Below, piece by piece: positions 1-64,000 of a stretch of DNA of 64,000 nt. The stretch lies in NCBI RefSeq assembly GCF_022919095.1, contig NZ_CP095073.1, positions 3,224,001 to 3,288,000 on the forward strand, written 5' to 3'. The notes under the pieces were generated by a model. It ran no database searches. It saw nothing but the letters and a program-made list of their open reading frames with translations, and had not been told where the DNA came from. The DNA comes from Halobacillus salinarum. Lineage in GTDB: Bacteria > Bacillota > Bacilli > Bacillales > Halobacillaceae. Position 1 is the stretch's first letter. Each line of letters begins with the position of its first letter. Made by a program: the position numbers and the translations under genes.

Positions 1-85
1 GCCTCATAAAGATCCCCTCTCCGGCCATGATAGAAAAAACTAGTTATTAATACATACCCGTTATCATAAAAAGTAACCCTCGATA

Positions 86-104
86 AGTTTGCCTGAGGCA
101 AAGA
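86..104 (+). promoter_or_regulatory. MntR box upstream of manganese efflux gene
   Basis: The perfect palindrome TTTGCCTGAGGCAAA lies at 88-102. It closely matches the known MntR operator of Bacillus (TTTGCC-TTAAGG type). It sits about 115 bases before the start of a MneP-like efflux gene. In B. subtilis MntR activates mneP and mneS when manganese is high, so an activator site at this distance fits. No clear promoter hexamers were assigned. Confidence 0.8.
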
Positions 105-217
105 TGATTACCAAATCCAAGCTATGTGTATCAGGAAAGCATTTTTTCTCTAGACCCACTGAAGGCGTCTCTGTTAAGCTAAAACAGGCTTTAAAGTAAG
201 ATTCGGAGGAGCTTATA

Positions 218-1093
218 ATGAGTGAATATGAAAACTTAAAAATGGGAGAGAAAGGTGCTTGGGTAAGCATTGTTGCTTACGTCCTGCTAGCTGCTATAAA
301 AATTTTAGTGGCCTCCATTGGTAATTCAGAAGCTCTCCGTGCGGATGGATTAAATAATACAACCGATGTGATTGCTTCCATTGCCGTACTCATTGGTTTA
401 AAAATATCTAGAAAACCCCCTGACGAAGATCACCACTATGGACATTTCAGGGCTGAAACCATTGCCTCTCTTGTTGCAGCCTTTATCATGATGACTGTTG
501 GATTGGAAGTACTGATTGGAACCGTTCAAGATATTTTTCACCAGACCCAAACCCAGCCTTCACTAATGACAGCTTGGACAGCTATTGGTGCTGCTATTGT
601 TATGCTTTTTGTATATCGCTACAACTTGAATTTATCCAGAAAGGTCGACAGCCAGGCCTTATTTGCCGCAGCTCAGGATAATCGTTCAGACGCCTTAGTA
701 AGTATTGGTGCAGCCTTAGGGATATTTGGATCACAATTCGGTCTTTACTGGTTAGATCCTCTTGCGGGTACGGTCGTCGGCTTTATTATATGTAAAACTG
801 CCTGGGAAATTTTCAGAGATGCAAGCCACAGTCTATCCGATGGATTCGATGAAGAAGAGATAGAATCAATAAGAAATCTTATTTCTCAACACCCTGATGT
901 TTGGGTAGTAAAAGATGTAAAAGGTCGTCTTCAAGGAAACCAGACCCTTGTTGAAGCTACGATTCATATCAATCCCGAGTTTACAATTCAGCAAGGTCAT
1001 GAGATTACGGATGAAGTAGAAGACCAGCTGGAAAAGAAAATGAATATCCGCTACGCCCATATTCATATTGAACCCTATGAAGATAATGATTGA
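218..1093 (+). CDS. mneP: Cation diffusion facilitator, MneP-like manganese efflux protein
   Basis: Membrane transporter of the CDF family, expected to export Mn2+ in exchange for protons. The 291-residue protein has the family architecture: about six membrane segments in residues 15-200 and a cytoplasmic C-terminal domain from about 205. Metal-site motifs are visible: ADGLNNTTD near residue 43 (family HSxxD/DxxxD type), HHYGHFRAE near 72, and DNRSDA near 154. The ATG follows GGAGGAG by about seven bases. It resembles B. subtilis YeaB/MneP closely, and the upstream MntR box supports manganese as substrate. Single-gene unit ending before the bidirectional terminator at 1311. Confidence 0.88.
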   Translation: MSEYENLKMGEKGAWVSIVAYVLLAAIKILVASIGNSEALRADGLNNTTDVIASIAVLIGLKISRKPPDEDHHYGHFRAETIASLVAAFIMMTVGLEVLIGTVQDIFHQTQTQPSLMTAWTAIGAAIVMLFVYRYNLNLSRKVDSQALFAAAQDNRSDALVSIGAALGIFGSQFGLYWLDPLAGTVVGFIICKTAWEIFRDASHSLSDGFDEEEIESIRNLISQHPDVWVVKDVKGRLQGNQTLVEATIHINPEFTIQQGHEITDEVEDQLEKKMNIRYAHIHIEPYEDND

Positions 1094-1210
1094 TAAATTC
1101 GTGGCTTCACCGCTTTCGAACGAAGTGACGCAGCGGAGTGTTAAATATTTCTGCGGAGGACCCGGGTGAAATGAGTTTTTTCATTAGGGGTATGGGTAAT
1201 TTAGCGTAGC

Positions 1211-1310
1211 GAGGATTTTTTTCAGCGAAAACAGATTTTTTTCAGCGAAAACAGATTTTTTTCAGCGAAAACAGATTTTTTTCAGCGAAAACAGATTTTT
1301 TTCAGCGAAA
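1211..1310. repeat. 20-bp tandem repeat, five copies
   Basis: The unit acagatttttttcagcgaaa recurs with an exact 20-base period; five copies of its core tttttttcagcgaaa end at 1230, 1250, 1270, 1290 and 1310. The array abuts the terminator at 1311. The GC-rich stretch before it (about 1100-1200) contains ACCCGGGT and no ORF. Exact identity between copies suggests recent slippage or expansion. No known family recognised. Confidence 0.9.
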
Positions 1311-1338
1311 AACCAGCCTTAAACAGGCTGGTTTTTTG
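1311..1338. terminator. Bidirectional terminator between mneP and GNAT gene
   Basis: AACCAGCCT, loop TAAA-type, CAGGCTGGTT followed by TTTTTT on the + strand and by a shorter T run on the - strand. It separates two convergent genes. Confidence 0.85.
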
Positions 1339-1344
1339 TTTGAG

Positions 1345-1881
1345 TTATTTAGAAAAAGCATGAAGCAACTGATGGATGTCCTTCCAACCAAATGCGGTTT
1401 CTTCATATGTGCCCTGACCGATCGTCACTCTTTCCGCTTCGACAGGGTGTGCCCCGAGATTCGTGTAAAAAGCGCTTGACGGGTTATGAGTGAGCACCCA
1501 CACAAGCAGGGATTGATACCCTTCTTTTGCCATTGAGGCAGCAACAGCTTGGAGGAGCTTGCTTCCATATCCTTTTCGTTGATATTGATCAAGAAGATAA
1601 ATGGAATAAATTTCGCCGTCATAACCGTAATTTTTTGTTCTCTCTCGTCCTCCCGAGACGAAACCTACTACTTCTCCGTTGTCATTTTCAATAACATAAG
1701 CGATTTGCCCGTTTACCGGCGTCCTCAAAACGGTCTCCCACAAGGCAATACGATTTTCAACCGTGATATTGCTTAAGTCTCTTTCATCTATTAGATCTTT
1801 ATATGTAGATTTCCAGCTAGCTACATGGATATTAGCAATTGTTTCTGCATCTTCAAACCGGGCCTCTCTAATAAAAGCCAT
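1345..1881 (-). CDS. GNAT family N-acetyltransferase
   Basis: Acetyl-CoA-dependent acetyltransferase of unknown substrate, 178 residues. The single GNAT domain spans most of the protein. The acetyl-CoA loop is visible as YLLDQYQRKGYGSKLL (Q/RxxGxG/A) around residues 95-110, and NPSSAFYTNLGA near 130 gives the last conserved element. The ATG at 1881 follows a GAGGTAAG ribosome site. It is a paralogue of the gene at 5680-6213: both begin with the WKSTYK / WWSTYK motif and have the same layout. Function is a family-level call. Confidence 0.85.
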   Translation of the reverse strand: MAFIREARFEDAETIANIHVASWKSTYKDLIDERDLSNITVENRIALWETVLRTPVNGQIAYVIENDNGEVVGFVSGGRERTKNYGYDGEIYSIYLLDQYQRKGYGSKLLQAVAASMAKEGYQSLLVWVLTHNPSSAFYTNLGAHPVEAERVTIGQGTYEETAFGWKDIHQLLHAFSK

Positions 1882-1962
1882 TCTTACCTCGTCCCTTCCT
1901 AATAAATCTCTACTATTAGTTTATCAGAAAAAGTGGCGCCACGCTTATGGCACCACTTATAG

Positions 1963-2811
1963 TTAATGACATTGAAAGCTTGAAATCTGCCTGGTATCAA
2001 GACCTGTATAAAACCATTGTCTTTGTCTGCGATTCCACCTGTAACCTGCTACAGAGGTCCGTCCGATAAAGGTAGGGTAAAACCAAAAGGCACGACCATT
2101 ATTTAATCTAACCCACGTATATCGGTATAAACATCCCCAAAAAGATCCCGGATCCACTGCCTTTAAACTGGGACTTTCACTTCCTGGCGGGGACTCAGGT
2201 GGTGGTGGAGGTAATTGTCCTCCCTGGCCGCCGCTGAACGGAGGTCCTTGAGGCGGTTGACCTGGAACACCGAACGGAGGGAATCTTCCATCTGTAGATC
2301 CCCCATCTCCCCCGCCTTGACCTCCAGGGAATGGAAAGCCTCCTTGACCTGGCATTCCTCCCTGGCCGCCCGGAAACGGAAAGCCTCCTTGGCCCGGCAT
2401 TCCTCCCTGGCCTCCGGGGAATGGAAAGCCTCCTTGACCCGGCATTCCTCCCTGGCCTCCGGGGAATGGATAGCCTCCTTGGCCCGGCATTCCTCCCTGA
2501 CCTCCGGGGAATGGATAGCCTCCTTGGCCCGGCATTCCTCCCTGGCCGCCCGGAAACGGAAAGCCTCCTTGACCCGGCATTCCTCCCTGACCTCCGGGGA
2601 ATGGGAAGCCTCCTTGACCCGGCATTCCTCCCTGACCTCCGGGGAATGGGAAGCCTCCTTGACCCGGCATTCCTCCCTGACCGCCCGGAAACGGAAAACC
2701 TCCTTGGCCATCTGGAGATGAACTAGAACCTCCTTGCCCAGGTCCGCCGCCTTGGCCGCCGCCAAAGCCCGGGAACATTTGCCCCCACGGAAACCCTTGT
2801 TGTCGGTACAT
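1963..2811 (-). CDS. Gly/Pro-rich repeat protein with conserved C-terminal domain
   Basis: Protein of about 282 residues whose middle is nine 15-residue units, [15 protein letters not shown] with F/Y variation. It is not a collagen Gly-X-Y repeat. After a proline stretch the last 65 residues ([18 protein letters not shown] onward) form a compact aromatic-rich domain that I recognise from unnamed short Bacillus proteins, where it also follows a Gly/Pro-rich head. No signal peptide or membrane segment. I place the start at the ATG at 2811, read as MYRQQGF, because AAAGGA lies just upstream; an earlier in-frame ATG lacks such a site. Function unknown; a surface or spore-coat role is only a guess from composition. 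Confidence 0.75.
2299..2703 (-). repeat. 45-bp coding tandem repeat, nine units
   Basis: Nine units of 45 bases encode the 15-residue Gly/Pro motif. Copies differ in a mosaic way (F or Y codon, two versions of the FPG-encoding stretch), which suggests recombination between units. Copy number is likely to vary between strains. Confidence 0.9.
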
Positions 2812-2872
2812 AACGATCAATTCCTTTCTCGGAAGTATCTTTATAAGATATGCACCCATTAGGCTTCTGTGA

Positions 2873-3166
2873 TTATAAGGTCATCAAAAAAACAGCACTA
2901 ATAGCCCCAAGCACGACAACGATAATATTTACGTTTACCCAAGCGAGTAAAACGGCAGCCAGTCCTGCAATGATCCCTATTTGGGGAGCATCTGGTTTCG
3001 CACTCATAATTCCCGGGAAAATCAGTGCCCCAAGTGCAGCATAAGGAATTGCGTTCAGCCATCTGTCTATCCATTTGGGAAATTTCAGTTGATTCATAAT
3101 AAAAGCCGGAAGTATACGAGGCACTGCTGTTACTACAGCCATTCCTATGATAATCCAAATGATCAT
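2873..3166 (-). CDS. azlD: AzlD branched-chain amino acid exporter subunit
   Basis: Small membrane protein of 97 residues with three to four hydrophobic segments, partner of AzlC in an export system for branched-chain amino acids or their analogues. Family features include the RILPAFI motif after the first helix and the conserved IPYAALGAL stretch in the middle. It overlaps the end of azlC by four bases (ATGA), so the two are translationally coupled. Family membership is clear; the true substrate is inferred from B. subtilis AzlCD. Confidence 0.9.
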
Positions 3167-3903
3167 ACCTCCTCTTCCTCCTCATCCTTTAAAATGAATA
3201 CACCAGATAGGCCACCAATGAGGGTGCCAAGGACTATGGCCCAACCCTGATTTAATCCCCACTGCTGGCCTATGAAATTAACCAGCATAGCTGTAATAGC
3301 AACGAAACTAATTCTATAATGTTTTTTTATTGCAGGAACTAATAACCCGATAAACATCGCATACAAAGCAATCCCCATGCTCTCACTTAATCTCTGTGGC
3401 ATAACATCCCCAAGTATTCCTCCTAAAAAGGAACCAACCACCCAGGAAGAATAGGCAGTGATCATCAACGATGCGTAAAACCAAGCTCCATAATCTTCTT
3501 TTGCTTCTTTTCGGTATAAAGAGGATACAGTGAAGGTTTCATCAGTCAGCCCCAAGGTTAATGGAAGCTTTGCTTTTAGAGCGATTTGTTTTAACCGGTT
3601 AACGAACGATAAGCTCATGACAAAATGGCGAAAATTCAACACAAATGTAGCAATAATAATTTCTACTGCTCCAGTACTTGCTGCCACCATACTAACGGCA
3701 AGAAACTGGGCTGCTCCAGCGAATACAAGCATACTCATCAGTGTCAGTTCCAAGAGATTCATACCTGATTGGCTGGCCAGTACACCATATGTAATTGCAA
3801 TAGGCAGATAACCAAGCATAATGGGCAGACCTGCCATCATTCCGCGTCTTACCATATGTAATCGATTTGAAGGCTCTAATTTCCTTACAGCCTGCACCCT
3901 CAT
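3163..3903 (-). CDS. azlC: AzlC branched-chain amino acid exporter subunit
   Basis: Integral membrane protein of about 246 residues, large subunit of the AzlCD export pair. The family signature GxxxxLPIAITYGVLA appears near residue 33 and FAGAAQFLAV near 60, followed by further hydrophobic helices. I choose the ATG at 3903 (MRVQAV) because GGGGGGA lies about six bases upstream; a start 15 bases earlier would overlap that site. Second gene of the pair follows with ATGA overlap. No regulator of the AzlB type is adjacent. Confidence 0.9.
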   Translation of the reverse strand: MRVQAVRKLEPSNRLHMVRRGMMAGLPIMLGYLPIAITYGVLASQSGMNLLELTLMSMLVFAGAAQFLAVSMVAASTGAVEIIIATFVLNFRHFVMSLSFVNRLKQIALKAKLPLTLGLTDETFTVSSLYRKEAKEDYGAWFYASLMITAYSSWVVGSFLGGILGDVMPQRLSESMGIALYAMFIGLLVPAIKKHYRISFVAITAMLVNFIGQQWGLNQGWAIVLGTLIGGLSGVFILKDEEEEEV

Positions 3904-3980
3904 TTTCGTTCCCCCCATTTGCTAAAGTGCCCCTATTATACACAAATTCCATCCTGTTGGGCAGATGAAAATTAAAAGTG

Positions 3981-4009
3981 TTGACAGGAATTATCCTTTA
4001 TTTTATATT
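3981..4009 (+). promoter_or_regulatory. Sigma-A promoter for NhaC-family gene
   Basis: TTGACA at 3981-3986, 17-base spacer, TATATT at 4004-4009. Transcription should start near 4015, giving a leader of about 225 bases. Confidence 0.8.
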
Positions 4010-4020
4010 ATTTCTATGCA

Positions 4021-4164
4021 CTTCAACACTTAAAAGCGTTTAAGCACGAATGCATTGGAAGCTTTCGCGCAGAAAAAGCTTGTAAAACTAGAGTGCGCAC
4101 GTTGAATACCTGAGTGGAACAACAGAATTCAGGCTTCGTCCCTTATTGGGAGGAAGCTTTTATT
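4021..4164 (+). promoter_or_regulatory. Structured 5' leader with pseudoknot and terminator (candidate riboswitch)
   Basis: Between promoter and antiporter gene the RNA can fold as follows. A closing helix TTCAAC (4022-4027) pairs with GTTGAA (4101-4106). Inside are hairpin CTTAAA/TTTAAG (4029-4044) and hairpin AAGCTTT/AAAGCTT (4059-4081), whose loop GCGCA (4067-4071) can pair with TGCGC (4094-4098). Then come hairpin CCTGA/TCAGG and a terminator-like hairpin at 4133-4157. The 3' part (GAGTGGAAC ... CGTCCC) recalls a T-box end, but no canonical T-box stem I, lysine or SAM aptamer was found. Ligand unknown. Confidence 0.55.
4133..4164 (+). terminator. Leader terminator before NhaC-family gene
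   Basis: GCTTCGTCCC, loop TTATT, GGGAGGAAGC (nine pairs, one G-G mismatch) followed by TTTTATTA. It lies inside the leader, 75 bases before the start codon, as expected of an attenuator. Confidence 0.65.
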
Positions 4165-4238
4165 AGTTAATTAAGGGCTGGCCTAAAGGCTTACACAGCC
4201 ATGAATTTAAATAGATCAGCAACAGGAGGAATAATGCA

Positions 4239-5648
4239 ATGCTTCATTTACAGCCAAAAAAGCTGCCTCATCTTATGGAGGCCTGTTCGATTTTAACTGT
4301 CATCATTTTCATAATCAGCTATTTTATTATTAACATTCAAAGCCCCCCACACGTCCCTATCCTTATTGCTATCCTTTTGATGACTAGCTATGGATTTGTT
4401 AAAAAAATACCATTTCAAACGCTTCAATATGGGATGATTCAAGGAGCACAGACTGGAATGGGCGCTGTATTATTGTTTTTCTTGATCGGCATTCTTATTT
4501 CCAGCTGGATGGCAAGTGGTACGATTCCAGTCCTTATGAATGCTGCCTTTTCCCTTTCGGGTGGACCTTGGTTTCTAGCCGTTACATTTGCCATAACTGC
4601 AATAACAGGCGTAGCCTTAGGAAGCTCGTTTACAACCGCTGCTACAGTTGGAGTCGCTTTTATTGGAGTTGCTCAATCAATGGATATATCTTTAGCCATG
4701 ACTGCAGGTGCTGTGGTGTCCGGCGCATTCTTTGGGGATAAAATGTCTCCTTTATCAGATACAACCAACCTTGCCTCTACCGTCGTAAAAGTTGATTTAT
4801 TTGATCACATCAAAAATATGGCCTGGACTACAATCCCAGCCTTTATCATTACATTCATCGCATTTATTTTATTATCCTCTAACAGATCAGATGGGTCACA
4901 ATTGAACTCATTTCAATCAGTCATTAACGATTCTGGATTAATTCATTGGACATCCTGGATTCCATTAATCGTTCTAATTGTCATGACACTGTTCAAGAGG
5001 CCGGCTTTTATCTCTTTAGCATTAAGCAGCGTGGCTGCGACCATAATTGCCGGTTCCAGAGGAGTTATCTCATGGAATTCCTTATGGGCTACGTGGTTTA
5101 ATGGATTTACAGGCGACACAAAAAGTGATGCCGTTAATGAGCTTCTTACGAGAGGCGGAATAAACGGAATGCTGTTTACTATTTCACTCGTGATTCTTGC
5201 CTTAGCACTTGGCGGCTTGTTTTTCGTGACCGGTGTAATTCCTTCAGTTCTTGAAAAAATTCAAAATACTTTAAGGACCGTCCGAGCAGTGACGATTTCA
5301 GCGGCATTAACCGCAATCGGTATCAATGTGGCCATTGGCGAGCAGTATTTGTCCATTCTTTTAACCGGCGAAGCCTATCAGGATATTTATGAAAAAACGC
5401 ACCTCGCCAAAAAAAATCTTTCAAGAACGTTAGAGGATGCAGGTACAGTCATAAACCCTCTCGTTCCCTGGAGTGTATGCGGCGTTTTCTTATCCGATGT
5501 GCTTGGAGTCTCTGTAATTCATTACCTGCCTTTCGCCATTTTCTGTTACCTCTGCCCCGTCATGACCATTATTTTTGGCTGGACCGGCAAAACACTGACC
5601 CAATCGCGGACAGATAAAGGCGCGAGCACCATAGGTGAGGCGAAATGA
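4239..5648 (+). CDS. NhaC-family Na+/H+ antiporter or amino acid transporter
   Basis: Polytopic membrane protein of 469 residues, NhaC superfamily, with about eleven hydrophobic segments. Family signatures include the GSSFTTAATVGVAFIGVA stretch near residue 128, FFGDKMSPLSDTTNLA near 163 and the later INVAIGEQYLSILLTGE block. Members exchange Na+ for H+, but several are amino acid or organic acid carriers (MleN, YheL, LysW, MetT types), and such members are often behind riboswitches or T-boxes. The structured leader here makes a metabolite carrier as likely as an ion antiporter. ATG follows AGGAGG by nine bases. Confidence 0.85.
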   Translation: MLHLQPKKLPHLMEACSILTVIIFIISYFIINIQSPPHVPILIAILLMTSYGFVKKIPFQTLQYGMIQGAQTGMGAVLLFFLIGILISSWMASGTIPVLMNAAFSLSGGPWFLAVTFAITAITGVALGSSFTTAATVGVAFIGVAQSMDISLAMTAGAVVSGAFFGDKMSPLSDTTNLASTVVKVDLFDHIKNMAWTTIPAFIITFIAFILLSSNRSDGSQLNSFQSVINDSGLIHWTSWIPLIVLIVMTLFKRPAFISLALSSVAATIIAGSRGVISWNSLWATWFNGFTGDTKSDAVNELLTRGGINGMLFTISLVILALALGGLFFVTGVIPSVLEKIQNTLRTVRAVTISAALTAIGINVAIGEQYLSILLTGEAYQDIYEKTHLAKKNLSRTLEDAGTVINPLVPWSVCGVFLSDVLGVSVIHYLPFAIFCYLCPVMTIIFGWTGKTLTQSRTDKGASTIGEAK

Positions 5649-5654
5649 TAACTT

Positions 5655-5687
5655 AACCCTCTGGAGTACCTCCAGAGGGTTATTCTT
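5655..5687. terminator. Terminator after NhaC-family gene
   Basis: AACCCTCTGGAG, short loop, CTCCAGAGGGTT followed by ATTCTTT. It overlaps the last codons of the convergent acetyltransferase gene. Confidence 0.85.
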
Positions 5688-6213
5688 TATTTAAGGTCAA
5701 GGTTTCAACAAGTTTAGGCAGTGAGTTCCAGCCAAATCCAGCTAAAGGAAGCCTTACCCCTTCAATCTCGAGGCTGTCTTCTGCGACTTTTTCTCCTCCT
5801 AAAGCTTCATAAAACCTCCAAGCATGATTGTTATTTAACAGCCATACAATTAGGTTTTTATACCCTGCCTGCTCCATACACTCCATTAAGCGTCTGGTTA
5901 GCAGGATACCTACTCCTTTTCTCTGGTATTCACGCAATATGTAAATGGCATAAAGCTCTCCATCAAACTCGAGTGGCTGGTTCCTGTTAGGACCTCCACT
6001 AATGTAGCCAATCACTTTTTCATCTTCCAAAGCTACGAAGATCCACATTTCGTTCGCCTTTATTTTTTCCTTCCATCCTTTCGTTCGTTTTTCCACTGTC
6101 ATTTTATCCAGATAGGTACGCGGCATGATCTCCTTATAGGTGGACCACCATACCTTAACACTGACCTCGGCCAATCCTTCTGCATGCTCCAGTTCAGCTG
6201 GAATTATCTTCAT
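5680..6213 (-). CDS. GNAT family N-acetyltransferase
   Basis: Acetyltransferase of unknown substrate, about 177 residues. GNAT fold with the acetyl-CoA loop ILREYQRKGVGILL around residue 100 and NNNHAWRFYEALGGEK near 135. The start is set at the ATG at 6213 (MKIIPAEL) because AGGAGGAAG lies seven bases upstream; the in-frame extension upstream has no ribosome site. Paralogue of the gene at 1345-1881. The last codons run into the terminator shared with the antiporter gene. Confidence 0.85.
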   Translation of the reverse strand: MKIIPAELEHAEGLAEVSVKVWWSTYKEIMPRTYLDKMTVEKRTKGWKEKIKANEMWIFVALEDEKVIGYISGGPNRNQPLEFDGELYAIYILREYQRKGVGILLTRRLMECMEQAGYKNLIVWLLNNNHAWRFYEALGGEKVAEDSLEIEGVRLPLAGFGWNSLPKLVETLTLNKE

Positions 6214-6301
6214 TTCGCTTCCTCCTTTTCTTCTTACGAAAGCGGTGATGTATAGATCTAAACTTAGCAAACAAACTAAATAAAAAGAGGTGTGAAAACT
6301 T

Positions 6302-7139
6302 ATGGAACACAATGACTCTAAAGAACAACTTCCTATAGATGAAACGTGGCACATGGCCCATGCGGAAGCTGAGGAAGTTTTAAATGATGTAGCTTTCTAC
6401 AGAACAATGATTGCTAATACTGCCTTCATTGGATCTCCTGACTCAAAAGAGTGGATCCTCGTCGACTGCGGGATTGCCCATTACGGGAAAAGAATTATTG
6501 AGGCAGCACATAAAAGGTTTGGTGACGTCCCCCTAAAGCCATTCTTTTGACTCACGGTCACTTTGACCACGTTGGATCTGCCAAAAAGCTGGCAGAACAT
6601 TGGGATGTTAAGATCTATGCCCACCCTATGGAAATGGATTATTTAACCGGAAAAAGAGAATACCCTGTAGGAAATTCGACCGTCGGCGGCGGTTTGTTTT
6701 CATTAATGTCTCCTTTTTTTCCTACTGAACCGAAGGATTTAAGTAAATGGGTAGAGCCTCTCCCGGAAAATGGAACGCTTCCAATACTTAGGGATTGGAG
6801 AGTGATTCACACCCCGGCCACACTCCAGGTCATATTTCATTGTTTAGAGATAAGGACCGCACATTAATTGCCGGTGATGCTATCATAACAGTTAAGCAGG
6901 AATCGAGTATGGCGGTTTTTATTCAGCATCAACATGTTCATGGACCGCCTGCCTATTTTACTCCGAACTGGTCAGAAGCGGAAAAGTCGGTTAAAAAAAT
7001 AGCTTCCTTAGGTCCGGAAACTGCTGTAACTGGACATGGACTGCCGATGACTGGGGAATTGTTCAAGAAACAGTTAAACGAGCTTGCTCAAAATTTCAAA
7101 GAGCTGGCTATTCCAAAGCATAAGGATAAATTACATTGA
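6302..7139 (+). pseudogene. Metallo-beta-lactamase-fold hydrolase, two frameshifts
   Basis: Zinc hydrolase of the metallo-beta-lactamase fold, about 280 residues when read through two single-base losses. The first follows the C run at 6529-6533: one more C restores PPKAILLTHGHFDHVG, which carries the HxHxDH metal motif. The second follows the C run at 6812-6815: one more C restores HTPGHTPGHISLF, the third metal histidine. Later GDAI and TGHGLP supply the remaining ligands. The ATG at 6302 follows AGAGGTG. All catalytic residues survive, and both lesions are homopolymer losses, so a sequencing artefact is more likely than decay. Substrate unknown. Confidence 0.8.
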
Positions 7140-7188
7140 TGAAAACGAGGACGACGTTGATTAAATAAGGCTTCGTAAAAATTGAAGT

Positions 7189-7231
7189 GTTCTCCGGATA
7201 TAATTCGCAGAATAAAGCAGAGCCGGAGAAC
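7189..7231. other. Inverted repeat between convergent genes
   Basis: GTTCTCCGG at 7189-7197 pairs with CCGGAGAAC at 7223-7231. No good T run on either side, so it is only a weak terminator candidate. Confidence 0.5.
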
Positions 7232-7262
7232 ATCGCTTTACTTACATTAGACGGTCCGGGCA

Positions 7263-8048
7263 TTACATTTCTTCTTTTCGCGATTTTTCAAGAATTGCAC
7301 TAAGTTTTTCCAGCCCCTCTAATAGGCGAGGACTTGGACGGCAGTATAAAGATTCTTCCATTATGTGGATGCGGTCTTTTGTTACAGCATGCAGGCTCAA
7401 AGCTCCCGTCCGTTTCCTTAATAGATCGGGATTCATTTTTTCTTCTTTAACCCCTACCCACACCATACATATATGATCAGGTTCTCTAGTAAGGACAGAT
7501 TCCCAGTCGGTTTTTATACTTGCTTGCCGCACATCTCTAAAAACATTATAGCCGCCAGCGAGTTCACTAATTTCAGTAAGCCAGTTCAATCCTCCTGGAG
7601 TGAAAATCGGCTTTGGCCACCATTCCCAATAGATAGAAGGCTTCGCAGCAATCTCAGCGGCTTTTCTTTTGTAACCATTTATTTGGTCAAGAAATTGATC
7701 GGCTTTCTTATCCGCTTCTTCTTCGTTACCAATCGCTTTCCCTACGCTGCGAATGTCTTCTGCAATTTCTGAAAGGGAATTTGGATTTAATACCATATAT
7801 GGCAGCCCGTATTCCTTCAATCCTTCGATATTCTTTTCCATCCCCGGCACGCTTAAAGAAGCGAGTACGAGATCTGGCTTTAATTGCGCCGTCTTTTCGA
7901 TATCAATGGATAGATCTGGACCGAGTCTTGGAAGTTCGTTTATTTCTAAAGGAAAATCAGAATAATTGTCGACACCAACCAACAACTCTATCTTTTCCAA
8001 ATAAGCGATAATCTCAGTATTACTAGGGCAAATCGACACAATTCTCAT
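7263..8048 (-). CDS. Cobalamin/iron-siderophore binding-like protein (BtuF fold)
   Basis: About 261 residues, periplasmic-binding-protein-like domain of the BtuF/FhuD class. The N-terminus MRIVSICPSNTEIIAYL and the LKPDLVLAS motif near 75 are typical. I see no signal peptide or lipobox: the chosen start (ATG at 8048, six bases after GAGGTG) gives a cytosolic protein. Members of this class without export signals exist in Bacillus as stand-alone cobalamin-binding-like proteins. No ABC permease or ATPase is adjacent, so a role in transport is uncertain. Confidence 0.75.
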   Translation of the reverse strand: MRIVSICPSNTEIIAYLEKIELLVGVDNYSDFPLEINELPRLGPDLSIDIEKTAQLKPDLVLASLSVPGMEKNIEGLKEYGLPYMVLNPNSLSEIAEDIRSVGKAIGNEEEADKKADQFLDQINGYKRKAAEIAAKPSIYWEWWPKPIFTPGGLNWLTEISELAGGYNVFRDVRQASIKTDWESVLTREPDHICMVWVGVKEEKMNPDLLRKRTGALSLHAVTKDRIHIMEESLYCRPSPRLLEGLEKLSAILEKSRKEEM

Positions 8049-8145
8049 TTCTTCACCTCTTTTTTCAGAATCCTCTGATGTTTCATTTTCTTCCATTATA
8101 GCTTATATTTAATTTAAGAAAAAAGTTAGAAAGGGATGAACCCAA

Positions 8146-8967
8146 GTGACCACGACTTTATATGATACTTCAAGGGGGATTGTGGAATATACATACCTGG
8201 GAAGCGGACCCGCTATCCTGCTTTTGAAAGGTGGCCATTCCACAAGGAACACGGATTTATCTCACAATAGTCTTGTCTACGAAGGGTACTCCTTATTAAC
8301 CATTTCCAGGCCCGGATATGACTACACGGAAGTTTCAACAGGCAGAACCCCTGAGGAATTTGCGAAGACCATCATTGAAGTCTTAGATCATTTATCTATA
8401 GCCAAAGCTGCCGTAATTGCAATTGCAGGCGCTGGTCCAACAGGCCTGGCATTGGCGTCAGCCTATCCATCCAGAGTCACGAAACTAGTTATGGAGGCCG
8501 CCTGTATATCCTCCGGAAAGGATGGTGGACAGCGAGGAAAGTGGCTGTTCAGTACGGCTGATAGAGTCGTTTGGGTGAGCATTAAAGCCATGCTCAAATT
8601 CTTCCCTGAGATTATTATGAAACAGAAGTTGACTGAACTCACTACAGAAAACGCTGATGAATTTTTTGAACGCTTATCTCCTAATGACCGTCACTTTGTT
8701 TATAATATGTTAGCTACTTCTCAGTCCCGAAAAGAATATAAAGAGGACAGTAACAGCAGCATCCTGGACCTTGAGAAGGTTCATGTACCTGTTCTCGGAA
8801 TGTATTCATCAAAAGACAAAACAGTAGAGTTTTCCAATGCCCTGTTATTAAAGTCTCACGCTCCAAATTGCGAACTTTACGAAGTTAATGCAGACAGCCA
8901 CCTTATCTGGATTGGCAAAGATGCCCGCCAGGTTTGGGAGAAACGCTTGCAATTCTTGAGTCATTGA
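8146..8967 (+). CDS. Alpha/beta hydrolase-fold protein lacking the nucleophile serine
   Basis: 273 residues with alpha/beta hydrolase features: strand-loop ILLLKGGHS near 25, SRPGYDYT near 54, Asp in SSKDKTVEF near 225, and His in ADSHLIWIG near 249. At the nucleophile elbow, where relatives read GxSxGGPT, this protein reads IAIAGAGPTG (residues 91-100), so the expected Ser is Ala94. It may be a non-catalytic homologue or use another residue. Start is GTG at 8146, after AAGGGATG. Followed within 20 bases by the next gene; likely one operon. Confidence 0.75.
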   Translation: MTTTLYDTSRGIVEYTYLGSGPAILLLKGGHSTRNTDLSHNSLVYEGYSLLTISRPGYDYTEVSTGRTPEEFAKTIIEVLDHLSIAKAAVIAIAGAGPTGLALASAYPSRVTKLVMEAACISSGKDGGQRGKWLFSTADRVVWVSIKAMLKFFPEIIMKQKLTELTTENADEFFERLSPNDRHFVYNMLATSQSRKEYKEDSNSSILDLEKVHVPVLGMYSSKDKTVEFSNALLLKSHAPNCELYEVNADSHLIWIGKDARQVWEKRLQFLSH

Positions 8968-8986
8968 ATAAGTGAGGAGGATCAAA

Positions 8987-9847
8987 TTGGAAGATGTTAA
9001 GATCACAAATAATTTGGAACAATTCCTAAGGTTCTATGACAAAGCTACAATCGAATGTGCATCATCAGACCGCCGCTTTCAACTTTGGAAAAAATACTAT
9101 GGGTTTGCGAGCGTCCCTCCAGGCGATATTGGCGAACAGCTCGTTAAAGAAATGCTTGATTACGCCTGGGATAAATATTCTTTGGTTTACGATCGAATTA
9201 AGTATTGGGAACCGGATTTTTTACGAATCCATGAACTGACACTGCTCGTTAAAGAAAAGCTTCACTATTCGGCATTTCTTAATATTGAAATCCTATTTTT
9301 TGTAGGAACTTTTGAATCAGAACCTTTTATTAAGAGAAATGAGGATCAATCTCTTTCTATCTGCTTCCCCGTTGAATCAGATTGGAGCGATTTCCGATTA
9401 TCCCAGGAAATTGCCAATGCTGTGCATTGCTTGAAATCAGGATTATCACCGAATTATGGACGTACGCTCGCCCAAGTCATTTTCCAGGAGGGAATCGCTC
9501 TTCACACGACTCAGCAGGTAATGACTGTCGATGCGGATCGAGATACTGAACTTCTCTGGGGCCATGATAAATGCAGCCAGGAACCAAATAGAATTATGAT
9601 GAATTTAATTCCATACTTAAGCAGAAGTGATTATGAAGCTATTTATTCCTTTACTAAAGGAACCGGAGCTTCAGGTTATGAGCGCGAAGCTAATTTTACT
9701 GGATGGCTGCTCGTCAAACACCTTCTCAATAAAGGCTATCGACTAGAAGAGTTAGCCAGTATTCCGCAAAAAGGCATCAATAAATTTGTGGAACAATCTC
9801 TATTTTCACTTCTGGATCATGCTTTTCTTATTCAGGCTCAAGAATAA
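8987..9847 (+). CDS. Hypothetical protein, about 286 residues
   Basis: Not recognised. Mostly alpha-helical by composition, no signal peptide or membrane segment. Residues around 170 (VIFQEGIALHTTQQV) recall the helix of gluzincin-like or DUF2268-type proteins but without an HExxH motif, so catalysis cannot be claimed. The start is taken as TTG at 8987, six bases after GAGGAGG; an in-frame GTG 15 bases earlier lies inside that ribosome site. Directly downstream of the hydrolase-fold gene and probably co-transcribed. Confidence 0.65.
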   Translation: MEDVKITNNLEQFLRFYDKATIECASSDRRFQLWKKYYGFASVPPGDIGEQLVKEMLDYAWDKYSLVYDRIKYWEPDFLRIHELTLLVKEKLHYSAFLNIEILFFVGTFESEPFIKRNEDQSLSICFPVESDWSDFRLSQEIANAVHCLKSGLSPNYGRTLAQVIFQEGIALHTTQQVMTVDADRDTELLWGHDKCSQEPNRIMMNLIPYLSRSDYEAIYSFTKGTGASGYEREANFTGWLLVKHLLNKGYRLEELASIPQKGINKFVEQSLFSLLDHAFLIQAQE

Positions 9848-9870
9848 ATGTAATCTTTTTGCAGACAAAG

Positions 9871-10235
9871 CTATCTTTTTCTGTGCCTATCTGCTATACT
9901 TAGGTTAATTATTGTTGTTCGATAAGATTCATGGAAGAGAAAGATGGATCACAATGATGTCGTCTTGATTGAATTTAAAGAGCAGGAATAGTAATACAAT
10001 GTGGATCATTTATCCACGCAGGAGGTTTATGTACATGGTAGAAGGTACAGTAAAATGGTTTAATGCAGAAAAAGGTTTCGGTTTCATCGAAGTAGAAGGT
10101 CAAGACGACGTCTTCGTTCACTTCTCTGCTATTCAAGAAGAAGGTTTCAAATCTCTTGAAGAAGGTCAAGCAGTTACTTTCGAAATTCAAGAAGGTCAAC
10201 GTGGGCCACAAGCGGCTAACGTTCAAAAAAAATAA
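9871..10235 (+). repeat. Cold-shock gene duplication, copy 1
   Basis: Promoter region, about 130-base leader and coding region are nearly repeated at 10438-10799. The CTATCTTTTT element, TATACT box (9895-9900), leader blocks such as GTTGTTCGATAAGATTCATG and the last 60 leader bases are shared, as is almost all of the coding sequence. Confidence 0.85.
10035..10235 (+). CDS. Cold-shock protein, copy 1
   Basis: 66-residue CspA-type single-domain protein that binds single-stranded RNA/DNA. RNP1 (KGFGFIEV) and RNP2 (VFVHFSAI) motifs are present. ATG at 10035 follows AGGAGG. The long leader, about 130 bases, is typical for temperature-responsive csp mRNAs. Compared with copy 2 the protein has Ala instead of Val near residue 48 and one extra C-terminal Lys. 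Confidence 0.95.
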
Positions 10236-10244
10236 GTGAATTGA

Positions 10245-10272
10245 AAAGCTCCCTGTGATGGGAGCTTTTTTA
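10245..10272 (+). terminator. Terminator of cold-shock gene 1
   Basis: AAAGCTCCC, loop TGTGAT, GGGAGCTTTTTT. Confidence 0.9.
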
Positions 10273-10437
10273 TTTACTCATTTACTCGATGTTCCATTTG
10301 GTACTGACACGTATTTTTTGAAGATGGACGATAAATAATCGAGCACTTATTCTGTCCTCTTCTATCACATCGTTCGGAGTAAAATCATCCCCTTCATTAC
10401 AATTTTCTTACAAAATCGTTCTTCTTACAGGAATGGC
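10273..10437. other. Intergenic region between cold-shock copies
   Basis: No gene, RNA motif or repeat was seen here. It separates the terminator of copy 1 from the duplicated promoter region of copy 2. Confidence 0.5.
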
Positions 10438-10799
10438 CTATCTTTTTAATAAACAATCTGTTATACTTAATTTAATTATTGTTGTTCGATAAGATTCATG
10501 GCAAGAGAGATGAATAAGAATGATTGTCGTCTTGATTGAATTTAAAGAGCAAGAATAGTAATACAATGTGGATCATTTATCCACGCAGGAGGTTTATGTA
10601 CATGGTAGAAGGTACAGTAAAATGGTTTAATGCAGAAAAAGGTTTCGGTTTCATCGAAGTAGAAGGTCAAGACGACGTCTTCGTTCACTTCTCTGCTATT
10701 CAAGAAGAAGGTTTCAAATCTCTTGAAGAAGGTCAAGTTGTAACTTTCGAAATTCAAGAAGGTCAACGCGGACCACAAGCAGCTAACGTTCAAAAATAA
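10438..10799 (+). repeat. Cold-shock gene duplication, copy 2
   Basis: Second copy of promoter (TATACT at 10462-10467), leader and coding region. The terminators differ between copies, so the duplicated block ends at or just before the stop codon. Confidence 0.85.
10602..10799 (+). CDS. Cold-shock protein, copy 2
   Basis: 65-residue CspA-type RNA chaperone, almost identical to the protein of 10035-10235, with intact RNP1 and RNP2 motifs. ATG at 10602 after AGGAGG with the same spacing as in copy 1. The identical last part of the leader suggests the same post-transcriptional control. Confidence 0.95.
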
Positions 10800-10806
10800 T
10801 TGATTT

Positions 10807-10846
10807 AAAAAGACTCCTTTCTCATGAGAAAGGAGTCTTTTTTTAT
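10807..10846. terminator. Terminator of cold-shock gene 2
   Basis: AAAGACTCCTTTCTC, short loop, GAGAAAGGAGTCTTTTTTT. It also faces the convergent map gene. Confidence 0.9.
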
Positions 10847-10860
10847 GGGGAAATATGATG

Positions 10861-11619
10861 TTATTCTTCTTCATCCTGGGCTGTGAGTATGAGTGGACCA
10901 TCCTTTGTAATGGCAACTGTATGTTCATACTGAGCGGATAATGTACCATCGACGGTTCTTGCCGTCCAATTATTAGTATCCATTTTGCTTCCCCAGCTTC
11001 CAATATTAATCATTGGTTCAATCGTTACGACCATTCCCTCCTTAAGCCGGGCACCTTTACCAGCCTGCCCAAAGTGGGGAATATAAGGATCTTCATGGAT
11101 GGTTTCACCGATGCCATGACCTGTGAAATCCCTTACGACAGAATAGCCTTCACCTTCTGCAAAAGATTGGATGGCGTGCCCGATATCACCGATGCGATTC
11201 CCTGATACCGCCTGCTCAATTCCTTTATATAAAGAAGTTTTTGTTACTTCCATCAATTTTTTTGCTTCTTCACTAATGCTTCCAACTGCATGTGTCCAAG
11301 CAGAATCGGCTAAAGCACCATTTAAATTCACTACCATATCCACGGTGACAATGTCACCCTCTTTTAGTTTCTCATCCCTTGGAAAACCATGGCAGATTTC
11401 ATCGTTAATGGAAGCACAAGTGGTGTACTCATATCCCTGGTATCCTTTTTGTTCTCCTGTGGCACCTCTTTCAGCTAAATAGCCTTCTACAAACTTTTCA
11501 ATCTCCATCGTAGTGATTCCCGGCTTAATAAATGATCTCAATTCTTTATGAACGTTTGCCAGCAGCTTTCCTGCTTTATGCATTAATTCTATTTCACGTT
11601 CGCTTTTTCTCTTTATCAT
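10861..11619 (-). CDS. map: Methionine aminopeptidase type I
   Basis: Removes the initiator methionine from new proteins in the cytosol; 252 residues. Metal ligands are visible: Asp in GDIVTVDMV, Asp in ADSAWTHAV, His in GHGIGETIHEDP, Glu in TIEPM and Glu in QYEHTVAI. Not adjacent to secY/adk/infA, so this is the stand-alone second copy like B. subtilis YflG/MapB rather than the ribosomal-operon copy. Start set at ATG 11619 (MIKRKSERE), preceded by GAGAGGG; upstream in-frame codons lack a ribosome site. Confidence 0.92.
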   Translation of the reverse strand: MIKRKSEREIELMHKAGKLLANVHKELRSFIKPGITTMEIEKFVEGYLAERGATGEQKGYQGYEYTTCASINDEICHGFPRDEKLKEGDIVTVDMVVNLNGALADSAWTHAVGSISEEAKKLMEVTKTSLYKGIEQAVSGNRIGDIGHAIQSFAEGEGYSVVRDFTGHGIGETIHEDPYIPHFGQAGKGARLKEGMVVTIEPMINIGSWGSKMDTNNWTARTVDGTLSAQYEHTVAITKDGPLILTAQDEEE

Positions 11620-11717
11620 CTGTAAAAAAACCCTCTCTGTACTTGATATCATTAACATATATGCACGTATCCTATAGTATGATAACGAAAATTCCATTCT
11701 TCGACCAGTCAAAAGAA

Positions 11718-12272
11718 TTAAGATAATTGCTTAATCATTTGTGCAGGGTTGCCAGCAGTAAATGTATGTGAAGGAACATCTTTTGTAACCACGGAACCAG
11801 CCCCTATTACGACGTTATCACCGATGGTTACCCCTGGGTTAATAATAGCCCCTCCTCCGATCCAGACATCGTCTCCCATGATTATCGGTTTCCCCGCTTC
11901 TACACCACTCGCTCTAGTCTTCCTCTCCATTGGATGGGTTGCTGTATACAACTGTACGTTAGGGCCCAATAACGCTCTTTTTCCAATACGGATTTCACAC
12001 ACATCAAGGAAGACGCAATTGAAATTGGCAAAAAAACCATCTCCCACGTGAATATTATATCCGTAATCACAATAGAACGGCGGTTCAATGAAAATATCTC
12101 CGTCAATTGTACCAAATAAATCCGAAATTAACTGCTCACGAAAATGGGACTCTGTACTTTTAGAACGGTTAAGAGAATCCACCAATTTTCTTGCCCGTGC
12201 CCGCTCATTTAACAGCTCAGGATCCCATGATTGGTAAAGCATTCCTTTAAGCATTTTCTCTTTTTCAGTCAT
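11718..12272 (-). CDS. maa: Maltose O-acetyltransferase-like hexapeptide acyltransferase
   Basis: About 184 residues, acetyl-CoA sugar O-acetyltransferase of the left-handed beta-helix (hexapeptide) family. N-terminal Mac domain (MLKGMLYQSWDPEL) then hexapeptide turns with the catalytic His in TATHPMERKTRA near 115 and the usual tail DVPSHTFTAGNPAQMIK. Start ATG at 12272 six bases after GGGGTG. Single gene, divergent from the next acetyltransferase. Confidence 0.9.
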   Translation of the reverse strand: MTEKEKMLKGMLYQSWDPELLNERARARKLVDSLNRSKSTESHFREQLISDLFGTIDGDIFIEPPFYCDYGYNIHVGDGFFANFNCVFLDVCEIRIGKRALLGPNVQLYTATHPMERKTRASGVEAGKPIIMGDDVWIGGGAIINPGVTIGDNVVIGAGSVVTKDVPSHTFTAGNPAQMIKQLS

Positions 12273-12350
12273 CTCAGCACCCCGCAAAATTATTCTTTAC
12301 TTTACTATACCTTTTCGCTAGTCTAAGAACAATAAAGGAGGGAAACTCAC

Positions 12351-12851
12351 ATGATTGCGAGAACACTCACTAAACTAGATGCCCAAAAGTGTTATGAATT
12401 ACGCTTAGAAGCATTATTCACAAATCCTGATGCCTTTATCACTACTTATGAGCAGGAAAAGTCACGTTCAAACCCCATCCAGACATATGAAGAACGGCTT
12501 GAATCTGAATTGACACGAACCTTTGGTGTGTTTGAAGGAGAAATTCTTACAGGGGTCGTCACCTTGGTTAAAGAGACTCACCCTAAATTTGCTCATAAAG
12601 CTATGATCGTAGGGATGTATGTCAGTCCCCAGCAGAGGATGCACGGAGCTGGAGCAAAATTAATGGAAACCGCTATGCACTATGCACGCACCCAAAACAT
12701 CGAAATCATTCAACTATCAGTTGTAAGTGAAAACGCGGCCGCAAAAGCTTTGTATAAAAGAATGGGTTTTGAAGAATACGGACTTGAAAAAAAAGCCATT
12801 AAACTTAAGGAGCGTTACTTGGACGAAATACATATGTATAAATTTTTATAG
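12351..12851 (+). CDS. GNAT family N-acetyltransferase
   Basis: 166 residues; acetyl-CoA site MYVSPQQRMHGAGAKLM near 85 and NAAAKALYKRMGFEEYG near 130 complete the GNAT core. ATG follows AAAGGAGGG. Substrate unknown. Different subgroup from the two WKSTYK-type paralogues in this window. Confidence 0.85.
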   Translation: MIARTLTKLDAQKCYELRLEALFTNPDAFITTYEQEKSRSNPIQTYEERLESELTRTFGVFEGEILTGVVTLVKETHPKFAHKAMIVGMYVSPQQRMHGAGAKLMETAMHYARTQNIEIIQLSVVSENAAAKALYKRMGFEEYGLEKKAIKLKERYLDEIHMYKFL

Positions 12852-12923
12852 GATCTCTGAAACGTTTTTCTCCTTCTTTCCGTAGAATAAAATAAGGAAA
12901 TTAATTCCACAAGGAGGAAATTC

Positions 12924-13646
12924 ATGATCTCAATTAACAACATATCCAAAGAATTCCCAGGGAAAATAGCTGTAAGCAACTTAAGTCTTGACATTCCAGA
13001 TGGGAAAATTTTTGGTTTTCTTGGCCCAAATGGGGCTGGAAAGTCAACTACGATAAAAATGCTGACAGGGATACTGCCTATTGATAAAGGGACCATCACC
13101 TTTAATGGAGTGGACTTCTCAAAAAATCCACTGAAGGTAAAAAAACAAATGGGGTATGTTCCTGATCGATCGGATATCTTCCTGCGTTTAAAAGGAATCG
13201 AATATTTAAATTTCATCGGTGATATGTACGGAGTGCCTGCAGAGGAAAGGGAAACCAAAATCGAATACTTAACAAAGACCTTTGGGATTTATGATGCGCT
13301 TAAAGACCACATTCAAACATATTCTCATGGCATGAGACAGAAGATTGTCGTCTCGGGTGTCCTCCTACATGATCCGGATGTCTGGATTCTGGATGAACCA
13401 TTGACAGGATTAGATCCAAAATCCGCATACACATTAAAAGAAATGATGCGGGAACACGCAGAAAAAGGGAAAATCGTCTTTTTTTCAACGCATGTGCTTG
13501 AAGTCGTTGAACAAGTGTGCGATGAAGTAGCAATCATTAATCATGGAAGATTGCAATTTAAAGGAAATATGCCTGAGATGAAAAAACAATTTAAAGAAAA
13601 CGAGAATTTAGAGAAAATGTTTTTGGAGCTTACTCAGCATGGTTAA
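12924..13646 (+). CDS. ABC exporter ATP-binding protein
   Basis: 240-residue ATPase. Walker A GPNGAGKST near residue 36, signature YSHGMRQKI near 133, Walker B VWILDEP near 153 and switch His in FFSTHVL. It belongs to the ABC-2-type exporter ATPases. ATG follows AAGGAGG. Its end overlaps the permease gene by eight bases, so both form one coupled operon. Substrate unknown. Confidence 0.9.
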   Translation: MISINNISKEFPGKIAVSNLSLDIPDGKIFGFLGPNGAGKSTTIKMLTGILPIDKGTITFNGVDFSKNPLKVKKQMGYVPDRSDIFLRLKGIEYLNFIGDMYGVPAEERETKIEYLTKTFGIYDALKDHIQTYSHGMRQKIVVSGVLLHDPDVWILDEPLTGLDPKSAYTLKEMMREHAEKGKIVFFSTHVLEVVEQVCDEVAIINHGRLQFKGNMPEMKKQFKENENLEKMFLELTQHG

Positions 13647-15291
13647 AACGTGGAAACTTATCAAAACGATGGTTAAAATGCAATTTTCAATGGCGGGAAA
13701 GAGAGCAAGTGAAAAACTCGGTCTCTTTCTGGTAGTCCTCATCGGTCTTCCTATGGGAATTGCTTTACTTTATTTATTAAATGGAATGATTAGCAGCCTT
13801 TACAACGCACTTGCTCCATCCGGTAATGAAAATGTCGTATTAGCACTGTTATTTGTATTTATGAGTATGGTCTACATATTGGTAAGTTTTACCTCAATAT
13901 TAAGTTCTTTTTACTTTGCTGAAGATGTGGAGGCATTCATTGCCTTGCCGCTTCAACCTTACCAAATCATTGCCGGGAAGTCAGCTGTTCCTTTCATCCA
14001 ATTGTATGGAGTCAATACTGCGATCGTCCTTCCAAGTTTATTCATGTACGGAAACGCGAGCGGTTCCGAAGCAGCATACTACGTGTATGCTTTCATCGTA
14101 TGGCTTTTCCTTCCTGTGCTGCCTTTCGTCATTGCTGCCATCCTGCTCATGTTTTTTATGAGATTCGCGAATATTTCTAAAAACAAAGACCGTACGAAAG
14201 TTTTAGCAGGTATTTTTTCTTTTGTCTTTCTTATTGTCTTCAATGTAATCATTCGAATGAACATGGATGCTGGTAAAATGAGTGAGAATGTAGCTTCGAT
14301 GATTCACGAAAAAAATGGAATGCTTACTATGATTACTCAATTCTTTCCAAACGCCTATTTCGGCTCAATGGGGCTGTCTGAAGCTTCAAATTGGGTGGGA
14401 TTGATTCATTTGCTGATTTACGTATGTTTATCTATTGTATGTATTCTTATTTTTATGACGCTCGGCCAATCTTTGTACTTCAAAGGAGTGCTGGGGCTTT
14501 CCGGAGGAAGCAGACAAAAAAGCAAAGACCTATCCCTAAAAGGAGAAGGCAAACAGCGTCCGATCGTATTCGCTGCATTAATAAAGGAATTGAAGGTTAT
14601 TTTTCGGACCCCTACCTTCTTTACTCAAATTGTCATTCAAAGTCTTCTATTTCCGTTCTTCTTAATTGTGGTCTTTTTTATGGAATCCTCCAGTACCTTC
14701 AACCAATTGGGATCGATGGTAAGTAATTATGATGCAAAGTCACTGCTCCTCATAATGGTTGGTTTTACGAGCCTGGTAGTCGGGGTAAACCCTGCAGCTA
14801 TTACGTCCGTTTCCCGTGATGGAAAAAGCTGGTTCACTCATTTATATCTGCCTGTGTCTGCGGAAGCTATTATGTTCAGCAAAGTGTTAGCTGCTTTTTT
14901 ATTAAATGCACTTTCCATAGTGATTATCGGTGTCATTAGCTTAGTGATCTTTCATGTGCCATTTTATACGTGGGTCCTGTGGTTCATCCTTTCCCTCTTC
15001 ATCAGCCTTGCAACTAGTCTCCTCGGTACTGTAGTAGACTTGTATGATCCTAAATTGATGTGGACGGATGAAAGAGAAATATTTAAGGGCAGATTCATTG
15101 GCCTGATTGTGCTCGGTGTGGAAGGCATGACATTAGGTTTATCCCTTTTACTCTTATGGAATATAAGTGCAGTGAAAAGCCCTTCGTCAACGGCACTATT
15201 GCTGTTATTGGTGCTGCTTGCGATCTCAATGATATGCTTTAAGCTATTAAAAAAATTGACAAAGGAAAAATTCTTCAACTTGCTGCAGTAA
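13639..15291 (+). CDS. ABC exporter permease, large membrane protein
   Basis: 550 residues, about twelve hydrophobic segments in two halves with a charged linker near residue 290-310 (SGGSRQKSKDLSLKGEGK). This is the permease of the ATPase encoded just upstream. It resembles uncharacterised Firmicutes ABC-2-like exporters that look like fused half-permeases. No regulator or substrate gene is adjacent, so the exported compound is not predictable. Confidence 0.8.
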   Translation: MVKTWKLIKTMVKMQFSMAGKRASEKLGLFLVVLIGLPMGIALLYLLNGMISSLYNALAPSGNENVVLALLFVFMSMVYILVSFTSILSSFYFAEDVEAFIALPLQPYQIIAGKSAVPFIQLYGVNTAIVLPSLFMYGNASGSEAAYYVYAFIVWLFLPVLPFVIAAILLMFFMRFANISKNKDRTKVLAGIFSFVFLIVFNVIIRMNMDAGKMSENVASMIHEKNGMLTMITQFFPNAYFGSMGLSEASNWVGLIHLLIYVCLSIVCILIFMTLGQSLYFKGVLGLSGGSRQKSKDLSLKGEGKQRPIVFAALIKELKVIFRTPTFFTQIVIQSLLFPFFLIVVFFMESSSTFNQLGSMVSNYDAKSLLLIMVGFTSLVVGVNPAAITSVSRDGKSWFTHLYLPVSAEAIMFSKVLAAFLLNALSIVIIGVISLVIFHVPFYTWVLWFILSLFISLATSLLGTVVDLYDPKLMWTDEREIFKGRFIGLIVLGVEGMTLGLSLLLLWNISAVKSPSSTALLLLLVLLAISMICFKLLKKLTKEKFFNLLQ

Positions 15292-15336
15292 CTCTTTTCA
15301 TCAGATTCCATTTCTTTTTAATAAGAATCTAAACTA

Positions 15337-15382
15337 TAAAATGCCTGCAAAAGCTCCGTTATCCGGTGGTTTTGCAGGCATT
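15337..15382 (-). terminator. Terminator of universal stress gene
   Basis: ATGCCTGCAAAA at 15341-15352 pairs with TTTTGCAGGCAT at 15370-15381; T-rich continuation only on the - strand. Confidence 0.7.
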
Positions 15383-15439
15383 ACTACTCTCTTATTAACC
15401 CTCAATTGTGAAAAATCAGCCCAGGTCTTCCCTACTTCA

Positions 15440-15859
15440 CTATTTCACTATCATCACAGGACAATGAGCACGTTTGGCTACCTTATGACTGACACTTCCA
15501 AGTACCATTTCTTGAAGCGTATTTAAGCCTCTGCTTCCAATGATGACAATATCAAATTTTTCATCGTTGGCAAACTTAACTATGGAAGGTCCAGGATCTC
15601 CTCTTTGAATTTCCAATTTATAATCGAGTCCTTCCTGTTTAAAGACTTGTTCAACCGGTGCAAGACGTTCATGCCTTTTTCGTTGGATACTTTCCTTATT
15701 CCCTTCGTTTATGGCATCATATTTTGAACGATCTCCATCGACGACATACATAATGGTAATAAACGCTTCTTGCTGTAAACGGGCAAGTTCTGCCGCTTGT
15801 TCAGCCGTTCTTATCGAATGGTCCGATCCATCTGCCGCTACTAAAATACTCTTATACAT
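15440..15859 (-). CDS. Universal stress protein UspA family
   Basis: 139-residue cytosolic UspA-fold protein. Starts ILVAADGSDHS and ends with the ATP-binding pattern GSRGLNTLQEMVLGSVSHKVAKRAHCPVMIVK in the usual G-2x-G-9x-G-S/T order, so it should bind ATP. ATG after GGAGGGAAGGT. Divergent from the SulP gene, with a 245-base gap that holds no recognisable element beyond A/T-rich promoter-like sequence. Physiological trigger unknown. Confidence 0.9.
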   Translation of the reverse strand: MYKSILVAADGSDHSIRTAEQAAELARLQQEAFITIMYVVDGDRSKYDAINEGNKESIQRKRHERLAPVEQVFKQEGLDYKLEIQRGDPGPSIVKFANDEKFDIVIIGSRGLNTLQEMVLGSVSHKVAKRAHCPVMIVK

Positions 15860-16105
15860 ACCTTCCCTCCAAACTGCTTTTCATCCTTCTATCATGCTAT
15901 CATTCCATCTTGAAAAATAAAAATTCAGCCTACCGAACGATGAATACCTATATGAGAGAAAAAAGGAGAATTTTAAAGAATAAACTCAAAGCATACGCTT
16001 ACATGCGATTATGTTTTTTTATAGAAGGATGATATACTTTGTGTCGTTCTTGCCGTTTCGTGCTGTTCTGGACAGTACAACTATAAAATAGAAAGAGGTG
16101 CGGAT

Positions 16106-17578
16106 TTGAACACACAAACAATTAAACAACAATGGTTTGGAAACGTAAAAAACGATGTGCTCTCAGGGATGGTTGTAGCTATGGCACTTATACCTGAGGC
16201 AATCGCTTTCTCTATCATAGCTGGAGTCGACCCCATGGTAGGTTTGTACGCTTCCTTCTGTATCGCTGTAGTCATTTCTTTTATGGGCGGACGGCCAGCC
16301 ATGATTTCGGCTGCAACGGGTGCTATGGCTCTAGTTATGGTTACATTAGTGAAAGATTATGGGCTGCAATATTTATTGGCGGCCACCATTTTGACAGGGA
16401 TCCTGCAGTTTATTTTAGGCTCCTTACGAATTGGGCAGCTAATGAAATTTGTGCCAAGATCTGTCATGGTAGGGTTCGTCAATGCTCTTGCTATTCTTAT
16501 TTTCAGCGCCCAGCTTCCTCATTTCACTGGAGAAGGCTGGCAGATGTATGCTATGGTTGCTGGATCTTTAGCTATTATTTACATTCTTCCAAGATTTACA
16601 AAAGCAGTACCTTCTCCATTAATCGCTATTATTTTTATGACGATTTTAACAATGACAACAGGTGCCTCGTTAAAAACAGTGGGAGATATCGGAAACCTAT
16701 CAAGTACTCTTCCCCTCTTTTTAATTCCAGACCTCCCTTTGTCCTTTGAAACGTTGCAAATTATTTTCCCTGTTTCCTTGGCTTTGGCATTCGTTGGTCT
16801 TCTTGAATCCCTGCTCACGTCTCAAATCGTGGATGACATGACAGATACAATGAGCGATAAGAATAAAGAAGCGCGTGGACAGGGAATCGCTAATATTATT
16901 TCCGGATTTTTTGGAGGAATGGCTGGATGCGCAATGATCGGCCAGTCAGTCGTAAATGTGTCTTCAGGAGGCCGTGGAAGGTTATCGACTTTAGTCGCAG
17001 GAGTCTTTCTCATGATGCTGATCATCCTGTTTAATGACGTTCTTGTACAAATTCCAATGGGGGTTCTCGTCGGAGTCATGTTTATGGTTTCCATTAATAC
17101 CTTCGACTGGAGTTCGCTGACAAGGCTTCATAAAGTGCCGGTAACTGATTCGGTTGTAATGGTATCTACAGTAGCTACCGTTGTCACCACTCACGATTTA
17201 TCCAAAGGGGTTTTTGCTGGAGTTCTATTGAGTGCGGTGTTCTTTGTTGCAAAAATTTCAAAACTTCATATCGATAAAGAATGGGATAAAACCACTCGGA
17301 AAGTTAAATATATCGTTCGTGGTCAAGTATTTTTCGCTTCTATAGAAAGTTTAATGAATCAAATCGAATGTAACGAAGATATTGACCAGGTCGAAATTGA
17401 CTTTACACATGCACACGTCTGGGATGACTCGGCAGTTGCTGCAATTGAAAAACTATTACTAAAATTTCGTGAAAATAATACGGATGTAAAAATCGCAGGC
17501 TTAAACAAGGATAGTTCAAAACTCGTAACAAAGCTTGGCGTACACCATAAAGCCAATGCCTCATTTACCGACTATTAA
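16106..17578 (+). CDS. SulP family anion transporter with STAS domain
   Basis: 490 residues, SLC26/SulP family. About ten to twelve membrane segments cover residues 20-390, with the family start [25 protein letters not shown]. The C-terminal STAS domain (about 400-490) contains the [16 protein letters not shown] pattern. Substrate may be sulfate, bicarbonate or another anion. Start is TTG at 16106, six bases after AGAGGTG. Single gene with own terminator. Confidence 0.88.
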
Positions 17579-17583
17579 GTACG

Positions 17584-17613
17584 ATCGGCTTCTTTTAAGA
17601 AGCCGATTTTTTG
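17584..17613 (+). terminator. Terminator of SulP gene
   Basis: ATCGGCTTCTTTTAAGAAGCCGATTTTTTG type hairpin: ATCGGCTTCT, loop, AGAAGCCGAT, then TTTTTT. Confidence 0.9.
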
Positions 17614-17849
17614 TTTTCAGTTGCTTGCGGTTATAAAAAAGGACGCTTTATGTATAAAGTACACGGAAAAAATTCGCGCAGCCGTAGCAAAACTTGATCA
17701 AGAGAATTATTTGACCAAGCGGATCTTCAGCTCGCGCTCCAAATCGTCTTATCAATCGTATAAAAGAAGGCGGATTGGAAGATCTTTCAATTTGGCTTCT
17801 TTTTTTATGCATCAATCAAAAAGTTAGCAGTTCTTCAGTGCTCGTCATT
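17614..17849. other. Unassigned region ending in a second terminator
   Basis: No convincing gene. Reading frames here are short and shifted relative to each other, with no ribosome site. A terminator-like hairpin ends the stretch at 17764-17808, so a small RNA or a decayed small gene is possible. A weak -10-like TATAAA lies near 17652. Confidence 0.4.
17764..17808 (+). terminator. Terminator-like hairpin
   Basis: AAGAAG and ATTG pair with CAAT and CTTCTT around an interior loop, followed by TTTTTTT. It ends whatever transcript crosses 17614-17760. Confidence 0.5.
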
Positions 17850-18400
17850 TCACAAAGCCTTGTTTTTTTCCCATTCACATATAAGCATACTGTAAATAGC
17901 AGAATCTCTCCATTTTCCCTTGATTAATAGATCTTTCCTCAGCACTCCTTCTTTGACCATCCCAATTTTATCCAACACTCTTGCAGAAGCCTCATTAGCA
18001 GGATCACAAGTTGCATATACGCGGTGAAGCTCGCACGTTTCAAAACTGTACTTTAACATCAACAGTGCTGCCTCTGTAGCATAACCACTGCCCCAGTAAC
18101 GAGGATGGATAATAAAACCGATTTCTCCTACACCATCCCAGTCATGAATGTTCATTTCAATGTTTCCAATAACTTTCTTTACTCGCTTTTCAAAAATGAC
18201 AAAAACAAATCTTCTTCGGTATCTCTTTTTTCTATCTCGTATGGCTTGAGTAACAAAGAAATGAGAATCGTCTTCTGTATTTGGTCCCATGGTTGAAATT
18301 TGCAAGCTTCTTTAAGAGAAGAATATTCATGCATAGGCTTCCAATCATCAGGAACAATTTCCCTGAGCAGGAGTCGTTTGCTTTCTTCCAGGATTTCCAT
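17850..18400 (-). pseudogene. RimJ/RimL-type GNAT acetyltransferase, one frameshift
   Basis: About 183 residues when one base is restored. The N-terminal part (MEILEESKRLLLREIVPDDW) and the rest join at the G run complementary to 18286-18288: reading GGGG instead of GGG gives PWGPNTEDDSHFF. The core has the acetyl-CoA loop HPRYWGSGYATEAA and the C-terminal NEASARVLDKIGM motif of the ribosomal-protein acetyltransferase class. All motifs survive, so the break is probably an undercalled base. ATG at 18400 with a GTGGGGG site upstream. Substrate unknown. Confidence 0.8.
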
Positions 18401-18641
18401 GCTGAGCCCCCACTCTTATACAATTATTTGATGAAGTTAAAAATGTTAAAGAATGTGACATTGTGCGCGTTTTATTTTATAAAACATTTCTAATTTAAGT
18501 ATATCCCATTTCCTATCCCTCTGCTGTTAATCAACTTCAGCAATCTAGCAGAAAAAGCTCTATGACTTTCTTTATTTTTGCATTTGTATTAGGATGAGAA
18601 AGGTATTTTTGTAAAAGCTAATGAATATTGGAGGAACCCCC

Positions 18642-19496
18642 ATGAGTAACCGGAACAAAGGAATCATACTATTACTTATCTCGGCTTTTGGTTTTTCGAT
18701 GATGGCCGCTCTCGTTAAACTATCAGGTGACCTTCCAACTGTGCAAAAAACCTTGTTTAGGAATTTAGTTTCCGCAATGATTGCGTTTGTTTTTGTAAAA
18801 TATAATAAAGAACGATTGTTTGGAAAAAAAGAAAACCAACTGTTGTTATTGTCACGATCAGCCTTTGGCTGCATAGGCATTGTATTGTTTTTTTATGCGA
18901 TCGATCACCTCGTACTTTCGGATGCTGATATGCTGAACAAACTCAGTCCATTTCTGTTGATTATTTTTTCAGCTGTATTTCTTAAAGAAAAGGCACAGAC
19001 ATACCAAATCATAGCAGTGATGATTGCATTCATTGGGACTTTGTTTATCATTAAGCCCCAGTTTTCTTTAGAAATCATCCCTTACTTATCAGGCGTTTTT
19101 TCGGCCATCTTTGCGGCAGCCGCCTACACTTTATTAAGAGTACTTGGGAGCAGAGAAAAATATTATACAGTCGTCTTCTATTTCTCATTTTTTACTACGG
19201 TCTTTCTTCTTCCATTTACAATCATTTATTATGAACCGATGTCCGTTAAACAATGGATTTACTTACTTTCAGCCGGAGTTTTTGCTACATTGGGGCAGTT
19301 TGGACTCACGATTGCTTATAAATTTGCGCCGGCAAGAGAAATTTCCATCTTCTTTTACTCAACAGTGGTCTATTCTGCGCTATTAAGTGTTTTACTCTTT
19401 GGTAAAGTTCCAGACATGTGGAGCATATTCGGTTATCTCACAATTTTTGGAGCTTCCTACTATATGTTTGTAAAAAACAATCGTCTCGCCAAATAA
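18642..19496 (+). CDS. EamA/DMT family transporter
   Basis: 284 residues, ten predicted membrane segments in two EamA repeats (about 5-135 and 150-280). The ATG at 18642 (MSNRNKG) follows TTGGAGG; an in-frame start 21 bases earlier would place the ribosome site inside the gene. Drug/metabolite transporter superfamily; substrate unknown. Own terminator downstream. Confidence 0.88.
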   Translation: MSNRNKGIILLLISAFGFSMMAALVKLSGDLPTVQKTLFRNLVSAMIAFVFVKYNKERLFGKKENQLLLLSRSAFGCIGIVLFFYAIDHLVLSDADMLNKLSPFLLIIFSAVFLKEKAQTYQIIAVMIAFIGTLFIIKPQFSLEIIPYLSGVFSAIFAAAAYTLLRVLGSREKYYTVVFYFSFFTTVFLLPFTIIYYEPMSVKQWIYLLSAGVFATLGQFGLTIAYKFAPAREISIFFYSTVVYSALLSVLLFGKVPDMWSIFGYLTIFGASYYMFVKNNRLAK

Positions 19497-19499
19497 TTT

Positions 19500-19537
19500 G
19501 ACAGCAGGAGTTACATAAACGTCCTGCTGTCTTTTTT
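19500..19537 (+). terminator. Terminator of DMT transporter gene
   Basis: GACAGCAGGA, loop, TCCTGCTGTC, then TTTTTT. Confidence 0.9.
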
Positions 19538-19807
19538 ACTGTTTATTTTTCTACGCTTCTTCTAACATGCTCTTCACGTATATAGCCCTGTATTCATCTT
19601 GAAAGTTCCATCTCTTCCGCTTATTCAAAGTAACTCCCCACGTGGCATATAAAACAGCTTATAGAAAAAACCATGGGGTTTCTCTACAAGCTGCTCTTCT
19701 TTTTATTGTTAAACTATTATATGATGGATTCAAAAACAATTACGATTCTCTTACAAAGAGGAAGAGGAAGAGGAAAACGAAAGAAAAATATTGGAGGTTC
19801 TATAAGA
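19538..19807. other. Intergenic region upstream of methyltransferase
   Basis: A/G-rich before 19800 with no supported gene; presumably carries the promoter of the following two-gene operon. Open frames exist but lack ribosome sites except the one used at 19808. Confidence 0.4.
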
Positions 19808-20455
19808 ATGATTCCAAACGAACTTAAAACTCATCTCGGAATTGCGTATGACCAGCAGGCTGCCCAAAGAGACCGGAGTACCATCCAGCAGTGGAAAATA
19901 AGAGAAAGACATTTTTTTCTCCAAAATTTATTAAAAGAAAATAAGAGGACCTTGCTTGAAGTAGGGGCAGGACCGGGCAAGGATAGTCTGTATTTCCAGA
20001 AAGCCGGACTGGATGTCTTTGCAACCGATCTATCTCATGAAATGATCAAGCTGTGCAGAAATAAAGGATTAAAATCCGCCCAGATGAGTTTTGATGAGCT
20101 CTCGTTTCCCTCTGCCACTTTTGACAGTGTATGGGCACTAAACTGCTTACTGCATGTGCCAAAATCACAGCTCCACTACGTATTGCTCGAAATTAGACGA
20201 GTCTTAAAAGAAGAGGGGCTATTTTATATGGGGGTTTATGGAGGAATCGATCACGAAGGCATTTGGGAACAGGATTTTCATGAACCTAAACGCTTTTTTT
20301 CCTTTTATACGAACGCACAGATTCTCCAAATCGCAAAATCCTACTTTGAGTTAGTCGACTTTCATGATATCCCTAAAGAAGATATAGGAGATGGCAACCA
20401 TCACTTTCAAGGGCTGCTTTTAAGAAAGTCTGCGAAGAAAGGAGAAAAAATATGA
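19808..20455 (+). CDS. Class I SAM-dependent methyltransferase
   Basis: About 215 residues, Methyltransf_11/25 type. Motif I LLEVGAGPGKDSLYF near 53, acidic residue after strand 2 (VFATDLSHEMI) and motif IV-like FDSVWALNCLLHVP near 115 are present. I choose ATG 19808 (MIPNELK), nine bases after GGAGGT. Overlaps the next gene by four bases (ATGA). Substrate unknown. Confidence 0.85.
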   Translation: MIPNELKTHLGIAYDQQAAQRDRSTIQQWKIRERHFFLQNLLKENKRTLLEVGAGPGKDSLYFQKAGLDVFATDLSHEMIKLCRNKGLKSAQMSFDELSFPSATFDSVWALNCLLHVPKSQLHYVLLEIRRVLKEEGLFYMGVYGGIDHEGIWEQDFHEPKRFFSFYTNAQILQIAKSYFELVDFHDIPKEDIGDGNHHFQGLLLRKSAKKGEKI

Positions 20456-21429
20456 TCCCTGCAAAACTACAGCCCGGCGATGAAGTGAGGATCATTTCCC
20501 CGGCAGAAAGCATGGAAATTATTGCTCCTGACCAACAAAAACTGGCCGTAACACGACTGAGAAAGTCAGGCCTTGAGGTATCGTTTAGTAAGCATGTCAG
20601 TGATAAAGCACCACTGCTCGCAACGAGTATCGACCATAGGGTGCAGGACATTCACGATGCCTTTCTTGACCCAGCAGTGAAAGCCGTCCTTACCACGATT
20701 GGTGGATTTGAAAGTAACCAGCTTCTCCGTTACATAAACTACGATATCATAAGAAAGAATCCAAAGATTTTTTGCGGCTATTCAGATATCACTGTACTTT
20801 CCAACGCCTTCTACCAAAAAGCTGGACTTGTCACATACTCCGGCCCGCATTTTTCTACATTTGGGATGGAGAAAGGCCTTGAGTACACGTTAGAGTACTT
20901 TGAAAAAGCTTTTTTTACTGACGACTCATATACCATTCCACAGGCGGAAACATGGAGCGATGATTCATGGTTTATCGACCAGGAAAAGCGTACCTTTCAT
21001 AAAAATCACGGGTATAAAGTAATCAATGAAGGAAAAACCACAGGCAGGACAATAGGCGGAAACCTCTGCTCCCTTAATCTCCTGCAGGGAACTGAATACA
21101 TGCCCTCCTTAAAGGAGGCAGTGGTATTCGTAGAAGATGATTACATGTCCATCCCGGAAACGTTTGATCGAGATCTTCAATCCCTTATCCATCAACCATC
21201 CTTTCAGGAAGCCAAAGGATTAGTAGTAGGGAGATTTCAAGAAAAGTCCGGCATGACTATGGAACTGCTGGAAGAAATTATTCGTACCAAAAAAGAGCTT
21301 GATCACCTTCCAGTCATCGTAAATGCAAGCTTTGGGCATACGACACCTCAGTTTACCTTTCCAATTGGAGGAAGAGTGACATTAGAGGCAGATCGTGAAG
21401 GAGCTTTTATTAAGATCATTGAACATTAA
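20452..21429 (+). CDS. S66 family peptidase (LD-carboxypeptidase/MccF-like)
   Basis: 325 residues, serine peptidase of family S66, which cleaves L,D-peptide bonds in murein peptides or inactivates microcin C-type nucleotide peptides. The nucleophile elbow GYSDITVLSN is near residue 111; the Glu and His of the triad are expected in VVFVEDDY and NASFGHTTPQFTFPIGG. The sequence is closer to the MccF-like branch common in Bacillus than to LdcA. Translationally coupled to the methyltransferase gene upstream. Confidence 0.88.
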   Translation: MIPAKLQPGDEVRIISPAESMEIIAPDQQKLAVTRLRKSGLEVSFSKHVSDKAPLLATSIDHRVQDIHDAFLDPAVKAVLTTIGGFESNQLLRYINYDIIRKNPKIFCGYSDITVLSNAFYQKAGLVTYSGPHFSTFGMEKGLEYTLEYFEKAFFTDDSYTIPQAETWSDDSWFIDQEKRTFHKNHGYKVINEGKTTGRTIGGNLCSLNLLQGTEYMPSLKEAVVFVEDDYMSIPETFDRDLQSLIHQPSFQEAKGLVVGRFQEKSGMTMELLEEIIRTKKELDHLPVIVNASFGHTTPQFTFPIGGRVTLEADREGAFIKIIEH

Positions 21430-21435
21430 GTGCAA

Positions 21436-21467
21436 CGTGCCCGAACGTGTTCTCAACAGTTCGGGCA
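21436..21467. terminator. Hairpin after S66 peptidase gene
   Basis: GTGCCCGAAC pairs with GTTCGGGCAC; no strong T run. Possible terminator between convergent genes. Confidence 0.5.
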
Positions 21468-21502
21468 CGCTCAATCCTCACCTTTTAAACTCTTATTTAT
21501 GC

Positions 21503-22255
21503 TTAGATTAGATCATACAGCCTGTATACTTTTCCATTTTTTATCGACTTAGGATCATTGACGAGATCAATGAATACAGCCGCTACCGTATCTGGAGAGC
21601 GCAGCTTCCCTTCTTCCTTCAACTGTCTAAAATCTTCCACATCCTGAAAGGCTTCTTTAGAACTGGCACGAATTTCGCTTTGCATATCTGTATCCACCAC
21701 TCCGGGGCTGAACGCAAAAATAATATGGTCATCGTCTCGCTGCTCCATTGCCGCTGTCTCAGTAAATTTGTTAATCGCTGCCTTCCCGCTGCTATATACA
21801 CTCCAGCCATGGACAGATTTTTCCGCTGCCCCCGAAGTAATGTTAATCAGCATAGAGGAAATTCCGTGTTGATTTGCCTCATAAAGGCAGCGATTAAATA
21901 AAAGCATAGGAACTGCCACATTAATTTGTAAATGCTTCAAGAGTTTATCCGGCTGAAGACGCCCCACTTTCTCAACTGGTTCAATGACTCCTGCGTTATT
22001 GATCAAATAAACATAATGGGTTTGCTCATGAAATACGTGTTTTACTACTTGCTCTAAGCAGTTTTCTACCAGGTTCTGCTCACTTAAATCACAACTGAAG
22101 TGCTTGTATTCTACGTTTTGGGCTGCAGCTAATTGTTCAAGTTCTTGATTTTTTGTTCGCGAAATCCCGACTATATTGACATTTTTCTCAATAAACTTCT
22201 TGGCAAAAGCTTCGCCTATTCCTCTTGAATCTCCTGTAACAATGGCATAGTGCAT
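21503..22255 (-). CDS. SDR family oxidoreductase, YueD-like
   Basis: 250 residues, short-chain dehydrogenase. NADP site TGDSRGIGEAFAKK (TGxxxGIG), NNAG motif in LINNAGVIEP, and catalytic Ser-Tyr-Lys as NITSGAAEKS...YSSGKAA. It resembles the B. subtilis YueD benzil reductase/sepiapterin-reductase-like group. Single gene, ATG after AGGAGGTCAATTA. Confidence 0.85.
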   Translation of the reverse strand: MHYAIVTGDSRGIGEAFAKKFIEKNVNIVGISRTKNQELEQLAAAQNVEYKHFSCDLSEQNLVENCLEQVVKHVFHEQTHYVYLINNAGVIEPVEKVGRLQPDKLLKHLQINVAVPMLLFNRCLYEANQHGISSMLINITSGAAEKSVHGWSVYSSGKAAINKFTETAAMEQRDDDHIIFAFSPGVVDTDMQSEIRASSKEAFQDVEDFRQLKEEGKLRSPDTVAAVFIDLVNDPKSIKNGKVYRLYDLI

Positions 22256-22398
22256 TTAATTGACCTCCTTAATTTTTCTATACTACATGTTCCCTGTCCA
22301 CGCTTCAAAAAACTTGGATACTTTAAATATCTTTACATCTTTTTGCCCAACATATATGATAAGTAAAGCAGAATTCTGAGCGACCGAAGGAGACTACC

Positions 22399-23031
22399 AT
22401 GAAATATGTATACTTATTTCTAATCTATCTCGCCGGCCTGACTGTTTCAAGCTTAGGTCTTGCGCTGATTATACGTTCTGGTCTGGGCGTAGGTCCTGGC
22501 GACAGCGTAGCTGTTGGTGTATCCATGCACTTTCCAATTACTGTGGGAAATGTAATGATCATAGCCTTCGTCATCCTGCTTGGCATCAATACGTGGCTTG
22601 AACGTAAACGGCCGCAGTTTGAGTCGCTCATTCCAATAATTATTCGCGGCAGAACCGTGGATTTTTTCTTATATGGTTTACTGGAAAATGCCAGTTATGA
22701 AGTTTGGTGGTCCCAGTGGGGAATTTTTTCGCTTGGTCTGGTGGCTACAGCCGTCGGAGTTGCCGTTTATTTAAGGACGCCCTTTCCCCGGATCCCCCTC
22801 GATCATTTTATGATGATCGTAAACGAAAAAACGAACCAGTCAAAAAGCTCAGTCCGTATTTTTGCTGAATCAGGAATGGCCCTTATCGGTTATTTATTAG
22901 GTGCTCCTGTCGGCTTAGGAACGCTCATTGTGGCCCTTCTTCTCGGCCCCATTATCCAGTTTTCCTACCAATGGTCGCGGCCTATTGCTAAACTCTGGGC
23001 CTCTCCGGAGCATGTTAGAGAAAGTTCTTAA
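22399..23031 (+). CDS. YczE/YyaS/YitT family membrane protein
   Basis: 210 residues, five or six membrane segments, family start with LALIIRSGLGVGPGDSVAVG near 21. This matches the YczE-type proteins of Bacillus, whose role is not firmly known (YczE has been linked to surfactin production in B. subtilis). ATG after GAAGGAG. Confidence 0.85.
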   Translation: MKYVYLFLIYLAGLTVSSLGLALIIRSGLGVGPGDSVAVGVSMHFPITVGNVMIIAFVILLGINTWLERKRPQFESLIPIIIRGRTVDFFLYGLLENASYEVWWSQWGIFSLGLVATAVGVAVYLRTPFPRIPLDHFMMIVNEKTNQSKSSVRIFAESGMALIGYLLGAPVGLGTLIVALLLGPIIQFSYQWSRPIAKLWASPEHVRESS

Positions 23032-23039
23032 CAAACTAT

Positions 23040-23079
23040 AAAAGTGTGCTGCAGGAAAGATCCTCAGCACACTTTTTTA
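23040..23079. terminator. Terminator after YczE-like gene
   Basis: AAAGTGTGCTG, loop, CAGCACACTTTTTTA. Separates it from a convergent gene. Confidence 0.9.
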
Positions 23080-23526
23080 TTCTCTGTTTAAAGTTAAATT
23101 CGTAACCCCTTTTTCCTCAAGCTCTCTTCCAATTCGTTCTTCCAGCTCCAGCTGGGTTTTCATCATTTCTTCACTTAATTCACCTGAGGTTACAGAAGCA
23201 CCGTATTTATCAATCATTTCTTTCTCTGTCAGTTTTTCAACAAGTTTATCCCAAAAGCTGAATTCATCATATTCTTCGACATATTGATCAAGAAGTGACG
23301 ATTCGAAATCGATATCTAAGTCGTATACGCCGAGTTCTTCCTGATGGATAATTTTATCTTCAAGTCCTGCTTCCTTATATTTAGATAGAATAATCTCCCG
23401 GATCTCCTCTACATCTTCGTCTAAATCATCGAGACGGATAGAATTAACTACCCAGCTTCCTAGAAAAATGGTTTCCACTAACTTTTCATATTGATCCCGG
23501 CTGAATTCTATTTTTATTTTATCCAT
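23077..23526 (-). CDS. Hypothetical acidic protein
   Basis: 149 residues, very rich in Asp and Glu, cytosolic, no family recognised. Predicted mostly helical with the segment EEVRELEERI-like heptads towards the end (ELEERIGRELEEK), suggesting a short coiled coil. Start set at ATG 23526 (MDKIKIEF), after AAAGGAGAC. Lies downstream of the ASCH gene on the same strand with a 56-base gap. Confidence 0.7.
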   Translation of the reverse strand: MDKIKIEFSRDQYEKLVETIFLGSWVVNSIRLDDLDEDVEEIREIILSKYKEAGLEDKIIHQEELGVYDLDIDFESSLLDQYVEEYDEFSFWDKLVEKLTEKEMIDKYGASVTSGELSEEMMKTQLELEERIGRELEEKGVTNLTLNRE

Positions 23527-23582
23527 AAATAGTCTCCTTTCTGAATGTTCCTCCCTGTAATAGGGAGGAACTGTTGTCTTTA

Positions 23583-23960
23583 TTATGATGAAAAAATCGT
23601 TCGTAAAGGGAAAAAACGGCTGCTCAAGCTGATCTGAATAGCAAGAGCTCCCCATTTATTCTCCTGTTCTTTCGTATAGATTTGATACGTACTGTTTAAC
23701 AGCTCTTCGTGACTGCAATTTTCTTTCGCAAGATCTTCTTTAGGGATCGTTTTAAATAATTGATCAAAACTGACAAACGTTCTGAGGTCCAAAATATCGA
23801 CCAACAGCGTTTCCCTTTTGTCCGGGAGACAGGTAAATTCAATTTGATCGCCTTTTCTTAACCGCTTCCGCTTCGTATCATTTAAGCGAATTTCGTAGAG
23901 TTTGTCTCCCTGTCTAATTAACTGAAACGGGTTTTCGTTTAACCCCATAAAGTGAATCAT
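23583..23960 (-). CDS. ASCH-domain protein
   Basis: 125 residues. The segment MGLNENPFQLIRQGDKLYEIRLNDTKRKRLRKGDQIEF is the typical first half of an ASCH domain (predicted RNA binding, related to PUA). ATG at 23960 after GGGGGAG. A role in translation or RNA control is inferred from the fold only. Confidence 0.8.
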   Translation of the reverse strand: MIHFMGLNENPFQLIRQGDKLYEIRLNDTKRKRLRKGDQIEFTCLPDKRETLLVDILDLRTFVSFDQLFKTIPKEDLAKENCSHEELLNSTYQIYTKEQENKWGALAIQISLSSRFFPLRTIFSS

Positions 23961-23984
23961 GCTGCTCCCCCCTTACTCGTTTCA

Positions 23985-24869
23985 TTATGCTGTTGTCTCT
24001 TTAAAAATAGAACGTGACCCTGCAAGACCGGCGTCTTTCTCATAAGTCCGTTGTAAATTACGAGTAAGCGGGCCGGGTTTTCCTTCCCCAATCACCAGGT
24101 CATCCACCTTAGTGACGGGCATCACTTCTGCTGTACTGCTGGTCAGAAAGAGTTCCTCAGCATACTGCAGATCTTCTAATCGAAAGGCTTCTTCAATAAA
24201 GGGGATTTCCTCATCTTCACAAAACTTATGAACACGTGAACGCACGCACCCATGAAGAATATTCTTCTTTGCAGGATGGGTGTACACTTTCCCTTCACGA
24301 ACTAAGTAAATATTTGAAGAGCTGCACTCAGTAACTTCGCCGTCCTTATGCAGGATGGCTTCAAAACTTCCCTTTTCTTCTGCTTCCTGTTTGGCTATTA
24401 CGTTGGGCAGCAAATTTAAACTCTTAATGTAACACCATTCCCAGCGTACATCTGGATAGGAAATGGCCGATATGCCTTCTTTCATCAATTTTGTTTTTCT
24501 TGGTAGATCCTGCACATACGCATATAAGTTAGCCGTGGTATCAATTGGAAAAGCATGCTCCCGTGGTGCAGAGCCTCTAGTGATCTGCATGTATACTTTG
24601 GCATTGGTTTCTACTTTATTTTTTGTTAATAGATCACTTAGCCGTTGATACATTTCCTGTTTTTCTAATGGAATCTGCAATTTCACAGCCTCTGCAGATC
24701 GGTATAAGCGCTCCACATGTTCGTCGATCAAGTAATACTCTCCGTCATAAACACGGATGACTTCATAAATGCCGTCTCCAAATTGCAGTCCTCTTTCTTC
24801 AAAGGGATACTTAAGCTCATTTTTATTAACAAATTCTTGTTCAGTCAAAACATAATCATAAACACTCAT
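23985..24869 (-). CDS. dat: D-amino acid transaminase
   Basis: 294 residues, fold-type IV PLP enzyme that makes D-glutamate from D-alanine for peptidoglycan. Motifs: FEERGLQFGDGIYEVIRVY near 24, the Schiff-base lysine in WCYIKSLNLLPNVIAKQEA near 145, and TECSSSNIYLVREG near 177. Length fits the family (about 280-300). ATG at 24869 (MSVYDYV) follows AAGGAGGC. Downstream of the UMP-kinase-like gene on the same strand. Confidence 0.92.
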   Translation of the reverse strand: MSVYDYVLTEQEFVNKNELKYPFEERGLQFGDGIYEVIRVYDGEYYLIDEHVERLYRSAEAVKLQIPLEKQEMYQRLSDLLTKNKVETNAKVYMQITRGSAPREHAFPIDTTANLYAYVQDLPRKTKLMKEGISAISYPDVRWEWCYIKSLNLLPNVIAKQEAEEKGSFEAILHKDGEVTECSSSNIYLVREGKVYTHPAKKNILHGCVRSRVHKFCEDEEIPFIEEAFRLEDLQYAEELFLTSSTAEVMPVTKVDDLVIGEGKPGPLTRNLQRTYEKDAGLAGSRSIFKETTA

Positions 24870-24974
24870 GGTAAAGCCTCCTTTAATCATCTACCATAGT
24901 CAACGATTAGTTTACCAAAAATAACCTAGGTTTGTGTGCAATTTGCTAAATGTTCTGAATATAAAACAAAAGGC

Positions 24975-25715
24975 CTATTCATCTTCAAAAAATGTTGATG
25001 CCTTTCGGCTGACTAACGTCCCTAAATTATGTCCATTACACAATTCCTTCATTACTCCGGGTTGGTCGAAATTAAAGATATGGACGGGTTTATTATGGTC
25101 ACGTGCAAGCAGCAATGCAGATTGGTCCATGACTTGAATGTTTTTCAAAAGAATATCATCATAATTCAGCGTTCTGTACAAGCGTGCATTTTTTTCTTTT
25201 AAAGGGTCAGCAGAATAAACACCATTGATTCCTTGTTTAGCTGCCAAAATGGCATCACATTCCAATTCAACGGCACGCTGAACTGCCGGATAATCTGTTG
25301 TCACAAGCGGCTGGCCATTGCCTCCAGCAAGAATGATTACGTAACCTTTCCTCAAATGATGCATTGCTTTCAAACGAATGTACGGCTCGGCAACAGAGGG
25401 CATCGGAATGGAAGTCATCACTCTCACTTCCTGAGCAGTCTTATTCCTCAAAACTCCTCTCATCATTAAACTGTTAATAACCGTACCGACAGTCCCTATG
25501 TTATCTGCTTCTACTCGATCAATCCCCCAGGTTTCTGCCGTCCTCCCGCGAAAAATGTTGCCTCCTCCTACGACTATGGCAACCTCAACACCTGATTCGA
25601 CAAGTGAAATGACTTCATTGGAAATATGATCTAGACAGGTGTGGTCAAAGTTCTCCATTCCTTGGCCGCTTAATGCCCCTCCACTGATTTTTAACAATAT
25701 TCTTTTATACCTCAT
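24975..25715 (-). CDS. UMP kinase-like protein (second PyrH)
   Basis: 246 residues, amino acid kinase fold. RILLKISGGALSGQ at the start, VVGGGNIFRG near 53 and the nucleotide loop AAKQGINGVYSADP near 162 match PyrH. The normal pyrH of Bacilli sits in rpsB-tsf-pyrH-frr, which is not here, so this is probably an additional copy. Start at ATG 25715, after GAGGAGGGCAGC. A terminator and a small leader ORF lie directly upstream, so expression is probably attenuated. Confidence 0.85.
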   Translation of the reverse strand: MRYKRILLKISGGALSGQGMENFDHTCLDHISNEVISLVESGVEVAIVVGGGNIFRGRTAETWGIDRVEADNIGTVGTVINSLMMRGVLRNKTAQEVRVMTSIPMPSVAEPYIRLKAMHHLRKGYVIILAGGNGQPLVTTDYPAVQRAVELECDAILAAKQGINGVYSADPLKEKNARLYRTLNYDDILLKNIQVMDQSALLLARDHNKPVHIFNFDQPGVMKELCNGHNLGTLVSRKASTFFEDE

Positions 25716-25732
25716 GCTGCCCTCCTCTGAAG

Positions 25733-25770
25733 AGATAAAAAACAAGCATAGACATCCCGGTCCATGCTTG
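25733..25770 (-). terminator. Attenuator terminator before UMP kinase-like gene
   Basis: On the - strand: CAAGCATGGAC, loop CGGGAT, GTCTATGCTTG, then TTTTTT. An eleven-pair stem with one G-T. It begins two bases after the stop codon of the leader ORF and ends 18 bases before the kinase start. Confidence 0.85.
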
Positions 25771-25771
25771 C

Positions 25772-25837
25772 CTAATTAAAACGGGAAATGGATTGGCTGA
25801 CAACAGCGATTAAACTCCTAATTACTGAACGACTCAT
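25772..25837 (-). CDS. Leader peptide upstream of UMP kinase-like gene
   Basis: 21-codon ORF starting MSRSVIRSL and ending SQSISRFN, with an AAAGGAGG ribosome site. Its end sequence (ATTTCCCG, 25782-25789) can pair with CGGGAAAT at its own start region (25839-25846) and with the CGGGA loop of the terminator, giving mutually exclusive folds. This layout fits ribosome-mediated attenuation. The inducing condition is unknown. Confidence 0.65.
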   Translation of the reverse strand: MSRSVIRSLIAVVSQSISRFN

Positions 25838-25876
25838 TATTTCCCGCCTCCTTTATTATCCCATCAAACTACGTTT

Positions 25877-25904
25877 ATTTTACCATAGGCCTATTAAGTT
25901 GTAA
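25877..25904 (-). promoter_or_regulatory. Promoter of leader-UMP kinase unit
   Basis: On the - strand TTACAA, 16-base spacer, TAAAAT, about 40 bases before the leader ORF. Confidence 0.55.
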
Positions 25905-25982
25905 CCTTGCTTTTTCCGCTAAATATAGTCAACGTTTTTCTTAATTCTTTGTTAAGGGTTTTATGAAAGTAAATAAATCAAA

Positions 25983-26011
25983 TTGACAACTCGCCGAATA
26001 AGTGATACTTT
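25983..26011 (+). promoter_or_regulatory. Promoter of c-di-GMP riboswitch operon
   Basis: TTGACA at 25983-25988, 17-base spacer, extended TG-A-TACTTT at 26006-26011. Start expected near 26018, just before the aptamer. Confidence 0.75.
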
Positions 26012-26027
26012 TTTCATGGTAAAAAAA

Positions 26028-26122
26028 GAATAGTTGGCAAACTTATTGAAAGATAAGGACGCAAAGCTCCAGGTCTAAAACGGAATCCCGTCACGATGGC
26101 TGAGCTGCACCAGGCACTATTC
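26028..26122 (+). ncRNA. Cyclic di-GMP-I (GEMM-I) riboswitch
   Basis: Hallmarks of the class are present in order: closing stem GAATAGT/ACTATTC, GGCAAAC, hairpin CTTAT-GAAA-ATAAG with GAAA tetraloop, then the core GGACGCAAAGC, GGTCTAAAA, and ATGGCTGAGCTGC as receptor side. A terminator follows at 26130-26158, so it acts at transcription termination. It precedes a decarboxylase-chemoreceptor operon, tying these to c-di-GMP levels. Confidence 0.92.
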
Positions 26123-26129
26123 GTACAAC

Positions 26130-26158
26130 GTATCCTTTCTTTGCAAGGATACTTTTTT
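26130..26158 (+). terminator. Riboswitch expression-platform terminator
   Basis: GTATCCTT, loop, AAGGATAC, then TTTTTT; 30 bases before the decarboxylase start. Confidence 0.9.
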
Positions 26159-26190
26159 ATGTATACAAACGATAAGGGAGAAATGAAACT

Positions 26191-27837
26191 ATGGAATTAA
26201 AGAAAATCCAAGCCTTATTTCCTAGCGAAGACGGTAATAAGCATGATCGGGACGTTTTCGTTGGTATGATCTCTCAACTTCTCGAGGAATTAGATAGTAA
26301 AAAAAATGCTGAACAGTCGATTTTAGGAAAATCGAAGGACCGCTCTGGAGATTATTATCAACAAATTGTAAAAACTGCCGATATACCTCAAAGAGGAAAA
26401 AGTTTTGAAGAGGTCTTATCGGAATTATCTAATCTTATGGAAGGCCACCCTTATCATACGAAAAACTTTCTTACTAACGTCCTTCCAATGGCAAGTATTC
26501 CGGGACTGATCGGTCAATTCACCGCCTCACTTTTGAACGGCAATAACCTTTGGGATGTTTACGGCCCTGCAGGAGCTGAAGCAGAAACGAAGGTCATTTC
26601 TATTATGTCCAGGCTTGCCGGCTATGAACCGGAACAAAGCTGGGGATATACAACTTGGGGTGGCCAGGGGGCGGTTTTTACTGGTCTGCGCATTGCCATC
26701 ACTAAGCAAGTGGAGGATGCACTTTATGAAGGTGTGCCTAATAACCTGTACTGCTTTTCTTCTGAACAGGCCCACTACAGTCTTATTAAATCAGCAGAAG
26801 CTACAGGGCTTGGCAGAAATAAAGTGATTAAAGTCCGGACCAAGCAAGATCATTCATTGGATGAAAATGACCTGTATTTAAAAATGAAAACAGTGATTGA
26901 ACGCGGTGGTATTCCTGTATATGTAGTAGGAACAACCGGAACTACGGATAACTTTGGCATTGACAATCTTAAAGCCATTAAAGAAACCGTCGAGCAAGTT
27001 CGCATCGAGCATCAGCTCCCACCAATACATATTCATGCTGATTCTGCTTTGGGAGGCTTTTATTGTTTATTTAATTCCTATGACTTTGAGTCTAACCCGC
27101 TCGATTTTGAACCAGCTGTTCTACAAGGCCTAAAACAAATCACTGAAAGGATGCAGTACCTGCATTTAGCAGACAGCCTCTGTTTCGATTTCCAAAAATT
27201 AGGTCAGACCCCCTATGTAACCAGCCTTTTCTTAGTGAAGCAGAAACAGGATTTAGATAAAATCGACCTCGATGCCAAAGAATCTCCTTATGTAGGAGAC
27301 CGTGCTTACGGAAGCTATCACACAAGCTATACGTTGGAATGTTCTAGAATGGCAAGCTCCATTTCAATTCTTACTGCCCTTAATATGTTTGGTGTCGAAG
27401 GATATCAACAGCTGCTTGCCAACTACGTACGGGTGAATTTGGCTTTCAGAACGAAATTACAAAAGCAGCTGCCTTCCATTGCGGTGACTAATCCGAACAA
27501 CCCAGGACCGCTGACGGCCTTCCGCCTATATACCGGTAAACCTAAATGGGAGGAAGAACAGCAAGGGCAGTCTACTCTCAGGGAAATTCAAGAGGTCAAT
27601 AAGTTGAACGAGTCTTTATTTGAGGCTCTCGGAAAAAGAAAAGATGAGATCTTTCTTGGAGATACGAAAAAGTTCGATATGGTTGCCGCTAAAGATCATC
27701 CGGTAGAAGTACCCATCTATGTTTCTAAACTATTTTGCATTTCCCCTTATACAGAAGTGGCCCATTTAGACAATGTCGTTGCTTTCATTGAATCGACCAT
27801 CCAGGAAGTAATAAAGGAGAGCGAATTATACTTATGA
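26191..27837 (+). CDS. PLP-dependent decarboxylase (group II)
   Basis: 548 residues, fold-type I group II decarboxylase related to glutamate, tyrosine and diaminobutyrate decarboxylases. Motifs: [17 protein letters not shown] near 150, [16 protein letters not shown] near 246, [12 protein letters not shown] near 275, and the PLP lysine K336 in [12 protein letters not shown]. Exact substrate cannot be told from sequence. ATG follows AAGGGAG at ten bases. Gene end overlaps the chemoreceptor start by four bases (ATGA). Under c-di-GMP-I riboswitch control. Confidence 0.85.
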
Positions 27838-29594
27838 AAAAGAAGTCGTCCTTATTTAAAAAAATAGCTTTAAGAATAGTACTCCCTATGCTTGTATTCG
27901 CTGCGTTATTCAGCAGTGCAATTTACCTGTTTTCAGGTTATATCGTGAAAGAATACCTTCAGCCAAGTTTTGAAGATTCCTTGAAAATTCAAATGCAGGA
28001 TTTCACGCACGGGATAGATAAAGAGATGATCACTAAAGCCTATAACGGAGATTCTCAAGCACTGAGCAGTTTACAGCAGTACTTAAATCAATATAAAAAA
28101 GAAAATGACGTCGCCAATGCTTACATTTTAGGAAAGAAACAGGATCAAACCTTTATTGTAGCCATTAGTGACATGGAAGACACAATGGTGGATTACGATT
28201 TTGTACCGGAAATGACAGCCGCTATCGGCGGAGAGAGTGCGTTGAGTGATATTTACAGTGATGAATACGGGACGTACAAATCTTACTTTGCACCCATTGA
28301 TGGCGTAAATGCGATTTTTGGGCTTGATAAAGATGCTGGTTTTATCAATCAGCTGAAAAATTACAACCTCATCCTGACGCTTATCTTGGGAGGATTAATG
28401 CTTCTTGCCGGGATAGCCATGGCGTGGATTATTTCAAAAATGATTTCAAAGCCTATCAAAACTATATCAGCCCATGCGGAAGTAGTCGCTGCCGGCAACC
28501 TCTCAGTTGCAGAGCTTAATCAGAACAGAAATGACGAATTAGGGGACTTGGCTGCTCACTTCAACCAAATGGTTGCTGATTTAAGGACCATGATTCTAGA
28601 GGTAGGCAGCCAGTCAGATCACGTCGCTTCTACTTCTGAGGAACTTTCTGCAAGCGCAGAAGAAACGAGCCAGTCAATAAGTGAAGCGAGCCATATGGTC
28701 CAGCAGATCTCTATGGCTTCCAGTGACCAGCAGCAGCGCTTAGTTGAATTAGAGGATAGTTCTGAACTTCTTTCAACACACATGCAGGAACTTACGAAAG
28801 AGACAGCAGCAACTTCCCAATTGTCAGAAGACGCAGCTGATGTGGCAAATCAAGGAACGGACTCTATTCGTACGGCAATCGACCAGATGACGATTATCGA
28901 TGAAAATGTAAGTAAATCTGCAGATGTAGTAGCAAAGCTTCATACTGAGTCGAAAGAAATTGCGGATATCGTTATGACGATTTCAGCTATTGCAGAGCAG
29001 ACGAACTTATTGGCTTTGAATGCATCCATTGAAGCAGCACGAGCCGGCGCGGAAGGACAAGGTTTTGCAGTAGTAGCTGAAGAAGTCAGAAAGCTTGCTG
29101 AAGAATCATCTAAAGCCGCCAGTGAAATTCAATCCAAAACGCTTCAGATTCAAAGCCAGGCTGAGAATTCTGTAGAAGTGATGACCGTTGGTTATACAGC
29201 TACAAAAAGCGGTTTAACAGCGATAAATGAAGCCAATGATGCGTTTACAAACATTTTAAGCACCACAGAGCAGTCACGTGAAAAACTGGCTTCTATACAG
29301 GAACCGCTTGAGGAAATGAATAAAAAAATTCAAACGAATGCATCTACTATTAAAGAGGTTACCGCTACAACGAACGAAATGTTCGAGAGAATTAAAGGAA
29401 TTTCTGAGACCAGTGAAGAACAAACGGCGGTAGTTCAAGAAATAGCCTCTGCCTCAGAAACTCTATCTTCTATGGCAGAAGATCTTCAGTTGACTATTCA
29501 GAAGTTTAATACGGATCAAGTTAATCCCGAGGTTCTTCAAATATCCGAAGCAGACAGAAAATCACGAGAGATAGACCAGAAGCAAGCCATATAA
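27834..29594 (+). CDS. Methyl-accepting chemotaxis protein
   Basis: 586-residue transmembrane chemoreceptor. Membrane segments near residues 13-34 and 180-203 enclose an extracytoplasmic sensor of about 145 residues; HAMP follows at about 205-260. The signalling hairpin [40 protein letters not shown] is complete (split here for reading: [18 protein letters not shown] then [19 protein letters not shown]). Coupled to the decarboxylase gene, so it may sense a related amine or amino acid; this is inference. Last 74 bases overlap a convergent small gene. Confidence 0.92.
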
Positions 29595-29745
29595 TCATAA
29601 CTGTTAAATACGGGCGAAAGGAACCCTCTACTTGTTCGAGGGGAAGGACATTAGGAAATAGATGGAGTTCAATACCTGCTTGGTAAAATACAAAAGCACA
29701 AATTGTGATCATAGAAGCACCAATTAAGCTTCCCCATTTTTTCAT
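29521..29745 (-). CDS. Small membrane protein, convergent overlap
   Basis: 74 residues with two hydrophobic segments (about 6-25 and 45-66) and a short charged tail. Supported by an excellent AGGAGGAGAAGACT ribosome site before ATG 29745. The 3' end overlaps the chemoreceptor gene by 74 bases on the opposite strand. No family recognised. Confidence 0.65.
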
Positions 29746-29829
29746 AGTCTTCTCCTCCTTTCATTTACATGGACGAATAAGGAATCAAAAAAGTTTCAAT
29801 ATTTTGGAAGCCCGTCTGAAATTGTGAAG

Positions 29830-29877
29830 AAAAGCGGTCTGTATGGAAATTAAATTCCACGCAGACCGCTTTTTTTA
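29830..29877 (+). terminator. Terminator downstream of chemoreceptor
   Basis: AAAGCGGTCTG pairs with CAGACCGCTTT around an inner TGGAAAT/ATTCCA hairpin, then TTTTTT. Confidence 0.8.
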
Positions 29878-29948
29878 ATTCTATCTATTAAAGAGCTTTA
29901 GTTTTTCAGTGACATCACAGGAAAACCCTCGTGTTTCCTGGCAAGTTG

Positions 29949-29984
29949 AAGCTGTCGAGATCAGGTGCTCGACAGCTTTTTTTA
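29949..29984. terminator. Second terminator near SpoVR gene end
   Basis: AGCTGTCGAG, loop, CTCGACAGCT, then TTTTTTT on the + strand; directly after the convergent spoVR stop codon. A further hairpin CAGGAAA/TTTCCTG lies at 29918-29940. Confidence 0.75.
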
Positions 29985-31397
29985 TTAGATATACTTTTTC
30001 TGAACCTTTTGGCCGCCGTAATTGAAAACCACATTTCGTTCTTCCACTACGGTTTCAATATGAACAGGACGTCCCCATAACTGATAAAGATAAGGAAGAG
30101 TTTTTTCCAAATAACCGAGATCAAGCTCCACTTCTTCAAAGTGGTGCTTTAAATATAACTCCCCACTCTTCATATAATCTCCATCCTGGACGGTAATGTA
30201 AGGAAAGCCTCCGTTTACGCGCATCGTTACAAGCTGGTCTCTTACCGCTTCGTGATCTTTATCGGTAATCTTGTATTTTTGTCCTTGCTTTTGGAAAAGG
30301 TATAAGTCTTCTCTCCGCACTAATTCCTTCGTTAAATAATTGCGGATAAAGCTTTGATCCGATTCAATCTCCCTGACTTCAAATATTTTTTCCCGTCCTG
30401 AATTAGGTTCCACGCCGTGCTTTTTCATTTCATCGGTTGGATTATCATAACGTTCTTCAATGTCTTCAAAAATTTTCAAGCCTAAGTAATAAGGATTCAA
30501 CTGAGTTTTAGAAGGCTGCACTACGCTTGCATTGAGTTTGGCAAAATCTACAACCTCATCACTAGTCAGGTCCATTTCCCTTAATATTCTTGCATGCCAG
30601 TAGGATGCCCATCCTTCGTTCATTATTTTGGTTTCCAGCTGCGGCCAGAAATAAAGCATCTCTTCGCGCATCATTGTTAAAATATCCCTTTGCCAGTCTT
30701 CAAGCTCCCTGCTGTGCTGTTCGATAAATAATAAAAGATCTTTTTCCGGTCTTGGAGGAAATTTTCTTTTTTTCTTCTTCTTCGGCTTTCCTGTGTCTTC
30801 TTCTCCAATTTTCCAAATATCATCATATGGAGTGGACAATGGTTTATCTCCACTTTCTTCATAAGCATCGGCGATCGTCCAGGAAAGCTTCGGACGGACC
30901 AGTGATGGATCAATGTGTTCCTGAACCGACAGGACCGCGTCAAGAAATGATTCTACTTCTTCTTTTCCGTGTATTTTTTCATAGCTCGCGATTCGTTCCG
31001 CGGTTGCAGCCATGCTTTCAACCATATCCCGTTTAGTATTTTGGAATCTGGCATTGTTCTTAAAAAAGTCACAGTGGGCAAGGACGTGAGCGACAATCAA
31101 CTTATTCTGAATGAGACTATTGGAATTCAACAAAAAGGCGTAGCAGGGATTTGAGTTAATTACTAATTCATAGATTTTGCTCAATCCAAGATCATACTGC
31201 AGCTTCATCTTGTAATACTGCTTCCCAAAGCTCCAGTGAGAAAACCGCGTTGGCATACCATAAGCACCAAATGTATAGATAATATCGTCAGGACATACTT
31301 CATATCTCATCGGATAAAAATCAAGCCCGAAGCCCTTTGCAATTTCCGTAATCTCACGGATTGCTGTCTCAAGTTTTTTATGGTCATCTGGTTTCAA
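29985..31397 (-). CDS. spoVR: SpoVR family protein
   Basis: 470 residues, matching the length of B. subtilis SpoVR (468), a mother-cell protein involved in spore cortex formation. Family motifs include [33 protein letters not shown] and [13 protein letters not shown]. The start is TTG at 31397 (read MKPDDHKK), five bases after GGAGGGG; a longer in-frame reading lacks a ribosome site. Basic KKKKKRK stretch near 208. Molecular function is not known. Confidence 0.92.
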
Positions 31398-31464
31398 GGT
31401 GGCCCCTCCTTCAAGTTCACTTATCTTACTATATGAAGAGACCGATAGGAACATGAAAGCTTAA

Positions 31465-31863
31465 CTATGGAAGAAATAACATGGCGAGAACGATAAGTAT
31501 CGTAATAGGCAGATAAAAGACAAGTATCGTTTTCGATAAAAAAACTACGAAAAGTTTTGACGACTCCACCGGAAGCTGATCGAGATTCATATTGTAATCA
31601 ATATCCTTGTCATCTTTTTTTCTTACATAATCATATAAGTGGATATACATTCTTTCCTGACGAAGATAATAGGCATCGAGCACCCAGAAGATCAAGATTG
31701 GCACGTAAGCAAAGAGGAGAAATTCCTCCCGTGCTCCTTGTCCGGACAAAGCAAACAAAGCGGCAACGAGAGTGATTGCCCAGCCTTTTAACAAGAAAGA
31801 ATTCTGTCCCATTCTGGAAATAATCCCTTGAATCATTTGCAAGTGATTCACTTTATGGTCCAT
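31465..31863 (-). CDS. Three-helix membrane protein paired with SEFIR protein
   Basis: 132 residues. Motif MGQNSFLLKGWAITLVAALFAL opens with a soluble head then membrane helices at about 25-42, 48-64 and 108-130, with a cytosolic loop of about 40 residues (YLRQERMYIHLYDYVRKK). This family (NSFLLKGW) is familiar to me from genes next to TIR or SEFIR proteins. Gene starts 27 bases after the SEFIR stop, with an identical GAGGGTATG start context, so both form one operon. May be an effector or anchor; inference. Confidence 0.7.
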   Translation of the reverse strand: MDHKVNHLQMIQGIISRMGQNSFLLKGWAITLVAALFALSGQGAREEFLLFAYVPILIFWVLDAYYLRQERMYIHLYDYVRKKDDKDIDYNMNLDQLPVESSKLFVVFLSKTILVFYLPITILIVLAMLFLP

Positions 31864-31890
31864 ACCCTCACTCCTTTGCTTGACGTTAAT

Positions 31891-32973
31891 TCAACTTTGC
31901 AGATCACGATATTGCGGAAGAACGACTGCATCTAAATCATTTCTTGATTGAATGTCGGAGACTGTCCTTAATTCAAGTTCTTTCTTTAAAATAGCTAAAT
32001 GGTGGAGCATCGTGACTTCTTGTTCGTTAATGATACCGGGCAGTAGTAAATACGAACCGAATTTTCGATAGCTTTCTTTAAAACAGTTAAGATGATTGGA
32101 GCCTTTCTCAGGCTTCATCCTGTTAAAGCGTGTCATAACCATCAGCAAATCGCGGCTGGCTTCATATTCATTCTTAGAGGCATGCTGGAGGATGTGATGA
32201 ACATTGGCCGAAATATGGACCGTGTATCCCTCCCCTTCTCTTGGAATATTGCCTTCAATAATGGAGATTCTCAGCTCATTGTGGCGGTCAAAATCCCCTA
32301 GACGATCCTGCCATCCACTGAATATATCGATGGCTGCCGCTTCATTTTCAAACAACAGTGCAAGCCCGGGCGGCTCTTTCATCACCGTATTGTGTGTAAA
32401 GGCGGTTCCTTTCCAGATGGCTTTGTTCCAAAGTTCTATATCAATGAATCCTGCAATAAATAGTGATTTTCTTTGTTTTTCAGGCAGTGGCCGCAAACGA
32501 CCCAGTTCCGGTTTAACCGTTTGAGGCTGACTTCTTAACAGCCAGTACAACTGATCATACTCTTCTTCAGATGTAAGTACATAATGAGAATACGAACGTA
32601 TGGGAGCAGGGATATATTCAAGATCTTTTTCTTCAAATACGACGGGGATGAATTTAGCAGATTTCGTCCCTGACTGATAGAGGTGCTGATAGATTAAATG
32701 ACCCTCCCAGCGGACTCCGAGTCCCCTCCCCTCTTCTTCTATTCCCATAACTCTTTTATAGTAGAGTTCTGTACAAATGAGAAGACAGAAGTCCGAATCT
32801 GTTATATTTCGGTCCATCCAACGTGTCCATCCCTCTTTTGGAAAGGCTTCATATTGATCGAGGATCGTATCAATACCTTCCATCCTTAGTCGATTAGAAA
32901 ATTGCAGCACTTTATCCGCATGTGCTTTTGAATCCTGACTGTAGCTTATAAATACTTTGGGATGCTTTCGCAT
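31891..32973 (-). CDS. SEFIR-domain protein
   Basis: 360 residues. N-terminal SEFIR domain (about 1-150), a TIR relative: KVFISYSQDSKAHADKVLQ, DQYEAFPKEGWTRWMDR and CLLICTELYYKR. The C-terminal half (about 190-350) is a separate unrecognised domain with WKGTAFTHN and PPGLALLFENEAAAIDIF. No membrane segment. The start at ATG 32973 (MRKHPK) follows GGAGGTGAGGGT. Bacterial SEFIR proteins act in NAD-degrading antiphage immunity; whether this one does is unproven. Operon: DUF2197 gene, this gene, membrane protein. Confidence 0.82.
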   Translation of the reverse strand: MRKHPKVFISYSQDSKAHADKVLQFSNRLRMEGIDTILDQYEAFPKEGWTRWMDRNITDSDFCLLICTELYYKRVMGIEEEGRGLGVRWEGHLIYQHLYQSGTKSAKFIPVVFEEKDLEYIPAPIRSYSHYVLTSEEEYDQLYWLLRSQPQTVKPELGRLRPLPEKQRKSLFIAGFIDIELWNKAIWKGTAFTHNTVMKEPPGLALLFENEAAAIDIFSGWQDRLGDFDRHNELRISIIEGNIPREGEGYTVHISANVHHILQHASKNEYEASRDLLMVMTRFNRMKPEKGSNHLNCFKESYRKFGSYLLLPGIINEQEVTMLHHLAILKKELELRTVSDIQSRNDLDAVVLPQYRDLQS

Positions 32974-32999
32974 ACCCTCACCTCCATTCAAAAAGCTGT

Positions 33000-33206
33000 T
33001 CAGGACTTTCGCTTCTCAAGAATCTCCGTGTATGGATCGAGATCTGATGCAGAGGTTCCAGTAGTCGTATTCGCACTTTGCTGGATGGAAGTATTGCAAT
33101 TTGTACATACGTAAAGCTTTGTTTTCCCCTGCTTCAATTTGGTGTACTGGCTGTCAGTACGATCAATCTCGTATGTTTTACGGCAAGTCATACAGGTCGC
33201 TTTCAT
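33000..33206 (-). CDS. YlaI-like zinc-ribbon protein (DUF2197)
   Basis: 68 residues with CMTC near residue 5 and CTNC near 34, a four-cysteine zinc ribbon typical of the YlaI family. The rest is polar and probably disordered. Preceded by GAGGTGG and its own promoter (33235-33262). The SEFIR gene begins 26 bases downstream. Function unknown. Confidence 0.8.
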   Translation of the reverse strand: MKATCMTCRKTYEIDRTDSQYTKLKQGKTKLYVCTNCNTSIQQSANTTTGTSASDLDPYTEILEKRKS

Positions 33207-33234
33207 CCTTCCACCTCTTCCATATTTTTCTTTA

Positions 33235-33262
33235 ATTATACCAAAAAAGCAGAAAATGCGAA
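33235..33262 (-). promoter_or_regulatory. Promoter of DUF2197-SEFIR-membrane operon
   Basis: On the - strand TTCGCA, 16-base spacer, extended TGG-TATAAT at 33235-33240. The -35 lies within the terminator of the upstream operon, so the two units are separate. Confidence 0.6.
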
Positions 33263-33280
33263 CGCACTTTCTGCTTTTAT
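33243..33280 (-). terminator. Terminator of opp-amidohydrolase operon
   Basis: GCAGAAAGTGC-type stem pairing with GCATTTTCTGC on the - strand, followed by TTTTTT. Confidence 0.85.
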
Positions 33281-33291
33281 TATAACGAACA

Positions 33292-34425
33292 CTACTTTTG
33301 GTATGTGATGTTGCCTTCGACCATTGTGACTAATGGCTGACCGTGATCTGTAATCGGGTTTTTATCCCAAAGTGTCAAATCGGCATCCTTCCCCGTTTCT
33401 ATACTCCCTGTGCGGTGTTGAATACAGAGGTTCTCTGCTGGATGAATCGTTAAGCTTCTCCAGGCTTTTTCTTCCTTTAATCCTGCTTTTACCGCCTGCT
33501 GGGCAGATGTAGCAATCTGGCTGATTGGCAGAACTGGATGGTCGGTGATCATCGCGAAACGGATTCCGTTTGCATCAAGCTCAGAATATACATCCCAGGA
33601 AAGATGGTTTAATTCCACTTTGCTTCGATTCGATAAAGTCGGTCCTACTGAAAATCGAGCCCTGCTCTCTGCAAGGTGTGAAGCGATAAGGTGACCTTCT
33701 GTAACGTGTTCAATAGTTATATCTAAGTCAAATTCATCTGCAATTCTTAATGCCGTCATAATATCATCCGCACGATGAGCATGTACTCTGACAGGAATTT
33801 GTTTATCCAGAACTAAGTGATAGGCAGATAATTTTAAGTCATGTGGTTCTCTTTTGCTTCTCAAGGCATTGGCAAATTCTCGGCGAATAATGGCTGCCGT
33901 TCCCATTCGAGTTTTTGGAGGACGCCCTTCTTTGCCATGGAATTTTTTGGGGTTTTCTCCCAATGCCATCTTTAATCCCGCCGTTTCTCTCAACGTAATC
34001 TCCTGCACTATACCCCCAGGTTTAACTTTTACCACTGCAGTTAATCCTCCAATTACGTTTGCACTTCCCGGCAGGACTTGGACGGTCGTTACGCCGGCTT
34101 TTGCAGCGTCAAAGAATCCTTGTTCAAAAGGGTTAATTCCATCAAGTGCCCTTACGTGAGGGGTCACGGGGTCTGACGTTTCATTGAAATCGGCCCCTTC
34201 CCAGCCGATCCCTTCTTCATCCACCCCAAGGTGCGTATGAGCATCGATTAATCCAGGTGTTAAAAGGCAGCCTTGTCCATCTATTACATTCGTGCAGGAA
34301 GTTAAATCAATCTCCTCCTCCTGGCCGAATGCAACGATCTTTCCATCCCTTATTAAAAGTGCGCCTTGTTGTATATCATCTGACGAAATCGGTTTAATCA
34401 ATACATTTTTAAAAGCTGTTTCCAT
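33292..34425 (-). CDS. Amidohydrolase family protein
   Basis: 377 residues, imidazolonepropionase/dihydroorotase-like metal hydrolase. Metal motif TPGLIDAHTHLG near 57, later HAHRADD near 214, HVTEGH near 235 and Asp in MITDHPVL near 294. Start ATG at 34425 directly abuts the regulator stop. It is the last gene of the oligopeptide operon, so it may cleave the imported compound; substrate is not predictable. Confidence 0.85.
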   Translation of the reverse strand: METAFKNVLIKPISSDDIQQGALLIRDGKIVAFGQEEEIDLTSCTNVIDGQGCLLTPGLIDAHTHLGVDEEGIGWEGADFNETSDPVTPHVRALDGINPFEQGFFDAAKAGVTTVQVLPGSANVIGGLTAVVKVKPGGIVQEITLRETAGLKMALGENPKKFHGKEGRPPKTRMGTAAIIRREFANALRSKREPHDLKLSAYHLVLDKQIPVRVHAHRADDIMTALRIADEFDLDITIEHVTEGHLIASHLAESRARFSVGPTLSNRSKVELNHLSWDVYSELDANGIRFAMITDHPVLPISQIATSAQQAVKAGLKEEKAWRSLTIHPAENLCIQHRTGSIETGKDADLTLWDKNPITDHGQPLVTMVEGNITYQK

Positions 34426-36564
34426 TCACTTTCCCTCCTTCAGTTTATTTAAATATTCATAAACCTGGCAGGCAAGCTGAATATTAAACCATTCTTCTGG
34501 CTGGTCAAAATGGATATCCAGTATTTCCTGAATTCTGCTGATACGGTAATAAAGTGTATTGGAATGAATATTCAATTTTTTCGTTAGAAGGTTCAGTTCT
34601 TTATCAAACTTAACGTAATAGAGCAATGTTTTCATAAAGTCCCTGTTCTTCTCAAGGTCATATCTTAATAAAGGACCTAGAATGTCAGTTAGATACAGCT
34701 CAAGCTCTTCTGTGCTATGCTGAAGAAAAAAACGGTAAACCCCCACTTCTACAAAGCTCATGACTTTTTTCTCAGGATGGCTTTCCAGCAGCTGAATGCA
34801 TTTTTCTGCATCTGCAAATGATTTGTTAAGGTGATGCAGATTTTTATGAACACGGCCGATTCCCATTAATACATGTGTATTTTCTTCTTCCATCCGGCTT
34901 ACGAGCTGCTTGACTCGTGATCTTGCCTTGTGGTTTTGATCTTTTTCAGGGAAACTCATTAAAGCAAACACATACGTATTTGTTACGATGACAATTCCCG
35001 ATATCTTTTGCTGCCCCAGCAAGTATTCAATTCGCTTCCGCCATTCCTCTTTATACCTGCGGACATTTTCAGGCATTTGATTAATCGCTGGAGCAGATTG
35101 GTCAATTTTACAGAGGAGTACAGCATAGTAATCATTCGGATTCAGACCTAAATTATGAGCTTGATTTTCGATAGTTGGATTGGATTTCCCGGCAAGTACA
35201 TCTTCCACAAACTCTCCTTTGATCCGGTCTCTCGCTTCTTTAATCGCTTCCTCCTTCGTCCATTCCAAAGCCAAAACTGTCGCTCCGTATTCAAAAAGTA
35301 CGATATCCGCTTCTAAATACTTTATGGAATCCGACCAGTAGCAAAGAAAGCCTAAGAGAGATTCAGCTCCAACTATAGGAATCACCACTAAGCGCTCTTT
35401 GTTGTCAAGCTGAATTTGCTGCCACTTTTTAGTACGCATCACTTTCTTGACACGGGTATGAGTTAAGAATTTTTCCGGCAGCTTTTTATCTTCAGCTCCT
35501 GACTCAATAAAATAAGGCTTTAATAATGAATCATAAATAGCAAAAGGGGCGCGGACCATTTTTCGCAGTGTATCAACAATGGCCATTGTCCCGCCGCCGC
35601 CAGCTGCGATATTCGTGAGCCGGTGGTGAAAATCCGTCGTTCTTTGCATCGTTTCATGCTCTTTACGTAAAGCAAGGTGTGTTTTTTGAAGTTCTTCCCG
35701 CTGTTCTTTTTCCTGCTTATAGAGCTGAGCGTGCGTAATAACAACAGCTACGTGGTCTGCCAAAGCTTCCAACAGAGCCAAATCTTCATGCTTAAAACGT
35801 GCTCCCTGTTTAAAGCTGTCAATAGTCAGCACTCCTATTGTCTTGTAATGGACTCTTAGAGGAACAGAAATCATGCTATCCGGGAAGTTCCTGTGGAAGG
35901 TTGAATTTATGTAATGCTTATAATTTTCTTTTGTCATGTCAGCCATGGCTGCTTCAATTCTCTTTGCGCCGTGAATCATGACAGACCTTTCCTCTTGAAA
36001 GACTCGTCCGCTGACTCCTTCCCCAATTTCCAAACGTGTTTTTCGATAGCTTTGTTCACGAAACCCAACAGCCGACTCAATTAACAGTTTTTCAATTTTT
36101 TCGTCATATAGAAATAAAAATCCGGTATCTGCTTCATTAATTGCCTCTACGACTGCTTCAATAATGATGTCCAGAATATGTTCTTCATGCATATGAGAAG
36201 CAATCGTATGCGCCACCTTCATTAATAAATCCAGAGATTTATTAGTTGATTCATACTTTCCATATTGGACAAACAGCTGCAGCCATTCTTTATGGAATTT
36301 AAAGTAATCCAGCGCTTGATTTTTGGAGTAATTTTCATCACCGATAAGAAAAACGATAAATTCCTCCTGTATAAACGCCTGGCATTCTTTATTCAGCTCC
36401 CAGATCTCCTGCTGAGAGCGGTCACATTCTTTTATCCAAGCCTGAATCTCTAAAGAATTAAAAGGCTCGAGAGATCCAGCAACGGCTGAATCATCTCTAT
36501 TCACTATAATAATATTTCTCTGTTTAAACTGGTCTCTAATTTTATTTAATATCGTCTCTTTCAT
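34426..36564 (-). CDS. GAF-domain PucR/CdaR-type transcriptional regulator
   Basis: 712 residues. GAF domain at about 115-280 (ligand sensing; GEGVSGRVFQEERSVMI), a helical linker near 290-330, and a C-terminal HTH_30 domain of the PucR/CdaR class at about 650-705 (LNIHSNTLYYRISRIQEIL). It sits inside the operon between the DUF1028 gene and the amidohydrolase gene and probably regulates it, sensing the substrate or a product. Confidence 0.85.
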   Translation of the reverse strand: MKETILNKIRDQFKQRNIIIVNRDDSAVAGSLEPFNSLEIQAWIKECDRSQQEIWELNKECQAFIQEEFIVFLIGDENYSKNQALDYFKFHKEWLQLFVQYGKYESTNKSLDLLMKVAHTIASHMHEEHILDIIIEAVVEAINEADTGFLFLYDEKIEKLLIESAVGFREQSYRKTRLEIGEGVSGRVFQEERSVMIHGAKRIEAAMADMTKENYKHYINSTFHRNFPDSMISVPLRVHYKTIGVLTIDSFKQGARFKHEDLALLEALADHVAVVITHAQLYKQEKEQREELQKTHLALRKEHETMQRTTDFHHRLTNIAAGGGGTMAIVDTLRKMVRAPFAIYDSLLKPYFIESGAEDKKLPEKFLTHTRVKKVMRTKKWQQIQLDNKERLVVIPIVGAESLLGFLCYWSDSIKYLEADIVLFEYGATVLALEWTKEEAIKEARDRIKGEFVEDVLAGKSNPTIENQAHNLGLNPNDYYAVLLCKIDQSAPAINQMPENVRRYKEEWRKRIEYLLGQQKISGIVIVTNTYVFALMSFPEKDQNHKARSRVKQLVSRMEEENTHVLMGIGRVHKNLHHLNKSFADAEKCIQLLESHPEKKVMSFVEVGVYRFFLQHSTEELELYLTDILGPLLRYDLEKNRDFMKTLLYYVKFDKELNLLTKKLNIHSNTLYYRISRIQEILDIHFDQPEEWFNIQLACQVYEYLNKLKEGK

Positions 36565-36614
36565 TAGTACACCTCAGATTCACTATAACCCCAGGTTAAA
36601 AAAATGCAACTTTC

Positions 36615-37280
36615 TCACAGCATCGAGCCCTCTTTTACTGCATTAATCCATTCATAATATCTATCAATTAACACGGGTTTATTCTTTTGATAAACTCTGC
36701 GTAATTCTTTTACTGGCTCAGGATGGTCATCGACTCGAAAGTCAACAAAAGGGAAATGATCAACGGCAGCCACTTTGATGACCGCTGATTGTTTGCCCCT
36801 GACATCTCCTCCAACATGATCAGCTGCCTCCATAGCAAGAAGCAGACGATCAGCCAGTGCGCCTTTGGATTTTTCAAAGGTTTCAGCCATGACTTCCAAT
36901 ACTTCTGGACCGGTAAGCAAGTTTCCCTGCACCGACCATTGATCTCCGATAATATGGGATTTATAATCATCATTTTCTACTCCGGTATACGCGCTGCAAT
37001 TTCCATACTGGTCAACGATAGCCACCTGGCGTAGTTCCTTGCCGGGATCATTTAACAGCACATAATTCAGCGTATCATTGGCCGTTCTTCCTTCTTTTAA
37101 GCTGTCAAGACCGTCCTGACCAAGTTCAGGGTTCACCCAGCCCTGAGTCACTACTGCACCGACATTCGGTTCAATATGTGGGGAATGTGCTCCCACCCCA
37201 GGAAAGCAAGTGGCTACAGCTGCTCCAAAGTAGCCCGTTTGCTTGCACCTTGCAATGATTGAAAATGTATTTAACTTCAT
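36615..37280 (-). CDS. DUF1028 family protein
   Basis: About 221 residues. MKLNTFSIIARCKQTGYFGAAVAT and GAVVTQGWVNPELG mark the DUF1028 family, predicted Ntn-type hydrolases related in layout to acylamide- or peptide-cleaving enzymes. Start at ATG 37280, after GAGGTG. It follows the ATPase oppF stop by six bases, so it is part of the transporter operon; such genes often accompany peptide or amino acid derivative uptake. Confidence 0.85.
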   Translation of the reverse strand: MKLNTFSIIARCKQTGYFGAAVATCFPGVGAHSPHIEPNVGAVVTQGWVNPELGQDGLDSLKEGRTANDTLNYVLLNDPGKELRQVAIVDQYGNCSAYTGVENDDYKSHIIGDQWSVQGNLLTGPEVLEVMAETFEKSKGALADRLLLAMEAADHVGGDVRGKQSAVIKVAAVDHFPFVDFRVDDHPEPVKELRRVYQKNKPVLIDRYYEWINAVKEGSML

Positions 37281-37285
37281 CTGCT

Positions 37286-38249
37286 TCACACCTCATGGCA
37301 GGCCGCATAATGACCTGTTTTTATTTCTCTGAATTTTGGCACCTCCACTTTGCACCGTTCTGTCGCAATTGGACATCTTGTATGGAACCTGCATCCTGAA
37401 GGGGATTTACAGGGCTTGGTATCTCCCTTCTAATGGGATTTGTTCCCGCTTCGTGTGTAAATCTGGAATAGGAATTGCTGATAATAAAGCTTGTGTATAA
37501 GGATGAAGCGGATTCTCATAAAGCTCGTCACTCTCCGCCAGTTCCATCATCTGCCCTAAGTACATCACCCCAACACGATCACTAATGTATTGAACCACAC
37601 TTAAGTCATGAGCAATAAACAGGTACGTAAAATGATACTTTTCCTGCAGGTCAACGAGCAGATTAATGATTTGAGCCTGGATGGAAACATCCAATGCTGC
37701 TACAGGTTCATCAGCAACGATAAACTTCGGTTCTAAAGCAAGCGCTCGTGCGATTCCTATGCGCTGCCGCTGTCCACCTGAAAATTCATGAGGATAACGG
37801 TCCCGGTAACTCTCAGGAATCCCTACGTCTTTTAACAGCTTAAGCACCCGCTGTTTCCTCTTATCTTTATCCATACCAATGGTTTGCATCGGTTCTTCAA
37901 TAATATCTTCTACTTTCATTCTCGGGTTTAAGGAAGCAAATGGATCTTGAAAAATCATTTGAAAATGCCGTCTATTCTGCTTCAATTGCTTTTTGCTCAT
38001 TTCCATCAGGTCCTGCCCCTCGAAATAAACCTTTCCTTCAGTCGCCTCTAACAGCCGGAGCAATAGTCTCCCGGTAGTAGATTTTCCACAGCCGGACTCC
38101 CCTACAATCCCAAGCGTTTCCCCTTTATGAACGGTAAAACTGAGATCATCGACTGCTTTTACGAGCGAGCTTTTAGAAAATATCCCGTTAGATAAATTAA
38201 AGTACTTTTTCAGGCCTTCGACTCTCACGAGCTCTTCTGTACTGTTCAT
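37286..38249 (-). pseudogene. oppF: Oligopeptide ABC transporter ATPase OppF, two frameshifts
   Basis: About 320 residues when two single-base losses are repaired. Walker [10 protein letters not shown] near 43, signature SGGQRQRIG, Walker B FIVADEP all lie in the intact part. Near the end the frame breaks at a G run (37425-37427 complement, GGG for GGGG) and a C run (37401-37404 complement). Repaired, it ends with the iron-sulfur-like [17 protein letters not shown] motif typical of Opp/Dpp ATPases. Start at ATG 38249 after AAGGAGG; the ORF overlaps oppD by 53 bases. Confidence 0.82.
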
Positions 38250-39228
38250 ACAAATCCTCCTTATCCTCAATCCAGCATGCAGCAGTATGGGATGGTGAAC
38301 CAGCAGGCTCAAGCTCCGGCTGGTGATTTAAGCATTTCTCCATCACAAATGGACAACGGTCAGCGAACCGGCATCCTTCAGGCAGATCATGAAGATTTGG
38401 TGGTTGTCCATCGATCGGCTGCAGTCGATCTCGGCTTCCAGGAACAGGCACTGAGTTCAATAGACCTACCGTATAAGGGTGCCTGGGGCGGTCAAAGATA
38501 TCCTCTACCGTCCCCTGCTCGACGATTCTGCCTGCATACATAACGGCTACTTTGTCACAAAGCTCAGCCACAACTCCTAAATCGTGAGTAATTAAAATAA
38601 TGGCTGCTCCAGTTTCATCACGGAGTTTTCTAAAGAGATTTAACACTTGGGCTTGAATCGTGACATCAAGGGCTGTAGTAGGTTCATCTGCAATAATCAG
38701 GTCTGGATCACAAGCGAGAGACATAGCAATGACGCCGCGCTGTCTCATTCCCCCGCTGAATTGGTGGGGGTATTGGGTCGCACGCTCTTTAGGAGAAGGG
38801 ATTCCTACTCTTGTCAACATATCAACAGCTCTATTCCATGCTGTTTTTTTATTGGCCTTTTCGTGAATAACCGGCATTTCTGCGATTTGGGTTCCTACGT
38901 TATAAGCAGGATTTAACGAGGTCATTGGATCTTGAAATACCATAGAAATATCCCTGCCTCTGATATTTCTCATCGCAAACTCGGACTTATCCAGCAGGTT
39001 TTCCCCGTGATAGAGAACCTCTCCAGAAATATGTTCATTTTTCTTATTTCCAATCAGCCGCATAATCGACTGGGAAGTCACACTCTTTCCACATCCCGAC
39101 TCCCCTACAATAGCAAGTATTTCTCCTTGTTTCACTTTAAAATCTACGCCGTCCACAGCTTTTACTACACCTTTTTGAGTTTGGAAATGAGTTCGTAAAT
39201 CATTCACTTCCATGACGTATTCTGCCAT
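38197..39228 (-). CDS. oppD: Oligopeptide ABC transporter ATPase OppD
   Basis: 343 residues. Walker A GESGCGKS near residue 40, signature [14 protein letters not shown] near 157, Walker B LIIADEP, and the C-terminal cysteine motif [14 protein letters not shown] typical for Opp/Dpp. ATG follows GGAGAG. Member of the five-gene transporter oppABCDF. Peptide length preference cannot be told. Confidence 0.9.
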
Positions 39229-39252
39229 ACAATCTCTCCTTAGTTACTGGTT

Positions 39253-40092
39253 TTAAGCAGACTCGTTTTTCAACCGGGGATCAAGAGCATCGCGAAGCCC
39301 GTCCCCCATCACATTGAAGCTGAATACGGCTAATGTAATGGCTACCCCCGGAAAGACTGCGATCCACCAGGCTGACTCCATCCAGTCTTTTCCTTCACTT
39401 AGCATTATGCCCCACGATGGCGTATCGGGTGAAACACCAAGTCCTAAGAAACTGAGGGCAGCCTCGGCTAATATAGCGAATGCAAAGGATAGAGTGATTT
39501 GCACAATAATAGGAGCCATACTGTTAGGAATAATATGTCTCCACATAATTTTTACGTTATTGACACCCATGGACTGGGCAGCTTCAATATAAAGGGAGTT
39601 TTTAATAGACAAGACAGCACTTCTTGCGATTCGTGCAAAGATTGGCGTATATACAATTCCAATGGCAATCATTAAATTTGTCAGGCTTGGTCCAAGAATA
39701 GCCATGATCACAAGTGCCAGCAGAATATCAGGGAAAGCAAACAAGACATCAGTGAAACGTGAAAGCAAACCATCTACCCACCTGCCGTAATAGCCTGCCA
39801 CCACTCCAATGATTGTCCCAATAACGAGAGAGATCCCGACAGAAATAATCCCGACTTGCAGAGAAATACGTGTACCAAAAATAATTCTGCTGAGAATATC
39901 ACGTCCAAATTGGTCCGTACCCAGCCAATGATGAATACTAGGTCCGGACAGCATGATATCCGGACTCATTTGAAATGGGTCATAAGGAGCGATAATAGGA
40001 GCTCCTATCGCCATGATGATATAGGAAAGTGTTATTAAAAAACCAACGAGGGCAATCTTATTTTTTCGAAATTGATACCAAACATCTCCCAT
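39253..40092 (-). CDS. oppC: Oligopeptide ABC transporter permease OppC
   Basis: 279 residues with six membrane segments and the inner-membrane component EAA loop AAQSMGVNNVKIMWRHIIPN near 175. N-terminal OppC_N domain (IALVGFLITLSYIIMAI). ATG after GGGAGTGAAGAC, 24 bases before the ATPase gene. Works with OppB as the channel. Confidence 0.9.
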   Translation of the reverse strand: MGDVWYQFRKNKIALVGFLITLSYIIMAIGAPIIAPYDPFQMSPDIMLSGPSIHHWLGTDQFGRDILSRIIFGTRISLQVGIISVGISLVIGTIIGVVAGYYGRWVDGLLSRFTDVLFAFPDILLALVIMAILGPSLTNLMIAIGIVYTPIFARIARSAVLSIKNSLYIEAAQSMGVNNVKIMWRHIIPNSMAPIIVQITLSFAFAILAEAALSFLGLGVSPDTPSWGIMLSEGKDWMESAWWIAVFPGVAITLAVFSFNVMGDGLRDALDPRLKNESA

Positions 40093-40108
40093 GTCTTCAC
40101 TCCCTTTC

Positions 40109-41049
40109 CTAATACCTGATTTGAGGATTTAAGAATCCGTAAATGACATCAACAATTAAGTTTACAATGACAAAACCGCTCGCAATAAAGAGGATGGTTC
40201 CTTGTAAGAGTGCATAATCACGGTTGGTAATAGCTTCAAGGGCCAGCTGCCCTACTCCCGGAAGTCCGAAAATCTGCTCCACAACGACCGAGCCCCCTAA
40301 TAGATATCCCGTTTGAATCCCCAGGACCGTAACAACAGGAATCAAAGCATTCTTAATTGCATGGCGCCAAATAAGCCTCCTGTTGGAAACCCCTTTGGCC
40401 CGTGCCATCTTAATATATTCCTGACCAGTTACTTCAAGCATAGAAGACCTTGTCATCCGCATGGCAACAGCCCCAACAGCGGTCCCTAGAGCGATCGCTG
40501 GAAGCAGCATGCTTTGTAAATTGCCTGTAAAACTGGTACTCAAGCCTACAAAACCTCCAGAAGGAAAAATTCCTGCATACAAAGATAAAAAGAGAATCAT
40601 TAAGGTTCCCAGCCAAAAGTTAGGAATGGAAATACCCAGCATGCCAAAAATGCTTGCACTATAGTCAAAACGGCTGTTTCGTTTCAAAGCAGAAATCGTG
40701 CCTAAAGGAATAGCCAGCAGAATAGCAATCAATACGCTTAAAATCGTTAATTCAATCGTTATAGGCAGACGTCCCATAATCGTTTTAAGTACGGGCATGC
40801 TCGTAAAATGAGAATAGCCGAAGTCACCTTGAAAAAGATTCCCGAGCCAAATAAAATATTGACTCACTAAAGGCTTATCCAACCCAAGGTTTGCTCTAAT
40901 AACTTCTGCCTGTGCTTCATTGTAATTAGATCCAAGCATCGCCGTAACGGTATCCCCGGAACAAGCCTGACCATAAAAAACGCAACGACCGAGATGCCAA
41001 ACAAGACGGGAATAGAAACGGCCAATCTTTTTACTACATACTTAACCAC
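40109..41049 (-). pseudogene. oppB: Oligopeptide ABC transporter permease OppB, one frameshift
   Basis: About 312 residues after restoring one G in the run at 40954-40957 (complement), which rejoins FFMVRLVPGDTVTAMLGSNY. Six membrane segments and EAA loop MARAKGVSNRRLIWRHAIKN. Start at GTG 41049 after GAGAGGTG. Everything except the single base is conserved, so the gene is probably functional. Confidence 0.85.
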
Positions 41050-41087
41050 CGAGATCACCTCTCGAAATATAATTAGATACTTAATAC

Positions 41088-41114
41088 AAAACCGACCAGT
41101 TACGGTCGGTTTTA
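41088..41114 (-). terminator. Hairpin between oppA and oppB
   Basis: AAACCGACC pairs with GGTCGGTTT, then TTG. Weak terminator or mRNA-stabilising hairpin, commonly found after binding-protein genes to raise their relative expression. Confidence 0.6.
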
Positions 41115-41125
41115 TATGATTTACT

Positions 41126-42700
41126 TTATTTCTTTACTTTCGTGTCCTCTAAAGAAATGGTCGTGACCGTAGGGTTCACATCAAAGCCTTCCACTCGATC
41201 TCTAATCGCAGAAGTTTGGGAATTTGCGTAAAGAAATACCATCGGTGCATCTTCAGCAATGATTTTTTGAGCTTTGTCATAGATTTCCTTGCGTTTTTCC
41301 TTATCTAATTCTTTACGGCCTTGCTCAAGCAGTTTATCTACTTCTTTATTTGAATAGCCCTGCTGGTTGTACATGCCGCCTGTATGGAAGATGTTATACA
41401 GGAATTCATCAGGGTCTACAAATCCAACCCACCCGACGACAGTCATATCGAATTCATGTTTACCCAGTGCCTCAAAGAACACACTGCTTTCCTGAGATAC
41501 AACTTTTACATTGATCCCTACTTCTTTCAGCTGTTGTTTAATAATCTGTGCGGCATCAATTTGGTGTTTATTGGTGCTTACCTTCAGCGTAATATCAAAT
41601 CCATCTCCATAGCCGGCCTCTTTCAATAAACTCTCCGCCTTGTCTAAGTCACGATCAGGATAAATTTCTTCATCCAAATGAGCCCAGTGTCCTTCTGGAA
41701 TCGGACCACTCTTAAGGACGTCAGCTTTGCCGAACTTCACGACCTTGTTGATTGCCTCGCGATCAACCGCCCAGGCGACCGCTTGTCTAACTTTCTTTTT
41801 AGCCAGCGGACCTTTTTCCGTATTCAGCCCTAAATATTCCCAGTAGGAGCCTGTGACGGATTTAACATTGACGTTCTCCGCCTGCTTTAAGGCTTGGACA
41901 TTTTTTGGCTGAACTTGAAGGATAATGTCAATTTCACCATTGCGAATAGCCGTTGTACGAGCTGTTTCATCCGGAATTGCACGCCAAATGACTTTATCTA
42001 AATAGGGCTTTCCTTCCTTAAAGTAATCGTCGAATTTTTCAAGTACCATCTGCTGGTCTTTCTGCCATTTCACAAGCTTAAACGGTCCGCTTCCAGCATC
42101 AGCATTCGATAGATCATTATCATTTTCTTCCACCACTTTTTTGTTGACTACAACATTCATAGGATTTGCCAGAAAGGTTAAAAACGGAGCCACTGGTTGT
42201 TTAAGATTAATAACAACTTTTGTCTTGGACGGGGTTTCAATTGACTTAATGGCCTCAAATTGTGCAGCACGCACCTCTTTTTTCTGAATCCTCTCGATCG
42301 AATATTTTACATCCTCAGAAGTTAATGGATCCCCGTTATGAAACTTCACTCCATCATGAAGGGTAAATGTATAAACCTTGCCGTCATCTGAAATGTCGTA
42401 ATCCTTTACTAAATCCCCTTCAATTTCTCCATATGTACCTTTTTTGTAACGAAACAACGTGTTATACATGTTTTCAATATACCTCATCGATGCAGCTCCA
42501 GTAACTACATGTGGATCTAAGCTTTGCGCATCTGTGAGGTCTGAAATAGTCAATTCTCCCCCAGACGAAGCTTCCTCCCCTGATCCTTGGTCTTCATTTC
42601 CTGAACCTTCTGAACCTCCTTCAGAAGCAGTCGGGTCTGTACAAGCAGCCAGTAAAAGAATAAATGAGCATAGTAAGAAAAATAGCAAACTTTTCTTCAA
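41126..42700 (-). CDS. oppA: Oligopeptide-binding lipoprotein OppA
   Basis: 524 residues, solute-binding protein family 5. N-terminal signal with lipobox LLAAC (Cys20), then an acidic/Ser/Gly linker, then the binding domain from about 48 (ELTISDLTDAQSLDPH). Start is TTG at 42700, eight bases after AAAGGAGG. First gene of the operon that also encodes permeases, ATPases, DUF1028 protein, regulator and amidohydrolase. Confidence 0.92.
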   Translation of the reverse strand: MKKSLLFFLLCSFILLLAACTDPTASEGGSEGSGNEDQGSGEEASSGGELTISDLTDAQSLDPHVVTGAASMRYIENMYNTLFRYKKGTYGEIEGDLVKDYDISDDGKVYTFTLHDGVKFHNGDPLTSEDVKYSIERIQKKEVRAAQFEAIKSIETPSKTKVVINLKQPVAPFLTFLANPMNVVVNKKVVEENDNDLSNADAGSGPFKLVKWQKDQQMVLEKFDDYFKEGKPYLDKVIWRAIPDETARTTAIRNGEIDIILQVQPKNVQALKQAENVNVKSVTGSYWEYLGLNTEKGPLAKKKVRQAVAWAVDREAINKVVKFGKADVLKSGPIPEGHWAHLDEEIYPDRDLDKAESLLKEAGYGDGFDITLKVSTNKHQIDAAQIIKQQLKEVGINVKVVSQESSVFFEALGKHEFDMTVVGWVGFVDPDEFLYNIFHTGGMYNQQGYSNKEVDKLLEQGRKELDKEKRKEIYDKAQKIIAEDAPMVFLYANSQTSAIRDRVEGFDVNPTVTTISLEDTKVKK

Positions 42701-42835
42701 CTGATTTCCTCCTTTGAAGTTTTCAGTTTATTAAAAAAATACTGTAAATTCATTGTACTTCATGTCGTAAGGAGGATATCATGTGTGATTTCACAAATTA
42801 ATCTATCCTTTTTTGTGAAAATTCACAAAAAGGAA

Positions 42836-43177
42836 GTGCGGATGCACTTTAGGCTGTCGAGAAAGTCTCGGTATCCTGATTTTTGGTTTCAATCAAGAAA
42901 AGCACGACAAGATGAAATGGTAACGATGGAAGAACTTGTGCCAGAAAACCAAAGAAGTAAAAAGGAGTGAGACCGATCCGGAGAGTGATTATTTATACCG
43001 GGAAAATGGATTTATAGAATGAGAAAAGAGAAAGTGGAGCGCAGCTTCACCGATTCAAAAGAACGGCATGGGCTGCGTTATTGGCGTTTGCGTGGAAAAG
43101 AAAATGTAAAGGAACAGGCGCTGATGACAGCTGCCTGTCAGAACATGAAGAAGACTCTCCTCCATCTAGCTAGGTGA
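42836..43177 (+). pseudogene. IS1182-family transposase remnant
   Basis: Two parts of one transposase joined by a large internal deletion. The N-terminal part (about 42880-42949) reads QSRKARQDEMVTMEELVPEN, the family start. The C-terminal part (43019-43177) reads [20 protein letters not shown], then [25 protein letters not shown] and a stop. The catalytic DDE core is missing. A possible left end GGCTGTCGAGAAAGTCTCGG lies at 42851-42870. Not mobile by itself. Confidence 0.82.
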
Positions 43178-43191
43178 AGGAGAGTCTTTTT
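43151..43191 (+). terminator. Terminator at the end of transposase remnant
   Basis: AAGACTCTCCT at 43151-43161 pairs with AGGAGAGTCTT at 43178-43188, followed by TTTT; the loop is itself palindromic. Confidence 0.8.
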
Positions 43192-43205
43192 CTGTCTTTA
43201 AAGCA

Positions 43206-43324
43206 TACCAAGGAGCGAGGTCCCTTCCACTCCTGCGGAAAAACGAGTGAGCCGAGTGTGGGTTTCTAGAGGAAGCTCAGACGCTCGTCCTCGGAAAAGG
43301 AAGGGGCAATCGCTCCTTTTGGTA
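43206..43324. repeat. 119-bp element with terminal inverted repeats
   Basis: Ends TACCAAGGAGCGA (43206-43218) and TCGCTCCTTTTGGTA (43310-43324) are inverted repeats, with inner CCCTTCC/GGAAGGG also paired. Contents (CTGCGGA..GAGCCGA..GCTCGTCCTCGGAAAAGG) match a family of short interspersed sequences I have seen in Bacillaceae intergenic regions. No coding frame. Confidence 0.7.
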
Positions 43325-43389
43325 AGAAAAAAGCTTGTAAAAAACACGGGGTCTCTCTACAGGCTGGGAGAGAGTGGATGCACTCTCTC

Positions 43390-45597
43390 TTAAATAGTTT
43401 GTTCTTTTAGATAATAGTATTTCTTTCGAAAGTTCCATACAAGGTAAAGAATTGTAACAGCAACAAATCCTGCAAAGAACAGTCCTAAAGTACCTGCATC
43501 CTGCCACATGACATCAACGTTCCCTTCAGAGATTACTGATCTGAAAGCATCGATTGAATAAGTCATCGGCAAAAACGAATGAAACAGCTGAAGTGGCTGA
43601 GGTATCAATTCAAGTGGGAATGTACCCGCACTCGTCGTTAACTGTAAGATTAAGATCATAATTCCGATAAAACGCCCCGGATCACCAAGCGGAGTGACAA
43701 GCATTTGAATCAATGCCATAAACGTAAGGCTCGTAATCATACTTAGCAGATAAAAATCCAGAACATTACCCACTTCCAAATCAAGTCCGAATAGAATAAC
43801 ACTCGCTACAATAAGAGCCTGTACAATGCCTGCAAGCATGAGCATACCGAATTTCGAAATAAACCAGCTGAACGCGTTTTTAGGTGCTGCCACAGGTTCT
43901 CTGACTGGAAATACGATTGTAATTAGGAGCGCCCCTACAAACAATCCGAGCGATAGAAAATATGGAGTAAATCCTGTTCCGTAATTAGGCACTTCACTTA
44001 AACTGTTCTTATTTACTTCTACTGGTTTAGCCATCATATCTTCTGTTTTGTCAGAAGTCTTCACATCATTTGCTTCAGAGCTGGCCTCTGACAAGTTTGT
44101 TTTAAAATCGTTTGCTCCGGAAGAAAGCCGGTTTGTGCCTTCCGATAAATCACTAGCTCCTTTTTGTAATTGCTGTGAACCATCGGCAAGCTTATTCGTG
44201 CTTGCAAATAATTCATTTGCCCCGTCATTTAGCTGGCTCGCTCCCCCAGCTAATTTTTCTGCTCCTTGGGCTGCTTGCTGTAATTTTCCTCCAAAGGTGT
44301 CCATCCCTGTGACAAGCTCACCTTGTTTATCGGAAAACTGTGTAAAACCGTCATACAATTGCGTTTGCCCCGATGATAAATTTAAAGCCCCCTGCTTAAG
44401 CTTTTGCTCGGAGGATACCAACACCTTCATCTTCTCTGGCAGCTGCTGTGATTTTTCAAAAATAGCATGGGAGCCTTCTGCGAGCTTTCCCGTATTTTGG
44501 GACAATTGACCGGTTCCCTGCTCTAATTTAGTAAGTTCTTCAAGAACCTTCTGCTGCTCCTCTTCTGGCAGTTGACTGATGATCGGAGCAAGCTGCTGCT
44601 TCACCTTATGAGTTTCATTAGACAGAGCGGAGGAAGCACTACTGATCTGTCCAGCCTGCTGACTTAAACTAGCTAGTGAATCATTCAATCCTTTTGCAGC
44701 GTCAGGGAGACCTTGAGATTGCTTCGACAATTCTGACAACCCTTGACTTAATTGATCTGCACCTTGTTTTGATGCTTTTATGTGTGTTTGTACTTCCTCC
44801 GTTTTATTATGAAGGGCTTCCGCACCATTTACTATTTCGCCATACTTATCATTCATAGCTGTTAATCCCTGGCTTAATTGCTGGGAGCTATCCGCTATAT
44901 CAGCTGTTCCTTTTTTTATGGTTTCCGTTCCATTGGCGAGCTGCAACTGTTTGCTGGAGAAGGTTTTCAATTTATCCCTCAGCGTCGCAGCGCCGTTATC
45001 CACTTCTTCGGCTCCCTGATTTAAATCTTCTGCTTTCGAACTTGCATCAGCAAGGCCTGATTTCAAATCATTAAATTGAGCAAACATCGCATCTGCGTAA
45101 GTCTCCGTCATTTCATCAGATAACTTCGCTTTCATTTGATCCAATGCAGAGTCACTGATTCTTGAGGATATATAATTTTCGCCCTCATTTACAACATATT
45201 TCAATTGTAATTTCTTAGGCTTTTCATCTAAGATGGTTGCTGCTCTCGAGGAAAAATTCTCCGGAATTTCCACGAGCATATAATAATCATTCTTTTCTAT
45301 TCCCTCATACCCTTTTTCCTTAGATACAAAATGATAATCAAATTCACCATCTTCTTCTAACTGGTCAACAAATTCTTTTCCTACTTCCAGATGTTCTTCG
45401 TTATAATCGGCTCCTTTATCTGAATTTACAACAGCAACTGGAAGTTCATCCAAATTCCCGTATGGATTCCAAAACGCCCATAAAAACACACCGCTGTAAA
45501 TTAAAGGAATGAGCAGCACAGCTAAAAAAGGAATAAGGCGTTTTCTATTTGTAAACATATGTTTGAATTCTTCAAACCATAATTTAATTCCATTCAT
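43390..45597 (-). CDS. YhgE/Pip domain membrane protein
   Basis: 735 residues. One N-terminal membrane segment near 20-42 (YhgE N-terminal domain), a long helical middle (about 180-500) with repeated LxxGxxxL/GAxxLxxG heptads such as GAEKLAGGASQLNDGANELF, and about five C-terminal membrane segments (ABC-2-like). This is the phage-infection-protein/ESX-type exporter-associated family. Start at ATG 45597 after GGAGGT. Controlled by the adjacent TetR gene. Confidence 0.88.
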   Translation of the reverse strand: MNGIKLWFEEFKHMFTNRKRLIPFLAVLLIPLIYSGVFLWAFWNPYGNLDELPVAVVNSDKGADYNEEHLEVGKEFVDQLEEDGEFDYHFVSKEKGYEGIEKNDYYMLVEIPENFSSRAATILDEKPKKLQLKYVVNEGENYISSRISDSALDQMKAKLSDEMTETYADAMFAQFNDLKSGLADASSKAEDLNQGAEEVDNGAATLRDKLKTFSSKQLQLANGTETIKKGTADIADSSQQLSQGLTAMNDKYGEIVNGAEALHNKTEEVQTHIKASKQGADQLSQGLSELSKQSQGLPDAAKGLNDSLASLSQQAGQISSASSALSNETHKVKQQLAPIISQLPEEEQQKVLEELTKLEQGTGQLSQNTGKLAEGSHAIFEKSQQLPEKMKVLVSSEQKLKQGALNLSSGQTQLYDGFTQFSDKQGELVTGMDTFGGKLQQAAQGAEKLAGGASQLNDGANELFASTNKLADGSQQLQKGASDLSEGTNRLSSGANDFKTNLSEASSEANDVKTSDKTEDMMAKPVEVNKNSLSEVPNYGTGFTPYFLSLGLFVGALLITIVFPVREPVAAPKNAFSWFISKFGMLMLAGIVQALIVASVILFGLDLEVGNVLDFYLLSMITSLTFMALIQMLVTPLGDPGRFIGIMILILQLTTSAGTFPLELIPQPLQLFHSFLPMTYSIDAFRSVISEGNVDVMWQDAGTLGLFFAGFVAVTILYLVWNFRKKYYYLKEQTI

Positions 45598-45619
45598 TTT
45601 ATTACCTCCTAATAACATA

Positions 45620-45642
45620 TGACTATAATGTTCATTTAGTCA
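45620..45642. promoter_or_regulatory. Candidate TetR operator 1
   Basis: 23-base near-palindrome with ends TGACTA and TAGTCA, 22 bases upstream of the YhgE/Pip start. The same 23-base layout recurs at 46253-46275 before the TetR gene. Confidence 0.65.
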
Positions 45643-45666
45643 ATTTATTGCAAGAGAAAAGGATTA

Positions 45667-46242
45667 TCATGAAGGTGACAATCCTTTAAACAAATATTCA
45701 TCAAAATATTTTGCCACTTTTTCTTTCGGCAGCGGCTCATGAAGCGCTTCCCATTCGATCGTAAAGGCCGTGTATAATTTATACATGATAAATGCCGTCA
45801 TTTCAGGATCACAAGAACGGATATCGCCTTTTTTCACGGCTTTAGATACCTGATCCTGTAAATAATTAATAATTAAACCTTCTTCATGGATGAGGGCCTT
45901 CTTGACAGTACCTGTCCCAATTTCTTTCCCTTCCTGAATCAGTTTGACCATCAACTGATTCGTTCGCCTGTATTCCAATAGTTCATATAAAGCTAAGTGG
46001 ACGTTTTCCTTAAAAGAGCGTTGGTCATCCATCACTGACTCAGCTTTCCATTTCATTTCTTTTAATAAGTCAGTAATGATCTCATGAAATAATTCTTCTT
46101 TATTTTTAAAAAAATTATATATGGTTCCTTTTCCTACATTCGCAGCTTTTGCTACATGATCCATCGTGGTTGCCTTGTAGCCAAAAGCTTCAAAAGAATG
46201 CCTGGCTGCCTGCAATATTTCTTCCTTACGTTGAACGCTCAT
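45667..46242 (-). CDS. TetR family regulator of YhgE/Pip gene
   Basis: About 191 residues. N-terminal HTH (ILQAARHSFEAFGYKATTMDHVAKAANVGKGTIYNFFKNKEELF) and a C-terminal ligand domain of unknown specificity, similar in position and layout to B. subtilis YhgD. Start at ATG 46242 (MSVQRKEE), six bases after AGGTG. Two 23-base operators flank it, so autorepression and repression of the YhgE/Pip gene are likely. Confidence 0.88.
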   Translation of the reverse strand: MSVQRKEEILQAARHSFEAFGYKATTMDHVAKAANVGKGTIYNFFKNKEELFHEIITDLLKEMKWKAESVMDDQRSFKENVHLALYELLEYRRTNQLMVKLIQEGKEIGTGTVKKALIHEEGLIINYLQDQVSKAVKKGDIRSCDPEMTAFIMYKLYTAFTIEWEALHEPLPKEKVAKYFDEYLFKGLSPS

Positions 46243-46252
46243 TTCCATCACC

Positions 46253-46275
46253 TGACCATTTGGACATTTTAGTCA
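46253..46275. promoter_or_regulatory. Candidate TetR operator 2
   Basis: 23-base element with ends TGACCA and TAGTCA, 10 bases upstream of the TetR start codon. Shares spacing and ends with operator 1. Confidence 0.65.
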
Positions 46276-46346
46276 TTTCGTCTAAAATTGATTATACATC
46301 ATTTCATTGATTTTGCAAGCCAGTATACCTTATTCTTGTTAAACAA

Positions 46347-46381
46347 AAAAGCCAGAAACCTGAGAAGGCTTCTGGCTTTTC
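46347..46381 (-). terminator. Terminator of YhcN-like gene
   Basis: AAGCCAGAAGCC, loop, GGTTTCTGGCTT on the - strand, followed by TTTT. Confidence 0.9.
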
Positions 46382-46382
46382 C

Positions 46383-46928
46383 TTATTTTGCATTAGGGAA
46401 GATACGTTCAACCATTTGGCCAAATTCCTGGAAAAAACCTTGAACAGGTTTTCCGTTTTTAACATCGCCTACGTAATTATTGACTAAGTCCACGAAATCA
46501 GGATTCGTTGACACATATACGTTATCGATGTCGTTATCGGCTTTTTTCACTGCTTTAGTAATTTGACTTTCCACTTTATCGGTTAATTCAGATGCTTCTC
46601 CATTTGGGTTATCCATTACTGCTGCCACATAAGCATTGTCCCGGGTTTTTAACACATACGCTCTGTCGACACCTTTAACATTTTGCTCGATGTTATTGGC
46701 AGCTTCTTTTGCAACTTGGTAATTGGTATTATGCACCATGTTCATGTCATTGTCATAACGATTCGCATTATTTCTTTGCCCATACATATCGTCGGCCGTT
46801 CGTTCAAAACGTGTGTTTTGAACTCCGTTATTATTATCATTATCCCGTGTACCTTGTCCTTGCTCGGCTTGACAAGCTACAAGCGAGGAAACCGCAACTA
46901 GACCGACGGCAAAAGCTTTTAATTTCAT
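46383..46928 (-). CDS. YhcN/YlaJ family spore lipoprotein
   Basis: 181 residues. Lipobox SSLVAC (Cys19) after a short signal, an Asn/Asp-rich linker, then the YhcN/YlaJ domain (AKEAANNIEQNVKGVDRAYVLKTRDNAYVAAV). Family members are in spore inner membrane or coat-adjacent layers. ATG at 46928 after AAGGAGG. A strong sigma-G-type promoter lies just upstream. Confidence 0.88.
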   Translation of the reverse strand: MKLKAFAVGLVAVSSLVACQAEQGQGTRDNDNNNGVQNTRFERTADDMYGQRNNANRYDNDMNMVHNTNYQVAKEAANNIEQNVKGVDRAYVLKTRDNAYVAAVMDNPNGEASELTDKVESQITKAVKKADNDIDNVYVSTNPDFVDLVNNYVGDVKNGKPVQGFFQEFGQMVERIFPNAK

Positions 46929-46957
46929 GATTTCATACCTCCTTCGCAGCTTATGCA

Positions 46958-46986
46958 TAGTATGCGTTATAAAATAGCAAATATGC
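46958..46986 (-). promoter_or_regulatory. Sigma-G type promoter of YhcN-like gene
   Basis: On the - strand GCATA, 17-base spacer, CATACTA, a close match to forespore sigma-F/G consensus. The same CATACTA box and spacing occurs before the GerA-family gene at 62821-62849. Confidence 0.8.
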
Positions 46987-47015
46987 GATGAAGCAGGAAG
47001 GGATTACAGAAGTAA

Positions 47016-47043
47016 AAAAAGCCTTCTGTATCAGAAGACTTCT
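47016..47043 (-). terminator. Terminator of membrane protein gene
   Basis: On the - strand GTCTTCTG, short loop, CAGAAGGC, then TTTTTTT. It overlaps the stop region of the gene at 47043-47513. Confidence 0.75.
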
Positions 47044-47513
47044 CATCCCTTTCCCCAAAAAGGAAGGTTCCACCAAATATGTATAAAAATCATTGAGACG
47101 GTAAGCATGCTGTTAAAAAACAGAAAAAAAGCAGGGAGCAGTTTATAATTGCCTTCCACTTTTTCATACCCTAATCTTAAATAAACAATGCTTGTGACTG
47201 TAACTAAATAAAAAACTAAAAACCATATCCATTGATATGGCGTTGAAGCATGAATTCCGGCTTCATAGCCAATCATAAATACAAGCCAGACACTTAAAAA
47301 GGCGATCACAGATATCGGCACCCACTTTTGGATGCTCTTTATGTAAATGACGGCAATAATGGCTGTTATAAAGGTTAATGCTCCAATAACTTCACTTATG
47401 ATTACCATAGCGTTTTGACCCGAACCTCTGAGGAGAAGACTTAATAATAAACATACGCCAAAGGTAATAATCATTCCTAAATTCCCCAAAAGCAGCTTTC
47501 TTTCAGTCAGCAA
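47043..47513 (-). CDS. Hypothetical membrane protein
   Basis: 156 residues with five predicted membrane segments and short loops; no domain recognised. Start taken as TTG at 47513 (read MLTERKLLLG), after AAGGAG; an earlier ATG would put the ribosome site inside the gene. Likely a single-gene unit. Confidence 0.7.
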   Translation of the reverse strand: MLTERKLLLGNLGMIITFGVCLLLSLLLRGSGQNAMVIISEVIGALTFITAIIAVIYIKSIQKWVPISVIAFLSVWLVFMIGYEAGIHASTPYQWIWFLVFYLVTVTSIVYLRLGYEKVEGNYKLLPAFFLFFNSMLTVSMIFIHIWWNLPFWGKG

Positions 47514-47705
47514 TCCCCATTCTCCTTCCATGTTCCAGAACAATCAAAGTAAATGATTCCCATATTATCATAACAAAAATTATGGGTGGAGAGGTAAAGA
47601 TTTGCAATTTTTGACGAACTATCCATTCTTGTGACGAACTTTCAGGTTCAACTTTTTTAAGTACGGGCATAATAACACTATCCTTTACCAGAAGGATGTG
47701 GCCGA

Positions 47706-47939
47706 ATGAATCAACTGGATTACGATAAGGCCCTGCATTTCATGATCTGGGGACAATGGGATGACTTACTTGTTCTCATGGTGCGCACACGCGATAACTT
47801 TTTATCGAAAAAAATCGAAGCGTTCCTGCATGCCAGCTATTACCCGGGTTATGAAAGCAGTGTTTTGGAATCTCATGATGAATTACTGCAATATATTGAC
47901 CACGCTCAAGCTGCGACAGAGCAAGATGTGTTCATATAA
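47706..47939 (+). CDS. yhdB: YhdB-like protein
   Basis: 77 residues, acidic and helical. It resembles B. subtilis YhdB (MNxxDYDRALxYxxxxQWDxLLxLMVRT layout). In B. subtilis yhdB lies close to yhcZ, as here. ATG at 47706 after AGAAGGATG. Function unknown. Own terminator overlaps its last codon. Confidence 0.7.
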   Translation: MNQLDYDKALHFMIWGQWDDLLVLMVRTRDNFLSKKIEAFLHASYYPGYESSVLESHDELLQYIDHAQAATEQDVFI

Positions 47940-47974
47940 AAAGCCTCAGGAAATTCCTGAGGCTTTATTTTTCT
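47939..47974. terminator. Terminator between yhdB-like and regulator genes
   Basis: AAAAAGCCTCAGGA, loop, TCCTGAGGCTTTATTTTT. Faces the convergent response regulator gene. Confidence 0.9.
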
Positions 47975-48612
47975 TCCTTTACATACTTGACACCAAATAA
48001 TGCAGCCTGAGTGCGGTCATGTACTTCAAGCTTAGAGAAGATATTCGATAAATGCGTTTTAACTGTTTTTTCTGTAATGAACAAATTCCGGGCAATTTCT
48101 TTATTGCTATGCCCTTTCATAATTTGTTTCAGCACGTCTTTTTCTCTTAGTGTCAGCTCCTCCAGTCTTTTTTGTTCTTCCTTCTGGTTGGCACCAGTGA
48201 CATGGGTCATCAACTGAGAAGCTGCTTTTGAGTCAATCATAGTTTCTCCTTTATGTACCCGGCGAATCACATCTGCTAAGCGGTCAGGCTCAATATCCTT
48301 CAGCTGGTAACCGTTCGCGCCTGCTTGAACCGCCGGGATGACCGTATCATAATCCGAAAAGCTTGTAAGCATAATAATCTTCACTTCCGGATAATGCGTA
48401 CGCATTTTCTTTGCTGTTTCCACTCCATCCATATTAGGCATTTGAATATCGAGCAACACAACGTCCGCCTTATATTTACCTAATTTTTCTAAAATCTCTA
48501 ACCCGTCTCCTGCTTCTTCTACCACTTCAATATCAGCTTGTGATTGGAAGAAAAAAACCAATCCTTTTCTAACGACTTGGTGGTCATCAGCAATCATAAT
48601 CTTAATGGTCAT
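47965..48612 (-). CDS. yhcZ: NarL/FixJ response regulator (YhcZ-like)
   Basis: 215 residues. Receiver domain with phospho-acceptor Asp in ADVVLLDIQMPN near 55, then a LuxR-type HTH (LTLREKDVLKQIMKGHSNKEIARNL) at about 148-205. Start ATG at 48612, overlapping the kinase stop by eleven bases. Partner of the kinase upstream. Confidence 0.93.
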   Translation of the reverse strand: MTIKIMIADDHQVVRKGLVFFFQSQADIEVVEEAGDGLEILEKLGKYKADVVLLDIQMPNMDGVETAKKMRTHYPEVKIIMLTSFSDYDTVIPAVQAGANGYQLKDIEPDRLADVIRRVHKGETMIDSKAASQLMTHVTGANQKEEQKRLEELTLREKDVLKQIMKGHSNKEIARNLFITEKTVKTHLSNIFSKLEVHDRTQAALFGVKYVKEEK

Positions 48613-50035
48613 TTTTTTTCACCTCAATTGGCAGCTCTACTACTATTACTGTACCTTTTCCAAGGTCACTGGTTATCTTAATCGTTCCATTGTAGCTGTA
48701 CGCACGGTCTTCCATTCCAGACAGACCATAAGAAGGCTTTTGGGAAGCCTCCTTTTGATTGAAACCACGTCCCTGATCGGAAATGATTAACTGGACTTTA
48801 TCAGAAAACTTTTTAATTTCAAGGCGGGCTTCCTGCGAGCCTGAATGCTTATAAACATTATTTAGAGCTTCCTGTCCAATTCTCAGTAAAGCTTCTTCTA
48901 TAAAATAAGGAATGGTCTGTGTCCCCTCTGAGTGACCTTTTAAAGTAACTCCGATGGTTTGTGCATACCGATAAAGTTCAACAAAGACACCACCTTCCAT
49001 GCTGTCTTCTTTTTCATTAGCTATCAAAGACCTCATTTCTTTAAGAGCACGCGAAGACATCTGATGAATGTATTGAATTTGCTCGTAGGCAGGGGATTCA
49101 GCTGAAATCAGTCCACCTGCGCCCTTTGAAGTTAAGACGATCGAAAACAACAGCTGGTTGACCGAGTCATGCAAATCCTGTGCAAGCTGTGAGCGTTCTT
49201 CGCGGCGGGCAAGGTCTTTTTCCTTTTTACTAAGGAGAAGCTGCTTCCAGGCAATGTTACTGTAATCCATGAGCAAATTGAATATTTCTTTTTCCTGGGA
49301 TGAAAAAGAGAAATTCCTTACCATTTTCAAATAGTATTTGTCATTCAGCCACCTTCCTAAGCTGTATTGTTCCTGCTCTTCGTGTGGAGTGTATTGAACA
49401 CTCACTTCGCCAAATACCACTTTCATATACTTGGCTACGTTCTCTCTCAGCGAAACGGAGTCGCGGGACTGTTGAATTTCCTTAGTAAATAAGTGGGCTT
49501 TCGTCAATAAATTACTGCGTATTTCCTCTTTTTCAAATCGCTCCATTCTTTCCAGCGCCGTTCCTAATTGCAAGGCAATGGATTCCAGCAGTTCTAATTC
49601 TTCTGAATAATTTTGCCGATTTCTTGCAGCTACGTTAAAAAGTCCATAAAGCTTATTTGGTGTCTGCAGTGGTACAGTGGCATGGTGAGTGATTCCGCAT
49701 GTTTCCTTACTACCTTTACGCAATGCTTTTTCAATTCGTTTGCAGGCAATAATGCTCGTAGCTTGGGTCAGCTTTCCCTTTTTATACCTTGACACACAGT
49801 AGCAATCTTCCCCGCACATTAATTCTTTATCGTTTTTGCTTAAGGCGGGAGGAAGGCCTACATCTGCTTCCAGGTGAACTCCGTCTTCACGTTCAAGAAA
49901 GACCCATCCCGTTTCAAAGTGAGTCATGGAAATAAAAGCAGCTAATACATCTTTCATTACTTTCTTATCTGTCGATTGATTAAGAAGCTCGGCAATATTT
50001 TTTAACGTCTCTAATTGTGAAGAAGAAGGAGCCAT
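48602..50035 (-). CDS. yhcY: GAF-domain sensor histidine kinase (YhcY-like)
   Basis: 477 residues, soluble. Two GAF-like regions (about 25-160 and a shorter one), then the HisKA_3 H-box LAQDLHDSVNQLLFSIVL and ATPase N-box GQEALNNVYKHSG. The first GAF contains a cysteine pattern MCGEDCYC with a later IIACKR, suggesting a metal or Fe-S site, unproven. Start at ATG 50035 after AGGAGGGGGAGG. Position next to yhcZ, yhcX and yhdB matches B. subtilis. Confidence 0.9.
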   Translation of the reverse strand: MAPSSSQLETLKNIAELLNQSTDKKVMKDVLAAFISMTHFETGWVFLEREDGVHLEADVGLPPALSKNDKELMCGEDCYCVSRYKKGKLTQATSIIACKRIEKALRKGSKETCGITHHATVPLQTPNKLYGLFNVAARNRQNYSEELELLESIALQLGTALERMERFEKEEIRSNLLTKAHLFTKEIQQSRDSVSLRENVAKYMKVVFGEVSVQYTPHEEQEQYSLGRWLNDKYYLKMVRNFSFSSQEKEIFNLLMDYSNIAWKQLLLSKKEKDLARREERSQLAQDLHDSVNQLLFSIVLTSKGAGGLISAESPAYEQIQYIHQMSSRALKEMRSLIANEKEDSMEGGVFVELYRYAQTIGVTLKGHSEGTQTIPYFIEEALLRIGQEALNNVYKHSGSQEARLEIKKFSDKVQLIISDQGRGFNQKEASQKPSYGLSGMEDRAYSYNGTIKITSDLGKGTVIVVELPIEVKKNDH

Positions 50036-50081
50036 CCTCCCCCTCCTTTCTTTTATGTATAAAGTAAAAATAGTATAACAC

Positions 50082-50117
50082 GTCACAAGCGAGCCTGACG
50101 CTTGGCTCGCTTGTGAC
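50082..50117 (-). terminator. Hairpin after SDR gene
   Basis: GTCACAAGCGAGCC pairs with GGCTCGCTTGTGAC (14 pairs); little T run on the - strand. Weak terminator candidate. Confidence 0.5.
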
Positions 50118-50119
50118 CT

Positions 50120-50844
50120 TTAAAATCTCGGGTATTCCTGGCTTAAAGAATGGAGTTGAAGTTCATCAATGACTACATGCTTGGGAGCATTCGCCATATA
50201 AACGATGGCTTCAGCAATATCTTCTACTTTCAGCCACTTCGATTGCTTCCCGTCTCCTTGCGTTCTTCCTCCAAAGGAAGTATCCACTTTTCCTGGATTA
50301 ATCGTTCCGACTCTAATTCCAAAAGCTCTGACTTCCTGAGCCACCGAGCCCATAAAGCCTTGAACAGCATATTTAGTTGATGTATAGAGGGATCCCCTTC
50401 AGGAACAGCATATCTGGATAAGTCGGACGCTACCGTTATAATCGTTCCTGACTGCTGTTTTTTCATTTGGGGAAGCACGGATTTAGTTGCTAGAAAAACC
50501 CCTTGTACATTAACATCATAGGTTTTCTTCCATTCCTCAACCGTTACATCTTCCACCTTCTTGAATTTTCCTATTCCAGCGTTGTTAATGAGAACATCAA
50601 TCGTACCATAGGCATTTGTTGCAGCTTGCACGACATGATCAACTTCATTTTCTTTAGCTACATCCGCTGTGAAAGCCAGCACATGAGAGCAGCCCTTCGC
50701 TATGATTTCTTCTTTCGTATCGTGCACTTCTTCTGTACTTCCCATTAAGGCAAGATTAGCTCCCTGTTCAGCCATTTGAATGGCGATTTGTTTGCCAATA
50801 CCTCTGGATGCCCCCGTAATGATTACAGTTTTATCTTGCAGCAT
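50120..50844 (-). pseudogene. SDR family oxidoreductase, one frameshift
   Basis: About 242 residues when one G is restored in the run at 50394-50397 (complement), rejoining VPEGGSLYTSTKYAVQGF and so the catalytic Tyr-x-x-x-Lys. TGASRGIGKQIA and NNAG motifs precede it. Related to FabG-like/YhdF-type oxidoreductases. ATG after AGGAGGCAGATGC. The break is a homopolymer loss, so the gene is probably intact. Confidence 0.82.
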
Positions 50845-50856
50845 GCATCTGCCTCC

Positions 50857-52419
50857 TTAGGTTCGTTCAGGTTTTACTTCTGTCGTTACTTTGTAATCAA
50901 GCTGAAATAAGTCTCTTCGTCGGTCGCGGAGCTGTCGGACAGTCCCTGACTTTCTCTGCCGGCGCAGAATTTCCAAATCTACATCCCCAACGACAACTGT
51001 CTCTACGTTCGGATTACATTCACCGATAATACCATCACGCGCAAACTCAAAGTCCGATGGAGTAAATATGCCGGACTGGGCATATTGGATGTCCATATTT
51101 TCTACGTGAGTTAAGTTCCCCACTGTTCCGGCAATCACCGTATAAACCTGGTTTTCTACAGCACGGGCCTGGGCGCAGTAGCGGACACGCAGGTACCCTT
51201 GACGATCATCGGTACAGAAAGGAACAAAGATGATATTTGCCCCTTGATCCACCGCATAACGAGCCAGCTCAGGAAACTGAATATCGTAACAGATTTGGAT
51301 GGCAATTTTTCCGCAATCCGTATCGAACACTTTCACTGCATCTCCTGGCTGGATGCCCCACCAAGTTCGTTCATTTGGGGTAACGTGGATTTTGTATTGT
51401 TTTTCAATCGTTCCATCTCGACGGAACAAATATGAGATATTATAAATATGCTCATCTTCTTCTACGAAGTGAGAACCGCCTACGATGTTCACATTGTACT
51501 TCACTGCTAAATGAGTAAACATTTCAATATAATCCTCTGTATATTCAGATAAACGCCGAACTGCCTTTGAAGGAACTTTTTCTTCCAGGAACGACATCAG
51601 TTGAGTAGTAAAAATTTCAGGAAAGACGGCAAAATCCGACCCATAATCTGCAGCAACGTCGACATAATATTCACACTGAGTATAAAATTCCTCAAACGAG
51701 TCGATTCTTTTCATCATATATTGAATGACCATAATTCGGACAGGGTAGCTCGTTTTAAAATGCCGTTTTGTCCTGGCTCTGTAATCAATATTATTCCATT
51801 CCATTAATGTGGCAAATTTCAATGACATCTTATCATCCGGAAGATAATTAGGGTTAATTCTCATGACTGTAAATCCGTTCATAATTTGAAAGGTCAACAC
51901 AGGATCAAATATGTTCTGACTGCGCACTTCCTCTACGTATTCACGGGGTGTCATTTCATCTTCATACTTATGGTAATTCGGAATTCGTCCTCCAATGATA
52001 ATGCTTTTCAAATTTAACTCGCGGGCAAGGTCTTTCCGTGCTTCATATAATCTTCTACCGATCTTCATGCCGCGGAATTCTGGATGGACCATGATTTCTA
52101 TTCCATACAGGTTGTATCCATCAGGATCATGATTCGTGATATATCCTTCATCTGTAATATCGTCCCACGTATGTTTATCATCGTATTCATCAAAGTTAAC
52201 AATTAAACTGGAACAGCTTCCAATGATTTTCCCATCGTATTCTACGACAAACTGTCCCTCAGGAAAATAAGTCAGGTGGCTTTCCAAGTGCTCTCTTTTC
52301 CAAGGCTCCATATTAGGAAAGCAAACTTCCTGAAGCTCAAAGATTTGTTCGATATCCTCTGCTTTTAGATTGCGGACAATCAGTTTTTTTTCGAATTGGG
52401 ATAAATCAAGCTTGGACAT
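50857..52419 (-). CDS. yhcX: GNAT/carbon-nitrogen hydrolase bifunctional protein (YhcX-like)
   Basis: 520 residues; B. subtilis YhcX is 513. N-terminal GNAT domain (about 15-185) with the acetyl-CoA loop HPEFRGMKIGRRL, followed by a nitrilase-type amidase domain (about 225-500) whose catalytic Glu (FAVFPEIFTTQ), Lys (KQYKIHVTPNERTW) and Cys (IQICYDIQFPE) are visible. Ends near the SDR gene with a 12-base gap. Substrate unknown. Confidence 0.92.
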   Translation of the reverse strand: MSKLDLSQFEKKLIVRNLKAEDIEQIFELQEVCFPNMEPWKREHLESHLTYFPEGQFVVEYDGKIIGSCSSLIVNFDEYDDKHTWDDITDEGYITNHDPDGYNLYGIEIMVHPEFRGMKIGRRLYEARKDLARELNLKSIIIGGRIPNYHKYEDEMTPREYVEEVRSQNIFDPVLTFQIMNGFTVMRINPNYLPDDKMSLKFATLMEWNNIDYRARTKRHFKTSYPVRIMVIQYMMKRIDSFEEFYTQCEYYVDVAADYGSDFAVFPEIFTTQLMSFLEEKVPSKAVRRLSEYTEDYIEMFTHLAVKYNVNIVGGSHFVEEDEHIYNISYLFRRDGTIEKQYKIHVTPNERTWWGIQPGDAVKVFDTDCGKIAIQICYDIQFPELARYAVDQGANIIFVPFCTDDRQGYLRVRYCAQARAVENQVYTVIAGTVGNLTHVENMDIQYAQSGIFTPSDFEFARDGIIGECNPNVETVVVGDVDLEILRRQRKSGTVRQLRDRRRDLFQLDYKVTTEVKPERT

Positions 52420-52584
52420 ATTGACTTTCCTCTCTTTGCAATAGTTTTGCTTTCTATTTTATCGTACTGAAAAGGAATTAAACCTGTAAAGTTTCACAGA
52501 CTTTGCGGGTTCATTATATTATGAAATGTTTGAATTGATTTACTTCAAAACCCAATGTATGATGAGATGAAAGAGGTGGAACTT

Positions 52585-53199
52585 GTGAATGGATTCGAGA
52601 GACGGACTGAAAGAAAGAAGAACAATATTTTACAAGCTGCATATGAGCTGTTTTCGGTACACGGAGTTCAGAAGGTCAGCATTCAGGAAATTGCAAAAAA
52701 GGCCCAAGTCTCCCAAGTCACCATTTACAATTATTTTGGCGGGAAAGACGAACTGCTTTTCGCCACAGTCAAACAGTTTGCTTATCAGCAAATTGATCAG
52801 TTTCGTGCTGTCTTGGAAGATGAAAGTCGGGATTTCAGAGATAAAATAGGCTGCCTTATTTCTAATAAAAAAGAGATCTTGCACATGGACTCAGATTTTT
52901 TAAATACCATGATGTCCGACCAGCCGGAAATACAAAGCTTTGTAAATGAATTAGCTGAAACAACCACCATCCCATTATTAATTGAATTAATTGAGCAAGG
53001 AAAAAAAGAAGGGGCCGTTCATCCAGATTTGTCTGTGAAATCTATTTTATTTTACGTGGACATGTATTTCCAAACTATGCGCAGCCGTTCAGACTTGTTT
53101 CAAAAGAATAAACAGGACGGACAGCTTGCTGAAGAATTAACCCACATGTTTTTTTACGGGTTATTAGGAAATCAAAACGATCGATTAATAAAAGACTAA
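52585..53199 (+). CDS. TetR family regulator
   Basis: About 204 residues. HTH (ILQAAYELFSVHGVQKVSIQEIAKKAQVSQVTIYNYFGGKDELLF) with a C-terminal ligand domain. The start is taken as GTG at 52585, after AGAGGTGG; an ATG 30 bases earlier lacks a site. Divergent from yhcX. No obvious paired target gene nearby. Confidence 0.85.
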   Translation: MNGFERRTERKKNNILQAAYELFSVHGVQKVSIQEIAKKAQVSQVTIYNYFGGKDELLFATVKQFAYQQIDQFRAVLEDESRDFRDKIGCLISNKKEILHMDSDFLNTMMSDQPEIQSFVNELAETTTIPLLIELIEQGKKEGAVHPDLSVKSILFYVDMYFQTMRSRSDLFQKNKQDGQLAEELTHMFFYGLLGNQNDRLIKD

Positions 53200-53238
53200 A
53201 ACAGCTGGCAGACATATTATCTGAACAGCTGTTTTTAT
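53198..53238 (+). terminator. Terminator of TetR gene
   Basis: AAAACAGCTG pairs with CAGCTGTTTT across a 20-base loop, then TTTATT. Confidence 0.75.
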
Positions 53239-53262
53239 TTTAATATGGTAACTCAAACGGAA

Positions 53263-53664
53263 TTATAAACCAGGTCCATCCAGAGTCCGCTGCACATAAA
53301 TGGCAGCAATTTCTGTCATGCGTTTACGGTTAACACCTTGATCTGAATAGGCTTTCCTTGAGGCAGAGCGGAAATGAACCAGTTTATTCTTTTCATCGAT
53401 TAGAAATTCGACATCATCTTTAAGCCGAAAGATTCTCGTTGTAAATAAGCAGTGAAGGTAATTTGAGGTTTCCATTTCAATCGATGCACGATCCATACTA
53501 TGGAGGATCGATTTCAACAACTCTTTTGTTGTATAAGTATCTTTATAAAAAGGCAGCGGGTCCATTCTTTTTTCAGGATTCTGGGCTAGAGTAGACACAC
53601 AGTTAGGAGAATCTGGACATGCGGCGAGCCTTCCGTCCTTAACACCATGTAACTCTTTATTCAT
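53263..53664 (-). CDS. DUF1499 family protein
   Basis: 133 residues. CPDSPNCVST and the following arrangement (IEMETSNYLHCLFTTRIFRLKDDVEF, FRSASRKAYSDQGVNRKRM) are characteristic of DUF1499. Function unknown. ATG follows GAGGAGGAGAAGACA. Confidence 0.88.
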   Translation of the reverse strand: MNKELHGVKDGRLAACPDSPNCVSTLAQNPEKRMDPLPFYKDTYTTKELLKSILHSMDRASIEMETSNYLHCLFTTRIFRLKDDVEFLIDEKNKLVHFRSASRKAYSDQGVNRKRMTEIAAIYVQRTLDGPGL

Positions 53665-53743
53665 TGTCTTCTCCTCCTCATAAGAGCTTACCTATCTATT
53701 CACCTTTTTTCCAATAAAAAAACACTTCACCACTGGAAGTGTT

Positions 53744-54859
53744 CTATTTATGATGGTTATTAAAGTGGTGTGGACCTTGTCGATTCGTCTTATGATTCTG
53801 TCTCTTCATCGGTGCTTTCTCATCCCTGAGAGGAGCGTGGCTTTTGGACTTCGAATGTCCATGGTTTCGTTCATTTTTATGTGTATTGGGACTTTGTTTA
53901 TGTTTTTTTTGCAGGGATGAATCTTTCTCTGCTTTTGGCCCCTGGTCAGATTTAGGTGCTTTTAATTTCTCTTCCTTCTGTTTGTCAGGGTTAAAAGATT
54001 GGTTTTCTATCTGAGGCTTCTCTTCATTTTCTTTCCCAGAAACGATTTCAGGCTTCTCCACAGGTGTCGCTGGCGGATTCGTCTGATCCTCAGCTTCGTT
54101 CTTTTTTGAATCATGGTCCTTGTGATAAAAAGATTGAATAATGGCTTTATCATCGTCTTCAATTTCAACAGTTTGCGACACGCTTTTATTTGCCACAGCC
54201 TTAGTACCTTCTTCGATTGTTCTGGCCATGACTTCATTCACAGAAGCCCGTTCTTTTTGGGCTTGTTTTCTTACTTTATCCGGAACATCATACGCAGCAA
54301 TCGTCATCGCATTGGATTGAGTACTTAAATAAGTCTCGATTTCGCTTTTAAAATCCTGCTTATGTTCGCTTTGAAGGTAGCTGATCCCGATCAGAACCTC
54401 TTGTTTACTGTTCATATATCCATACTTTTTACTCAACTGAATCATTTCAAGCGCTACTTCAGAAGCGCTCCTTTTTTTCCAATTCTTCAAATGCGAGACA
54501 AGGTCTTCCGCGTCGCTATTCAACGTTTGGATGTCAATCACTTTCATATGGTCGTTGACTTTAAGCTCTACACTTGGATTAATATCAATATTTACATAAG
54601 CATAAGCTTTATTGCTTCCATACCATAGATAGACAGGCAGGAAGGCTATTAATAAAACGAGCGCAATCGCTATCACTTTCATATGCCGATCACCGAGGAG
54701 AAACGTCCATTTTCTCTGCTGTTGAGGCTCTACTAATGGTAGAAAATGGACTTCCATCCCCACCTCTGCACGAATAGGCTTTGCTTTATAAAAAGCCCCA
54801 TCATTGGTCATAACGATAGTAAAATACTTGCTCTGTTCCATAACAATACCTTTTCTCAC
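53744..54859 (-). CDS. rsgI: Anti-sigma factor RsgI
   Basis: 371 residues. N-terminal cytosolic RsgI domain (about 1-55), membrane segment near 61-80, then an extracytoplasmic region (YVNIDINPSVELKVNDHMKVID), and a long low-complexity Lys/His/Gln/Asn tail from about 245. It should bind and inhibit SigI. Start is GTG at 54859 (MRKGIVMEQ), overlapping sigI by four bases (GTGA). Confidence 0.88.
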   Translation of the reverse strand: MRKGIVMEQSKYFTIVMTNDGAFYKAKPIRAEVGMEVHFLPLVEPQQQRKWTFLLGDRHMKVIAIALVLLIAFLPVYLWYGSNKAYAYVNIDINPSVELKVNDHMKVIDIQTLNSDAEDLVSHLKNWKKRSASEVALEMIQLSKKYGYMNSKQEVLIGISYLQSEHKQDFKSEIETYLSTQSNAMTIAAYDVPDKVRKQAQKERASVNEVMARTIEEGTKAVANKSVSQTVEIEDDDKAIIQSFYHKDHDSKKNEAEDQTNPPATPVEKPEIVSGKENEEKPQIENQSFNPDKQKEEKLKAPKSDQGPKAEKDSSLQKKHKQSPNTHKNERNHGHSKSKSHAPLRDEKAPMKRQNHKTNRQGPHHFNNHHK

Positions 54860-55593
54860 ACACCCACCCCCTTCAGGTAATCTTGCAGATACACGTAATC
54901 CCCATCAAGGATAAGCACCATAGCAATGATGAATTTACGATTTCTCTCCAGCGTCTTCTTACTGACCTCCACCTTTCCCATTAAGTCTTTAATCGGAAGG
55001 CGTCCTTTGTCTATCACTTGCGTTTTAAGATGCTCGTCTTGATAAACAATACGCGCAATCTGCACAGCAGAAGCCCTGGCATCTCTATGCTTAGGAGAGG
55101 CATCTGTCAGCTCTGCAAATGTAAGCTTGTACCTTAGAAGGTGGGACTTGAACTCAAGAATCTCTTCCCTGCGGAGCCACGCTTCCGTTTCCATTTGATA
55201 GCGGTCCTTCGCTGCGGCTACCTCTGAGGGATTTTCCATTTGTTCTTCATCTTCATAAGGTTCATCCAGTGATTTGACTAGAGGCTTCTTTTGCTCGTTA
55301 CGAATGTGATCAATAACTTTTCGTTTGATCACCAGTCTGGCAAAGGAGAGAAATGAACTTCCTTTTTCGGCAGAATAGGCCTGGATCGCTTCATTAAAAG
55401 CCAGGAGGCCGATGCTGAATTCATCATCCTTGGTTGGATCAATGTATCTTTTGCACACTTCAGAAACACTTTTGGCAATGAAAGGTTGATACTGTTTGAG
55501 AATTTCGTTTCGCAAATCTTCGTCTCCTTGCTTCGCAGCAACGACTTGCACATCAAGAGAGGTGTTGTTCTTTTGGAACAGACGTCTGATCAA
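54856..55593 (-). CDS. sigI: RNA polymerase sigma factor SigI
   Basis: 245 residues. Regions 2 and 4 of an extracytoplasmic/heat-type sigma factor of the SigI class, with EFSIGLLAFNEAIQAYSAEKGSSFLSFARLVIKRKVIDHIR as region 2. Start is TTG at 55593 after GGAGGTGATAAAGG. Operon with rsgI. In Bacillus SigI responds to heat and cell-wall stress and directs its own operon. Confidence 0.9.
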   Translation of the reverse strand: MIRRLFQKNNTSLDVQVVAAKQGDEDLRNEILKQYQPFIAKSVSEVCKRYIDPTKDDEFSIGLLAFNEAIQAYSAEKGSSFLSFARLVIKRKVIDHIRNEQKKPLVKSLDEPYEDEEQMENPSEVAAAKDRYQMETEAWLRREEILEFKSHLLRYKLTFAELTDASPKHRDARASAVQIARIVYQDEHLKTQVIDKGRLPIKDLMGKVEVSKKTLERNRKFIIAMVLILDGDYVYLQDYLKGVGV

Positions 55594-55621
55594 CCTTTAT
55601 CACCTCCAGCTACTAAATTGG

Positions 55622-55650
55622 TTCGTCTTTTCCAACTATTTTTTGGGTGT
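55622..55650 (-). promoter_or_regulatory. Candidate SigI-type promoter
   Basis: On the - strand ACACCCAA, then 17 bases after ACCCAA, then CGAA; it ends 29 bases before the sigI start. SigI promoters have ACCC and CGAA boxes with about this spacing. Confidence 0.45.
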
Positions 55651-55998
55651 ATTTTTAAAAGAAAATTTCATTTTTATTACAAAATTGTATCAACCCGTGT
55701 TTCTAAGCTTTTTTAAAAAGGGTGGCAAAGTTATTGGTATTGTAGAGAGCATGACTATTTTACTGTAAACAGACTTTATCTTCCACCACAGTGGATTTAC
55801 ATTTTGTTAAATAATCATTTCAAAAAACAGGACTTAAGACTCTCTAACCTGCCTATACTAACCAAAACGCGGCCTCATATCCGCATAACATTACTTTAGG
55901 ACTAGAACAAGGTGGTTATTTATCCTCAAATAATTAATAGTTTATAAGACGGGAATAAGGGTTAAACCCAAAGTGACTACCCTAAAGGAGGTGAAGCT
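55651..55998. other. Intergenic region upstream of flavoprotein gene
   Basis: About 350 bases with no supported gene. It must hold the divergent promoter for the gene at 55999. A small GGGTT/AACCC hairpin lies near 55958-55970. Confidence 0.4.
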
Positions 55999-56607
55999 AT
56001 GAATGCAGTTTTACTCAATTGCAGCTTAGAAAAAGGCAGCAAAGAAACTGATACAGAAAAACTTCTCCAGGCGTCTGCGATCCTCTTCCAAAAAGAAAAA
56101 ATAGACATCCAGAGAATTCACCTGCGTGACTTTCATATTAACTTCGGAATTACAAGCACGGTTGATAGTAATGATGACTGGCCATTTATTTTTGAAAAAA
56201 TTCTTGAAGCAGACATCGTTCTCTTTGCAACTCCGATCGCCATGGGTGATAAAAGCAGCATTGCATCCTTAATATTGGAACGGCTGCAAGGATATCACCA
56301 TATGAAAAACCGACGAGGACAAGGATTATTTTACAATAAAGTAGGGGGAGTCATTGTTGCTGATGGAGGAGATGGCGGGGCGAGACTTGCTGCCCAATCG
56401 ATACACTACCGTCTATCCATGTTAGGCTTCACGATGCCTCCAGAATCTAGTGCCATCTGTACGGAACCTCTCGTTAACTCCTCCGAAATCACAACCGAAG
56501 AAGTGCATGAACAAGTTGTAAAAATGACCTATAACGTCATTCATTTTTCAGAATTGCTTACATTTAACCCAATACCTGTGAATGAGCCGGAAGCAGAGAC
56601 GAGCTAA
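55999..56607 (+). CDS. Flavodoxin-fold NAD(P)H oxidoreductase-like protein
   Basis: 202 residues, FMN-reductase/flavodoxin-like fold: strand NAVLLNCSLEKGSKETDTEK at the start, and the FMN-contact ADIVLFATPIAMGDKSSIA near 74-92. Family members bind FMN and use NAD(P)H. ATG follows AAAGGAGGTG. Substrate unknown. Confidence 0.75.
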   Translation: MNAVLLNCSLEKGSKETDTEKLLQASAILFQKEKIDIQRIHLRDFHINFGITSTVDSNDDWPFIFEKILEADIVLFATPIAMGDKSSIASLILERLQGYHHMKNRRGQGLFYNKVGGVIVADGGDGGARLAAQSIHYRLSMLGFTMPPESSAICTEPLVNSSEITTEEVHEQVVKMTYNVIHFSELLTFNPIPVNEPEAETS

Positions 56608-56611
56608 ATGC

Positions 56612-56648
56612 ACAAGCCCTGAGCGCTACTGCTCAGGGCTTGTTCTGT
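56612..56648. terminator. Terminator between convergent genes
   Basis: ACAAGCCCTGAGC pairs with GCTCAGGGCTTGT, then TCTGTTT. It lies over the end of the protease gene. Confidence 0.8.
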
Positions 56649-57465
56649 TTCCTGTCTTTTTTCTCAAAGTAGTAATCAATGGGAACGGCAAGGCCGACTC
56701 TTCCTGCCTCTTCATCCCGCATCGTTGCAAACACTACAGCGATTACTTCCCCCTGTTTATTGATTACAGGACTTCCCGAATTACCGCAATACACGGGTGC
56801 ATCGAGCATAAGCACTGGCTTTGACCAGTCCTCCAGTTTTGTATAATCAAGGATCGTACCCTCATTGGCAATTCCGGTGAATTTTAGAGGATTCCCTATA
56901 AAATAGAAATGTTCCCCTCTTTAAAAGCGGTTTTTTCGGCTAAAGCAAGATGAGGCAGCTCATCCTCCTTAACATCCAGAACCGCTAAGTCGATTTCCGG
57001 GTAATCACCAATGACTTCTGCTTGAAACAAACCTTGCTCCTTAAAAGCAACAGAAATCCGTTTTTCTCCTTCTATCACATGATGATTCGTTAAAATCTTT
57101 CCATCTGCTGTAAAGGAAAATCCTGTCCCTTTACTCTCACCTGCTTCGACAACGACAATCGATCTTTGGTACTCATCGATCTGTTTGTTTGCTGAAAGCT
57201 GGGCTGACGTCTTTAAAAAATCGATCGCAGGAATGGAGAAAGTAGCAGGCAGTACGGCCAGAAGATTGAGCACCATTACGACAGCAATTAACCAAAATGC
57301 CCACTTGGGAAAAGGGCGTTTGGACGATGCTCGTCTCTCCCGGGCTCTCGCACGCTCCCACGCTTTTTCCTTCTCCTTTTGGACAAGCTCATAAAGCTCC
57401 TCTTCGTCAATCTCTTCATATAAATCTTCATCTATGATGTCATCTTTATCTTTACGATCCTTCAT
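56633..57465 (-). pseudogene. Membrane-anchored trypsin-like serine protease, one frameshift
   Basis: About 277 residues when one G is restored in the run complementary to 56914-56917, rejoining FKEGEHFYFIGNPLK. Acidic, Arg-rich N-terminal cytosolic tail, membrane segment near 54-76, then an HtrA/trypsin-like catalytic domain with LTNHHVIEG (His), EIDLAVLDV (Asp) and CGNSGSPV (Ser). All three triad residues are intact. ATG after GGAGGAGGGAAGAA. No PDZ domain. Confidence 0.82.
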
Positions 57466-57498
57466 TTCTTCCCTCCTCCAAATAAATGGAGTCTGGAA

Positions 57499-59532
57499 CT
57501 ACATCGCCTGAGCTTTCAAGCCTTTTTGCTGCATGCGGTACATTTGATAATAGTGTCCGCCTTCTGCAATCAGTTCATGATGTGTCCCTTGCTCAACCAT
57601 TGTACCATGATTAAGGACGAAGATTTGTTCAGCTTGCTGTATCGTAGATAAGCGATGAGCAATGACCAGGGTTGTTCTCCCTTTTTTTAAGACCTCTAAA
57701 GCTTCCTGAATCAGCTGTTCAGTTTCTGTATCAATATTTGCTGTTGCTTCATCAAGGATAAGCACCGCCGGGTCAAAAGCCAGAGCACGGGCAAATGCAA
57801 TAAGCTGCCTCTGCCCCATTGACAAAGAATCACCTTTTTCTTTTACAGGAGAGTCATAGCCATCCGGAAGCTTTTCTATAAATCGATCTGCTCCGACAGC
57901 TTTCAAGGAAGACACTGCCATTTCCCGGGAAATCGAAGAATCATTCATCGTAACATTTGAAAGAATCGTACCTGAAAAGATAAACGGGTCCTGCAAAACG
58001 ATCCCCATATGACTGCGCACCTGCTGGCGCGACCAATCTTTTATCGGCTTTCCATCAATGGTTATTTTTCCAAGCTGAGGGTCATAAAAACGAAACAACA
58101 AATTCATGACCGAGCTTTTTCCAGAGCCCGTATGACCAACAAAAGCGGCTGTCTGTCCGGCTTTTACTTCAAAGGATAGATCTTTCAGAATGTAATTATC
58201 CTTTTCATAGGCAAACGATACATGGTCAAAAGCAATATGCCCTTTGTACCTTTCCAGCTCCCTTGTTTCTACGGATTCACCGTGTTCATCAAGAACTTCG
58301 AACACACGGCCTGCGGATACCCGGGCGACTTCCAACTGCGGGAGCTGGTTTACCAAATCGGTAATGGGCTGGAATAGTCGATTTAAATAATCAACAAAAG
58401 CATAAAGGACACCGACCGTTACCAACCCTTCCACACCTAATGAAGCGGAGCCAAAGTACCAGATAAACCCGACAAAGGCTATATTTCGGAGCACATTTAC
58501 TAAGTTAAAAGAAGTAAGCGCACTTAGCCGAACTAATTTCCTCTGATAAGTAAAATGCCTTTCGTTAAGCTCCTCGAATTCATTAGAGGTTTGTTTTTCC
58601 TGACGGAAAGCTTGAATTATCGGCATTCCTTGAATCGCTTCATTAATATTGCCATTCATTTCACTGACCGTAGAACGAACCACAGTATTGTATTTTCCAC
58701 CAAGGTATTTGTACAGCTTCATCCATCCATATAGAACAGGAATCAGGGCTAAGCACATTAAGGCAAGCTTTACATTCAATAAGAACAACGCTACATAGAT
58801 GCCTGCCATGTAGAAAAAGCTTGTGACAAACGTAGCTAGTACGCGAACGTATAACTCCTTAATCGCTTCCGTATCATTAGTCACGCGAGCTACTACCTTG
58901 CCTGCAGGCTGGTTCACATAGTACTGCATAGGCAGCCTCTGCAAATGAGCAAAGAGGTCATCCCGCATTTTCCGAATGATTCGATTAGAAGACCTTTGTA
59001 AAATAAACGTATGGGAGAACTTAAATACTGCAGCGATTAACAAGAGGACTACATAAATACCTAACAGCCAGTAAATTGCCCGCTGTTCAGGTTTAAAAAA
59101 CTGATACAACGTGCTCAGAGACAGTCTCTCAGCTTTGGCAGTCACCGTTTTATCTGGTGACTTGATCGTTAATTGGTCGCCTTGCAAGCTTCGTTGCCCC
59201 TGCATTGGGACCTCCTGATTAACAAAATAATACGCTCTCTTCACTTGAACGATAGCCGCTGGTTGGGAAGCATCATCGTTTTGGTCGAGCCTGTCTTTGC
59301 GCTTATATAAATTCCCTTTGTATTCTACCGTATATCGATCGGATTGTTCGACTTGGTACCACTGGTTTTCGATTCCCACAATATGCTGATCAATCAGCCT
59401 TTTCGCTATAAATGGACCAGTGAGTTCAAGTGCCACTGCAATAATTAAGCATACTAGTCCGATAAGGATGCTGTTCTTGAATTTCCAGGCATACATAAAC
59501 AGTTTTCTTTCAGTAGAAGGCTGTTTTTTCAT
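57499..59532 (-). CDS. bmrD: Multidrug ABC exporter subunit, BmrD-like (YheH)
   Basis: 677 residues, full-length half-transporter. An extracytoplasmic insertion of about 95 residues separates the first two helices (QWYQVEQSDRYTVEYKGNLY), as in B. subtilis YheH/BmrD (673 residues). Complete nucleotide-binding domain: Walker A GHTGSGKSS, signature LSMGQRQLI, Walker B VLILDEATANID with the catalytic Glu, switch His. Partner of the gene upstream, four-base overlap. Confidence 0.9.
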   Translation of the reverse strand: MKKQPSTERKLFMYAWKFKNSILIGLVCLIIAVALELTGPFIAKRLIDQHIVGIENQWYQVEQSDRYTVEYKGNLYKRKDRLDQNDDASQPAAIVQVKRAYYFVNQEVPMQGQRSLQGDQLTIKSPDKTVTAKAERLSLSTLYQFFKPEQRAIYWLLGIYVVLLLIAAVFKFSHTFILQRSSNRIIRKMRDDLFAHLQRLPMQYYVNQPAGKVVARVTNDTEAIKELYVRVLATFVTSFFYMAGIYVALFLLNVKLALMCLALIPVLYGWMKLYKYLGGKYNTVVRSTVSEMNGNINEAIQGMPIIQAFRQEKQTSNEFEELNERHFTYQRKLVRLSALTSFNLVNVLRNIAFVGFIWYFGSASLGVEGLVTVGVLYAFVDYLNRLFQPITDLVNQLPQLEVARVSAGRVFEVLDEHGESVETRELERYKGHIAFDHVSFAYEKDNYILKDLSFEVKAGQTAAFVGHTGSGKSSVMNLLFRFYDPQLGKITIDGKPIKDWSRQQVRSHMGIVLQDPFIFSGTILSNVTMNDSSISREMAVSSLKAVGADRFIEKLPDGYDSPVKEKGDSLSMGQRQLIAFARALAFDPAVLILDEATANIDTETEQLIQEALEVLKKGRTTLVIAHRLSTIQQAEQIFVLNHGTMVEQGTHHELIAEGGHYYQMYRMQQKGLKAQAM

Positions 59533-61271
59533 GATCTCACCTCACTTAACTGCTGTCTCTCGAATTGTGTCTGATACCAGCCAATCCGGTTCATTAATTC
59601 TTCATGTGTTCCTTCTTCGACAATTTTTCCATCCTCAAGCACGATAATCTTATCCGCATGGGTGACAGCGGTTAAACGATGAGCCGTAATAATTGTTGTT
59701 TTTCCTTTTCGCTGATCACGCAGTTGATCAATAATGTTCGCTTCGGTTTTACCATCAACGGCAGACATCGCATCATCAAGGATGAGTATTTCCGGTTCCA
59801 TAATGAAGGCCCTGGCTATGGAAACCCGCTGCTTCTGTCCACCAGAAAGCGTAACACCGCTTTCCCCAACTTTCGTATCCAATCCTTCCGGCAGACTTTT
59901 GATATCGTCAAGAAAGTGAGCAAGTTCGAGTACTCGGAATATGTCTTCGTCACTTGCCCCCTGCTTCCCGAACTGAATATTTTCACGAACGGTTTTGGAA
60001 AACAGAATCTGATCCTGCGGTACATACCCAATCCATGAGCGTGTCGTTTCCAAATCCAGCTCTTCAAGATTTACTCCATTAATTTGAAGAGCCCCCTCAA
60101 TACCTGGGTACTGCCTTAACAACTGACGTAGTAATGTTGTCTTTCCAGAGCCGGTTTTCCCCACAACTCCAAGTGTCTCTCCTCGTTTTACCGCTATATT
60201 GATATCTTCAAGTCCCTTCGATTCTACTTCGGGATATTGGAAAGAGACATTTCTAAATGATATTTCATCGGGCTGGTCAAGTCGTTTCGGCTTGGAAGGA
60301 GCAGCTACATCCGGCTTGTAATTTAAAGTCGTATTCACACGATCAAGCGAAGCATTTCCTCGCTGCATCACATTAATGAGCTCTCCAACTGCAAACATCG
60401 GCCAGATCAGCATACCTAAATAGACGTTGAATGAAACCATTTCACCAAGGGTTATCGCGTTATGAAAAACGAGAGAAGCACCGTAACCCAACCCAATCGT
60501 ATAAGAAAGTCCTACAAGAATTTGAATGGTAGGTTCAAATAGAGCATCCACCTTTGCGACCTGGACATTTTTGTCGTAGACATCCTCTGTCATATCCTGA
60601 AACCGCTTTTCGTCGTTCTCCTCCTGGACAAAAGCGCGAAGCACCCTTACGCCCCTTACCGATTCAAGAACATTATTATTCATCTCTCCAAAGGCATTTT
60701 GTGCCTCCATAAATCGCGAATGAATCACTTTACCGTAACGGTTCATAACTAAAGCCATGACCGGCAGCGGGATCAGTGCTGCTAAAGTAAGTGCCCAGCT
60801 GATCGTAAACCCCATCATCATAATAATCAGGATCATGAAAATGGTAGAATCCACGAGCGTTAATATTCCAAATCCTGCGGTCATCGTCAATGCTTTTAAA
60901 TCGTTGGTCGCACGGGCCATTAAATCCCCGGTGCGATTTTTACCAAAAAAAGTTGGAGTCATCTTCAAAAAGTGGTTCATTAGACGTGAACGCATCGTCT
61001 TTTCCATAATCATAGCTCCACTAAACAGCGTGTAATCCCATAAGTAGGATATCGTATAGCTGGCAACTGTGAGACCGCCATAAATCAACAGGATGTGGAG
61101 CAGTTTATCCATTGTTAATGAGTTGAATTGGATTTCATCAATAGCCATCCCCACCAGTTTAGGAGGCAGCAAGTCAATCGCACTCACAATAATTAATGCA
61201 ATAATCGCAAATGTATAACGTTTCCAATATTTTTTAAAAAACCAGCCTAACTTAAATAAAACACTAAACAT
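59529..61271 (-). CDS. bmrC: Multidrug ABC exporter subunit, BmrC-like (YheI)
   Basis: 580 residues, matching B. subtilis YheI/BmrC (585). Six membrane segments then nucleotide-binding domain: Walker A GKTGSGKTT, signature LSGGQKQRV, Walker B ILILDDAMSAVD, where Asp replaces the catalytic Glu, the known degenerate-site feature of this heterodimer. ATG follows GGGCGGAG. Preceded by two leader ORFs and a terminator. Confidence 0.9.
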   Translation of the reverse strand: MFSVLFKLGWFFKKYWKRYTFAIIALIIVSAIDLLPPKLVGMAIDEIQFNSLTMDKLLHILLIYGGLTVASYTISYLWDYTLFSGAMIMEKTMRSRLMNHFLKMTPTFFGKNRTGDLMARATNDLKALTMTAGFGILTLVDSTIFMILIIMMMGFTISWALTLAALIPLPVMALVMNRYGKVIHSRFMEAQNAFGEMNNNVLESVRGVRVLRAFVQEENDEKRFQDMTEDVYDKNVQVAKVDALFEPTIQILVGLSYTIGLGYGASLVFHNAITLGEMVSFNVYLGMLIWPMFAVGELINVMQRGNASLDRVNTTLNYKPDVAAPSKPKRLDQPDEISFRNVSFQYPEVESKGLEDINIAVKRGETLGVVGKTGSGKTTLLRQLLRQYPGIEGALQINGVNLEELDLETTRSWIGYVPQDQILFSKTVRENIQFGKQGASDEDIFRVLELAHFLDDIKSLPEGLDTKVGESGVTLSGGQKQRVSIARAFIMEPEILILDDAMSAVDGKTEANIIDQLRDQRKGKTTIITAHRLTAVTHADKIIVLEDGKIVEEGTHEELMNRIGWYQTQFERQQLSEVRS

Positions 61272-61303
61272 ACTCTTCTCCGCCCTTCAGTTGTATTCCA
61301 TTG

Positions 61304-61360
61304 CTAACCGCTTTCTTTCCAATCTTCGTTCCATTCTTGAATCACCACATTCAGTTTCAT
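61304..61360 (-). CDS. Leader peptide 2 upstream of bmrC-like gene
   Basis: 18-codon ORF MKLNVVIQEWNEDWKESG with an excellent GAGGAGGATAACGAT site. It ends 32 bases before the exporter start. It lies between the terminator and the exporter gene. Confidence 0.6.
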   Translation of the reverse strand: MKLNVVIQEWNEDWKESG

Positions 61361-61434
61361 ATCGTTATCCTCCTCATAAGTATTTATAGAAACAGTCCTC
61401 TTCCAATCGAGAACGGCATCCCACCAAAAGACAC

Positions 61435-61464
61435 AAAAAAAGCATACGTCCCCAGACGTATGCT
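61435..61464 (-). terminator. Attenuator terminator of exporter leader
   Basis: On the - strand AGCATACGTC, loop TGGG, GACGTATGCT followed by TTTTTT. It lies between the two leader ORFs. Confidence 0.85.
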
Positions 61465-61534
61465 TCATAAACATATGGCAGCGGTCACGCAAAACAGTGA
61501 CCAGAATGATTGAGTTAAATACAAAACTTCCTGC

Positions 61535-61594
61535 TCATATCCAAGTCACGATCATTATGAAATTAACTGTGTAAGTAGCTTGTTGATTCTCCAT
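61535..61594 (-). CDS. Leader peptide 1 upstream of bmrC-like gene
   Basis: 19-codon ORF MENQQATYTVNFIMIVTWI after AAAGGAGGTCACGATCATC. The ribosome-site region GTCACGATCAT can pair with ATGATCGTGAC near its end, and a downstream GGTCAC/GTGACC hairpin shares these bases, giving alternative folds. B. subtilis bmrCD is known to be controlled by a leader ORF (bmrB) with ribosome-mediated attenuation; this layout is analogous. Confidence 0.6.
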   Translation of the reverse strand: MENQQATYTVNFIMIVTWI

Positions 61595-61695
61595 GATGAT
61601 CGTGACCTCCTTTGTGTTAATGATTATTAATTATATAATTTTCAAAAAATTAATTCAACCACTCTTACGTAAAAAGTGTTAAAAAATATTCATCT

Positions 61696-62718
61696 TTATG
61701 CATTGACATTTTTACCAATAATAATAACAAAGGCAAGGATAAGGACAATAACCGCGACGAAAACGATGGACAGTGGTCGTGATACATTCGCTTTCTGAAC
61801 CTCCACCCATCGTACAGGACGAATTCCGCTAATCGAAAAAATAATCACAGCGGATAGCAAGATCGACATAATGTTAACGGTTAATAGAAGAAATGCTCCG
61901 TATCCATGCAAAAAAGAGCCATCCCCAAGCGACATCCCCATCGCGACGGTTGGTGGAAGTAAAGCTACGGCCACCATGACGCCGACGAGATTTCCAGACA
62001 AGCGGTTTAAAAACGCCAATGCCCCAGCGGCACCAGAAGCTACACCTAGAAAGATATCAATAATCGTCACTTTCGTCCGGTCCAAATATTGATCCGTATT
62101 CATGCCAAGGTCGGAAAAATAGCCAAAAATAACAGAAATAAGTAAAACAATAATAATACCATACAAGGATGTAATGGCCGCTTTGCCTAACAGCTTATAA
62201 TCACCAAGCACCGCAGAAAAAGCAACCGCAATGACCGGCCCTATCATTGGTGCAATCACCATAGCCCCTATAACTACTGCTTCACTATCCTTAAGAAAAC
62301 CAACGGTCGCGACAATAGCGGATAAAATAATCATCAGCGAGTAATTCCAAGTAACTCTTCCGTTCTTTTCTACAGCATTAATCAATTCCTGCCGGCTGGC
62401 GCGCAGCAGCCTGGCGTTCTCTTTTTCTTTTTCTTTCGATTCTTCTTCATCCTTTGAACCCTCGTTGACTGTTTCTTTGGAAAAATAAGTTTGTACCGGA
62501 ATAAGCATCGTTTCGAAGCCTTCTACTACGTTTGAGACCCCTTCCAGGTAATTCAGAATTTCTTCTACATCTCTTGTTTTTACTAAAATTCTAACGAGCA
62601 TTCTTTCCTCTGATTCAGTAGAAAGCCAATAGGATTGATGGTCAAATTCCTTGAGCTTTTCATCGATGGCTTCAAAGTGATGATGAGGGATATAAACTTC
62701 AACCAATTGCAATTCCAA
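61696..62718 (-). CDS. DUF389 family membrane protein
   Basis: 340 residues. Cytosolic N-terminal third (about 1-110) then DUF389 transmembrane domain with about seven segments; DSEAVVIGAMVIAPMIGPVIA is the family signature. Start is TTG at 62718 after GGGGTGAG. Function unknown; long charged KDEEESKEKEKENARL linker between parts. Confidence 0.88.
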   Translation of the reverse strand: MELQLVEVYIPHHHFEAIDEKLKEFDHQSYWLSTESEERMLVRILVKTRDVEEILNYLEGVSNVVEGFETMLIPVQTYFSKETVNEGSKDEEESKEKEKENARLLRASRQELINAVEKNGRVTWNYSLMIILSAIVATVGFLKDSEAVVIGAMVIAPMIGPVIAVAFSAVLGDYKLLGKAAITSLYGIIIVLLISVIFGYFSDLGMNTDQYLDRTKVTIIDIFLGVASGAAGALAFLNRLSGNLVGVMVAVALLPPTVAMGMSLGDGSFLHGYGAFLLLTVNIMSILLSAVIIFSISGIRPVRWVEVQKANVSRPLSIVFVAVIVLILAFVIIIGKNVNA

Positions 62719-62820
62719 TCATCTCACCCCTTTTTCTTCATTATCTCCTTTTTTATCCTTTTCATGAAATTTGGTATCCTTCCCCTCCATTTTTTATAGA
62801 AAACGAATCACCAATTAATT

Positions 62821-62849
62821 AAATATTGTTTCTCATTTTCCGCATACTA
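62821..62849 (+). promoter_or_regulatory. Sigma-G type promoter of GerA-family gene
   Basis: AAATA at 62821-62825, 17-base spacer, CATACTA at 62843-62849. It matches the forespore consensus and the promoter of the YhcN-like gene. Confidence 0.7.
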
Positions 62850-62881
62850 ATGGCATCAAAACTTCAACAGAAGGTGAAGAA

Positions 62882-64000
62882 ATGACTCAACAGCTTCCGC
62901 TTACTTTGCAAGCCTATGATGACGCTATGCAGGAACAATTCAATTACAGCCCGGATCTTGTCAAGAAAGTCTTTCATATCAAAGGCCAGGAGATCGTCAT
63001 TCATTTTATCTCTTACCAGGTAAACAAAGAAACACTAGAAAGAGAATTGTTAACTCCTCTTATGCAGGCGAGAAGACCATGGTCCATAAACGACTTGCAA
63101 AACCGAATCCCCATTGCGGTAAGCCAAGTGACCGACTGTATGAATAAAGCGACTCAGGAGCTCATCCACGGGGCCGTATCCATCTACATCCCAGGAGCGA
63201 AATATACGGTTTTATTTTCTCTTCCTGAACAATCCAAGCGGCAGCTTGCCCGCGCTGAAACTGAGTCCCTCGTTTTCGGTCCTCAGATCGCGTTTACAGA
63301 ATCCTTAGAAACGAACCTTAACGTACTCCGCTGGCGTATGGATACCGATGATTTAGTCGTCGAGAAATTTCTTGTAGGAGAAAGACTCAAGTCAGAAATT
63401 CGGTTGGTTTATTTAAAATCGCTTGCCAATGATGAAAATGTTAATGCATTTCGTGAAAGGATCGACAAACTTGAAGTGGACCAAATCGAAGATACAAGTG
63501 TTCTCGGACAATATATTGAGGATTCTTCAAGCACTGTCTTCCCGCAGCTCATTTTCACTGAGCTGCCCGACCGCTTCTGCAGTTCTTTGGCGAAGGGGCG
63601 TGTAGGCGTATTAGTCGACAAGAGTCCATCGGCATTGCTTGGACCAATGACGCTGTTCAGCTTTTTTGAATCTACGGAAGATGTATATATGCGCTGGAAC
63701 ATGGGGACATTTATCCGCCTCCTTAGGTTCTCAGCCATGTTCATATCCATAATATTAACACCTATGTATGTAGCTGCGCTCTCCTATCATTATGAAATCA
63801 TACCTTCAACGTTGCTTGTTTCCCTCGGCCAGTCCAGATCGACAGTCCCTTTTCCACCCGTATTTGAAGCCATCATGCTTGAACTGCTCATAGAACTGCT
63901 GAGAGAAGCAGGGGCAAGGCTCCCGACTAAGGTAGGACAAACAATGGGTATCGTAGGAGGTATTGTACTTGGTCAGGCGGCTGTTAAAGCAGGATTTACG
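62882..64000 (+). CDS. GerA-family spore germination protein (N-terminal part)
   Basis: At least 373 residues, open at the window edge. A-subunit of a GerA-type germinant receptor: N-terminal cytosolic domain (about 1-265) with VSIYIPGAKYTVLF and FGPQIAFTESLETNLNVLRWRM, then membrane domain beginning FIRLLRFSAMFISIILTPMYVAAL. ATG follows AAGGTG. Subunits B and C, if present, lie beyond 64000. Expressed from the sigma-G-type promoter, as expected for forespore receptors. Confidence 0.88.
   Translation, partial: MTQQLPLTLQAYDDAMQEQFNYSPDLVKKVFHIKGQEIVIHFISYQVNKETLERELLTPLMQARRPWSINDLQNRIPIAVSQVTDCMNKATQELIHGAVSIYIPGAKYTVLFSLPEQSKRQLARAETESLVFGPQIAFTESLETNLNVLRWRMDTDDLVVEKFLVGERLKSEIRLVYLKSLANDENVNAFRERIDKLEVDQIEDTSVLGQYIEDSSSTVFPQLIFTELPDRFCSSLAKGRVGVLVDKSPSALLGPMTLFSFFESTEDVYMRWNMGTFIRLLRFSAMFISIILTPMYVAALSYHYEIIPSTLLVSLGQSRSTVPFPPVFEAIMLELLIELLREAGARLPTKVGQTMGIVGGIVLGQAAVKAGFT

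Follow-up and report, generated by a model that had tools for sequence, protein, structure and literature searches.

In the available text of earlier studies, two systems come closest to the locus described here. Tyrosine T-box leaders have been reported before NhaC transporters (Wels et al. 2008, PMC2494555; Rfam RF00230), and the TrpR-family regulator HisR (YerC) has been assigned the operator consensus cacTTTA-N6-TAAAgtg, with the his operon, yuiF and hisR as its Bacillales targets (Ashniev et al. 2022, PMC9413887, Table 2). The latter study also places HisR2 paralogs in tyrosine decarboxylase clusters (tdcP-tdcA-tyrT).

The window analysed here is a stretch of 64,000 nucleotides, positions 3224001-3288000 of a complete 4.24-Mb Halobacillus salinarum genome (G000). 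The features referred to below are as follows.

3981..3986, plus strand: -35 hexamer TTGACA, read from the sequence
4004..4009, plus strand: -10 hexamer TATATT, with a 17-bp spacer, read from the sequence
4019..4052, no strand assigned: operator, tandem 8-bp array C-ACTTCAAC-ACTTAAAA-GCGTTTAA-GCACGAAT-G, from conservation and its period of 8
4027..4046, no strand assigned: central 20-bp dyad CACTTAAAAGCGTTTAAGCA, of the form cacTTAA-N6-TTAAgtg, for comparison with the HisR consensus in the available text of PMC9413887
4053..4110, plus strand: degenerate stretch, with low confidence possible remnants of the stem I 3' side and stem III; no structure beyond chance
4111..4125, plus strand: relic of the T-box sequence, TGAGTGGAACAACAG (AGGGTGGTACCGCGG in intact relatives), from leader alignment and folding
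4131..4159, plus strand: terminator hairpin of the T-box, still present (AGGCTTC-G-TCCC...GGGA-G-GAAGCTT), with a T-rich tract behind it, from folding
4239..5648, plus strand: NhaC-family transporter, ortholog of NhaC genes with a tyrosine T-box (TIGR00931)

The NhaC-family gene named in the original prediction was confirmed by a TIGR00931 match of 398 bits (cut-off 370), and a leader of about 220 bases was found where 225 had been given. The promoter, described there as perfect, is strong and carries one mismatch in the -10 hexamer; transcription would be expected to start at about 4016-4018. The locus resembles the NhaC tyrosine T-box leaders, as far as the available text of PMC2494555 describes them, in its position, its terminator sequence GCTTCGTCCC, its traces of a T-box sequence and the NhaC gene downstream, and differs from them in that stem I, the specifier and a covariance-model match are missing and the antiterminator is destroyed. 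Taken together, the data described below indicate that the locus probably carries a dead tyrosine T-box together with an intact operator of a phenylalanine/tyrosine regulon, the operator most likely being bound by a TrpR-family repressor.

A tandem operator and its regulon in Bacillales

A tandem repeat that had escaped the original prediction lies directly after the promoter. The element, which consists of CTTYA, a few variable bases and AAAAGCGTYYAAGYR, was present in all 36 family orthologs; its core was exact in 35 of them, with the single variant AAAAGCATTTAAG in the remaining one (L096), and it was kept whether the T-box of the ortholog was intact, broken or deleted. When the 650 bases upstream of 80 named NhaC loci were read, 29 loci were found to carry both a T-box and the exact operator, 37 a T-box only, 8 the operator only and 6 neither. 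Across 87 distinct sequences, identity at lag 8 was 0.52, compared with 0.30 in shuffles (z 32), and 0.46 at lag 16. When position pairs wholly outside the search seed were used, the lag-8 identity was 0.42, against 0.28-0.31 at lags 6, 7, 9 and 10. The operators of two Rossellomorea aquimaris strains (L166 and L169) differ by exactly one 8-bp unit. With up to 3 mismatches allowed, the 20-bp form was found in the window's genome at this site and at one other, which has 3 mismatches. In Virgibacillus/Oceanobacillus (L131-L150), NhaC T-boxes lacking the operator often have, by eye, a similar stretch at -10, like TATAGTCATTATTAATC.

Searching 397 Bacillales genomes with the pattern TAAAAGCGTYYAAGYR returned matches in 155, compared with 37 for the reversed pattern as a control, exact patterns of this kind missing operator variants. 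Among the matches listed, 118 were examined (110 to TAAAAGCGTYYAAGYR and 8 from a further pattern search), leaving out apparent within-genus near-duplicates and the nhaC matches of the window's own family. Ninety of these precede five gene families and one nitroreductase gene:

NhaC: 55 of 90
Aromatic amino acid hydroxylase: 12 of 90 (L254: NF010657, 691 bits)
Amino-acid permeases: 11 of 90 (hits to several NCBIfam permease models, none reaching cut-off)
Bifunctional DAHP synthase/chorismate mutase: 8 of 90 (L251: NF009239, 652 bits)
TrpX-like ABC binding proteins: 3 of 90 (PF04392; the NCBIfam TrpX model is below its cut-off)
Nitroreductase-family protein behind a tyrosine T-box: 1 of 90

Families were assigned from one to three members per group by Pfam/NCBIfam, the others being grouped by blastp, and the substrates of the permeases were deduced solely from T-boxes and context. 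Several operator genes also have a tyrosine (TAC) T-box, including the permeases L311, L312 and L318, and a phenylalanine (TTC) T-box lies at the permease L247. As its target genes show, the operator is part of a Bacillales regulon for phenylalanine and tyrosine. It probably marks a regulon not described before: no description of this operator, or of a Phe/Tyr repressor regulon in Bacillales, was met in the available text of the literature searched, a set lacking most subscription journals.

Ten further matches lie outside the 118 (L069, L071, L079, L081, L082, L085, which is the same as L106, L104, L105, L250 and L252). With these the count becomes 90 of 128; none of the ten has a known regulon gene downstream, and L104-L106 are inside other genes. 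For 19 of the 28 examined matches outside the regulon groups, identity at lag 8 stays under 0.40, against a regulon mean of 0.52, and these look like chance occurrences. Among the others, L320 turned out to hold the element in reverse orientation ahead of an NhaC gene; L287 and L298 also belong to these others. Before a membrane-like protein of 164-194 aa, 8-bp arrays were seen at L267, L268 and L269 (L267 without a Pfam match); these arrays, too, are among the others and look genuine, and the protein is a possible member of the regulon. Another array (L365:1602) was seen beside a divergent lipoprotein gene, whose product resembles, by eye, a substrate-binding protein.

A TrpR-family candidate regulator

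In Bacillales the operator sets out a Phe/Tyr regulon, for which one candidate regulator, YerC/HisR, can be named. Compared with the HisR consensus in the available text of PMC9413887, the window dyad has equal geometry and one symmetric base pair different (TTAA-N6-TTAA here, TTTA-N6-TAAA in HisR); the 20-bp length, the half-site spacing and the cac/gtg ends are those of HisR operators, whereas the targets here are Phe/Tyr genes. A TrpR-family regulator tied to tyrosine and to a putative tyrosine transporter has a counterpart in HisR2 at tdcP-tdcA-tyrT, as far as it is described there, but hisR2 lies inside the tyrosine cluster, whereas the genome of the window has one YerC, far from nhaC. 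The 8-bp tandem layout is also that of the his promoters of these genomes, whose his operons carry an array of their own, TTAGCATATTAGC..CTAAAG (L235:541-563 in the window's genome). In E. coli, TrpR dimers bind tandem operators side by side at 8-bp steps; the operator described here is unlike those of E. coli TrpR in sequence, amino acid and organism.

The distribution of YerC was also compared with that of the motif. A single TrpR-family match below E 1e-30 was found in 60 of 61 genomes, and in G003 a further match was seen that is weaker and contains stops. Among the 397 genomes, YerC was absent from 16 and matched two or three times in 11. The pattern was matched in 1 of the 16 YerC-less genomes, at a site with no 8-bp periodicity, against 154 of the 381 genomes with YerC (Fisher p 0.007); since 14 of the 16 belong to one family (f22), this co-absence represents few events. 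YerC is therefore named here as a plausible binder of the operator and as the first candidate regulator, and as no more than a candidate. Quite possibly, though we propose it tentatively, YerC/HisR itself runs a DNA-operated Phe/Tyr regulon in Bacillales, comprising transporters, the aromatic hydroxylase and DAHP synthase/chorismate mutase; one TrpR-family repressor would then read two operator dialects, histidine and aromatic, and its control would be stacked on Tyr/Phe T-boxes and would repeatedly outlive them.

It is also possible that the operator is real and is bound by another regulator, whose family has so far not been connected with aromatic amino acids. The core AAAAGC of the operator is unlike the TTAGC of the his operators, and the exact motif was found in 155 of the 397 genomes, being missing from 227 of the 381 that have YerC. 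On the other hand, the 20-bp dyad geometry and the 8-bp tandem layout match HisR sites, HisR2 paralogs occur in tyrosine decarboxylase clusters (both as described in the available text of PMC9413887), and the motif is nearly absent from YerC-less genomes. The two kinds of operator were also compared by matrix: with the matrix of the aromatic sites, the his operator was the best forward site in 11 of 29 nameable his regions, with 1 of the 11 at p < 0.05, and this matrix detects his operators poorly. When the HisR consensus was applied loosely to the window's genome, with 3 mismatches, 224 matches were obtained on each strand and 295 with the reversed control; because the control outscores it, the loose consensus is useless in this genome.

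The leader and its broken T-box

Among the 36 family orthologs, the window included, the T-box sequence is intact in 23 and not in the other 13. Of the 23 intact leaders, 22 have the specifier GAANTACA (TAC, tyrosine) and one (L094, genome G008) has GAATGACA; the latter leader has GAC in place of TAC and is otherwise intact, so that its specificity may have switched or its decay may just have begun. The specifier region of stem I (loop with S-turn GAA and codon) was readable in all 23 intact relatives, and none was recognisable in the window at 4053-4110. When 20 intact leaders were folded, a nascent antiterminator with a 7-nt bulge formed in each, at -8.4 to -13.0 kcal/mol; the corresponding segment of the window folds differently, at -1.9 kcal/mol, and the antiterminator with its 7-nt UGGN bulge is absent. 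The terminator-like hairpin of the original prediction was clearly recovered (-18.4 kcal/mol, z -4.8; none of 300 shuffles reached this energy), and nothing is left to compete with this intrinsic terminator.

In the aligned core, the T-box sequence of the intact relatives has changed to the relic in the window and is followed by the conserved terminator sequence. Local alignment of the window leader with 53 leader rows gave z up to 6.5 (0 of 200 shuffles), many rows being one genome under two handles and L125 being dropped, as no operator was found in it. Several intact leaders aligned with the window only at chance level (z 0.7-1.7), and leaders keeping little besides the operator gave z -0.6 to 1.7; the alignment to T-box leaders is uncertain across 4053-4110. 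The T-box flavour noticed earlier in the 3' part is real, as shown by leader alignment and folding.

The leader was also searched with Rfam models. At gathering level (score 93), RF00230 called 0 of 20 NhaC loci, though 9 of the 20 have an intact T-box, so the missing call in the window means little. At E up to 0.05, 7 of 14 loci were matched by the model at 67-81 bits, none reaching the gathering score, and no match was obtained at the window's locus (L002) or at L019, L022, L029, L030, L031 and L095. Elsewhere in the window's genome the search at E up to 10 gave 22 T-box matches, of which 20 are strong and 16 exceed the cut-off. The search of 3930-4260 at E up to 10, of the kind suggested with the original prediction, gave no T-box and no known class, its sole match being a plant-virus pseudoknot of 17.9 bits (gathering score 60); Na+ and Li+ riboswitches and the other Rfam classes had no family-model match in the leader. 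Two T-box matches lying in tandem, of 80 and 90 bits and just under the cut-off, were seen in this genome at G000:C1:1678651-1679139.

The remaining structures of the original prediction fared differently from the terminator. A closing helix and two internal hairpins had been proposed, and the leader minus its terminator folds at the level of shuffled sequences: 4018-4110 gave z -0.9 (55 of 300 as low), 4050-4110 z +1.1 and 4018-4130 z -0.65. Both 5-mers of the proposed pseudoknot, GCGCA and TGCGC, are present, but the fold around them is at chance and the pseudoknot itself was not confirmed. The hairpin placed 3' of the terminator (4168-4238) is likewise at chance level (z -0.2). The low energy of the entire leader (z -2.6 to -2.7; equalled by 1 of 200 and by 3 of 300 shuffles) is attributed to the terminator. 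No relative was seen with the same stretch before the terminator, and among what was comparable no helix except the terminator was conserved.

Judged against its relatives, the leader is the wreck of a tyrosine T-box and not a new riboswitch, and of the three origins first suggested for it the degenerate T-box appears to be the right one, 23 of the 36 orthologs having a tyrosine T-box in that place. The whole leader is missing in the lineages L017, L019, L022, L024, L027, L028, L097 and L098. On the NhaC protein tree, in which the window's row is a long branch of uncertain place, loss of the T-box takes about 5 changes (4-5 over bootstrap trees), of which the starred branches force 2 only. The T-box was apparently lost several times within one family while the operator stayed.

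Proposed control of nhaC and other readings of the leader

Two layers of control would once have lain before nhaC, an RNA layer (the tyrosine T-box) and a DNA layer (the operator). In the RNA layer, uncharged tRNA-Tyr would have let transcription pass the terminator. By comparison with the intact leaders, this layer appears dead here through the loss of stem I with its specifier and of the antiterminator, and the terminator would be left as a fixed brake. The DNA layer, the 8-bp tandem operator at about +2 to +36, is still intact; its binder would most likely be a TrpR-family repressor, either YerC/HisR or a similarly binding protein. When the amino acid is plentiful, repressor dimers would sit side by side at 8-bp steps and block RNA polymerase, and loss of the T-box would leave amino-acid uptake under the repressor alone. 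What was suspected to be a riboswitch would then become a natural record of an RNA switch lost and a DNA operator kept.

The kept terminator might instead belong to a shortened, unconventional attenuator, in which pairing of, for example, 4058-4064 with 4129-4135 forms a new anti-terminator in place of the T-box. This seems unlikely. The 7-bp complement is readable in the sequence, but one of that length would be expected by chance in 220 bases, and the structure 5' of the terminator is at shuffle level, with no conservation seen for that stretch. A terminator without a T-box sequence was also kept, as in the window, in L030 (-20.2 kcal/mol) and L095 (-23.2 kcal/mol), while the lineages listed above have lost the whole leader.

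In the window and in nhaC relatives, the element lies at the extreme 5' end of the expected transcript, as a short mRNA 5'-end motif or an RNA-protein site would. Its placement elsewhere makes action in RNA very improbable. At aroA, the array is found 5' of the -35 in all 8 promoters examined, from four families (GTGACN-17-TATAAT), so that it would not be transcribed from that promoter, and in two genomes of one family (G056 and G160) the complete element is found in reverse orientation 7-8 bp downstream of the -10, in the same place as in the normal orientation. From these two arrangements, the element is taken to act as DNA; at aroA its effect could be activation. HutP- and TRAP-like RNA sites, in which AAG is regularly spaced, were rejected on the same two grounds, and a small preQ1-like riboswitch at the 5' end was considered and rejected. 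A CcpA cre site, the consensus of which has TG and CA arms, was also rejected, as the AAAGCGTTT core is present and both arms are missing.

The reading as a new riboswitch for an ion or an amino acid, for which the NhaC-family gene, the terminator and the low folding energy of the whole leader had spoken, is largely refuted by the tyrosine T-box that orthologs have in that place, the chance-level fold outside the terminator and the lack of an Rfam class, and we consider it scarcely credible.

Two further features of the window were observed. A c-di-GMP-I riboswitch (72 bits) at 26026-26112 is the sole gathering-level Rfam match in the window, and an open reading frame with long tandem repeats of 15 residues lies on the minus strand at 1963-2859.
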